From positions 1 through 37,041 of the forward strand of contig QCSC01000008.1 in NCBI GenBank assembly GCA_003211655.1: a DNA stretch of 37,041 nt. Reading direction: 5' to 3'. Origin of the DNA: Prochlorococcus sp. AG-469-F22. Its GTDB lineage: Bacteria; Cyanobacteriota; Cyanobacteriia; PCC-6307; Cyanobiaceae. How positions within the stretch are numbered: the first letter of the stretch is position 1; each line of letters opens with the position of its first letter. This document shows positions 1 to 37,041 of the stretch, in pieces. A program made the translations under genes and the position numbers. Under the pieces are notes generated by a model. That model made no database searches, was not told the DNA's origin, and saw only the letters and a list, made by a program, of their open reading frames with translations.

Positions 1-211
1 TTGTAATGTTTGCTATTAAAATTGGTAATGAAGTGATTTTATATCCATAAATAATCCAAGACACTACCCCGCACATAAACATTATTAAGGTAACTAAAGA
101 GACATCTTCAGCTTTTTTCGTCTTTAAAGTTTTAATTAACTGTGGGAGAAAAGCAGTTGTAGTTAAGATTGCCGCAAAGTATCCGAAAAACTCAATATTT
201 ACAGAATTCAT
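1..211 (-). CDS. SemiSWEET / MtN3-type (PQ-loop) small transporter, 3' part outside window
   Basis: The reading frame opens with ATG at 211 and runs off the left edge after about 70 codons. The protein begins MNSVNIEFFGYFAAILTTTA and continues with FLPQLIKTLKTKKAEDVSL, a membrane helix followed by the PQ-loop signature, then two more hydrophobic stretches. This is the three-helix layout of bacterial SemiSWEET transporters (usually about 85-90 aa), which dimerise and carry small sugars or related solutes; the substrate here is unknown. Its start codon overlaps the stop of the preceding peroxiredoxin-like gene (TAATG), so the two are probably one transcript. Family call is fairly sure; function in this organism is inference. 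Confidence 0.8.
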   Translation of the reverse strand, partial: MNSVNIEFFGYFAAILTTTAFLPQLIKTLKTKKAEDVSLVTLIMFMCGVVSWIIYGYKITSLPILIANIT

Positions 212-945
212 TATTTACATTTCTCAGATAAAAAAGCTAAGGGATCTTCCATTTTTGCAGAATACACAAGCACATCATTGGAAAAATAGTTGTAAATGAT
301 TTGGTCTTTATCATCTAAAAGAAAGGAAGCCCCCCTTTGAGGAAGATACTTATTATCAAGAATATAATCATTCCAGTTTTGAAGAATTTCCAACATGTTA
401 GTTAATCTGTAAGTAGCCAATTCAAAAGGCCTTAAATAACCATCACCACATGTATATTTGAAGAACATTCCAGGAAATTTTATTAAATTAAAGAGATTTA
501 TTTGATCCTCGTCAGAAAAAATTTGTTTTGAATTCCGATCACCTGTATAACCTCTAATAACCTCTTTAATCGTTTTTAACGAGTTTATTCCTGATAACAT
601 TATTAACATATTGATCCAACCTCCCAGTCCAATATCAAAACCGTTTGAAACCTTAAGGTTCTTATGAATTTTATTATCGTAAACCACTTCTAAATTCCTG
701 TTAGGAAATCCTGTAAATTTGCAAAATTTGTCTTTACCGATTTTGTTACCAATTGCTATTGCAAAAATATCTATATCTTTATTTTGAGTATTGTTTATAA
801 AATTTTTCAAGTTTATTGCGTATTCAAAACTATCAAAATCACCCAGCAGGCCCAATAAAACAATTAATTTATATTTTTTTGAACTTGAAAAATTAAAATC
901 TTTAACCAGCTTATTGAGATTAGTTTTTTGATTATTACTGAGCAT
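211..945 (-). CDS. AhpC/TSA-family (peroxiredoxin-like) protein
   Basis: A 244-aa protein that I recognise as the cyanobacterial AhpC/TSA-like family related to PRXL2/FAM213 thioredoxin-fold proteins. Visible landmarks are the beta strand LIVLLGLLGDFDSFEYA (about residues 27-43), a motif FCKFTGFPNRNL (about 74-85) with one cysteine where peroxiredoxin-like proteins have their TxxP/C region, a conserved RGYTGDR (about 130-136) and a C-terminal LATYRLTNMLEILQNW. The reaction is not established; a thiol redox role is inferred from the fold. The stop overlaps the start of the SemiSWEET-like gene by one base. It is divergent from isiB, sharing a 140-bp AT-rich intergenic region. Confidence 0.72.
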   Translation of the reverse strand: MLSNNQKTNLNKLVKDFNFSSSKKYKLIVLLGLLGDFDSFEYAINLKNFINNTQNKDIDIFAIAIGNKIGKDKFCKFTGFPNRNLEVVYDNKIHKNLKVSNGFDIGLGGWINMLIMLSGINSLKTIKEVIRGYTGDRNSKQIFSDEDQINLFNLIKFPGMFFKYTCGDGYLRPFELATYRLTNMLEILQNWNDYILDNKYLPQRGASFLLDDKDQIIYNYFSNDVLVYSAKMEDPLAFLSEKCK

Positions 946-998
946 TATTGGATTTTGATCAAGTTAGATTGTTAAGGACAGATTTTTTTACGTTAATT

Positions 999-1016
999 TG
1001 TATAAAAATATACATG
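999..1016. promoter_or_regulatory. Candidate operator: perfect palindrome TGTATA-AAAA-TATACA upstream of isiB
   Basis: The intergenic region between the peroxiredoxin-like gene and isiB contains TGTATA (999-1004), a 4-base spacer and TATACA (1009-1014), followed by TG. On the minus strand this reads CATGTATA, the same 8-mer found upstream of the small secreted protein gene (8583) and between piuC and idiA (9293). It lies about 70 bases before the isiB start. A repressor site for iron-stress control is plausible, but the binding protein is not identified. Confidence 0.4.
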
Positions 1017-1085
1017 AAAAAGTTTTTATAAAAATTAATTTATCGTATTTTAATTTTATTATTTTAATGTAAACAATTTGAAGTT

Positions 1086-1610
1086 ATGACCGTAGGAATT
1101 TATTACGCAACTACAACTGGAAAAACTGAAGACGTAGCTGATCGTCTTCACAACTTTATTTCTTCAGCAGAATCACCTAAGGATGTTTCAGATGTTGATG
1201 ATCTTTCAGAATTTGAAGGCCTTGATGGAATAATTTGTGGTATTCCCACATGGAACACCGGTGCAGATGAGGAAAGATCTGGAACTGCTTGGGACTCAAT
1301 ATTAGAAGATATTGGGGAGCTAAGTTTGTCAGGGAAAAAGGTAGCCATTTTTGGTTTAGGAGATTCTTCTACTTATACAGAAAACTATTGCGATGCAATG
1401 GAAGAATTACATAGTTATTTCACAAAAGCAGGTGCTGATATGGTTGGCTATGTTGACAAATCTTCTTATACATTTGATGAGTCAAAGAGTGTAATTGGCG
1501 AAAGCTTTTGTGGATTACCACTTGATGAAGATAGTGAATCTGATTTAACAGACTCTCGTCTAGAAACATGGGCTTCTCAATTAAAGGGCGAAATTCCTTC
1601 ATTGGGATAA
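1086..1610 (+). CDS. isiB: Flavodoxin (long-chain)
   Basis: A 174-aa FMN electron carrier that replaces ferredoxin downstream of photosystem I when iron is scarce. The phosphate loop is ATTTGKT (residues 8-14), the first FMN-stacking region is PTWNTGADEERSG (54-66) with Trp56, and the second is GLGDSSTYTENYCD (90-103). Length and the inserted C-terminal loop match long-chain cyanobacterial flavodoxins. The ATG start follows a weak GAAG-type ribosome site. A palindromic site upstream (999-1014) and the Pcb gene 143 bases downstream support an iron-stress unit comparable to the isiAB operon of other cyanobacteria, though in reversed gene order. Confidence 0.95.
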   Translation: MTVGIYYATTTGKTEDVADRLHNFISSAESPKDVSDVDDLSEFEGLDGIICGIPTWNTGADEERSGTAWDSILEDIGELSLSGKKVAIFGLGDSSTYTENYCDAMEELHSYFTKAGADMVGYVDKSSYTFDESKSVIGESFCGLPLDEDSESDLTDSRLETWASQLKGEIPSLG

Positions 1611-1753
1611 ATCTTTTAAGTTTTTTCGTTTTTCTTTGTAACATTTGTTCTCTGCTGGCATGTTTTTTTTACATAAATAATTAAAGCCTGTAAAGTTCTT
1701 GTGTAAATCAGTCGAATTAGCAATATGCTCAATTTGCTGTTTATTTAAATCAA

Positions 1754-2812
1754 GTGTTACAAAACTACGGAAAATCTGACACTACCTATGACTGGTATGC
1801 AGGAAATTCTGGTGTTGTTGGCCGTTCAGGTAAATTCATAGCTGCTCATGCTGCTCACGCAGGTTTAATGATGTTCTGGGCAGGGGCTTTTGGATTATTT
1901 GAATTAGCTCGTTACGACGCCAGCATTCCTATGGGTGCTCAAAAAGCAATTGTTCTGCCTCATCTGGCGGGTATAGGGATTGGTGGAATTGAAAATGGAG
2001 TCATTACAGAACCTTACGGAATAGTTGTTATTTGCACATTGCATCTTATCTTTTCAGCCGTATTAGGTGCAGGTGGATTATTACATTCCAATAAATTTGC
2101 AGGAGATCTTGGAGATTATCCAAAGGGCAGTAAGCCACAAAGTTTTGATTTTGAATGGGATGATCCAGATAAATTGACTTTCATACTTGGACATCATTTG
2201 ATTTTCCTTGGAGTTGGAGCAATCATGTTCGTTGAGTGGGCTCGTATTCATGGTATTTATGATCCGGCTATTGGTTCAACAAGACAAGTAATTTACAATT
2301 TAGATATTGCGGCTATTTGGAATCATCAATTTGATTTCTTAAAAATAGATAGTTTAGAAGATATTATGGGTGGACATGCCTTTGTTGCATTCCTAACTAT
2401 TATCGGCGGTGTTTTCCATATTTGTACAAAACAATTTGGAGAATATACAGAATTCAAGGGTAAAGGATTACTTGGAGCAGAGGCTATTCTTTCTTATTCA
2501 GTAGTTGGTGTTTCCTTTATGGCATTTATTGCGGCATTCTGGTGTGCTTCTAATACAACTATTTATCCAGTTGATCTATATGGGGAACCATTGAATCTTG
2601 AATTTCAATTTGCTCCTTATTTTACTGATAGTGTTGATTTAGGTTCTGGACAATATAGTTCAAGAGCATGGCTTGCAAACGGTCACTTCTATTTAGGATT
2701 CTTTTTCTTACAAGGCCATTTATGGCACGCTCTTAGAGCTATGGGATTTGACTTTAAGAAAATTGGTCAAGCATTTGACAATATGGAAAATACAAAAATT
2801 ACTCAAAATTAG
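1754..2812 (+). CDS. pcb: Pcb divinyl chlorophyll a/b-binding antenna protein, probably iron-stress type
   Basis: A 352-aa member of the CP43/IsiA/Pcb family: a six-helix membrane antenna binding chlorophyll to the outside of a photosystem. Recognisable parts are WYAGNSGVVGRSGKFIAAHA near the N terminus, HHLIFLGVG and VEWARIHGIYDPAIG in the middle, SLEDIMGGHAFVAF, and the C-terminal LGFFFLQGHLWHALRAMGFD, which is the family signature. Start is GTG at 1754, giving (M)LQNYG, close to the MQTYG start of known Pcb proteins. Many positions differ from the housekeeping Pcb sequence I remember, for example FEFAPYFTDSVDL-like lumenal loop residues. Placement directly after isiB suggests the iron-stress-induced paralogue; which photosystem it serves cannot be read here. 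Confidence 0.9.
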   Translation: MLQNYGKSDTTYDWYAGNSGVVGRSGKFIAAHAAHAGLMMFWAGAFGLFELARYDASIPMGAQKAIVLPHLAGIGIGGIENGVITEPYGIVVICTLHLIFSAVLGAGGLLHSNKFAGDLGDYPKGSKPQSFDFEWDDPDKLTFILGHHLIFLGVGAIMFVEWARIHGIYDPAIGSTRQVIYNLDIAAIWNHQFDFLKIDSLEDIMGGHAFVAFLTIIGGVFHICTKQFGEYTEFKGKGLLGAEAILSYSVVGVSFMAFIAAFWCASNTTIYPVDLYGEPLNLEFQFAPYFTDSVDLGSGQYSSRAWLANGHFYLGFFFLQGHLWHALRAMGFDFKKIGQAFDNMENTKITQN

Positions 2813-2830
2813 TTTAATTAGAAAAAAAAT

Positions 2831-2862
2831 TCCTCTCTATTTAGTTAGAGGGGATTTTTTTT
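2831..2862 (+). terminator. Rho-independent terminator of the isiB-pcb unit
   Basis: The 9-bp stem TCCTCTCTA (2831-2839) pairs with TAGAGGGGA (2846-2854), with one T-G pair, around a 6-base loop, followed by an 8-T run (2855-2862). It sits 18 bases after the pcb stop. Confidence 0.85.
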
Positions 2863-2894
2863 GTAAAATTGTTATTAAACTTACCTATGAACTA

Positions 2895-3545
2895 ATGAAT
2901 TTAACAGAAATAAACTGCAAGGAACTCTTTAAAAAAGCTTATGAAAATAGATATACCTGGAATTATAACTTTAGTGGTTATAAAGGTAAATGTATTTTCT
3001 CGGTAAATAGTGATAGCTATGAAGGTGATTTCGTTTTAGGGAAAGATTTTAAACCTGAAATCCTGAATATTGATGATAAAAAGATAGTTAAAAGTATATC
3101 CTCACAATTATTCGAAGTTTCTATCCATAGAGTAAAAAGAGAATTTGAAGAAATTCACTCAAAAAATATTTTTAATTTAATTAAAGATTCAGAGAGCGGA
3201 ATTGAAATAATAGTTTCCGGTAAAAGTGAGGGTGATAAATATCGTGTCAAAAATAATTGTATAAATATGGTTTATAGAAAAATCCACGGAATAATCATAG
3301 AAATTTTTGTTCAAGAATTCTTCGATACTGGGAATGGATTCTTAAGTAAAAAATATACTAGCCAACAAATTGACCCTAATACTCTTAAAGCTAATTCTTT
3401 GAAGTTGGAATATGAGGATAGATTTATTAATATTGGTTCTCAAGATATTTGGATACTTAATTCAAGAACAATAAAATGCTTAAATAAAAATCAAGAAGAA
3501 GAAATACAAAAGTTTATTTTTGAGGATCTAAGTTTATTGGACTAG
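2895..3545 (+). CDS. DUF3386 family protein
   Basis: A 216-aa soluble protein. The opening MNLTEINCKELFKKAYENRY, followed by TWNYNFSGYKG, matches the start of the cyanobacterial DUF3386 family, as does the later region around SLKLEYEDRFINIGSQDIWIL. The frame stays open back into pcb, but the ATG at 2895 lies after the pcb terminator and gives the family-typical N terminus, so I take that start. No catalytic motif is visible. The family is nearly universal in cyanobacteria and has no established function. Convergent with the 81-aa gene, 11 bases apart. Confidence 0.8.
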   Translation: MNLTEINCKELFKKAYENRYTWNYNFSGYKGKCIFSVNSDSYEGDFVLGKDFKPEILNIDDKKIVKSISSQLFEVSIHRVKREFEEIHSKNIFNLIKDSESGIEIIVSGKSEGDKYRVKNNCINMVYRKIHGIIIEIFVQEFFDTGNGFLSKKYTSQQIDPNTLKANSLKLEYEDRFINIGSQDIWILNSRTIKCLNKNQEEEIQKFIFEDLSLLD

Positions 3546-3556
3546 TGGCTCACTTT

Positions 3557-3802
3557 TTACTCTACTAATCTAAATCCTTTATCAAGTAATTTCTGATAAA
3601 GAAGCCTAGCTCTGAAAGCAAGAATTTGCTCTTCATTTTCATTACTAATTACATGGAAGTAATTAGCATCTAGTTTATTTTTGCTAAAACATACATTTGC
3701 TTCCCCTAATCTTAGAGTCCAGTTTTCTTCTTTTGCTAAATCTTGATTAGGTCCAAGATCCCATGGACATTTTTCAGGATATTTTTCTCTTTTAGATCCC
3801 AT
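3557..3802 (-). CDS. Conserved small hypothetical protein (81 aa)
   Basis: An 81-aa soluble protein with a charged N terminus (KREKYPEKCPWDLGPNQ) and a C-terminal helix rich in Leu, Arg and Lys (LAFRARLLYQKLLDKGFRL). I do not recognise a domain. Codon use and compactness look like a real gene, and the ATG is preceded by an AT-rich gap. No transmembrane segment or signal peptide. It is convergent with the DUF3386 gene and lies 97 bases from the methyltransferase gene on the same strand. Confidence 0.6.
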   Translation of the reverse strand: MGSKREKYPEKCPWDLGPNQDLAKEENWTLRLGEANVCFSKNKLDANYFHVISNENEEQILAFRARLLYQKLLDKGFRLVE

Positions 3803-3899
3803 TGAAAATTTTTAAACTACCCAATATTAGTAACAATTCAAAAGTATGGCTATGGTTTTTAATTATTAGCTTTGTCTTACACTGCAGTAAAGGAATAAT

Positions 3900-4538
3900 T
3901 TATTCTTTAGTCGCAATTAAACAATAAAAAGGATCTTTATTTAAAAAATTAAAAATATTCAGAGAAGGTTCATTAAACTTTTTAATGATTTTTGGTTCAT
4001 TAAATCCGTTTGTGATTAATACTTTTCTTACATATTTTATTCTCTCTTCTTCATTAGATGTAGTCCATATATTAGGAGCCTTATGCCAAAATGCTCTATT
4101 TGAAAAAGCAATCATAATCTTGCCCTGATTACTCAAAATTCTTACGATTTCTTCGGTTAGATTTTCTGGGTATTGTAAATATTGCCAAGCTGCCACCATT
4201 AAACAATAATCAACGCTTCCACTATCAAGAGGAATCTCTTGATTTAAATTGAAATTTTGTATCCAATAAGAATCAAAAATTTTGTTTTTTTCGAGTTCTT
4301 GTTTGTTTAATCCATGTCCAATAACTTTTTTATATTTTTTATCTTTAGGTAAATAACTATCCCAACTGGACATTAAATCAAGCACAGTTGAAAAATCTGC
4401 AATTTCATTTTTATAAACGTTTGATAGATATTGCCTGAAGTTAGCGTCTAGATGGTAGACAAATTTCGGATGAGAATAAAAATCTTCATCATTACTCTCA
4501 TCAAGCTTTTTTCTTTGATAATTATTTAAAACTTCCAA
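3900..4538 (-). CDS. Class I SAM-dependent methyltransferase-like protein
   Basis: A 212-aa protein with the outline of a small-molecule methyltransferase. VLDLMSSWDSYLPK (about 52-65) is motif I, though with a less glycine-rich loop than usual. VIGHGLNKQELEKN (about 72-85) follows, GSVDYCLMVAAWQYLQYPE (about 107-125) is the motif IV acidic region, and GKIMIAFSNRAFW (about 138-150) is the following strand. The canonical GxGxG is absent, which also holds for many cyanobacterial members of this group. Substrate unknown. It has no close operon partner. Confidence 0.7.
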   Translation of the reverse strand: MEVLNNYQRKKLDESNDEDFYSHPKFVYHLDANFRQYLSNVYKNEIADFSTVLDLMSSWDSYLPKDKKYKKVIGHGLNKQELEKNKIFDSYWIQNFNLNQEIPLDSGSVDYCLMVAAWQYLQYPENLTEEIVRILSNQGKIMIAFSNRAFWHKAPNIWTTSNEEERIKYVRKVLITNGFNEPKIIKKFNEPSLNIFNFLNKDPFYCLIATKE

Positions 4539-4690
4539 GATGATTATTATGAGATCTTTTTTAAATTTAGTAAATAGATATTCATATTGTGATTTAGAAA
4601 TATATTGATCATTTAATTAATTAAAGATTTTTAAAAAAGCTAGACATCTATTCAAAAAAAGTTAAATTATTAAATATCAATTTAATTAAA

Positions 4691-4861
4691 ATGATTGAAT
4701 TTAAAAGGAGTAAAAAAAATAGATCTAAAAATGCCATTTTCAATCCATATGAAAACGGAATTAGTCAATACGATATGGCTTATCTTTCATCAAAAAAAGT
4801 TTTAAAAACTAAAACTGCTAATCTACAAAATGATTTTCAAAAAGATAATTTAGCTGCATAA
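4691..4861 (+). CDS. Small basic protein (56 aa), unrecognised
   Basis: An ATG at 4691 opens 56 codons ending in TAA at 4859-4861. The protein starts MIEFKRSKKNRSKNAIFNPY, is Lys/Arg-rich in its first 15 residues and ends DFQKDNLAA. The stop is only 2 bases before the ATG of the tautomerase gene, suggesting one transcript with translational coupling. No domain recognised; the basic N terminus could bind nucleic acid or a membrane, but that is a guess. Confidence 0.5.
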   Translation: MIEFKRSKKNRSKNAIFNPYENGISQYDMAYLSSKKVLKTKTANLQNDFQKDNLAA

Positions 4862-4863
4862 AT

Positions 4864-5196
4864 ATGCCTTACATTAATGTTTCTACTTCAGAAAAAATAG
4901 AGGATAAGAAAAGATTACTTGAAGAAATCTCAATATTAATTTCGTCTTTAACAAATAAATCAAAAAGATTTGTTATGGCTAAATTAGATGATGATTCCGA
5001 AATGTATTTCGATGATGAAAGTCCTTGCTGCTATTTAGAAATAAAGTCAATAGGTTCCCTAAATTCCTCAGAGATGGCAAAACCTATATGTAATTTTATT
5101 TATGAAAAGATTGGAATTCCTTTAGATAGAATTTATATTTCTTTCGAGGATGTGTCTGCTTCAATGTGGGCTTGGAATGGAAAAACCTTTGGTTAA
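4864..5196 (+). CDS. MIF-like / phenylpyruvate tautomerase family protein
   Basis: A 110-aa member of the tautomerase superfamily, MIF branch. Pro2 (the N-terminal proline after Met removal) is the catalytic base of the family and is present in MPYINVSTSE. SKRFVMAKLDDDSEMYFDD (about 33-51) matches the MIF region after the first helix, and the end DVSASMWAWNGKTFG is typical, with the NG and F of MIF proteins. A MIF homologue from Prochlorococcus has been studied biochemically and shows phenylpyruvate tautomerase activity; its cellular role is unknown. It follows the 56-aa gene with a 2-base gap. Confidence 0.85.
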   Translation: MPYINVSTSEKIEDKKRLLEEISILISSLTNKSKRFVMAKLDDDSEMYFDDESPCCYLEIKSIGSLNSSEMAKPICNFIYEKIGIPLDRIYISFEDVSASMWAWNGKTFG

Positions 5197-5222
5197 GAAT
5201 TATTTTTTTAGGTATTCTTTCA

Positions 5223-5612
5223 ATGGAAATAAATAATTTAGTTGATTTAAACAGTCTTAGAACTGCTCCTCAATTAAGCAGCAGTCAAGTTAAAAAACTA
5301 TTAGAGGAACTAGAAGCTAATATTTTTAATGCCGATTGGATAACAATAGGAATAATGGCACCTTGTGATAATAGGGCTATTGAAGCATTACAATCAATTT
5401 CTAAAAAATATTCCTCAATTAAATTTGATAATTTAGATTCGTTCCATGCTGATGGAAGTGTTTTTTTAAAAGGTAACCAAAAAACTGGAAATGTTTACAT
5501 GAGATCTGAAAATGGTCTAGGGGAAGGCATTTTATTAACATGTCAATATGAAAAAGATTCTGAAGAATCTTTTACTTATGGACCGTTACCATTAGGGTTT
5601 TTCAATAATTAA
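5223..5612 (+). CDS. DUF1824 family protein
   Basis: A 129-aa protein. The segments LRTAPQLSSSQVKKLLEEL (about 11-29), WITIGIMAPCDNRAIEAL (about 39-56), GSVFLKGNQKTGNVYMRSE (about 80-98) and GLGEGILLTCQ are the hallmarks of the cyanobacterial DUF1824 family. I use the ATG at 5223, which matches the family N terminus; an in-frame GTG at 5166 would only add residues overlapping the tautomerase gene. No known function. It is 26 bases after the tautomerase and probably in the same transcript. Confidence 0.8.
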   Translation: MEINNLVDLNSLRTAPQLSSSQVKKLLEELEANIFNADWITIGIMAPCDNRAIEALQSISKKYSSIKFDNLDSFHADGSVFLKGNQKTGNVYMRSENGLGEGILLTCQYEKDSEESFTYGPLPLGFFNN

Positions 5613-5627
5613 ATCGAATTTCGATTT
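5611..5627 (+). terminator. Weak hairpin at end of DUF1824 gene
   Basis: AAATCGA (5611-5617) pairs with TCGATTT (5621-5627), overlapping the stop codon. The following T run is interrupted (ATTTCTTCC), so termination here is uncertain. Confidence 0.25.
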
Positions 5628-5871
5628 ATTTCTTCCTAATCAATTTTTCATCTTGGGCCTTTTAAATCAGGAGAACATGTAAATTCTTTTGAGTTGATAA
5701 TTAATTTTTAGTCATAAAGTAATTAATTTTTTCGTCTCTTTAATAGTTAAGAAAAAAATATTTTCAAAAACAGGAATAAAATAAACATCAAAATGTAATT
5801 TTCTTACACTAAAAGAAGCTTTGTTATTATGAAAGTTGGTTTACTTTTAAAATTTTCGACTTTTTAATACG

Positions 5872-6753
5872 ATGTTTTTTCAAGATATAATTCAAAACTT
5901 AAATAAATTCTGGTCAGAAGAAGGGTGTTTAATTATGCAGCCGTATGATACTGAAAAGGGAGCAGGAACAATGAATCCTCATACTTTTTTAAGGGCTATT
6001 GGACCTGAGCCATGGAGTGTTGCATATGTAGAACCATGTAGAAGACCCACAGATGGAAGGTTTGGCGATAATCCAAACAGGGCTCAACATTATTATCAAT
6101 ATCAAGTAATTATTAAACCATCTCCAGATGAAATACAGGAAAAATATCTAACTTCTTTAGAGTTCTTAGGGATAAATCCTAAAGATCATGACATAAGGTT
6201 TGTAGAGGACAATTGGGAGTCGCCTACCCTAGGAGCCTGGGGAGTAGGTTGGGAGGTTTGGTTAGATGGGATGGAGGTTACACAATTTACTTATTTTCAA
6301 CAATGTGGAGGAATAGATTGTAATCCAATACCTATCGAAATAACTTATGGATTAGAGAGAATCGCAATGTTTTTGCAAGATAAAGAAAGTATTTGGGATT
6401 TAAATTGGAATAAAGAAATTAATTACAGTGATATCTGGCTTCAATTCGAAAAAAACCAATGTTCTTTTAATTTTAGTGATTCAAATCCTGAAAACATGCG
6501 AAAATTATTTGCTATTTACCAAGAAGAAGCTAACTCTTTAATTGAAAAAAACCTAACATATCCAGCTCTAGATTTTGTTTTAAAGTGCAGTCATTGCTTT
6601 AATTTGTTGGATGCTAGAGGAGTAATCTCGGTAACAGATCGCGCTCAATACATTGAAAAGATTAGAAAATTAGCAAGAGAAGTTGCCTCTTCATGGGTGA
6701 AGGAAAGAGAATTATTAAACTTCCCCTTAGCTAAAAATTTTAAAAAAAAGTAA
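5872..6753 (+). CDS. glyQ: Glycyl-tRNA synthetase alpha subunit
   Basis: A 293-aa catalytic alpha subunit of the bacterial alpha2beta2 glycyl-tRNA synthetase, which charges tRNA-Gly. It begins [19 protein letters not shown] and continues with [22 protein letters not shown] and [20 protein letters not shown], the class II motif region. [20 protein letters not shown] (about 116-135) and [12 protein letters not shown] follow as in the family. Length is normal. The beta subunit gene is not adjacent, which is usual in cyanobacteria. A TTATTATG sequence about 40 bases upstream is a possible -10 box. Confidence 0.97.
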
Positions 6754-6774
6754 AATTAATACATAAGCCGATAT

Positions 6775-6794
6775 TATGTATAAAATGTAACATA
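6775..6794. promoter_or_regulatory. Candidate operator upstream of porin gene
   Basis: TATGTATAAAATGTAACATA has inverted ends (TATGT...ACATA). It contains the 13-mer ATGTATAAAATGT (6776-6788) that recurs exactly at 8584-8596 upstream of the small secreted protein gene. A likely -10 hexamer TACAAT lies at 6836-6841, about 45 bases further on, so the site would be in an upstream activator or repressor position. Confidence 0.35.
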
Positions 6795-6844
6795 TATTTG
6801 AAACTTTTATTCCTACCTAGAAAAGTTACAGTCGATACAATCTA

Positions 6845-6882
6845 AATACCCATTCGTGTGGGTATTTTCCGTGTGAGGTAAA
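6845..6882 (+). promoter_or_regulatory. Porin 5' UTR: hairpin plus Yfr1-complementary ribosome binding site
   Basis: AATACCCA (6845-6852) pairs perfectly with TGGGTATT (6859-6866) around a 6-base loop. Immediately after it, GTGTGAGG (6871-6878) covers the Shine-Dalgarno sequence and is the exact reverse complement of CCTCACAC, the core of the Yfr1 small RNA (ACTCCTCACAC). Outer membrane porin mRNAs are the published Yfr1 targets in Prochlorococcus MED4. Pairing here would block ribosome entry. The sequence match is seen; regulation in this strain is inferred. Confidence 0.7.
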
Positions 6883-8169
6883 ATGAAACTCTTCCAACAA
6901 ATATTGGTTGCGAGTGCATCAGTCGGCTTAATTGCTCCGATAGGTGTTCAAGCTAATAGTATTAATATTGAAGGTATGAATAACTACTCAAGTAGTAAGT
7001 CATCTTCAAAAAAACAACAATTTAATAGTAAAACTTTTGCAAATGAACTTGTAACAGTCAATGAGAAAATTGATGGTTTAGAAACTCAACTTAATGAGTT
7101 TGAAGCCGGTGGTTTCTCTGATACCACAACTTTAGACGGTAAAGTTAACTTTACTGTTGGTGCTCTTTCTTATGATGGTGCTGGAACTGATACTGTTTCT
7201 AATGAAGCTGCTCTTTTTCAGTACATGTGGCAAGGTAACCTGAATACAAGTTTTACTGGAGACGATAATCTTTACGTAAGACTTAAATCAGGTAATGCTT
7301 CTTCTTGGACTAAAGACAAAGACCATGGTACTTATCTAAGTTCCTCAAAAGGTAATTCAGACGTTTTAAAAATAGACAAAATTTGGTATTCATTCCCAGT
7401 TGGCGAAAGTAATACAATTTTTGTTGGTCCTAAGATCGAAAACTATTATATGCATGGAACTTCTCCATCAATTTATAAACCAGTGTTAAAAGCATTCACT
7501 TTAGGTGGTAATGCCGCTGCTTATGGTGCAAGTACAGATACAGGAGCAGGTTGGGTTTATAGAGGTGAGAATGGATTTGCAGTTAGTTCAAACATAGGAA
7601 CTAAATCAAAAACAACTCAAAAAGATAGTGATGGTAATTACATTGAATCAGGACTTCTTACAGGTGAATCAAAGACAAGTTGGGCTACTCAAGTTGGACT
7701 TACAAAAGAACAGTATGCTGTTTCTTTGATGCTCAATTTGAAGTACAACGGTTGGAGTGATAGTTATTTTACTGCTGGATCTGCTCAAACTGGAAACACT
7801 ACTAACTATGGTTTAAGAGCATGGTGGAGACCTCTTGAAACTGGAACTGCTACTCCTGAAGTTTCTTTTGGTTATGATATAACATCTATCGATGATGTTG
7901 ATGATAGCGTAGATCAAACTGATGCTTACTTTGTAGGTTTAAGTTGGTTAGATACATTCAACGCTGATGATCGTATCGGAATCGCTTTTGGACAGCCGCA
8001 AACTAGAGAAGATAATGATGCTGATCCTTTCATGTGGGAAGCATATTATTCTTACAAGGTTAATGATTCAGTAACAGTAACTCCAACAATCTTTGCTGCA
8101 TCTGATGCTAATGGAACAGATGGTGAAGATTATACCGGTGCTGTAATCGAGACTCAATTCAAGTTCTAA
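6883..8169 (+). CDS. som: Outer membrane porin (Som family)
   Basis: A 428-aa outer membrane beta-barrel protein. Residues 1-24 are a signal peptide (MKLFQQILVASASVGLIAPI, then GVQA). Residues about 37-76 form a Ser/Lys-rich linker and short heptad-like helix (VTVNEKIDGLETQLNEFEAG). From about residue 78 the chain alternates aromatic and hydrophilic residues as in barrel strands, ending ETQFKF with the terminal Phe needed for outer membrane insertion. Unlike the longer Som proteins of Synechococcus there is no clear SLH domain between signal and coiled coil. It has a strong GAGG ribosome site inside a Yfr1-complementary sequence and a strong terminator. It is probably the main diffusion channel for small solutes, including iron complexes. 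Confidence 0.88.
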   Translation: MKLFQQILVASASVGLIAPIGVQANSINIEGMNNYSSSKSSSKKQQFNSKTFANELVTVNEKIDGLETQLNEFEAGGFSDTTTLDGKVNFTVGALSYDGAGTDTVSNEAALFQYMWQGNLNTSFTGDDNLYVRLKSGNASSWTKDKDHGTYLSSSKGNSDVLKIDKIWYSFPVGESNTIFVGPKIENYYMHGTSPSIYKPVLKAFTLGGNAAAYGASTDTGAGWVYRGENGFAVSSNIGTKSKTTQKDSDGNYIESGLLTGESKTSWATQVGLTKEQYAVSLMLNLKYNGWSDSYFTAGSAQTGNTTNYGLRAWWRPLETGTATPEVSFGYDITSIDDVDDSVDQTDAYFVGLSWLDTFNADDRIGIAFGQPQTREDNDADPFMWEAYYSYKVNDSVTVTPTIFAASDANGTDGEDYTGAVIETQFKF

Positions 8170-8188
8170 ATTTAACTTAAATTGTATT

Positions 8189-8217
8189 AAAAAACACCCT
8201 GTAAAGGGTGTTTTTTT
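8189..8217 (+). terminator. Rho-independent terminator of the porin gene
   Basis: AAAACACCCT (8191-8200) and AGGGTG followed by T residues (8205-8217) form a 10-bp stem with a GTAA loop and a T tract. It lies about 20 bases after the porin stop. Confidence 0.9.
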
Positions 8218-8246
8218 ATGTCTCTAAATTAAATTTAAACTATATG

Positions 8247-8270
8247 AAAAAAATCCTGAAAAGGACGTTT
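8247..8270 (-). terminator. Probable terminator of the small secreted protein gene
   Basis: On the minus strand TCCT (8265-8262) and AGGA (8257-8254) form a short stem with flanking A/T pairs and a bulge, followed by a 7-T run (8253-8247). It lies 16 bases after the stop of the minus-strand gene. The stem is short, so the call is tentative. Confidence 0.4.
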
Positions 8271-8285
8271 TGGTTTTACTAAATT

Positions 8286-8525
8286 TTACCAGCAATTTTC
8301 TCCCTCTCCGATAGGGATACAGGCACTTGATTTAGCAGCTTCATCAGCTAATTTTTGGGCTGCTTCATCCAATATAAAATCTGAGTTAACCGGCATATCA
8401 GTATTCCATTCTTTTAAACCTCCCATATCATTTTCCCCTGCTTTTAAGGAAATATCCTCTGTTGCCGCTATAGAAAGGGCACTTGTTGCTGCTATAAATA
8501 ATGCTACGGCATTTCTTTTTGGCAT
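8286..8525 (-). CDS. Small secreted protein (79 aa) within the iron gene block
   Basis: A 79-aa protein with a signal peptide of about 21 residues (MPKRNAVALFIAATSALSIA, cleavage likely after ATA or nearby). The mature part is acidic, with a helix (DEAAQKLADEAAKSSA) and a tail carrying two cysteines eight residues apart (CIPIGEGENCW) that could form a disulphide or a metal site. I know no domain for it. It lies between the porin and piuC genes and has the 13-mer ATGTATAAAATGT about 60 bases upstream, shared with the porin promoter, so a role in the iron response is a reasonable but unproven guess. Confidence 0.65.
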   Translation of the reverse strand: MPKRNAVALFIAATSALSIAATEDISLKAGENDMGGLKEWNTDMPVNSDFILDEAAQKLADEAAKSSACIPIGEGENCW

Positions 8526-8582
8526 TTTAAATTTATACTTAACTATTTATATATTAAATAATTGAAAAACTAATTTCTACAT

Positions 8583-8599
8583 CATGTATAAAATGTTTC
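8583..8599. promoter_or_regulatory. Candidate operator upstream of the small secreted protein gene
   Basis: CATGTATAAAATGTTTC lies between the end of piuC (8601) and the start of the 79-aa gene (8525). Its 13-mer ATGTATAAAATGT (8584-8596) is identical to one upstream of the porin gene. See also 999-1016 and 9269-9309. Confidence 0.35.
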
Positions 8600-8600
8600 T

Positions 8601-9266
8601 TTAGTTGCCAAGCAATCTAAGAAAGTTTGAATAAGATTTAAAAACTAAATCAAGTTCGTCTGATCTCCCATTCTTAGCTAGCAGTCCTCTAGCACCTGCA
8701 TCAAGATCAAATAAATACTCTCTTTCTTCAATTGATTTAACATAACTTTCAATCCATCCAACACATACTAATCTTTCCCCATTTCTTATCTCCTTAACTG
8801 AATGTAAATAAGTACTTGGATAAATAATCATCTCACCGGCATTTAGCTTAATTTTTTTCTCAGAATTAATTGTTTCTATTACTAATTCTCCACCTTCATA
8901 GGTATCTTTATTCGTTAATGAAATAGTAAAAGATAAATCTGATCTCCCTGAAGACATAAATGGATTATCAATATGTCTGCCATAACTCATATTTTGCGTT
9001 GATTTGGTGAACATTGTTCCATGGATTATTTTCGGCAGTGAAAAACTCTTAATTAGGGAGTTAGCCAGGATCTTTTTATTAATTAATTGAGAATATTTTT
9101 TTGCAATTTCTGAATTTCTATTTAATTGCAAATTATTTTTTACTTTTGAAGCATGGCTTCCCGCGGTCTTTTTCCCATCTTCCCAAAGCTTATTTTGTTT
9201 ATTTATATTGTTATTTAATATTTCTATTTCCTCTTCATTAAGTAGCTGGTGCGTTAAATAATTCAT
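8601..9266 (-). CDS. piuC: Fe(II)/2-oxoglutarate dioxygenase, PiuC/PKHD type
   Basis: A 221-aa dioxygenase of the PKHD/prolyl hydroxylase-like family. The iron ligands are His98 and Asp100 (SYGRHIDNPFM) and His155 (YPSTYLHSV), and the 2-oxoglutarate-binding Arg165 is in GERLVCVGW. Length matches the YbiX/PiuC family, which is often linked to iron-uptake genes; its substrate is not known. It is divergent from idiA, sharing a 93-bp region with two ATGTAT-type motifs, consistent with iron-controlled expression. Confidence 0.9.
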   Translation of the reverse strand: MNYLTHQLLNEEEIEILNNNINKQNKLWEDGKKTAGSHASKVKNNLQLNRNSEIAKKYSQLINKKILANSLIKSFSLPKIIHGTMFTKSTQNMSYGRHIDNPFMSSGRSDLSFTISLTNKDTYEGGELVIETINSEKKIKLNAGEMIIYPSTYLHSVKEIRNGERLVCVGWIESYVKSIEEREYLFDLDAGARGLLAKNGRSDELDLVFKSYSNFLRLLGN

Positions 9267-9268
9267 TT

Positions 9269-9309
9269 TATGTATTAAAAATGATACAAGGCCATGTATA
9301 GAAAATGTC
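9269..9309. promoter_or_regulatory. Shared piuC/idiA control region with two ATGTAT-type motifs
   Basis: The 93-bp divergent spacer carries TATGTATTAAAAATGATAC (9269-9287) and CATGTATAGAAAATGTC (9293-9309), both close variants of the motif found upstream of the porin and isiB genes. A TATATA -10-like box for idiA follows at 9333-9338. An iron-responsive regulator is a candidate, but I cannot tell whether it is Fur or another protein. Confidence 0.4.
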
Positions 9310-9359
9310 TTTTAGGATTCTTGCTCGTTGGATATATATAAAGTAACCATAGATACTAT

Positions 9360-10391
9360 TTGACAAAAGTGCAAAAACTAAAAAGACTTTTTTATTCAGC
9401 TTTGACTCTTACTTTCTTATTGAATACAAATATACCTGTTAACTCAACTGAAAAAGAAGTGAAGGTTTATTCAGGAAGGCACTATAATACTGATAGAGGA
9501 GTTTATAAGAAATTTGCAGAAGAAACTGGGATAAAAGTAAGACTTATTGAAGCTGCAGGGATATCTTTAATTGAAAGATTAAAAAGAGAAGGAAAAAATT
9601 CTCAAGCAGATTTAATTTTGCTTGTTGATGCAGCAAGAATAACTAATGCTGCAAAAGCAGGTTTGCTGCAAAGAATTGACTCATTAAATTTAGAGAACGA
9701 TGTTCCTGATGGTTTGAAAGATCCAAGAAAGGAATGGTATGCACTAACTAGAAGGGTCAGGGTCATGGTTGCCAATCCAAAAGTTGTTGATGTTAATAAA
9801 ATAAGGGATTATACGGATCTAGCTGATCCCTCTTTAAAAGGGAAAGTGTGTTTAAGAAATAGAAAAAGTCCTTACAACCAATCTCTTGTAGCTAATCAAA
9901 TAGTTAATAAAGGTGAGTCTGAAACTAAAGCTTGGTTAAGTGGAATGATTTCAAATGTTTCTAAACCTTTCTTCCCCGGAGATATTGCAATAGTAAGAGC
10001 AGTTTCCAAGAAAAAATGTGGTGTCGGGATTGTCAATCACTACTATGTTGCAAGAATGCTTGCTGGCGTTAATGGAAGAAGAGATGCTTTGTATGCAAAA
10101 AAAACGTCTGTTATTACACCAAATCCTGCACACGTAAACATTAGTGCTGGAGGTATTGCTAGATATGCAACTAACAAATCTGAAGCTGTAAAATTGCTTG
10201 AATTTTTAGCCTCTCCGAAAGGAAGTAAGGGCTTAGCAGCTCCTACTTTTGAACATCCTTTAAAAGAAGTCAATCAAAATGAAATAGTCAAAAACTTTGG
10301 GGAGTTTACTGCTGATACAGTCACTGTAGATGAGTTAGGTGAAAATAATTCTCTAGCAATCAAAATGATGAAAGAAGCAGGTTGGAATTAA
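9360..10391 (+). CDS. idiA: Ferric iron ABC transporter substrate-binding protein
   Basis: A 343-aa periplasmic Fe(III)-binding protein of the IdiA/FutA/AfuA family, which delivers iron to the FutBC permease. Residues 1-29 are a signal peptide. The family signature VYSGRHYNTD (36-45) contains ligands His41 and Tyr42, and the paired tyrosines Tyr228-Tyr229 in NHYYVARM are the other phenolate ligands. Length is normal. Start is TTG at 9360 (GTG at 9369 is an alternative). The permease and ATPase genes are not adjacent. It is divergent from piuC with a shared regulatory region. Confidence 0.95.
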   Translation: MTKVQKLKRLFYSALTLTFLLNTNIPVNSTEKEVKVYSGRHYNTDRGVYKKFAEETGIKVRLIEAAGISLIERLKREGKNSQADLILLVDAARITNAAKAGLLQRIDSLNLENDVPDGLKDPRKEWYALTRRVRVMVANPKVVDVNKIRDYTDLADPSLKGKVCLRNRKSPYNQSLVANQIVNKGESETKAWLSGMISNVSKPFFPGDIAIVRAVSKKKCGVGIVNHYYVARMLAGVNGRRDALYAKKTSVITPNPAHVNISAGGIARYATNKSEAVKLLEFLASPKGSKGLAAPTFEHPLKEVNQNEIVKNFGEFTADTVTVDELGENNSLAIKMMKEAGWN

Positions 10392-10447
10392 TAAGTAAGA
10401 TATAATAAATTAAACGAATTTATAAATTTTATTTATTATTTTATTGC

Positions 10448-10532
10448 GGAGAGGTGGCTGAGTGGTCGAAAGCGAACGACTCGAAATCGTTTAATAGGCA
10501 ACTATTCGTGGGTTCGAATCCCACCCTCTCCG
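10448..10532 (+). tRNA. tRNA-Ser (anticodon CGA)
   Basis: An 85-nt class II tRNA. The acceptor stem GGAGAGG (10448-10454) pairs with CCTCTCC (10525-10531), with discriminator G. The anticodon stem AACGA/TCGTT encloses loop CTCGAAA, giving anticodon CGA for UCG codons. A long variable arm (TAATAGGCAACTATTC) and a standard T loop GGTTCGAATCC are present. CCA is not encoded. It marks the left edge of the accessory-looking region, and tRNA-Ser genes are common integration targets in Prochlorococcus. Confidence 0.97.
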
Positions 10533-10833
10533 TTTATTTTTAGATCCTTATACCTTTTGTTGCGGTAATTAATCCTCCAAAATAGCTGCAAATAAAAGAT
10601 GGTTGATTAATAATAGATTTAAAAGTTTATATTTCTATTTTGAAATTAACGCTATAACTAGGAATAAAATTTGGTGGATAAATGTGGTTTACCCTTAAAA
10701 TTATGTGGTAGAAAATTCCCTATGTGGTCGAAAGAAATACTTTTACGACTTGGCTTCGATTCAGATGACACCCTATTAATCTATTAAAGGAAAGAATGAT
10801 TTGGTGAATTACTTTTTGAGGTGTGGTAGATAT
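10533..10833. other. Non-coding stretch after tRNA-Ser with ATGTGGT repeats and a tRNA-like fragment
   Basis: No convincing gene is visible. ATGTGGT occurs at 10682-10688, 10703-10709 and 10722-10728, spaced 21 and 19 bases (about two helical turns), with a related GTGTGGT at 10821-10827. The third copy continues as GTGGTCGAAAG (10724-10734), identical to 11 bases of the tRNA-Ser D arm, and about 20 bases later GGCTTCGATTC resembles a T loop. This could be a decayed tRNA fragment left by an integration event, or chance. Confidence 0.35.
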
Positions 10834-10989
10834 TCAATCTCTAATTTTCCTCCACCTGTTAAATATATATCCCATATAGATTTCTTGCATATAATTCTTT
10901 GCACCATTCTCTAATACATTTTTTGAAAATTTATTGTTGAACTTTCCACTTTCTAGTAATTCTTTTTCCCAATCTATTTCTTCTTTCAT
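10834..10989 (-). CDS. Small hypothetical protein (51 aa)
   Basis: ATG at 10989 opens 51 codons ending TGA at 10834. The protein is charged at the start (MKEEIDWEKELLESGKFNNK) and aromatic/basic at the end (IFNRWRKIRD). The start overlaps the stop of the 60-aa gene as ATGA, a coupling pattern that supports both being real genes. No family recognised. The WEKELLE opening loosely resembles WQKEFLE of the upstream partner, which might indicate a related origin. Confidence 0.45.
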   Translation of the reverse strand: MKEEIDWEKELLESGKFNNKFSKNVLENGAKNYMQEIYMGYIFNRWRKIRD

Positions 10990-11168
10990 TGTTTCTGCTG
11001 CTCTTGTATTTTCTTCAATCTTTCGTATTCAACGTGCAGAACACCTAAACGCCAACCACCTTTCAATCCTTTTACACCCCCTATTAAGAGTTTTGCATCT
11101 GAAGGCGAATGTGCCTTGATTTCCAAGAATTCTTTCTGCCAAGAGGTGTCATCCCATTTAGTGCTCAT
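10986..11168 (-). CDS. Small hypothetical protein (60 aa)
   Basis: A 60-aa soluble protein. It starts MSTKWDDTSWQKEFLEIKAH, has a glycine-rich middle (LLIGGVKGLKGGWRLGVLH) and a charged helical end (EYERLKKIQEQQKQ). I recognise no domain. It overlaps the next gene by 4 bases (ATGA). Small overlapping genes of this kind beside a tRNA gene are typical of phage-derived or mobile cargo DNA, but nothing in the sequence proves that origin. Confidence 0.45.
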   Translation of the reverse strand: MSTKWDDTSWQKEFLEIKAHSPSDAKLLIGGVKGLKGGWRLGVLHVEYERLKKIQEQQKQ

Positions 11169-11242
11169 ATTTTCTCTCCATACTTTTTGAAATCATCCAA
11201 AGAATTTACAACTATGCTCTTGTAATCACTAGGAAACCTTTG

Positions 11243-11368
11243 TTAAATTATATCTGGGATTTTTAACCAATCTGGATAGGGATTTTGTAAATAAAAGATT
11301 ACTTCTTTCATTTCCTTCAAAACAATATAATTAAATAATCCTCCTTCATAATTATGTTCTTTATTCAT
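11243..11368 (-). CDS. Very small hypothetical protein (41 aa)
   Basis: ATG at 11368, stop TAA at 11243. The peptide begins MNKEHNYEGGLFNYIVLKEM and ends NPYPDWLKIPDII. There is no clear ribosome site and no recognised family. It may be a remnant of a larger gene. It lies between the 60-aa and 134-aa genes on the same strand. Confidence 0.3.
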   Translation of the reverse strand: MNKEHNYEGGLFNYIVLKEMKEVIFYLQNPYPDWLKIPDII

Positions 11369-11426
11369 TTTATTAATGTCTCAACTTGCTCTGTTTCTTC
11401 TGAAGGAAAATATGAATTATCATCAC

Positions 11427-11831
11427 TTAGTGAAAATATTCTTCTTCTTCATCACTAAGTGAATTTGAATCAACCTCATCAAAACTTTTAGTTTGTTTAT
11501 TCCATTCAAAATATTCAACATCACTTCCTTCACATTCCAATAATTCTCCAAGTTCTAATGTCTCTGGATTTATTTGGTATTTACAAGTTTTTAAAGTATC
11601 AAGACGAATATCTAATTTCTCTAATTCTTTATCTTCAAGATATTGTTTTAGGTAATCAAAAATATCTTCAGTTTCTTTAAAATTCCCAAATTTAGGAGTG
11701 AAAGTAAAACCATCATCATATCCAATTGCTACATCTATACATTTTTTTTTAAAGAATGAAAATTCTGGCGAATGAATGTCAGGATATAAATTCCCGACTC
11801 CAAATTTCTCTATTTTCCTTTGTTCAGTCAT
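11427..11831 (-). CDS. Acidic hypothetical protein (134 aa)
   Basis: A 134-aa soluble, strongly acidic protein. The N-terminal half has mixed strands (YPDIHSPEFSFFKKKC, VAIGYDDGFTFTPKFG). A central charged helix follows (YLKQYLEDKELEKLDIRLD), and the C terminus is an acidic tail (SLSDEEEEYFH). No family recognised. It is the longest gene of the region between tRNA-Ser and cobQ and is on the same strand as the smaller genes beside it. Acidic tails like this occur in DNA-mimic and chaperone-like proteins, but no function can be assigned. Confidence 0.55.
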   Translation of the reverse strand: MTEQRKIEKFGVGNLYPDIHSPEFSFFKKKCIDVAIGYDDGFTFTPKFGNFKETEDIFDYLKQYLEDKELEKLDIRLDTLKTCKYQINPETLELGELLECEGSDVEYFEWNKQTKSFDEVDSNSLSDEEEEYFH

Positions 11832-12078
11832 ATTTAAATTTTTTATTTTTTTAATTTTAAAGAACCTGTCAATAAATTTTCCACTGTTCTTAATAATGTG
11901 GTGGTTCTGATTCTTCTAGGGGGAAATAGGTATCATCATCGTTATCTTTTTTCTTCTGCCTAAAATATTCTTCTGATGTATCTTTTCCATCATTATCGTA
12001 ATTGCATATTTTAATTGACAAGATTATTCTTTGATCAAATTAATATAATCATTTTGCCAGATATCCAACTTTTGTCTT

Positions 12079-12218
12079 TTACTCTTTACCTTTAAATAAA
12101 TCAATCTTGATATCAAAGGTGACGACGATTCCAATACTTATAAGGAATAATCCAATTGCAATTTGAGGTGAAGGTAAAACTAAAAAATACTCATTACCAA
12201 TAATCCTATCGAATCCAT
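12079..12218 (-). pseudogene. Possible broken gene for a small membrane protein
   Basis: From ATG at 12218 the frame reads a hydrophobic MDSIGLLVMSIF and stops at 12180. The neighbouring frame, entered by a one-base shift at a 6-T run, continues with LPSPQIAIGLFLISIGIVVT and a charged DIKIDLFKGKE end at 12079. The second part looks like a membrane helix of a real protein. Alternatively the downstream frame extends upstream without any usual start codon. This is a frameshifted gene, a remnant, or a base-call error in the T run. Confidence 0.3.
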
Positions 12219-12276
12219 TCCAGTATCGATGAAAGATTGAGTAATATTAAATTTGAATAAACCAGCACATTTAAAT

Positions 12277-12468
12277 ATGTCACATGTAGAAAATGATCTT
12301 GATATCTATGCAGTAGGCAATGCAAATACTCAAAGACAAGAGAATGAGATTGCAACAATTATGAGAAAACGTAATTCTGCGGGGTGGAAGTTAATCTCAA
12401 CAAACACGGCAATAGTAGATACTAAAAATCAGTTTTCAAATCTTTACCTATTTTGGGAAAAGAAATAG
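12277..12468 (+). CDS. Small protein resembling DUF4177 (63 aa)
   Basis: The 63-aa protein starts MSHVENDLDIYAVGNANTQR. Its core ENEIATIMRKRNSAGWKLIS and the ending NLYLFWEKK resemble the DUF4177-type fold, where a helix with GW is followed by a strand ending in an aromatic-rich F/W-E/K motif. The ATG at 12277 is preferred; a TTG at 12253 would add eight residues. It lies just before the Yfr1-like RNA gene, on the same strand. Function unknown; the family comparison is from memory and moderate. Confidence 0.5.
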   Translation: MSHVENDLDIYAVGNANTQRQENEIATIMRKRNSAGWKLISTNTAIVDTKNQFSNLYLFWEKK

Positions 12469-12514
12469 TGTTAACACTACACTGAATTGAGATCTTTTCT
12501 ATTAGATTAATATC

Positions 12515-12586
12515 ATCTGAAACTCCTCACACACTAATTTCTGATACTAAACGCCCCGATTCTTAAGAATTAGGGTGTTTTTTTTT
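12515..12586 (+). ncRNA. yfr1: Yfr1-like small regulatory RNA
   Basis: ACTCCTCACAC (12522-12532) is the sequence element conserved in cyanobacterial Yfr1. It lies in the loop of a weak stem: ATC (12515-12517) with GAT (12543-12545), and GAAA (12519-12522) with TTTC (12538-12541), with one T-T mismatch. The 3' end is a terminator: AACGCCC (12550-12556) with GGGTGTT (12573-12579), an inner ATTCTTAAGAAT palindrome, and a 9-T run. A -10-like TAATAT (12508-12513) and a -35-like TTGAGA (12487-12492) precede it. The exact 5' end is unknown. Yfr1 acts by pairing to ribosome sites of porin mRNAs. Confidence 0.85.
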
Positions 12587-12693
12587 AATTCAATTAAGTA
12601 TTTAATTTAAGGTCGTAACTGGTAAATGCGACAATTAAGTAATATTACTCACCCCCTTCCACGAAAAAGAAATATGTGACATATTATAAAAGC

Positions 12694-12788
12694 GTGTGTA
12701 GGAGAGGTTTTACTAAAAAAGTGGAAACAAGGAAACACTTGATTTGGTAAAACCAGAAAAGACCTTTAGAAATAGAGGTCTTTTTTTT
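12694..12788 (+). ncRNA. yfr2: Yfr2 / Cyano-1 family small RNA
   Basis: The outer stem GGTTTTAC (12706-12713) pairs with GTAAAACC (12747-12754). The inner stem AGTG (12720-12723) pairs with CACT (12736-12739) around the loop GAAACAAGGAAA. The GGAGAGG lead and the GGAAACAAGGAAAC loop are what I remember of the Yfr2 family. The terminator AAGACCT/AGGTCTT (about 12759-12781) is followed by 8 T. A -10 box TATTAT (12682-12687) predicts a 5' end near 12694. It lies about 110 bases after the Yfr1-like gene and 190 bases before the ferredoxin gene. The family is abundant in marine picocyanobacteria; its targets are largely unknown. Confidence 0.82.
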
Positions 12789-12978
12789 ATGCAAACTCAC
12801 TACTTTTTTTTACTTTCCTATATAGTCCAAAGTGTTCCCTATACATTCCAATAATGTGTTGGTGTATATGCCTTTGTTACTCAAAAATAAGTTTCATATA
12901 CTCCAGTATCTACCAATGATGAGTGAGATGTAATTTCATTCTCTTCGTTTTTATCCTTATTAAAAAAAATTAAATAAT

Positions 12979-13230
12979 TTAATTTTCCCAGAAAGGGTCA
13001 GTTGTAAAAGAAACGCTTAATGAACAATCTTTTTTACTTTGAATATTGCTTATACAAGCTCTCACAGTTTCTCCATTAACATCTATTTCACAGGCTCCAC
13101 AACTCCCCGTTAAACATCCGGTTGGAATTTCTAAACCTACCTTTTCAGCAATTGAAAACCAATCGTCTCCTTCTGAGGCATATGTCTCGATGTTATTTGG
13201 CCATATAATTTTAATTTTTGATTGTTTCAA
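12979..13230 (-). CDS. 2Fe-2S ferredoxin-like protein (83 aa)
   Basis: A small soluble iron-sulphur protein. Cys39, Cys44 and Cys47 (GCLTGSCGAC) plus Cys59 (VRAC) give C-x4-C-x2-C-x11-C. The last spacing is shorter than in photosynthetic PetF ferredoxins and matches the plant-type cluster of molybdenum hydroxylase small subunits, so this is not the main photosynthetic ferredoxin. Start is TTG, overlapping the cobQ stop (TTGA), indicating translational coupling with cobQ. Role unknown; an electron carrier for a cobalamin-related step is only a guess from position. Confidence 0.82.
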   Translation of the reverse strand: MKQSKIKIIWPNNIETYASEGDDWFSIAEKVGLEIPTGCLTGSCGACEIDVNGETVRACISNIQSKKDCSLSVSFTTDPFWEN

Positions 13231-14756
13231 TTTAACAATAATGAAATATTAAAATTTTTTTTAAATTCATTTGAGAGATTATCAATAATGTTTTCCCGTT
13301 TCATTTTATAAGATCTGGTTCTCTTTTCTAATAAAGGTAAGTTTTTCCCTTTTCTAATTAAATTTAAATAGTGATCTCGCCAGTCATCATTTTCAAAGAT
13401 TCCATGAATATATGTACCTGCAATAGTCCCTCCTTTCTTATTTTCTTTATACCACCCAAGATCTAAATCCTTAAAAATGGGTTTTATTTTAAAAGTATCT
13501 TGACTGTTATCTAATTCAGTTACTCCGTTATGTATCTCAAACCCGTTGATTTCTGTTACCTGCGGCCAAATTGACTCAGAATTTACTTGCCTTGTTATCT
13601 TTTTTTGAAGGAAAGTTGTTTTTAAAGGGAGTAATCCAATTCCATTGATTGATCTCTCACAATTGATTTTTGATCCTTCTTTAAAAAATGGGTCTTCAAG
13701 AATTGTCCCTAACATTTGTAAACCTCCGCAAATTCCAAAAATATTACCTTTATTCGTTGAATAATTTTTTATATCTTCTGATAGACCAGAATCTCTAAGA
13801 AATTGTTGATCTTTAATAGTCTGTTTACTTCCAGGAATAATAAGAAAATCATATTGATTTAAATTTTGAGATTCCATTACCCATTTGATTAATATTGATT
13901 CTTCATTTTCTAATGGATCAAAATCTGAAAAGTTACTAATAGATGGCAATTTAATAATTCCAACCTTTATTTCAGGGTTGGTAACAGATGATTTTTTTTC
14001 TAATAAATCTAAAGAATCCTCTGGAGGGAATTTATCATCTAACCAAGGAATTATTCCTAAAACAGGGATTTTTGTTTTGTTTTCTATCCATTTTTTACCT
14101 TCTTCAAATAATGAAAGGTCTCCTCTAAATCTGTTTATTAATATACCTTTAATGAGTTTTCTTTCGTCCGGTTTCATTAACTCAAGAGTTCCTATTATTT
14201 GAGCAAATACACCTCCTCTTTCGATATCAGTTACTAAAATGCAATTCGCATTTAAATACTTTGCAACTCTTAAGTTCGTAAGGTCTCTGTGAATTAAATT
14301 CATTTCTACAGGACTTCCTGCCCCCTCAATAATTAAACGACAATTTGGGTGTTTTTCATATATTGAATTCAAACCTTTTTTTATTATTTCCCATCCAGAG
14401 GAAAACCAATCTTTGTAGTAATCTTTTGCTGTTGTAATACCCATACTTCTTCCTAAATGAATGACTTCACTAGTTGAATTGCCTTGTGGTTTTAATAGGA
14501 TAGGATTCATCTCCGAAGAAGGAATCATCCCGCAAGCAAATGCTTGTAAAGCTTGAGAAAATGCCATCTCTCCACCATTCCAATCAACCCATGCATTGTT
14601 ACTCATATTTTGACCTTTAAAAGGTATTGGTTCTTCTCCTGAATTTTTAAGAATCCTGCCTATGGCCGTAACTGTTAAAGATTTACCTGCCCCGCTAGAT
14701 GTACCTAAAACCATTAAGGGCTTTTTAATAGGTTGTAGTTTTTCTATTAATTCCAT
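13227..14756 (-). CDS. cobQ: Cobyric acid synthase
   Basis: A 509-aa glutamine-dependent amidotransferase that amidates adenosylcobyrinic acid a,c-diamide at four positions in cobalamin (pseudo-B12) synthesis. The N-terminal ATP site GTSSGAGKS (18-26) is followed by the synthetase domain. The C-terminal glutaminase domain has the nucleophile in GICGGLQML (about 342-350) and the catalytic His in YIHGIFEND. Length matches the family. It shares a 66-bp divergent spacer with maf and overlaps the downstream ferredoxin gene by 4 bases. Confidence 0.96.
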   Translation of the reverse strand: MELIEKLQPIKKPLMVLGTSSGAGKSLTVTAIGRILKNSGEEPIPFKGQNMSNNAWVDWNGGEMAFSQALQAFACGMIPSSEMNPILLKPQGNSTSEVIHLGRSMGITTAKDYYKDWFSSGWEIIKKGLNSIYEKHPNCRLIIEGAGSPVEMNLIHRDLTNLRVAKYLNANCILVTDIERGGVFAQIIGTLELMKPDERKLIKGILINRFRGDLSLFEEGKKWIENKTKIPVLGIIPWLDDKFPPEDSLDLLEKKSSVTNPEIKVGIIKLPSISNFSDFDPLENEESILIKWVMESQNLNQYDFLIIPGSKQTIKDQQFLRDSGLSEDIKNYSTNKGNIFGICGGLQMLGTILEDPFFKEGSKINCERSINGIGLLPLKTTFLQKKITRQVNSESIWPQVTEINGFEIHNGVTELDNSQDTFKIKPIFKDLDLGWYKENKKGGTIAGTYIHGIFENDDWRDHYLNLIRKGKNLPLLEKRTRSYKMKRENIIDNLSNEFKKNFNISLLLN

Positions 14757-14822
14757 TAGTAATTTATATTAATCTTGAAATTTATTAATAAGTAAATTGA
14801 ATTATAATTAGATAAAAAGTTT

Positions 14823-15449
14823 GTGTTAATTCTAGCTTCTGCTTCTCAATCTAGAAAGAAATTACTAGAAAATTCTCAAATCGAATTTATTCAAATATCA
14901 AGTAATTTTGATGAAGATTTAGTAAAAGAGAAAGATATATCTAATTTAACTCTCGAATTGTCTTTTCAAAAAGCTAGTAGTATTGCTCTTAATATCCAAG
15001 AAATAGACTTACCAGAAAAGTTTAATTATAGTTCTGTCGAAATTCTTGGTTGTGATTCAATATTCGAATTTAATGGAAGACCTTTCGGAAAACCATCAGA
15101 TAAAGAAGAGGCATATCGAAGATGGTCACAAATGTCTGGAGAATTTGGTTTTCTCCATACGGGACATACATTACTTTTTAGTACTTTTGACTCAAGTTCA
15201 AAAATACTACAAGTGACAAAGAAAATTAAAAAAACAGTAAGTTCTAAAGTATATTTTTCTAAATTACAAGATGAAGAGATAAAAAATTATGTTGACTCTC
15301 TTGAACCTTTATATTGTGCTGGAGGATTTGCTTTAGAGGGAAAGGGAGGTAAATATATCGAAAGGATAGATGGTTGTTTTAGTAATGTAATGGGTTTAAG
15401 TTTGCCATGGCTTAGAAAGAGTCTAATTAAGGAGGGAATTTTCCCATAA
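14823..15449 (+). CDS. maf: Maf-like nucleotide pyrophosphatase
   Basis: A 208-aa Maf/HAM1-fold protein that hydrolyses non-canonical or modified nucleoside triphosphates. Signature parts are [14 protein letters not shown] at the N terminus, [16 protein letters not shown] (about 75-90) with the catalytic Asp, and [13 protein letters not shown] (about 161-173). GTG start at 14823; no better start is nearby. Length is slightly above the usual 190-200 aa. It is convergent with psbC, the two separated by a strong hairpin. Confidence 0.92.
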
Positions 15450-15450
15450 A

Positions 15451-15472
15451 AAAAAGACCCTTAAAAAGGGTC
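15451..15472 (-). terminator. Terminator of psbD-psbC (possibly bidirectional)
   Basis: GACCCTT (15456-15462) and AAGGGTC (15466-15472) form a perfect 7-bp stem with an AAA loop. On the minus strand it is followed by an uninterrupted T run (15455 down to 15448), which suits psbC. On the plus strand only a short CTTT follows, so it is weaker for maf. Confidence 0.85.
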
Positions 15473-15491
15473 CTTTGAAAATTGATTAGAG

Positions 15492-16874
15492 TTAATCAAT
15501 ATCTGGCATTTCTAGAGCTGGCTCACTCTTTCTGTCGATTCCTTTTTCGAAACCGGCAGCGGCTGCTCTAGCACGACCTGCATGCCAAAGGTGACCGATG
15601 AATGTAAACCATCCTAGGAAGAATTGAGCTGCAGCTAACCATTGTCTTAAGTTAACAAAGTTAACAGCATTAGGCTCAGTAATGATACCACCAACGGAGT
15701 TGATAGAAGCATTAGGTGCATGAGTCATATATTCAGCTGCTCTTCTAACTTGCCAAGGCTGAATATCATTTTGGATTTTCTCAAGGCTCAATCCATTAGG
15801 TCCTCTTAAAGGTTCTAACCATGGTCCTCTGAAATCCCAAAATCTCATTGTTTCACCACCAAATATAATTTCACCTGTAGGAGATCTCATGAGATACTTA
15901 CCTAATCCTGTTGGTCCCATTGTTGAACCTACATTAGCTCCAATTCTTTGATCTCTCACAAGGAAAGTAAAGCTTTGGGCCTGTGAAGCTTCAGCGTTTG
16001 TTGGGCCATAGAATTCTGAAGGGTAAGCAGTGTTGTTGAACCAGATGAAAGTTGATGCAATAAAACTTGCAACGCAGATTCCACCAAGTGCATAACTTAG
16101 AAGACCTTCTCCATTCCAAATGAATGCTCTTCTAGCCCATCCAAAAGGTTTTGTAAAGATATGGAATAAACCACCAATAATTGCGGTTATACCAACGTAA
16201 ACATGGCCTCCAACAATGTCTTCAATTGAGTTAACACCGATAATTGAACCAGCACCTCCCCACGGAGACCTAAATAGATAACCAAGGATTACTCTTGGAT
16301 CTAAAGTTGGACTAACCAATCTAACTTCTCCTCCACCGGGAGCCCATGTGTCATAAGCACCACCGATAAACATCCAATCGGCTGCGAAAAATAAAGCACC
16401 AACTCCTAAAACTACTAGGTGATAACCCAATATGTTAGTCATTTGGTTTTTATCTCTCCAGTCAGTTGAAAAGAAAGGAAAATCTTGCTCGAGCTTTTCT
16501 GGACCAGCTAAAGAGTGATAAATTCCTCCAAAACCTAAAACTGCTGAGGAAATTAAATGTATAACACCTGCAACGAAGAAGGGATATACAGAAGTAACTT
16601 CACCACCAGGGCCAATTCCAAACCCAAACATTGCAACGTGAGGCATACAAATTAAGCCTTGTTCCCACATTGGTTTATCAAATGTGAAATGGCTTACTTC
16701 GAATAACATCATTGCTCCAGCCCAAAATACTATTAGGCCAGAGTGTGCAATGTGTGCTCCAAGTAAACGTCCAGATAAATTAATTAATCTGGCGTTACCT
16801 ACGTACCAAGCGTAACCAGTTTCTTCAATACTCTGGTTAGGAGCTCTTAGTAAATTATTAAAGGGCGTTTCCAC
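15492..16874 (-). CDS. psbC: Photosystem II CP43 protein
   Basis: A 460-aa inner antenna of photosystem II, six membrane helices with a large lumenal loop. [17 protein letters not shown] contains the Glu and Arg that contact the oxygen-evolving cluster in known structures. [20 protein letters not shown] is the typical first-helix region. I take the GTG at 16874 (METPFNN...), which has the Shine-Dalgarno GAGGAGG at 16890-16884; an upstream ATG frame at 16901 lacks family support. It overlaps the psbD 3' end by 17 bases, the classic psbD-psbC arrangement. Confidence 0.97.
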
Positions 16875-17934
16875 GCGGAAGAACCTCCTCAGGGAATACA
16901 AAGTTTTCGTGTGGTTGATCCACAGAAGACATCCATGCTCGCATACCTTCGTTCAGAAGTATATTCTTTGTGTAGAATGTTTCAAATTCTGGATCTTCTG
17001 CAGCTCTTATCTCTTGGCTAACGAAATCGTAAGCTCTTAAGTTAAGTGCTAAACCAACAATACCAATTGAAGATGTCCACATACCCATAACAGGTACAAA
17101 TAGCATCAAGAAGTGAAGGAATCTCTTATTAGAGAAAGCAATACCAAAAATCTGGCTCCAAAATCTATTCGCTGTAATCATTGAATAGGTTTCTTCTTCT
17201 TGTGTTGGATCGAAAGCTCTGAAAGTTGAGCTTTGAACTTTGCCGTCTGTGTAAACACTTGTATCTTCATATAATGTGTTTTGAACTGTAGCTCCGTGGA
17301 TAGCGCAAAGAAGTGCACCACCAAGAATTCCAGCAACACCCATCATGTGAAAAGGGTTAAGGGTAATATTGTGAAAACCTTGAATGAACAAGATATAACG
17401 GAAGATTGCAGCAACACCAAATGAAGGTGCAAAGAACCAACTATGTTGTCCTAGTGGGTATATAAGGAAAATACTTGTAAAAACTGCAATTACAGCTGAA
17501 AAAGCAAGTGCGTTGTAAGGTCTGATACCTACAAGACCAGCAATTTCAAATTGACGAAGCATGAAACCTATAAGGCCAAATACTCCATGTAATGCAACAA
17601 AGTTCCAAAGTCCACCAAGTTGTAGCCATCTTACGAAACTACCTTGGGCTTCTGGACCCCATAAAAATAGAAGACTGTGACCCATGGCATCTCCAGGGGT
17701 ACTTACAGCTGCTGTCAAAAAGTTTGCTCCTTCAAGATATGAAGATGCAATACCATGTGTGTACCAAGAGGTAACAAATGTTGTTCCGACAAACCATCCA
17801 CCAATTGCAAGATATGCACAAGGTAGAAGTAGTAAACCGGACCAACCAATAAATACAAACCTGTCGCGCTTTAACCAATCATCGAGGACATCAAACCATC
17901 CTCTTTGTGGTGCGCTTCCAACGGCGATCGTCAT
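16858..17934 (-). CDS. psbD: Photosystem II D2 protein
   Basis: A 358-aa reaction centre protein with five membrane helices. Recognisable parts are [20 protein letters not shown], the [20 protein letters not shown] region around the redox-active Tyr of helix [22 protein letters not shown] with the pheophytin/P680 and non-haem iron His ligands, and [20 protein letters not shown] at the end. It is slightly longer than the usual 352-353 aa. Start ATG at 17934. It is transcribed with psbC and divergent from ycf4 across about 180 bases. Confidence 0.98.
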
Positions 17935-18118
17935 GAGAAATCGTTTTAAGCTTCGGGATACGATGAGACTGTAACAAAGATTGAGAGTAAAGTGGGGAAA
18001 TATCTGTATATATGAAATGCCTTGTAAAGCTTTCCTAACTTTAATGCTAAAAATTAGGTATTAATACTCTATATTTATAATTATATTAGTAGGAATAGAC
18101 ATCTAGAATAAAAATATT

Positions 18119-18676
18119 ATGCAATCAAATCTCTCTTCCTTTAACAAAATTGAACAAAAAATCAATGGTTCAAGAAAAATATCGAACTACCTTATTGGAG
18201 GAATGTTATCTATTGGCGGTATAGGTTTTATCTTAGCTGCGATCTCAAGCTATACAGGTAGAGATTTGCTCCCTTTGGGTAATCCTTCAACCTTACTTTT
18301 TATCCCTCAGGGAATAATAATGGGAGCTTATGGAGTAATAGCGAATTTGCTTAATATTTATTTATGGTATTTGGTTTTTATAAATTTCGGCTCAGGTTAT
18401 AACTTTTTTGATAAAGATTCTCAATCTGTTGAAATTAAAAGAAAAGGATTATTTAAGGATATTGAAGTTAAATTAAGTTTTGATGAAATTAAGTCAGTAA
18501 AACTTGATATAAGTGAAGGATTTAATCCAAGAAGAAGAATTGCATTAGTTCTTAAAGGCAGAAAAAAAGCACTTCCTTTGAGTGGAGCAGGAGAACTTAA
18601 ACCGTTGCTTCAAGTTGAAGAGGAAGGAGCAAGATTAGCCAAATTTCTAAATGTAAATTTGGAGGGCTTAAAATAA
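18119..18676 (+). CDS. ycf4: Photosystem I assembly protein Ycf4
   Basis: A 185-aa thylakoid membrane protein needed for photosystem I assembly. Two membrane helices near the N terminus (IGGMLSIGGIGFILAAISSY and LFIPQGIIMGAYGVIANLLN) are followed by a soluble domain with FDKDSQSVEIKRKG and a GFNPRRRIALVLKGRK segment typical of Ycf4. The C terminus overlaps the putative start region of the cyclophilin-like lipoprotein gene. Confidence 0.95.
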   Translation: MQSNLSSFNKIEQKINGSRKISNYLIGGMLSIGGIGFILAAISSYTGRDLLPLGNPSTLLFIPQGIIMGAYGVIANLLNIYLWYLVFINFGSGYNFFDKDSQSVEIKRKGLFKDIEVKLSFDEIKSVKLDISEGFNPRRRIALVLKGRKKALPLSGAGELKPLLQVEEEGARLAKFLNVNLEGLK

Positions 18677-19332
18677 TAAGATTTTATTTATTAAAACCAC
18701 TTATATTTTTTAAGATATTTTTATTATTAATTACAGGTTGCAGTTATAAAAATACTTTTGATTCTAATTTTTATTGTAAAAAGTTTGATCTTAATTGTTT
18801 AAAAAAGAACCAAAGAGTAGTTTTTAAGACTTCAAAAGGTAATATTGATGTACAATTATATGGAAAAAATAAACCAGTTACAGTAAATAATTTTATTCAA
18901 AATGTAAATAAAAATATCTATAAAAATAAAAGGTTTTATAAGATAATTAATTTTCCTCAAGTTAAAGTAATTCATTCAGGTATTTACCCAGAAAAAAATT
19001 ATTACAAAAAAGAAAATCAAAACTTAAACAAACTAAGAAGAAATATTCCCTTGGAAATAAAATTAAAAAAAGAAATCGAACCAAAATATGGTTACCAAAT
19101 TTTAGATCCTGCAGGAATTGTAACTTTGACTAACTTTTTTGAAAAGGGATCTTTAGCGATGGTGAAAAGTGGAGAAAGGAATTCTTCTTCTACAGAGTTT
19201 TTCTTTGTAACTAATAAATTCCCCGAATTAGATGGAAGATATTCAATCTTTGGAAAAGTTGTTAAAGGAATAGAAGTATTACAGGAAATAGATAGAGAAG
19301 ACTTGATTTATGAAATCATAATTTCTAATTAA
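18673..19332 (+). CDS. Cyclophilin-like peptidyl-prolyl isomerase, lipoprotein; non-canonical start
   Basis: The open frame from about 18619 to 19332 encodes a lipoprotein signal with lipobox LITGC, then [20 protein letters not shown] (the cyclophilin first strand) and [20 protein letters not shown] followed by [15 protein letters not shown] (the cyclophilin core). No in-frame ATG, GTG or TTG precedes the signal sequence. A strong GGAGGG (18661-18666) is 6 bases before tandem ATA codons (18673, 18676), so an ATA (or ATT) start is most likely; TTG at 19051 would remove half the fold. The catalytic Arg of cyclophilin A (F-H-R-V) is replaced by Lys in FYKII. The gene overlaps ycf4 by 4 bases and ilvH (convergent) by 4. 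Confidence 0.7.
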
Positions 19333-19853
19333 ATCTCTAAAGAGTATTTATTTATTTTTAACATTTCAGTATTTACTCCAGAAGATCGCTTAAGAGCAAC
19401 TTTTCCTGTTCTTGCAATTTCAAGTATTCCATATGGTTCAAGAAGCTTTTCCAAAGCAACTAATTTTCCTGGATCTCCCACCACTTCAAGGGTTAAAGCA
19501 ATATCTGACACATCTACTACTTTTGCTCTAAATATTTGAACGATATCTAAAATATTACTTCTAGTATCTTCTTTTGACGATACTTTGAGAAGCATTAATT
19601 CCCTTTCAACTGCAGCAAGGTTTGTAAAATCAACGACTCCAAGAACATTAAATAATTTATTAAGCTGTTTTGTCATTTGTTGAAGGGTTTCATTATCACC
19701 CTCTACTACCATTGTTAATCTTGAAATCCCCTTAGTTTCTGCAGGCCCAACAGCGAGACTATCGATATTAAAACCTCTTCTAGCAAATAGACCTGAGATT
19801 CTACTTAATGCCCCTGATTCGTCTTCAACAAGTACTGATAATGTATGTTTCAT
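19329..19853 (-). CDS. ilvH: Acetolactate synthase small (regulatory) subunit
   Basis: A 174-aa regulatory subunit of acetohydroxyacid synthase (branched-chain amino acids). The N-terminal ACT domain begins [20 protein letters not shown], continues with [19 protein letters not shown], and includes the valine-feedback site. The C-terminal half (from about residue 80) is the second ACT-like domain with [19 protein letters not shown]. Length is normal for cyanobacteria. It lies 3 bases downstream of the alpha/beta hydrolase gene, suggesting co-transcription. Confidence 0.96.
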
Positions 19854-19856
19854 ATT

Positions 19857-20801
19857 TTAATAGGTTTTTAAGTCTCTAATCCATTCATAAGAAATTTTAT
19901 TAAATAATGAAGGATCTTCATCATGAACACAATGGCCTGAATTGGATATTATTTTCAATTCTACCCATCTATGGAATTTTGCAATCTTTTTGCCAAGAAA
20001 TAAAGGTATGAAATTATCCTTTTCTCCCCACAACAATAAAAAAGGAATTTTTTTTGAAAGACTAAGTTGTTCCAAAAGGTATGAGGCCTTTAACTTATCT
20101 CCCCTTGTTGCCATACCAATGCACATAGCTCTTAGTGCTCTTGCCGAAGTCTTCCTTAAAACTGGTTTACTTACAATATTTATTAATTCTTTATCTACTT
20201 TATCTTTTTTGAAATATGCAGAATTAAGTCCTAATTTTATTATTCCCAATTTACTTATTAAAAATAGAACTATTTCTAAAGGAAATATTCTGAAAAATAT
20301 TTTTATAAGTTTGATTCTAAATTTTTCAAAAATCGAATTAAGTTCTGATTCCTTTTTTTTAATTACTAGAGGATCTGGGAGAGGAGATGCGATAACTGAT
20401 AATATTTCATTCTTTATATAGACTGCGCATGTTAAAGCTACTAAAGAACCTAAAGAATTTCCTATTAGAATTATCTTCTTAGAAGTCTTTGGCCTGATTA
20501 CTTGTTTAATAAAATCACTGACTTGATTACACCAAACTCCATTATCTAATTTCTCTATGTCTTTAATTCCTGGCTGTGCTGAATTGCCAAATCCAATTAA
20601 ATCTATTGAGTAAACAGAATATCCTTTTTGTGCAAAGTAGGAAGAATTATTTCTCCAATGTTTACTACTTGCTCCGAACCCGTGAAGCAAAATCATTGGA
20701 TGTGTATTATCTTCACCTTTAACACTCCAAAAAATTTTAAATCCATTCCAATTCCAATAATTAGATTCGTTTCCTTCATGCAATTTATCTATAGAGTTCA
20801 T
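19857..20801 (-). CDS. Alpha/beta hydrolase
   Basis: A 314-aa protein using the ATG at 20801, preceded by GAGGGGG; an upstream ATG at 20879 would add 26 residues of unlikely sequence. The oxyanion motif is LLHGFGASSKHW, the nucleophile elbow GNSLGS (Gly-Asn-Ser), the acid is the Asp of WGEKDNFIP, and the base is the His of NSGHCVHDEDP. Substrate unknown. A long basic helical lid (EKFRIKLIKIFFRIFPLEIV) may contact a membrane or a hydrophobic substrate. A TATAAT box at 20896-20891 (minus strand) is its likely promoter. Related proteins sit near pigment genes in cyanobacteria, but that is not evidence here. Confidence 0.85.
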   Translation of the reverse strand: MNSIDKLHEGNESNYWNWNGFKIFWSVKGEDNTHPMILLHGFGASSKHWRNNSSYFAQKGYSVYSIDLIGFGNSAQPGIKDIEKLDNGVWCNQVSDFIKQVIRPKTSKKIILIGNSLGSLVALTCAVYIKNEILSVIASPLPDPLVIKKKESELNSIFEKFRIKLIKIFFRIFPLEIVLFLISKLGIIKLGLNSAYFKKDKVDKELINIVSKPVLRKTSARALRAMCIGMATRGDKLKASYLLEQLSLSKKIPFLLLWGEKDNFIPLFLGKKIAKFHRWVELKIISNSGHCVHDEDPSLFNKISYEWIRDLKTY

Positions 20802-20915
20802 AAGAATTACCCCCTCTGTCCCTCTATTAAATAATTTAAAGATATTTGCATTAGTTCTTTTTTCTACAAAAAAATGCATATAAACGTTAAATTATAATAG
20901 TTGATTAAGTTTCCT

Positions 20916-21014
20916 ATGGCTAAAGAAATTTTTAGTATTGCTGCTGTATTTTGGATATTGATACCAATTGGATTGGTTGGTGGTGCATTATTATTAAAAT
21001 TTCAAGGAGATTGA
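20916..21014 (+). CDS. petM: Cytochrome b6f subunit VII (PetM)
   Basis: A 32-aa single-helix protein that starts [20 protein letters not shown], continues VGGALLLKF and ends QGD, the standard PetM sequence. It is a small peripheral subunit of the cytochrome b6f complex. A TATAAT at 20893-20898 overlaps the divergent hydrolase promoter. The ycf39 gene follows after about 58 bases. Confidence 0.95.
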
Positions 21015-21072
21015 TTCTCACGAATACTATAGAAAGTGAGTTAATCTCGGAAAGTTAAGTACATCCTTACGT

Positions 21073-22035
21073 ATGAAGATTCTTTTAGTAGGTGCAACAG
21101 GAACTCTTGGTAGGCAGATAGCAAAGCAAGCTATTGAAGAAGGGCATGAAGTTAGATGTTTCGTTAGGAATCCAAGGAAAGCTTCTTTTCTTCAAGAATG
21201 GGGTTGTGAACTTACAAAGGGAAATTTACTAAACTCTGGAGATATAGATTATGCTCTACAAGACATTGAAGTAGTTATTGATAGCGCAACTGGGAGACCC
21301 GAAGATTCCAAAAGTATATATGAAACTGACTGGGACGGTAAACTTAATCTTTTTAATGCTTGTGAATCGAAAAAAATAAAAAGGGTTATTTTTCTCTCAA
21401 TTTTATCAACAGAAAAGTTTAGAAATGTACCCTTAATGGATGTTAAGTATTGCACCGAAAAACTTCTAGAGAAATCTAATTTTGACTATACAATTTTCAA
21501 ATGCGCTGCTTTTATGCAAGGCGTCATTAGTCAATTCGCCATACCTGTGTTAGACAGTCAAGCCGTCTGGATGAGTGGCACCCCAACTAAAATCGCGTAT
21601 ATGAACACCCAAGATATGGCTAAAATTATTGTTTCATCTATAAATAAGCCAAAATCTTATAAGCTTTCACTTCCTTTAGTTGGACCAAAGGCTTGGAATT
21701 CTGATGAAGTAATTTCTTTATGCGAAAAATATAGTAATAAGAAAGCAAAGATTTTTAGAGTTTCGCCTTTTCTAATAAAAGCAACTCAGAATGTGGTTTC
21801 ATTTTTTCAAGATGCACTGAATATTTCTGAGAGATTGGCCTTCGCTGAAGTTACTAGTAGTGGAGTCCCCTTAGACGCTGATATGAGTAATACTTATGAA
21901 GTGTTAGAACTTAAAAAAGAAGATTCTACTTCTCTAGAAAGTTACATTAAAGAATATTATCAGCAGATTTTAAAAAGACTTAAAGAGATGGAAGCTGATC
22001 TAAATATTGAAGAAAAAAAGAGACTTCCTTTCTAA
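21073..22035 (+). CDS. ycf39: Ycf39-like NAD(P)-binding protein (PSII assembly factor)
   Basis: A 320-aa atypical short-chain dehydrogenase of the NmrA type. The dinucleotide loop GATGTLGRQ is at residues 8-16. VVIDSATGRPED (about 71-82) and FMQGVISQFAIP (about 157-168) are Ycf39/HCF244 landmarks. In other cyanobacteria Ycf39 helps insert chlorophyll into D1 with high-light-inducible proteins. The C-terminal Lys/Glu-rich helix is normal. It follows petM in the same direction, with an AT-rich spacer. Confidence 0.9.
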   Translation: MKILLVGATGTLGRQIAKQAIEEGHEVRCFVRNPRKASFLQEWGCELTKGNLLNSGDIDYALQDIEVVIDSATGRPEDSKSIYETDWDGKLNLFNACESKKIKRVIFLSILSTEKFRNVPLMDVKYCTEKLLEKSNFDYTIFKCAAFMQGVISQFAIPVLDSQAVWMSGTPTKIAYMNTQDMAKIIVSSINKPKSYKLSLPLVGPKAWNSDEVISLCEKYSNKKAKIFRVSPFLIKATQNVVSFFQDALNISERLAFAEVTSSGVPLDADMSNTYEVLELKKEDSTSLESYIKEYYQQILKRLKEMEADLNIEEKKRLPF

Positions 22036-22087
22036 GGTTGCATTAGATAAATTCTATAGTATATTTGTACTATAAGTAACTATTCTG

Positions 22088-22300
22088 ATGTCAATTTCTA
22101 AATCAAAAAATCTTGAACGTAAGTTAAATAATATCGCTCAAGAGGCAACTAACGAATTAAACAATGTTTGTGGTTCATCTTTATGGGAGAGTTTGGGATT
22201 TGTCTTTTTCGATCAACTAGAGGATCCTGAAAAAATTGCAAAGGCAAATTTTTATTATGGTCAGTTACAAATAATTAATGAAATCAAATTTTTTGTATAA
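22088..22300 (+). CDS. Conserved small hypothetical protein (70 aa)
   Basis: A 70-aa soluble protein. The N-terminal half is basic and helical (KSKNLERKLNNIAQEATNEL); a Cys-containing segment (NNVCGSSLWESLGFVFFDQL) and a helix with Tyr/Phe follow. No domain recognised. It lies between ycf39 and infA in the same direction and looks like a real gene by codon use. Confidence 0.55.
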   Translation: MSISKSKNLERKLNNIAQEATNELNNVCGSSLWESLGFVFFDQLEDPEKIAKANFYYGQLQIINEIKFFV

Positions 22301-22404
22301 ATTAAAAATCTTTGAAATTAACGTAATTCTTCTGAAGCAAATATGTTGAGGTAAATTTTGTTTATTCTTTTCTGATAATATAAATCTAGAAAATAAATTA
22401 TTTA

Positions 22405-22671
22405 ATGATCGAAACATCCGGTGTGATAGAAAAAGAACAAGGAAATGGTTTTTATTTGGTTACTTTAGAGCAACCTGAAGGACACCAATGTTTATGCAGA
22501 GCAGCAGGAAAGTTAACTAAATTTAGAATTAAATTATTAGCCGGAGATAAAGTACTGGTGGAGATAAGTCCTTATGATCTAACAAGAGGAAGGATCACCT
22601 ATCGTGAAAGAAATGCAGGAGGTGGTGGCCCAAGAACTGGAAATTCTAAAAATAATGCAAGAAGGAAATAA
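22405..22671 (+). CDS. infA: Translation initiation factor IF-1-like protein
   Basis: An 88-aa OB-fold protein. MIETSGVIEKEQGNGFYLVT, GHQCLCRAAGKLTKFRIKLL, GDKVLVEISPYDLTRGRITYR are the IF-1 S1-like strands. The usual bacterial IF-1 is 72 aa; this one has a Gly/Arg/Lys-rich tail of about 17 residues (GGGGPRTGNSKNNARRK). It may be the main IF-1 or a second IF-1-like protein, as several cyanobacteria carry two; from sequence alone I cannot tell. Confidence 0.85.
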   Translation: MIETSGVIEKEQGNGFYLVTLEQPEGHQCLCRAAGKLTKFRIKLLAGDKVLVEISPYDLTRGRITYRERNAGGGGPRTGNSKNNARRK

Positions 22672-22687
22672 ATAATAAATAATTTCC

Positions 22688-24064
22688 TCAGATGATATTT
22701 TGTATCGCTTCTTTGAATTCACTACGTTGTTTAACACCCTGCCACTGTTTTTTAAGTAATTTGTCTTTAAATAGTTGTATTGTAGGAGTTCCATTTATTC
22801 CTGCTTGTTTAGCGATCTCTTGATCTTTATCTATATCAATTTCTATACCTTGTACAGCTCCATCAAATTCCTTAATCACTCTTTTAAGTTGTGGTTTTAA
22901 TACATGGCATGGCCCACAACTTGGTGAGCTAAAAATTACTAATATTGGTTTATTACTCTCATGATAAAGCTTCCTCAGTGCGTAACTACCTTTTTGCCAC
23001 TCGGAATTTAAATCGAAAGTATCTTCATTTGTCTCCTCTTCATTAAAACTTGATGTAGACAATGTTTTCTCTGGTTCGATTGTTTCTCTAACAATTATTT
23101 TTGATAAATTCTTCTCTGCTAACCATCTCTCAGCAGCTAATGCTGCCATGCATCCTGTTCCAGCAGCTGTAACCCCTTGTCTCCACTCAGAATCTACAAC
23201 ATCGCCAGCCGCAAATATACCCTCTATTGAAGTTTCTGGTCTTCCTGAATTACAAGCAATATATCCTTTTTTATTTAATTCAATTTTATTATTTAAAAAC
23301 TTTGTATTGGGTGTGTGTCCAATAGCATAAAAAAGTCCTTTAACTTTAATTTCGACGTTACCTTTTTGTGAATTAATGGTTTCAACGTTTTCAAGCCAAT
23401 CAGTACCATTAGCTTTCTCTACTTTTGTGTTCCAGTGTATTTCAATCTTTGAATTAGCTTTTACTCTATCTATCATTGCTGCACTAGCTCTCAGTTTTTC
23501 GGATCTAACGAGTAAATGCACTTTACTACCATACTTTGTGAGATATGCAGCTTCTTCACATGCAGAATCTCCGCCTCCAATAACTGCTAATTCTTCATCT
23601 CTAAACTGTGGCGTCGCTCCATCACAAATTGCGCAAGCACTTATCCCTTTGCTCCAAAATTTATCTTCATTTATAACACCTAACCTATTAGCACTTGCGC
23701 CAGTTGCGATAATAATTGAATTGGATTTAATGCTTCCTTCTAAGGTTTTTAACTCAAAAGGACTTTTGCTGGTATCAATTGAAATAACATCACTTTCATA
23801 TAAATTTGTACCCCATCTTTCGGCTTGAGCTTTCATTAAATCCATTAATTCAGGACCTAATACTCCATCAGGAAAACCTGGATAGTTTTCAACGAATGTA
23901 GTCGTCATTAATTGACCACCTGGAATTCCACCAGAATTAAATCCCGTTACTAAAAGAGGTTGAAGGTTTGCACGGGCTGCATATATAGCAGCTGTATAAC
24001 CTGCTGGACCAGAGCCTATTATCACTAAATTTTCTACATTGTCCTCTTTCACTTTTGTTTCCAT
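22688..24064 (-). CDS. trxB: NADPH-thioredoxin reductase with fused thioredoxin (NTRC type)
   Basis: A 458-aa fusion of a flavin thioredoxin reductase and a C-terminal thioredoxin. FAD loop GSGPAG (17-22), redox pair Cys144/Cys147 (CAIC), NADPH loop GGGDSACEE (163-171) and the FAD/DUF motif [13 protein letters not shown] are in the reductase. Thioredoxin active site CGPC is at 383-386. NTRC passes NADPH electrons to 2-Cys peroxiredoxins and chlorophyll-pathway enzymes. Length is slightly shorter than plant NTRC because the transit peptide is absent. It is convergent with infA. Confidence 0.97.
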
Positions 24065-24121
24065 TAAAATATTTAATTTCTCTAATATTAATCAATTAGC
24101 CCTACTTATGAAGGTCGGATT

Positions 24122-24358
24122 TCACTCGATTAAGTTCTCATTTGTCTTTTGATTTAATAATTCTTTTAATTCATTAGGAAAATTTAATACAGAACTTTTT
24201 AGGTTTTTATTATCTTCCCCAATATGCAATATCCATTCTCTGAACTCCTCTGCAATTGCGTAACTATCCTCGTATTTTTCAAGAGTATCCATTACGGAAA
24301 TTCTGTTGGTTGCCCAACAGGTTGCTACATCAATTCTTTTTCTTATAAAATTAGACAT
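24122..24358 (-). CDS. Conserved small hypothetical protein (78 aa)
   Basis: A 78-aa soluble protein starting MSNFIRKRIDVATCWATNRI, with a central aromatic/acidic helix (KYEDSYAIAEEFREWILHIG) and a Lys/Glu-rich tail. No domain recognised. It is 57 bases upstream of trxB on the same strand. Confidence 0.5.
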   Translation of the reverse strand: MSNFIRKRIDVATCWATNRISVMDTLEKYEDSYAIAEEFREWILHIGEDNKNLKSSVLNFPNELKELLNQKTNENLIE

Positions 24359-24513
24359 TTCCTGATTTGGAATTGAGTATAGATAAGCATATGGATTGCT
24401 TTAATAATTGTCTAATAAGTTACAACTTTGTACTTTCAAACAATAATTTAATAATTAGTTAATATTTGTCCCTGTATTTGCAGTGAATATTAAAAAAATA
24501 TAAAGAATTAGGT

Positions 24514-25092
24514 CTAAACTGCCTCTGTATGATTCACGAGTAACCTTTCAACTTCATCAAATCCTTCTTTTGCTGAATTTATTGCAAGCTCCTCGCTAAC
24601 TTTTTCTTCAGAAACTAATTTTGAAGATATTTTTCTTAAAAGAATTTCTTTTTTATCTCTTAATGAAATAACTATTTCCTCTTCAATAATAGACTTTATA
24701 GCTTTAGAAATTATTTTTTTATCATTCGCTTCTTCAAATGTGCCCTGTACGAGTTCTTGAATGAATAATCTATGCACCTCACTGCTTCTAAGAAAACTTT
24801 CAGTAGCATTTATGATTCCCTCAACAAGAGCTTCATCAGGTTCAGATTCATTTTCGGCTAATTTAAATTCCCAATCTAGGTGTCTTCTTTGCCATCCTGA
24901 TGAATGAAGGCTAGGCATTACTGTTTGAGAATAGGTGTCAACTGACATTTCATAAATTCTTTCAGCTAGTTTTTCACACCAGTCTTTACCATGTTTTTCT
25001 AAGTTTCTCTGCATGGTTTGTCTTGGAACAGCATGGCCGCCATGATGACTATGACAAACTCCATCTGGGCATTCGATAGCTTTTATGCTCAT
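24514..25092 (-). CDS. Conserved hypothetical protein (192 aa) with His/Cys-rich N terminus
   Basis: The N terminus MSIKAIECPDGVCHSHHGGH is unusually rich in His and Cys (two Cys and four His within residues 8-20), resembling a metal-binding or zinc-ribbon-like segment, though no complete motif is visible. The rest is helical, with many Glu/Lys (AERIYEMSVDTYSQTVMPSL, RSSEVHRLFIQELVQGTFEE, IIEEEIVISLRDKKEILLRK). No family assigned. No operon partner is obvious. Confidence 0.6.
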   Translation of the reverse strand: MSIKAIECPDGVCHSHHGGHAVPRQTMQRNLEKHGKDWCEKLAERIYEMSVDTYSQTVMPSLHSSGWQRRHLDWEFKLAENESEPDEALVEGIINATESFLRSSEVHRLFIQELVQGTFEEANDKKIISKAIKSIIEEEIVISLRDKKEILLRKISSKLVSEEKVSEELAINSAKEGFDEVERLLVNHTEAV

Positions 25093-25222
25093 TAGATTTT
25101 TAATACTTATATATTTTTCATAGCCATGATTTTAAAAAAAAAATATATTTTTAACAAAACTCAAACTCCAAGACTTTTGACTTTATTCAAATTATCTTTA
25201 GTATGTTTAAAACTACTATAAA

Positions 25223-26353
25223 TTGATTAAGATACTCATTCCTATTGAAACAGCCTCTGGAGAGAGAAGAGTCTCAGCTACTCCCTCAGCTGTAAAAAAA
25301 TTAAAAGGTCTTGGATGCGAAGTTTTTGTGGAAAGTTCAGCAGGAGAACTATCAGGGTTCAATGACACTTTATACAAAGAATCTGGAGGGGAAATTGTTA
25401 GTGAATCTAATATAAATATTTGGGAGAATGCGGATGTTATTTTTTGTGTTCAAACCCCTTCTGAATCTAATTTAGGCAAGTTAAAAAAAGGTGCTATTCT
25501 GCTAGGCCTTTTAAATCCATATGCTAATGAAAAACTTCAAAATATTATAACTAGTAAGAAGATCTCAGCATTATCAATGGAATTACTTCCAAGGATTAGT
25601 AGAGCTCAATCATCGGATGTACTTTCCTCTCAAGCCAATATCGCAGGATATAAAGCAGTTCTTTTAGCAGCAAGTGAACTTGATAGATATTTTCCGATGC
25701 TTATGACTGCAGCAGGAACTGTACAGCCTGCGAAAGTTGTTGTTCTTGGTGGAGGAGTTGCAGGATTGCAGGCAGTTGCTACTGCAAAAAGACTTGGAGC
25801 TATTGTTTTTGTGTCAGATATTAGGCCAGCTGTAAAAGAGCAAGTTGAGTCTCTAGGAGCAAGATTTATAGAACTTCCTGAAATTGACGAAAAACCAGGG
25901 GAATCAGGTGGTTATGCAAAATCAGTTACCCCTGAATTCCTATCTAAACAAAAGGCTACGTTAACTAAATATTTATCCGAAGCAGATGTTGCTGTTTGTA
26001 CTGCACAAGTCTTAGGTAAAAAAGCTCCTGTTTTAATCGATTCTCATATGATTGAAAAGATGCGACCTGGAGCAGTAGTAATTGATTTGGCCGTATCTCA
26101 AGGTGGCAATTGTGAAGGAACAAAATCTAATGAAACCATTATTAGGAATGGTATAAAGCTTATAGGGGCTGGAGAGTTGCCATCATCTGTTCCATATGAT
26201 GCAAGTACACTTTATGCTAAGAACCTAACATCCCTGATTACACCTTTCATAAAAGATGGTGTAATTAATCTAGACAAAGAGGATGAATTAATCTCTGGCT
26301 GTTTATTAAGTAATGAAGGAGTTATCCTTCAAAATAAAGTTTTTGAAAATTGA
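25223..26353 (+). CDS. pntA1: NAD(P) transhydrogenase subunit alpha part 1
   Basis: A 376-aa NAD(H)-binding component of the proton-translocating transhydrogenase. GERRVSATPSAVKKL (about 13-27) is the alanine dehydrogenase/PNT N-terminal motif. VVVLGGGVAGLQAVATAKRL (about 171-190) is the NAD Rossmann loop. TTG start at 25223. It is followed by pntA2 and pntB with 15- and 13-base gaps; the split alpha subunit is normal in cyanobacteria. The complex makes NADPH from NADH using the proton gradient. Confidence 0.96.
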   Translation: MIKILIPIETASGERRVSATPSAVKKLKGLGCEVFVESSAGELSGFNDTLYKESGGEIVSESNINIWENADVIFCVQTPSESNLGKLKKGAILLGLLNPYANEKLQNIITSKKISALSMELLPRISRAQSSDVLSSQANIAGYKAVLLAASELDRYFPMLMTAAGTVQPAKVVVLGGGVAGLQAVATAKRLGAIVFVSDIRPAVKEQVESLGARFIELPEIDEKPGESGGYAKSVTPEFLSKQKATLTKYLSEADVAVCTAQVLGKKAPVLIDSHMIEKMRPGAVVIDLAVSQGGNCEGTKSNETIIRNGIKLIGAGELPSSVPYDASTLYAKNLTSLITPFIKDGVINLDKEDELISGCLLSNEGVILQNKVFEN

Positions 26354-26368
26354 GGTCTTAATTAAATT

Positions 26369-26665
26369 ATGAATTTTGATAGCTTGCTCTGGGTTTTGTT
26401 ACTTGGAAGTTTATTAGGTCTGGAGTTAATAGGAAAAGTACCTCCAACACTTCATACACCTTTAATGAGTGGAGCAAATGCTATCTCAGGCATAACTATG
26501 TTGGCAGCATTAACTGCAATTATAAAAGCAGAGCCAAATAGTCCATTATTAATAATCGGATCAATATCTCTTGGATTTGCTCTTTTTAACGTTGTAGGTG
26601 GGTTTTTTGTAACGGACAGAATGCTTGCCATGTTTAGTCGCAAACCTACAAAAAAAAATAAATAA
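26369..26665 (+). CDS. pntA2: NAD(P) transhydrogenase subunit alpha part 2
   Basis: A 98-aa membrane piece with three hydrophobic helices, from LLWVLLLGSLLGLELIGK, through PTLHTPLMSGANAISGITM to SISLGFALFNVVGGFFVTDR. It matches the PntAB subunit of the three-gene enzyme. It lies within the pnt operon. Confidence 0.95.
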   Translation: MNFDSLLWVLLLGSLLGLELIGKVPPTLHTPLMSGANAISGITMLAALTAIIKAEPNSPLLIIGSISLGFALFNVVGGFFVTDRMLAMFSRKPTKKNK

Positions 26666-26678
26666 TTAATTATTTAAA

Positions 26679-28115
26679 ATGAATCTTCCTGATATTATTA
26701 AATTCGTTATAGATCTTCTAGCAGTTCTTTTATTAGCACTTGGAATAAAGGGGTTATCAAAAGTTAGGTCTGCGAGAGAGGCTAATATATTAGCAGCATT
26801 CGCTATGCTGCTTTCTGTAGTGGGTCTACTCTCATACTATTTAGGTACTTCTGGAATCCCTTCTCAATCATGGGCATGGATCATTATTGGATCTTTAGTT
26901 GGAAGTTTATTTGGAATTTTGCTTGCCAAGAAGGTTCCAATGACATCAATGCCAGAGACTGTAGCTTTGTTCAATGGTTTTGGTGGAATGTCTTCTCTAT
27001 TGGTAGCCATTGGGGCTTTTTTATTCCCTTTTAATGAAGTAGCAAAAGTAGGATCTTTAGAGCCTTTTATTAATGATGCTTCAATTTCAGTTTCAATATT
27101 TGTTGGTGCTATTACTTTTTCAGGTTCAATCGTGGCAATGGCTAAATTACAAGGTTGGCTGTCCACCCCTGGATGGACTCAGGTTAAAGCTAGGCATTTT
27201 GTAAACATTGTTTTTGGAGTGACTTCACTGATATCTTTCATATACCTAATAAGCGGGAATGTTAGCTCGATTTGGCTTTTAGTTATAGCCTCTACTATTT
27301 TAGGAATTGGGGTAACTTTGCCAATTGGTGGTGCAGACATGCCTGTTGTTATATCTCTTTTAAATAGCTATTCAGGTATCGCAGCTGCAGCTGCAGGTTT
27401 CGTTGTAGATAGTCAGCTTTTAATTGTGGCTGGAGCAATGGTGGGAGCAGCAGGCTTGATATTAACTCAGGTAATGTGCAAAGGTATGAACAGATCTCTG
27501 ATTTCTGTGCTTTTTGGAGGCTCTTTATCTGCACAAACTACTACATCTTCTGGATCAGGGGAATATACGAATATAACTTCCTGTAGTGTTGAAGAATGTG
27601 CCTTAACATTAGAGGCAGCAAATAGGGTAATCGTTGTTCCTGGTTATGGTCTTGCCGTGGCTCAAGCTCAACATACTTTGAGAGAAGTAACAAAAAAACT
27701 AGAACAAAATGGTATTGAAGTTCTATATGCGATTCATCCTGTAGCAGGTAGAATGCCAGGACATATGAATGTTCTATTGGCAGAAGCAGATGTTCCTTAT
27801 GAGCAACTCAAAGAAATGGACATTGTTAACCCTGAATTCCCAGCAACAGATGTTGTTTTGGTATTAGGAGCAAATGATGTTGTTAATCCCCAAGCAAAAA
27901 ATGACAAGAGTTCTCCTTTATATGGAATGCCTGTTCTTGATGTACAAGAAGCAAGAACAGTTTTTGTAATAAAAAGAGGAATGAGCGCTGGTTATTCGGG
28001 GATAAAAAATGATTTGTTTGACTTGCCAAATACATCTATGGTTTTTGGGGATGCCAAAAAAGTTTTAAGTGAGTTAATTGGGGAATTAAAGGATCTAGGA
28101 ATTGGGGATAAATAG
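26679..28115 (+). CDS. pntB: NAD(P) transhydrogenase subunit beta
   Basis: A 478-aa subunit. It has about nine membrane helices, then a C-terminal NADP(H) domain (from about residue 300) with VVPGYGLAVAQAQH (about 313-326), HPVAGRMPGHMNVLLAEA, and VVLVLGANDVVNPQA. Length is standard. Its stop overlaps the start of the next gene by 14 bases. Confidence 0.97.
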   Translation: MNLPDIIKFVIDLLAVLLLALGIKGLSKVRSAREANILAAFAMLLSVVGLLSYYLGTSGIPSQSWAWIIIGSLVGSLFGILLAKKVPMTSMPETVALFNGFGGMSSLLVAIGAFLFPFNEVAKVGSLEPFINDASISVSIFVGAITFSGSIVAMAKLQGWLSTPGWTQVKARHFVNIVFGVTSLISFIYLISGNVSSIWLLVIASTILGIGVTLPIGGADMPVVISLLNSYSGIAAAAAGFVVDSQLLIVAGAMVGAAGLILTQVMCKGMNRSLISVLFGGSLSAQTTTSSGSGEYTNITSCSVEECALTLEAANRVIVVPGYGLAVAQAQHTLREVTKKLEQNGIEVLYAIHPVAGRMPGHMNVLLAEADVPYEQLKEMDIVNPEFPATDVVLVLGANDVVNPQAKNDKSSPLYGMPVLDVQEARTVFVIKRGMSAGYSGIKNDLFDLPNTSMVFGDAKKVLSELIGELKDLGIGDK

Positions 28116-29193
28116 TAATATCTCATTTAAGTTCTCAGACTATATAAACAAAAGACCTTTTAAGCAGGCTTTTCCTTGGATTGGAGGGGACCTTCAAACT
28201 TTAAGAGATACATTTATTTTTGATTTCCTCCAAGCTAAAACAAATAAAAAAATACTTTTACCAATAAATAATATCCTCTCAGAAAAATTTGAGGGCGATT
28301 ATCTCTTAGGGTTATTAGAGTTGCCAGAAAACTTTGATTGTTTAAAAGGTATTGTGCTTACTACTCATGGATTAGGAGGATCTACTAGGCGTTTTGGTTT
28401 AAAACGAATTGCTAGAAAATTAGTAAATAATGGATTTGGAGTTCTTAAATTAAATCTTAGAGGAGCTGGTTCAGCAAGATATTTGGCAAAAGGGAATTAT
28501 TCCGCAAGATGTTCGAATGATATTATTTTGGCGCTTAAAAATTTTAGACAAATTCTTAATTCTGAATTTAAAGATTCTTTAAAAAATAAAGAGGATATTC
28601 CTATATTTGGAGTTGGATTATCTCTTGGAGGAACTATTCTTCTTAATGCCTGCTTAGACTTTAGCTCAAAAAATAGTAGAAAATTATTAGATGGATTGGC
28701 TTGCGTTAGTAGCCCTTTAGATTTACTATCTTGCAGCAATTGTATAGAAAGACCTCGAAATTTTTTATATCAAAAGTGGTTAATGCAACGTTTGAAAAAG
28801 CAATTATGGGATGGATGTAAAAATGAAGGGATTTTATTTCCTAAAAGTAGCTTGAGTAAAAGAATTAAAGGTTTAAAAACGATAGGAGAATTTGATGCAA
28901 ATTTCACTGCACCTAGTTGGGGTTTCAAATCTTTAGAGGATTATTATTATCAATCTTCACCTATATTTAGGATTCAAAATTTAATTAAGAATCTTCCCCC
29001 TACTCTTTTAATTCATGCTAAGGATGATCCTTGGGTTCCATATCAATCTACTTTAAATTTGAAAAATTCTTTGAATGAATCATTAGATAAATTAACTATC
29101 CTAATTACTAACAAAGGGGGGCATAATGGTTTTCATTCTCATTATGGTTGTTGGTCTGATGAAGCAGTAAAGAATTGGCTTCTAAGCATTTAA
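28102..29193 (+). CDS. YheT-like alpha/beta hydrolase
   Basis: A 363-aa alpha/beta hydrolase of the YheT/EMB8 family. THGLGGSTRRFG (about 89-100) is the oxyanion loop. GVGLSLGGTIL (about 171-181) contains the nucleophile Ser. HAKDDPWVPYQST carries the acidic residue and GGHNGFH the catalytic His. Start is TTG at 28102 overlapping pntB by 14 bases; no good internal start exists before the family N terminus. Substrate unknown. It probably belongs to the pnt transcript, and is convergent with the ferredoxin-dxr pair. Confidence 0.85.
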   Translation: MGINSNISFKFSDYINKRPFKQAFPWIGGDLQTLRDTFIFDFLQAKTNKKILLPINNILSEKFEGDYLLGLLELPENFDCLKGIVLTTHGLGGSTRRFGLKRIARKLVNNGFGVLKLNLRGAGSARYLAKGNYSARCSNDIILALKNFRQILNSEFKDSLKNKEDIPIFGVGLSLGGTILLNACLDFSSKNSRKLLDGLACVSSPLDLLSCSNCIERPRNFLYQKWLMQRLKKQLWDGCKNEGILFPKSSLSKRIKGLKTIGEFDANFTAPSWGFKSLEDYYYQSSPIFRIQNLIKNLPPTLLIHAKDDPWVPYQSTLNLKNSLNESLDKLTILITNKGGHNGFHSHYGCWSDEAVKNWLLSI

Positions 29194-29212
29194 AAAAAAT
29201 ATATCTTAAAAA

Positions 29213-29542
29213 TTATTTTTCAAAAGGAGTTTTTTTGAAAATCCACTTTTCGATTGGATTACCATTAATTACATGAGAGGTGAAAATTTCTGATACTTTT
29301 TTTGGAGAAACTTTTTCATACCAAATTCCATCTGGCCATATAAGAAGAATTGGTCCGTTTTTACATATCCTTAAACAATCCACTTTAGATCTCATTATTT
29401 GAATATTTCTTGAAGAAGAATCATTCTCATAATTTTTTAAAGTCTTTTTAAGACATTCCCAAGTCTTATTACCTTCATCACCTTTAAAACATTTTTGTTT
29501 TGTAGGAGTTGCACAAAGTAATAAGTGCTTGTGAACGTTCAC
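29213..29542 (-). CDS. Thioredoxin-like 2Fe-2S ferredoxin
   Basis: A 109-aa protein of the TRX-Fd family. Cys10 (LLLCAT), Cys18 (KQKCFK), Cys56 and Cys60 (VDCLRIC) are the four cluster ligands. KVDCLRICKNGPILLIWPDG (53-72) is the family signature. It may carry electrons; the partner is not known. It lies 4 bases downstream of dxr, in the same direction. Confidence 0.85.
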   Translation of the reverse strand: MNVHKHLLLCATPTKQKCFKGDEGNKTWECLKKTLKNYENDSSSRNIQIMRSKVDCLRICKNGPILLIWPDGIWYEKVSPKKVSEIFTSHVINGNPIEKWIFKKTPFEK

Positions 29543-29546
29543 TTTT

Positions 29547-30776
29547 TTAACCTATCTTGATATATTTTTTGCCTTTTTTTATCTCTTCTTGAACAAAAAT
29601 CCTGGCCCAATTATCGACTTCTAGAATATCTTCTAATTTTGGATTTAAGTTGAGTTTATTCAAATGTGATTCACAAGTTTTATTTATAAAGATAGGAATT
29701 TCTTGAAAAGAAATTTTTTCTTTTAGAAATTGATCAACTGCCATTTCATTTGCAGCATTAAGTACTGCAGGCATTGTTCCTGAACATTTCCCTGCTGAGT
29801 ATGCAAGTCCCATGCATGGATATTTTACTTCGTCCGGTTTTTTAAATGTAAGTTGCCCAATCTCAGTTAAATTAAATCTTTTCCAATTTGTTTTGAATCT
29901 TTCTGGCCAACTCATTGCATATAAAATTGGGAGCTTCATATCAGGCCATCCTAATTGAGCTAGGACAGAAGAATCTTCCATCTCAATCATTGAATGAATA
30001 ATACTTTGAGGATGTATAACAATTTCAATATTTTCGTAGGACGTCCCAAACAGATAATGTGCTTCAATAACCTCTAATCCTTTGTTCATAAGAGTGGCAG
30101 AATCTACAGTTATTTTTCTTCCCATACTCCAATTTGGATGGGAAGTAGCATCTTCCACTGTGACATTTTTTAAATCCTCTACTGCCCAATCTCTAAAAGC
30201 ACCTCCTGATGCTGTTAAATGAATAGCTTTTAAACCATTTGGGATTTGACCAGTTGAAAAATCGGCATTTTCATAATTAGGCAATCCTTGTATGCATTGA
30301 AAGATAGCTGAATGCTCAGAGTCTGCAGGTAAAAGTCTACTTTTATTTTCCTTTAAAGCAGGTATAACAATCGACCCCGCTGCAATTAAGGTTTCTTTAT
30401 TGGCGAGCGCAATATTTTTACCAGCCTTAATTGCTGACATCGTTGGAATAAGTCCAGCACATCCTACTATCCCAGTAATTACTGTATCGGCAGAATCCCA
30501 TGCTGCTACTAAATTAATTGCCTCTCGACCACCTAAAACTATTGGAGGATTACTTATTCCTAAATTGTTAATATTATTTTTTAAATCTGTTAAAAGATTT
30601 TCATCCTCTATAGCAATAACTTCTGGTTTATGTTGACTAACTTGCCCCGTCAATAAGTCTATATTTCTCCCTGCTGAAAGAGCCACCACTTTGAATTTAT
30701 CAGGAAGTTCACTTACTATTTCGAGAGTTTGAGTTCCAATTGAACCTGTAGAACCCAGCACAGTGATGTATTTCAA
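29547..30776 (-). CDS. dxr: 1-deoxy-D-xylulose 5-phosphate reductoisomerase
   Basis: A 409-aa enzyme that turns DXP into MEP using NADPH, the second step of the MEP isoprenoid pathway. [14 protein letters not shown] (8-21) is the NADPH loop, [12 protein letters not shown] (about 123-134) and [15 protein letters not shown] (about 149-163) hold metal and substrate residues, and [20 protein letters not shown] and [14 protein letters not shown] are typical. ATG start at 30776. Isoprenoids here feed chlorophyll, carotenoid and quinone synthesis. Confidence 0.97.
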
Positions 30777-30858
30777 TGTTCTCTAATATTTATAATATTT
30801 TCCCACTTAAAGGTGAATTTAAAAAATAAAAAATTTAAATTGGTTTTTTTCTTAAAAT

Positions 30859-32337
30859 TTAGATCCTGACCCATGTTGTAAGCTCAGGGGAATGATCTAT
30901 GAGTTCTACGCCTTTTCCCTTTAATGAATCTCTTATTTTATCGGCTTCTGCATAATCTTTTTCCTTTTTTGCTATCAATCTTTTATTAATAAGGGATAAT
31001 ATTTGATCTTCGTTGATTCTGTTTTCGATTATTATTTTTTCTTTTTTTAATCCAAGCACTTCGGTCAGTTCTTCTAATGTTTTAAAAGTTTCTCTAAGGT
31101 GAAACTTTTCATTAGTATTTATTTCAAGACTTTTAATTCTTTGGAATTGATTTATAAAGTTTTTTAGTGGTTTAGCTAATTCATAAATGATTGCTATTGC
31201 TCCTGCTGTATTAAGGTCGTTATTTAAAGCATTAGTAAACTTTATCTTTTTTTGAGATAGTTCATAATTGATTATATCTTTATATTTTTCTTCAATAAAT
31301 TCATTCGTTTCATTTACCATGATCGATAAATTTTCTTTTTTAGTAATATCAAAAAAAGAAAGAGCAACATTAATATTTTTCCATGCTTCGGAGGCACTTT
31401 TCAACGCCTCATCGGTAAAATCGAGTGGCTTTCTATAGTTTACGGTTAAAACAAAATATCTTAGGGTCATCGGACTTGTCCCTGAATCTAACAAGTCTCT
31501 TATGGTAGTAAAGTTTTTCAAAGATTTACTCATCTTTTGTCCGTTTACATTGACCATTCCGTTATGAAGCCAATAGTTTGCAAGCTTTTTATTATTAGCT
31601 GATTCTGATTGTGCAATCTCATTTTCATGGTGAGGAAAAATAAGATCAGAACCTCCTAAATGGATATCAATTGTTTCTCCTAATTCATCTTTTACCATCG
31701 CAGAACATTCAATATGCCATCCTGGTCTACCTTTCCCCCAAGGCGAATCAAAAGATGGTTCATTCTCTTTTGCTTTTTTCCAAAGAGCAAAATCTTGAGG
31801 ATTATCTTTTTTATTACTTTCATCTTTAGTCATCCTGCCTTGTTGATTTATATTTTGCTCTAGGATATTTTGATTACTTAGTTTTCCATAATTTTTATTT
31901 TTAAAAACAGAATAATAAACGTCTCCACCTCTGGCATATGCAAAACCTTTATCCTCAAGAACTTTTATAAATGAACAAATATTGCAAATATGATTTGTAG
32001 CTTTTGGCATGCTATCTGGCCTCATGATTCCTAGGACATCCATGTCCTTATGGAATTCAGTAATATTTTTTTCTGAAACCTCTCTCATAGAGCTATTTTC
32101 TTCTTTTGCTCTTTTTAAAATCTTATCGTCGATATCAGTAAAATTTTGTACATACTTAACTTTATAATCACTATAAATTAAGAATCTTCTCAAGATATCC
32201 CAAGCTATATAACTTCTTGCATGCCCAAGATGACATAAATCATAAACAGTTACACCACAACAGTATATCTTTACTACTTCATCTATTGGTTTAAAGACTT
32301 CAATGTTTTTGCTTAAAGTATTAAATAATTTGATCAT
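30859..32337 (-). CDS. cysS: Cysteinyl-tRNA synthetase
   Basis: A 492-aa class I synthetase charging tRNA-Cys. Zinc ligand Cys27 (YCCGVTVYD), HIGH-type motif HLGH (36-39), KMSKS motif near 267-271 (GQKMSKSLKNF), and zinc ligands in WHIECSAM and HHENEIAQSE. Length normal. It is 24 bases after polA, in the same direction. Confidence 0.97.
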   Translation of the reverse strand: MIKLFNTLSKNIEVFKPIDEVVKIYCCGVTVYDLCHLGHARSYIAWDILRRFLIYSDYKVKYVQNFTDIDDKILKRAKEENSSMREVSEKNITEFHKDMDVLGIMRPDSMPKATNHICNICSFIKVLEDKGFAYARGGDVYYSVFKNKNYGKLSNQNILEQNINQQGRMTKDESNKKDNPQDFALWKKAKENEPSFDSPWGKGRPGWHIECSAMVKDELGETIDIHLGGSDLIFPHHENEIAQSESANNKKLANYWLHNGMVNVNGQKMSKSLKNFTTIRDLLDSGTSPMTLRYFVLTVNYRKPLDFTDEALKSASEAWKNINVALSFFDITKKENLSIMVNETNEFIEEKYKDIINYELSQKKIKFTNALNNDLNTAGAIAIIYELAKPLKNFINQFQRIKSLEINTNEKFHLRETFKTLEELTEVLGLKKEKIIIENRINEDQILSLINKRLIAKKEKDYAEADKIRDSLKGKGVELIDHSPELTTWVRI

Positions 32338-32361
32338 ATTAAAAAAGTATTTACTTTCAGA

Positions 32362-35292
32362 TTATTTGGTTTCCATCCAGTTATTTCCAACTCCGATATC
32401 GACGAGAAGTGGTACGTTTAATTTTACACAATCTTCCATAGTTTCTTTTACTAAACGCTTTGTGATTTCTAAGAAATCTGGTTGGACCTCGAATAACAAT
32501 TCATCATGAACCTGTAAAAGCATTTTAGCTGGAATTTTCATCTCTAATAATTTTTTGTTTAATTGAACCATAGCTATTTTAATAATGTCAGCACTAGAAC
32601 CTTGAATAGGGGCATTTGCGGCGGCTCTTAACGACTGAGCCTCCATTCCTGCTTTCCTAGCAGTTTGCAAATCTATTTCATAAGGATCTTTACCTATTAA
32701 TCTACCAAGTCCATTTTTATCAAATTTAAATTCTCTCTTCCTTCCAAAAATTGTCTCTACAAAACCTTTCGAGAGAGCAAGCCTTTCTTGAAGTTCTAGA
32801 AATTTAAAAATTTTGGCATACCTTTCTTTATATTTAATCAAAAATTCTTTTGCTTCAGTCGTACTTACCCCAGTAGAGCGTGCAAATTTTTTTATTCCCA
32901 TTCCATAAATAACTCCAAAATTAATGGTTTTACCAACTCTTCTTTCCTCAGAATTGATGTCTTCCTTTTCAAAAATCAATCGTGCTGTTAGAGAGTGAAT
33001 ATCATCATTTTTGTGAAATGCATTTATAAGGATTTCTTCATTAGCTAGGTGAGCAAGTATTCTTAATTCAATTTGCGAATAATCTGCTGATAGTAATTTC
33101 CAACCTTTTTCTGGCAAGAAGGCTTTTCTTATTCTTCTACTGAATTCTGTTCTGACAGGGATATTCTGAAGATTTGGATTACTACTGCTTAATCTCCCAG
33201 TGGCGGTAGCTGCTTGGTTGAAGTTAGTATGAACTCTTCCAGTTTTTTCACTAATAAGGTTGGGAAGAGCATCAATATATGTACTTAAAAGTTTACTATG
33301 AGTTCTATGTTTTATTAGATAGGGAATTATCTCATGTTCATCTATTAATCTTTCAAGAACAACGGCATCAGTACTCCAACCTGTTTTTGTTTTCCTTGAT
33401 TTTTTTTTATCAAGATTTAACTTCTCAAACAATATTTCACCAAGTTGTTTTGGAGAAGATAAATTAAATTCTTGCTTGGCTATTTCAAAAACATTTTCTT
33501 CAATATTTTCTAGTGTACTTTTTAATTCTTCAGAAAGTTCATTTAAATATGTGATATCTATTCTGATACCATTCATCTCCATTTCTGATAAGACTGGCTC
33601 TAAAGGTAATTCGATTTCTTTAAATAATTTTGTTAAATCCTTATTTTCATTATTAAATCGTTCTTTAAAAATTTTCGCGATCTTGAAAGTTAGAAATACA
33701 TCATAACCACAGTAAATACTTGCATTATTAATGCCCACAAATGAAAAATCTTTATTCTTTCCAACTGTTTCTTTAAAAGTTGGGGGCTTAAATCCAAATT
33801 CTCTAAAACTAATTTCACTTAAGCCATGTTTTTCGTGATTATTGAGAATGTAGTCTGCTAATAGGGTATCAAAAGTAACTCCTTTAAGATTTAGCCCATG
33901 GTTATAAAATATTTGTCTATCAAACTTACAATTTTGAAGTGTTTTTTCTTTCTCTGGACTTTCTAGCCAAGATTTTAAATTAAAGAATACATCTTCAATT
34001 GCTAATTGATTTATCTCATCTTTTTGCGATTGATGACCAAGAGGTATATAAAATAGATCATTACTTTCTTCGCCAAGACAAAAACCTATACCAACAAGTT
34101 CTGCATCTAGAGGATTTAAACTATTTGTCTCTGTGTCTAAGGCAACGATCTCATTCGTAATCTCTAATCTTTTAACTAATTGATCTAGTAATTTAAAATT
34201 ATTAACTATATTTACTTTGATTTTTGGGATTTTATTTTCTTTTTCTTCTAAATCTGTTGAAGTTAAAACTTTTGATTCTTTTTCCTTTTGTTTTCCTTCA
34301 TTATTTTTATCAAAACCGCCTTTACTAAATGCTGAATTAAAAATATCAACTTGCCTCAGTAAAGTTGATAATTCAAGTTTTTGAAGCGATTCCGATAATG
34401 CAACTTGATTTATTTGATTTAGTTCATATCCATTGCTTAATACAAGAGGTACTTCAACATCTATCTTTGCTAAATCTCTTGATAGATAAGCATTGAATTT
34501 ATCATTTTTTAGCTTTTCCTTAACAGCTCCTTTTATAAACCCCTGATATTTTTTATCTTCATCTTTTTGAATAGTATCCAAGGTTTTATAAATTCCGTCT
34601 AAGGTATCATTTTCTTTTAATAAATTAATTGCTGTTTTTGGCCCTACACCTTTTATTCCTGGAATATTATCAGAACTGTCACCAGTTAAGGCCTTTAGAT
34701 CTACAACTCTTTCTGGATAAACTCCTAGTTTTTCTTTGACTCCATTTTCATTCATTAAAGTCGGATTACCACTTTTAGCATAAGGACCTCCTCCCATATA
34801 GAGAACATAAATATCTTTTTGATCATCAACTAGTTGAAATAAATCTCGATCCCCAGAAAGAATATTTACACACCAACCTTTTGAGGATGCATCATTAGCA
34901 ATTGTTCCTAATAGATCATCAGCTTCGAATCCTGGAGATTTGAAAATAGGTAAATTAAGACTTTCTTTTAAGATGATTTCTAGTTGTTCAATATCTTGAA
35001 AAAAAACATCTGGAGCTACATCTCTATTAGCTTTATAATTTGGATCTAATTCATGTCTAAAAGTTGGTTTTTCTGTATCAAAAGTAATACAAACACCTTC
35101 AGCATTGATATTTTTGCAATTATCTAGAAGACTCTTTAAAAATCCATAGGTTACACTAGTTGGAAAACCATCTTTAGTTGTTAATCCCCCATCAACCCCT
35201 TTGCTAAATGCATAGAAGCTTCTAAAAGCTAAAGAATGGCCATCAACTAAAAGTAAAATTGGTTTTTTTGGGTCTTTGGATTTCAAACTCAT
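32362..35292 (-). CDS. polA: DNA polymerase I
   Basis: A 976-aa enzyme. Residues about 11-300 are the 5'-3' exonuclease (LLLVDGHSLAFRSFYAF, GDSSDNIPGIKGVGPKTA). DTETNSL (about 388-394) begins a 3'-5' exonuclease domain with its Asp-Glu pair intact, so proofreading is possible. The polymerase domain has TATGRLSSSNPNLQNIP, SADYSQIELRILAHL, the finger helix RRVGKTINFGVIYGMG, and QVHDELLFEV with His929-Asp930-Glu931. It removes RNA primers and repairs DNA. It overlaps the HlyD-type gene by 4 bases (ATGA). Confidence 0.98.
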   Translation of the reverse strand: MSLKSKDPKKPILLLVDGHSLAFRSFYAFSKGVDGGLTTKDGFPTSVTYGFLKSLLDNCKNINAEGVCITFDTEKPTFRHELDPNYKANRDVAPDVFFQDIEQLEIILKESLNLPIFKSPGFEADDLLGTIANDASSKGWCVNILSGDRDLFQLVDDQKDIYVLYMGGGPYAKSGNPTLMNENGVKEKLGVYPERVVDLKALTGDSSDNIPGIKGVGPKTAINLLKENDTLDGIYKTLDTIQKDEDKKYQGFIKGAVKEKLKNDKFNAYLSRDLAKIDVEVPLVLSNGYELNQINQVALSESLQKLELSTLLRQVDIFNSAFSKGGFDKNNEGKQKEKESKVLTSTDLEEKENKIPKIKVNIVNNFKLLDQLVKRLEITNEIVALDTETNSLNPLDAELVGIGFCLGEESNDLFYIPLGHQSQKDEINQLAIEDVFFNLKSWLESPEKEKTLQNCKFDRQIFYNHGLNLKGVTFDTLLADYILNNHEKHGLSEISFREFGFKPPTFKETVGKNKDFSFVGINNASIYCGYDVFLTFKIAKIFKERFNNENKDLTKLFKEIELPLEPVLSEMEMNGIRIDITYLNELSEELKSTLENIEENVFEIAKQEFNLSSPKQLGEILFEKLNLDKKKSRKTKTGWSTDAVVLERLIDEHEIIPYLIKHRTHSKLLSTYIDALPNLISEKTGRVHTNFNQAATATGRLSSSNPNLQNIPVRTEFSRRIRKAFLPEKGWKLLSADYSQIELRILAHLANEEILINAFHKNDDIHSLTARLIFEKEDINSEERRVGKTINFGVIYGMGIKKFARSTGVSTTEAKEFLIKYKERYAKIFKFLELQERLALSKGFVETIFGRKREFKFDKNGLGRLIGKDPYEIDLQTARKAGMEAQSLRAAANAPIQGSSADIIKIAMVQLNKKLLEMKIPAKMLLQVHDELLFEVQPDFLEITKRLVKETMEDCVKLNVPLLVDIGVGNNWMETK

Positions 35293-36350
35293 TTTCTTTT
35301 ATTAGCCCAAGGTGGAATATCAATAAAGATTTGTTCTCCTGGTCTTAAACCATCAATTATTGAAGTTTTATTTCCGCTACTAATACCTATTTCTATCTTT
35401 TCAAATTTAGGAGCATTATTTTTATCTACTTTTAAGACACCTTTTTCACCTTTTTCTGTGACAATCGAAACTGTCGGAACTAAGATTTTTTCTTCACTAC
35501 TTTTAACTTTAAATTCAAGATCAGCGGTCATTCCAATTTTTATTTCCTCAAAAGTTTCTTTGAAGTTCAACGTTACTTCGAATGAAGTTACATTATTATC
35601 TTTTACGGCCCTTTCGGCTATTTTTTTTACTATTGCCCTGTATTTATTTGAGGGATAAGCTTCTATCCTTACAGATGCTTCTTGACCTGTTTGTATCCTT
35701 CCGATATCACTCTCTGGAACTTTGGCAATAATTTCAAGACCTTCTGATAATTCAAAAATAAAGTTTTTAGCTTTAGAGTCCGAACTTAAATTTGAACTAG
35801 GAGTAACGTAGGAGCCTATCTCTGCATATTTACCTGTTATTTTACCTTGATATGGAGCTTTTATTGAATAAAAATTTTTTTCAGCTTTTGCATCACTAAA
35901 TTTCGCTTCGCTTGTGTTGTATTTGTTTTTGTAGCTTTCATAATCCTCTTTACTAACTGCTCCTTCTTTGAATAAAAATTCTCTTCTTAAATATTCAGAT
36001 TTTTGTTTTTTAAAATTTAATTCAAGTTCTTCAAGCTTATAGATGAAATCTTCATCATCGAGAGTAGCCAAAATTTGACCCTTTTTTACGAGATCACCTT
36101 CTTCTACTTTAATTTCTTCTATTATGCCTTGTTTTCTTGGACCAATATTGCTTGTTCTAGTAGCCTTTACTTCTCCACTCGTGTTAATTGATTCAGAAAG
36201 AATCCCCTTTTCAACGGAAACTACAAAATTGGATATGTCTTTTGATTTGTTTTTCTTAAAAGAATTACTTAAAAAGACAAAAAAAGTTGCTAAGACAATT
36301 AATACAATCCCACTTTTTATGTTTAAATTCTTTTTTATTAAATTAAGCAT
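35289..36350 (-). CDS. HlyD/MacA-type membrane fusion (efflux adaptor) protein
   Basis: A 353-aa periplasmic adaptor. A single N-terminal membrane anchor (about residues 13-29) precedes GEVKATRTSNIGPRKQGIIE (barrel-sandwich strand), GDLVKKGQILATLDDEDF (lipoyl-like motif), a coiled coil (about 100-155), YQGKITGKYAEIGSYV and a C-terminal beta domain ending DGLRPGEQIFIDI. Such proteins link an ABC or RND pump to the outer membrane; neither the ATPase/permease nor the channel is visible in this window. In cyanobacteria the DevB-like members belong to this family. Confidence 0.82.
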   Translation of the reverse strand: MLNLIKKNLNIKSGIVLIVLATFFVFLSNSFKKNKSKDISNFVVSVEKGILSESINTSGEVKATRTSNIGPRKQGIIEEIKVEEGDLVKKGQILATLDDEDFIYKLEELELNFKKQKSEYLRREFLFKEGAVSKEDYESYKNKYNTSEAKFSDAKAEKNFYSIKAPYQGKITGKYAEIGSYVTPSSNLSSDSKAKNFIFELSEGLEIIAKVPESDIGRIQTGQEASVRIEAYPSNKYRAIVKKIAERAVKDNNVTSFEVTLNFKETFEEIKIGMTADLEFKVKSSEEKILVPTVSIVTEKGEKGVLKVDKNNAPKFEKIEIGISSGNKTSIIDGLRPGEQIFIDIPPWANKRK

Positions 36351-36497
36351 ATTTTTTAGTAAGCAAGCAATTAAGGATATTTAGAAACTATAGTGAATAA
36401 TCGAAACGATTATGGTTAACTTATCCAAGGTTGGCTAAGTAAACTTTATATTACAAGAAGATTATTCCATGACTAATTTATCTATAAATTTTTTCAA

Positions 36498-37041
36498 ATG
36501 TTAAAAGCCGGTATTATTGGATTGCCAAATGTTGGGAAATCAACTTTATTTAATGCACTAGTTAAAAATGCAAAAGCGCAAGCTGCAAACTTTCCCTTTT
36601 GTACCATAGAGCCAAATAAAGGTATTGTTTCAGTCCCTGATCAAAGACTGCAAGAGTTAGGTACTTTAAGTTTTAGTCAAAATATTATTCCCACAAAGAT
36701 TGAATTTGTAGATATTGCTGGTCTTGTAAAAGGTGCAAGTAAAGGAGAAGGTTTAGGTAATAAATTCCTATCCAATATTAGAGAAGTTGATGCAATTGTT
36801 CATGTCGTGAGATGTTTTGAAGATACTGAGGTAATTCATGTTTCAGGGAAGATTGATCCTTTAGATGATATCGAGATTATTAATTTGGAGCTTAATTTGG
36901 CTGATTTATCTCAGCTCCAAAAAAGAAGAGAAAGAATTAAGAAACAAGTCAAAACAAGTAAAGAAGCGGCTCAAGAAGATTCTTTATTAGAAAAAATTGA
37001 GTATGAGTTACAAAAAGGTCTTTCGGTCAGGTCAATATCTT
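36498..37041 (+). CDS. ychF: GTP/ATP-binding protein YchF, 5' part
   Basis: The frame opens at ATG 36498 and runs off the right edge after 181 codons. P-loop GLPNVGKST (residues 8-16) in [20 protein letters not shown], then [12 protein letters not shown], and [20 protein letters not shown], all YchF landmarks. YchF is a universally conserved Obg-family ATPase tied to ribosomes and oxidative stress. It is divergent from the HlyD-type gene. Confidence 0.95.

Follow-up and report, generated by a model that had tools for sequence, protein, structure and literature searches.

The 37,041-nucleotide stretch of Prochlorococcus sp. AG-469-F22 DNA analysed here (the window) raises the question of whether the small RNA gene that begins at position 12515 is a Yfr1 gene that has moved or been duplicated, as a first-pass annotation proposed, or a member of another family. 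The sequence elements behind that proposal are real: the 11-mer ACTCCTCACAC, the flanking arms GAAA/TTTC, which are longer than had been claimed, and a terminator with 9 T are all present in 12515-12586. The family is another one. The Rfam covariance model of Yfr10 (RF02362) matches 12515..12592 on the forward strand with 65.3 bits, for a cut-off of 43, and does so over the full model (1-78), with E-values (4.7e-8 for the window, 3.3e-10 for the assembly) that place the match beyond chance. The 5' end is taken from the MED4 Yfr10 start, 346661, which is also where the model starts in G033, the genome that we treat as MED4 throughout. The RNA of the window is Yfr10, an ordinary member of a known family in a known arrangement.

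Identity of the gene

Folding predicts two hairpins for the window Yfr10, with the motif inside the loop of the first. In the minimum free energy fold, ACUCCUCACAC is exposed in the loop of this 5' hairpin, and the Yfr1/Yfr10 pairing motif (the 11-mer, at 12522..12532 on the forward strand) has a mean predicted unpaired probability of 0.89. The stem arms of this hairpin, ATC(T)GAAA and TTTC(T)GAT, carry a single T/T mismatch (U/U in the RNA) that is absent from the Yfr10 consensus. Across 67 distinct hairpins, stem pairing (0.793) exceeds that of partners slid by 1-3 bases (0.47-0.53) but not that of shuffled partners (0.792), in a count whose ungapped anchor misplaces one subclass, so that covariation lends the stem no support. 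A terminator-like hairpin and T run occupy 12549..12586 (forward strand, the 9 T at 12578-12586). Six nucleotides ahead of the putative 5' end, TAGATT (12503..12508, forward strand) has the position and form of a candidate -10 element in an alignment of related loci. A 30-mer of the gene recurs in five assemblies (six named records), every one of them Prochlorococcus sp., a count that perhaps leaves out the genome itself.

The idea of a moved or duplicated Yfr1 draws on the identity of the 11-mer, which occurs four times in the 1.1 Mb assembly (a reversed control pattern never does): in three of the four Yfr10 copies, on contigs C39, C6 and C8 (the window), and in Yfr1 on C1. Against it, the Yfr1 covariance model (RF01116), with which the annotation had proposed to check its own claim, gives no match at the locus up to E 0.5, whereas the Yfr10 model matches full length. 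The motif is predicted to lie in a hairpin loop and not, as in Yfr1, single-stranded between two hairpins, and the gene adjoins ferredoxin and cobQ genes, not guaB-trxA. The sole Yfr1 match of the assembly (58.1 bits) is at G000:C1:28092-28145, between trxA and guaB, both recognised from their translations, and 60 of the 61 genomes that we surveyed (the own genome plus 60 of at least 90% completeness drawn from the genus) contain one Yfr1 match each. With no Yfr1 match at the locus and a Yfr1 at trxA/guaB, the window gene is almost certainly neither a moved nor a second Yfr1. This disposes of a false lead and assigns the gene to a regulatory circuit already published for an abundant marine phototroph.

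The Yfr10-Yfr2 pair and its partners

A Yfr2-like RNA does lie close by, as had been noticed. The Yfr2 (Cyano-1) gene and its terminator span 12692..12788 on the same strand; RF01701 matches 12692-12759 with 63.5 bits (cut-off 41), the 5' end being 177 nt downstream of that of Yfr10. At its 5' end we find the anti-motif GTGTGTAGGAG (12694..12704, forward strand), which is complementary to the Yfr10 motif apart from one bulged C, as in the published pairing (PMC2518516). Judged by MED4 yfr2, which has its published start at 346828 and its model start at 346826, the mature 5' end is probably 12694.

The reverse strand then carries a 2Fe-2S ferredoxin-like gene (12979..13230, PF00111), which serves as our marker of the place, and an adjoining cobyric acid synthase (cobQ)-like gene (13227..14756; PF07685, PF01656). 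The tRNA-Ser that the annotation saw nearby is a tRNA-Ser(CGA) at 10447-10533, about 2 kb off; just upstream of it is an extracellular solute-binding protein gene (9360-10391, forward strand; PF13343 and PF01547). At 16277-16460 (forward strand), an IsrR match (RF01419, 153.4 bits) lies antisense to a CP43-like photosystem II gene (15492-16901, reverse strand; PF00421). IsrR is antisense to isiA, a psbC relative, so that this match probably reflects coding homology; an antisense RNA there is possible.

In MED4, Yfr10, Yfr12 and Yfr18 adjoin Yfr2, Yfr4 and Yfr5 respectively (Steglich and others 2008, PMC2518516). The same source describes a unadecanucleotide shared by the three RNAs, which could pair with GUGUGUAGGAG of Yfr2-5, leaving a bulged C, as well as a Yfr10-Yfr2 precursor of 270 nt. 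In MED4, Yfr10 gives rise to an RNA of about 78 nt, which becomes more abundant in darkness (PMC2518516; PMC6778093); the Yfr10-Yfr2 pull-down and the loss of ppa mRNA binding once UCCU is changed were obtained in MED4 or with MED4 RNAs (PMC2518516, PMC6778093). In high-light strains Yfr10 is encoded upstream of a Yfr2 homologue (PMC6778093), with which the window arrangement agrees, and its targets in MED4 overlap those of Yfr1 but differ (Lambrecht and others 2019, PMC6778093). The annotation's idea of a paralogue with a new target set stands in part: the gene is a paralogue of a kind, Yfr10, that has partly separate MED4 targets, but it is not Yfr1 itself, moved or duplicated.

In the window we observe the family match, the pair, the complementarity and, by folding, the exposed loop. 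By analogy, the MED4 behaviour (expression, Yfr2 pull-down, ppa binding, precursor) would hold in AG-469-F22 too. Our explanation as a whole, of which we are highly confident, is that the locus is a tandem Yfr10-Yfr2 pair whose Yfr10 would pair with mRNAs and with Yfr2 through its exposed loop. Its own promoter would probably drive a Yfr10 RNA about 78 nt long, the loop of which would pair with mRNAs and also with the Yfr2 5' end (GUGUGUAGGAG); Yfr2, from the neighbour and from other copies, would compete with the mRNAs for Yfr10 and Yfr1. Through this competition, light and nitrogen signals on one RNA would alter the activity of the other.

The survey found the two RNAs together nearly everywhere. 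G033 could be treated as MED4 because its Yfr10 lies exactly at 346661-346738 and its Yfr1 exactly at 1000744-1000797, matching published coordinates; its four Yfr2-type matches start two bases before the published yfr2, yfr3, yfr4 and yfr5 starts of MED4. The 61 genomes yield 96 Yfr10 matches (at E 0.001 or better) and 109 Yfr2 matches. Of the 96, 94 are followed on the same strand by a Yfr2 whose 5' end lies 140-177 nt beyond that of Yfr10; the two others are at a contig end (G261) and before a degraded Yfr2 core (G165:C7, L053). Seen from Yfr2, 96 of 109 have a Yfr10 upstream, two of these being weaker than E 0.001: the survey was run at E 0.05, and 17 weaker matches were kept apart, two of them beside Yfr2. 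The search for Yfr10 covered 266 genomes of the genus, and in the family 28 of 201 genomes contain it; stricter filters in searches of more than 40 genomes lose weak matches, so absences are upper bounds. G024 has five matches of each family, and two complete pairs stand in direct tandem about 850 nt apart (G024:C1:1096537-1097615, L080). In G258 (C12:445-2959, L083) two pairs lie on opposite strands, their Yfr10 genes about 2.4 kb apart.

The own assembly (59% complete) contains four Yfr10 and four Yfr2, arranged as four tandem pairs. None was found near Yfr1, the expected place (usual distance about 28 kb) falling at or beyond the end of contig C1 in this incomplete assembly. Between the window loop and each of the four own Yfr2, the predicted duplex energies are -13.6 to -17.9 kcal/mol, and the Yfr2 on C6 is predicted to be bound better (-17.9) than the own neighbour (-16.6). 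We considered private co-evolution inside pairs and do not accept it as a general rule. In 141 distinct sequence pairs (a few of them untrue, such as L126, the lone MED4 Yfr3), true neighbours are barely better than shuffled ones (-15.84 vs -15.66 kcal/mol; z -2.2, p 0.017, with no correction for relatedness), a weak effect being possible, and among 40 rows whose 13-nt motif is changed the own neighbour is the top-ranked partner in 1. Since the best predicted partner of the window gene is not its neighbour and shuffled partners are nearly as good, the network is most likely a shared one, in which each Yfr2 could bind each Yfr10 and Yfr1. The fourth own pair (G000:C7:28296-28374 and 28465-28532; L004, L012) has ACTCTTCACAC in Yfr10 and GTGTGTAAGAG in Yfr2; its CUCUU and AAGAG, respectively, make a compensated C-G to U-A change, of which G003 (L155) provides a second case.

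A read-through RNA from 12515 to about 12788 would measure 274 nt, about the size of the 270-nt MED4 precursor, and in its predicted fold the motif pairs with the anti-motif. Among the 94 foldable of 96 paired copies, half or more of the motif is placed on the anti-motif in 86 (55/55 near Yfr1, 15/22 at the window's place and 16/17 elsewhere); with the anti-motif letters shuffled this is still so in 26 of the 94, and part of this fold is thus due to composition. The predicted fold makes a silent Yfr10-Yfr2 precursor possible.

Genomic places, loss of the motif and the 63-aa gene

We sorted the 109 Yfr2 copies by their neighbours into three groups. Place A has flanking sequence in common with MED4 Yfr18-Yfr5, and 48 of its copies share a contig with Yfr1 at a distance of 24.7-34.2 kb; place B comprises the copies no more than 5 kb from the ferredoxin-like gene that is also a neighbour of the window gene; the rest are at other places. 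The location, which had been taken as unusual, recurs: place B accounts for 30 of the copies, 24 of them with a Yfr10 match. All 55 copies at place A have Yfr10 and GTGTG.AGGAG in Yfr2, and 52 have the exact 11-mer. At place B, GTGTG.AGGAG is present in 25 and the exact 11-mer in four (the window, G055, G109 and G137), so that 26 copies are without it (20 changed, 6 without a Yfr10 match); the 24 copies at other places include 17 with Yfr10, 13 exact motifs and 22 with GTGTG.AGGAG. Among copies with Yfr10 the exact motif is thus found in 4/24 at B vs 52/55 at A (Fisher p 6e-12, which is overstated because rows share ancestry, many at place B having one inherited C to T change and not being independent events). 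The sorting begins from Yfr2 matches and therefore cannot show Yfr2 loss. Beside the ferredoxin gene of G165 (G165:C7:21549-21625; L053, L239), an intact Yfr10 stands before a degraded Yfr2 core, contrary to the erosion usual at this place; counted from Yfr10, with this copy included, place B has 5 exact motifs in 25. A testable question is what has led most strains with Yfr2 at this place to lose the intact motif of the neighbouring Yfr10.

Conservation was compared in an alignment of 59 cassettes with the small upstream gene described below, also from beyond the 61 genomes (one of 60 was lost, and row L203 is misaligned). In the 34 with a changed motif, mean pairwise identity is 0.75 for the motif, 0.77 for both stems, 0.68 for the terminator and 0.73 for the spacer, and 0.91 for the Yfr2 anti-motif and 0.98 for the Yfr2 core. 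In our reading, the changed copies have constraint relaxed on Yfr10 and maintained on Yfr2. In the 25 intact-motif cassettes, the window copy among them (motif 1.00 by choice), the stems reach 0.94 and 0.93 vs 0.72 for the spacer.

Given how many place B copies are without the exact motif, the window copy could be on its way out too: a decaying Yfr10 that no longer matters, at a place where selection keeps Yfr2 while Yfr10 is being lost. The scarcity of exact motifs there (4/30, against 52/55 near Yfr1), a motif hardly more conserved than the spacer in changed cassettes whose Yfr2 is preserved, and the mismatch in the window stem all point this way. However, the window copy keeps its 13-nt motif, loop and terminator, cassettes of its group hold their stems well over the spacer, and in G165:C7, at the same place, it is the other partner that is degraded, a kind of loss to which the Yfr2-based count is blind. 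We regard decay of the window copy as unlikely and prefer to see in it a Yfr10 paired with Yfr2.

Directly upstream of Yfr10 is a gene of 63 aa (12277..12468, forward strand; open frame from 12253, conserved start ATG at 12277). The label 'DUF4177-like' that it had received finds no backing, no Pfam or NCBIfam model matching it up to E 10 (with filters that drop most matches above about 0.1). It has homologues in 32 of the 61 genomes (39 match rows, or 36 loci, three genes being split into two rows) and stands directly upstream of Yfr2 on the same strand at 30 of the 36 loci, with Yfr10 between in 28. By place, it accompanies 23 of the 30 copies at B, 7 of 24 elsewhere (the own C6 and MED4 Yfr12-Yfr4 included) and none of the 55 at A. 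A stop codon occurs in 17 of the 39 match rows; read from the conserved ATG, 29 of the 35 loci examined have an open frame of at least 51 residues. The median pairwise dN/dS is 0.17 (701 of 703 pairs; 38 distinct codon strings, 73 overlapping loci) in a set of stop-free copies, from which an uncounted number with stops or short matches was dropped; this purifying selection indicates a protein gene. Of six loci without a Yfr10-Yfr2 pair, the five scanned (L193, L194, L195, L198, L200) gave no convincing remnant, with matches of 4 or 6 mismatches only. In the family, 13 of 201 genomes have the gene. Four of the six genomes with it in the sister genus g38 (G302, G361, G403, G418) also have a weak Yfr10 match, below the Rfam cut-off, 5-9 kb away on the same contig and not adjacent, a layout that may be the older arrangement.

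Such a neighbour suggests that the RNA might be released from the 3' end of the mRNA of this gene and not transcribed from its own promoter. Both are on the same strand, Yfr10 begins 46 nt past the stop codon, and the spacing to the gene start is mostly 250-270 nt in linked copies. The -10-like TAGATT just before the putative 5' end argues instead for a promoter, the pairs near Yfr1 do without the 63-aa gene (0/55), and the gene upstream of MED4 Yfr10 lies on the opposite strand (PMC2518516). Release from the mRNA thus seems quite improbable to us, and a promoter of its own remains our reading.

We also put forward, tentatively and as a possibility that we would not bet on, that the 63-aa gene, Yfr10 and Yfr2 form a three-part cassette, a unit of inheritance copied to several places in Prochlorococcus. 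At ferredoxin/cobQ, Yfr10 would usually erode while the sponge Yfr2 and, in most copies, the protein gene persist; with Yfr2 fixed, gaining and losing Yfr10 would tune the balance of Yfr1/Yfr10 to Yfr2 between strains; and a read-through transcript, folding motif onto Yfr2, would be silent until cut. A search of open-licence papers by names, not by idea, found none on the three-part unit; PMED4_04471, the MED4 neighbour of Yfr12, occurs there in one paper, once, in a table of PMC2518516. Whether the small protein gene preceding the pair belongs to the circuit is a second testable question.

Comparison with known systems

The published MED4 arrangement of Yfr10 with Yfr2 makes the window gene and its neighbour an arrangement already known; new from the survey are the near-constant pairing with Yfr2, the recurrent places, the loss of the exact Yfr10 motif at the window's place in most of the sampled relatives with Yfr2 there, and the linked small gene under purifying selection. 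Yfr1 (RF01116) shares the 11-mer with the window gene, but differs in structure and place and is separately present in the assembly. MED4 Yfr10 (RF02362) resembles it in the full-length match, the loop motif, the terminator and the Yfr2 just downstream, but lies at another place (346661), and no MED4 Yfr2 match (0/4) adjoins the MED4 ferredoxin gene at 1112317; the single stem mismatch of the window copy is a further difference. MED4 Yfr18-Yfr5 is the same type of pair, at a place about 28 kb from Yfr1 where 52 of 55 copies have the exact 11-mer and, unlike in the window, none is preceded by the 63-aa gene. MED4 Yfr12-Yfr4 has the order of the window, with a 63-aa homologue, then a Yfr10-type and then a Yfr2-type RNA on the same strand, but Yfr12 carries CAUAUAC instead of CACACAC (ACTCCTCATAT; PMC2518516), whereas the window keeps the exact motif.
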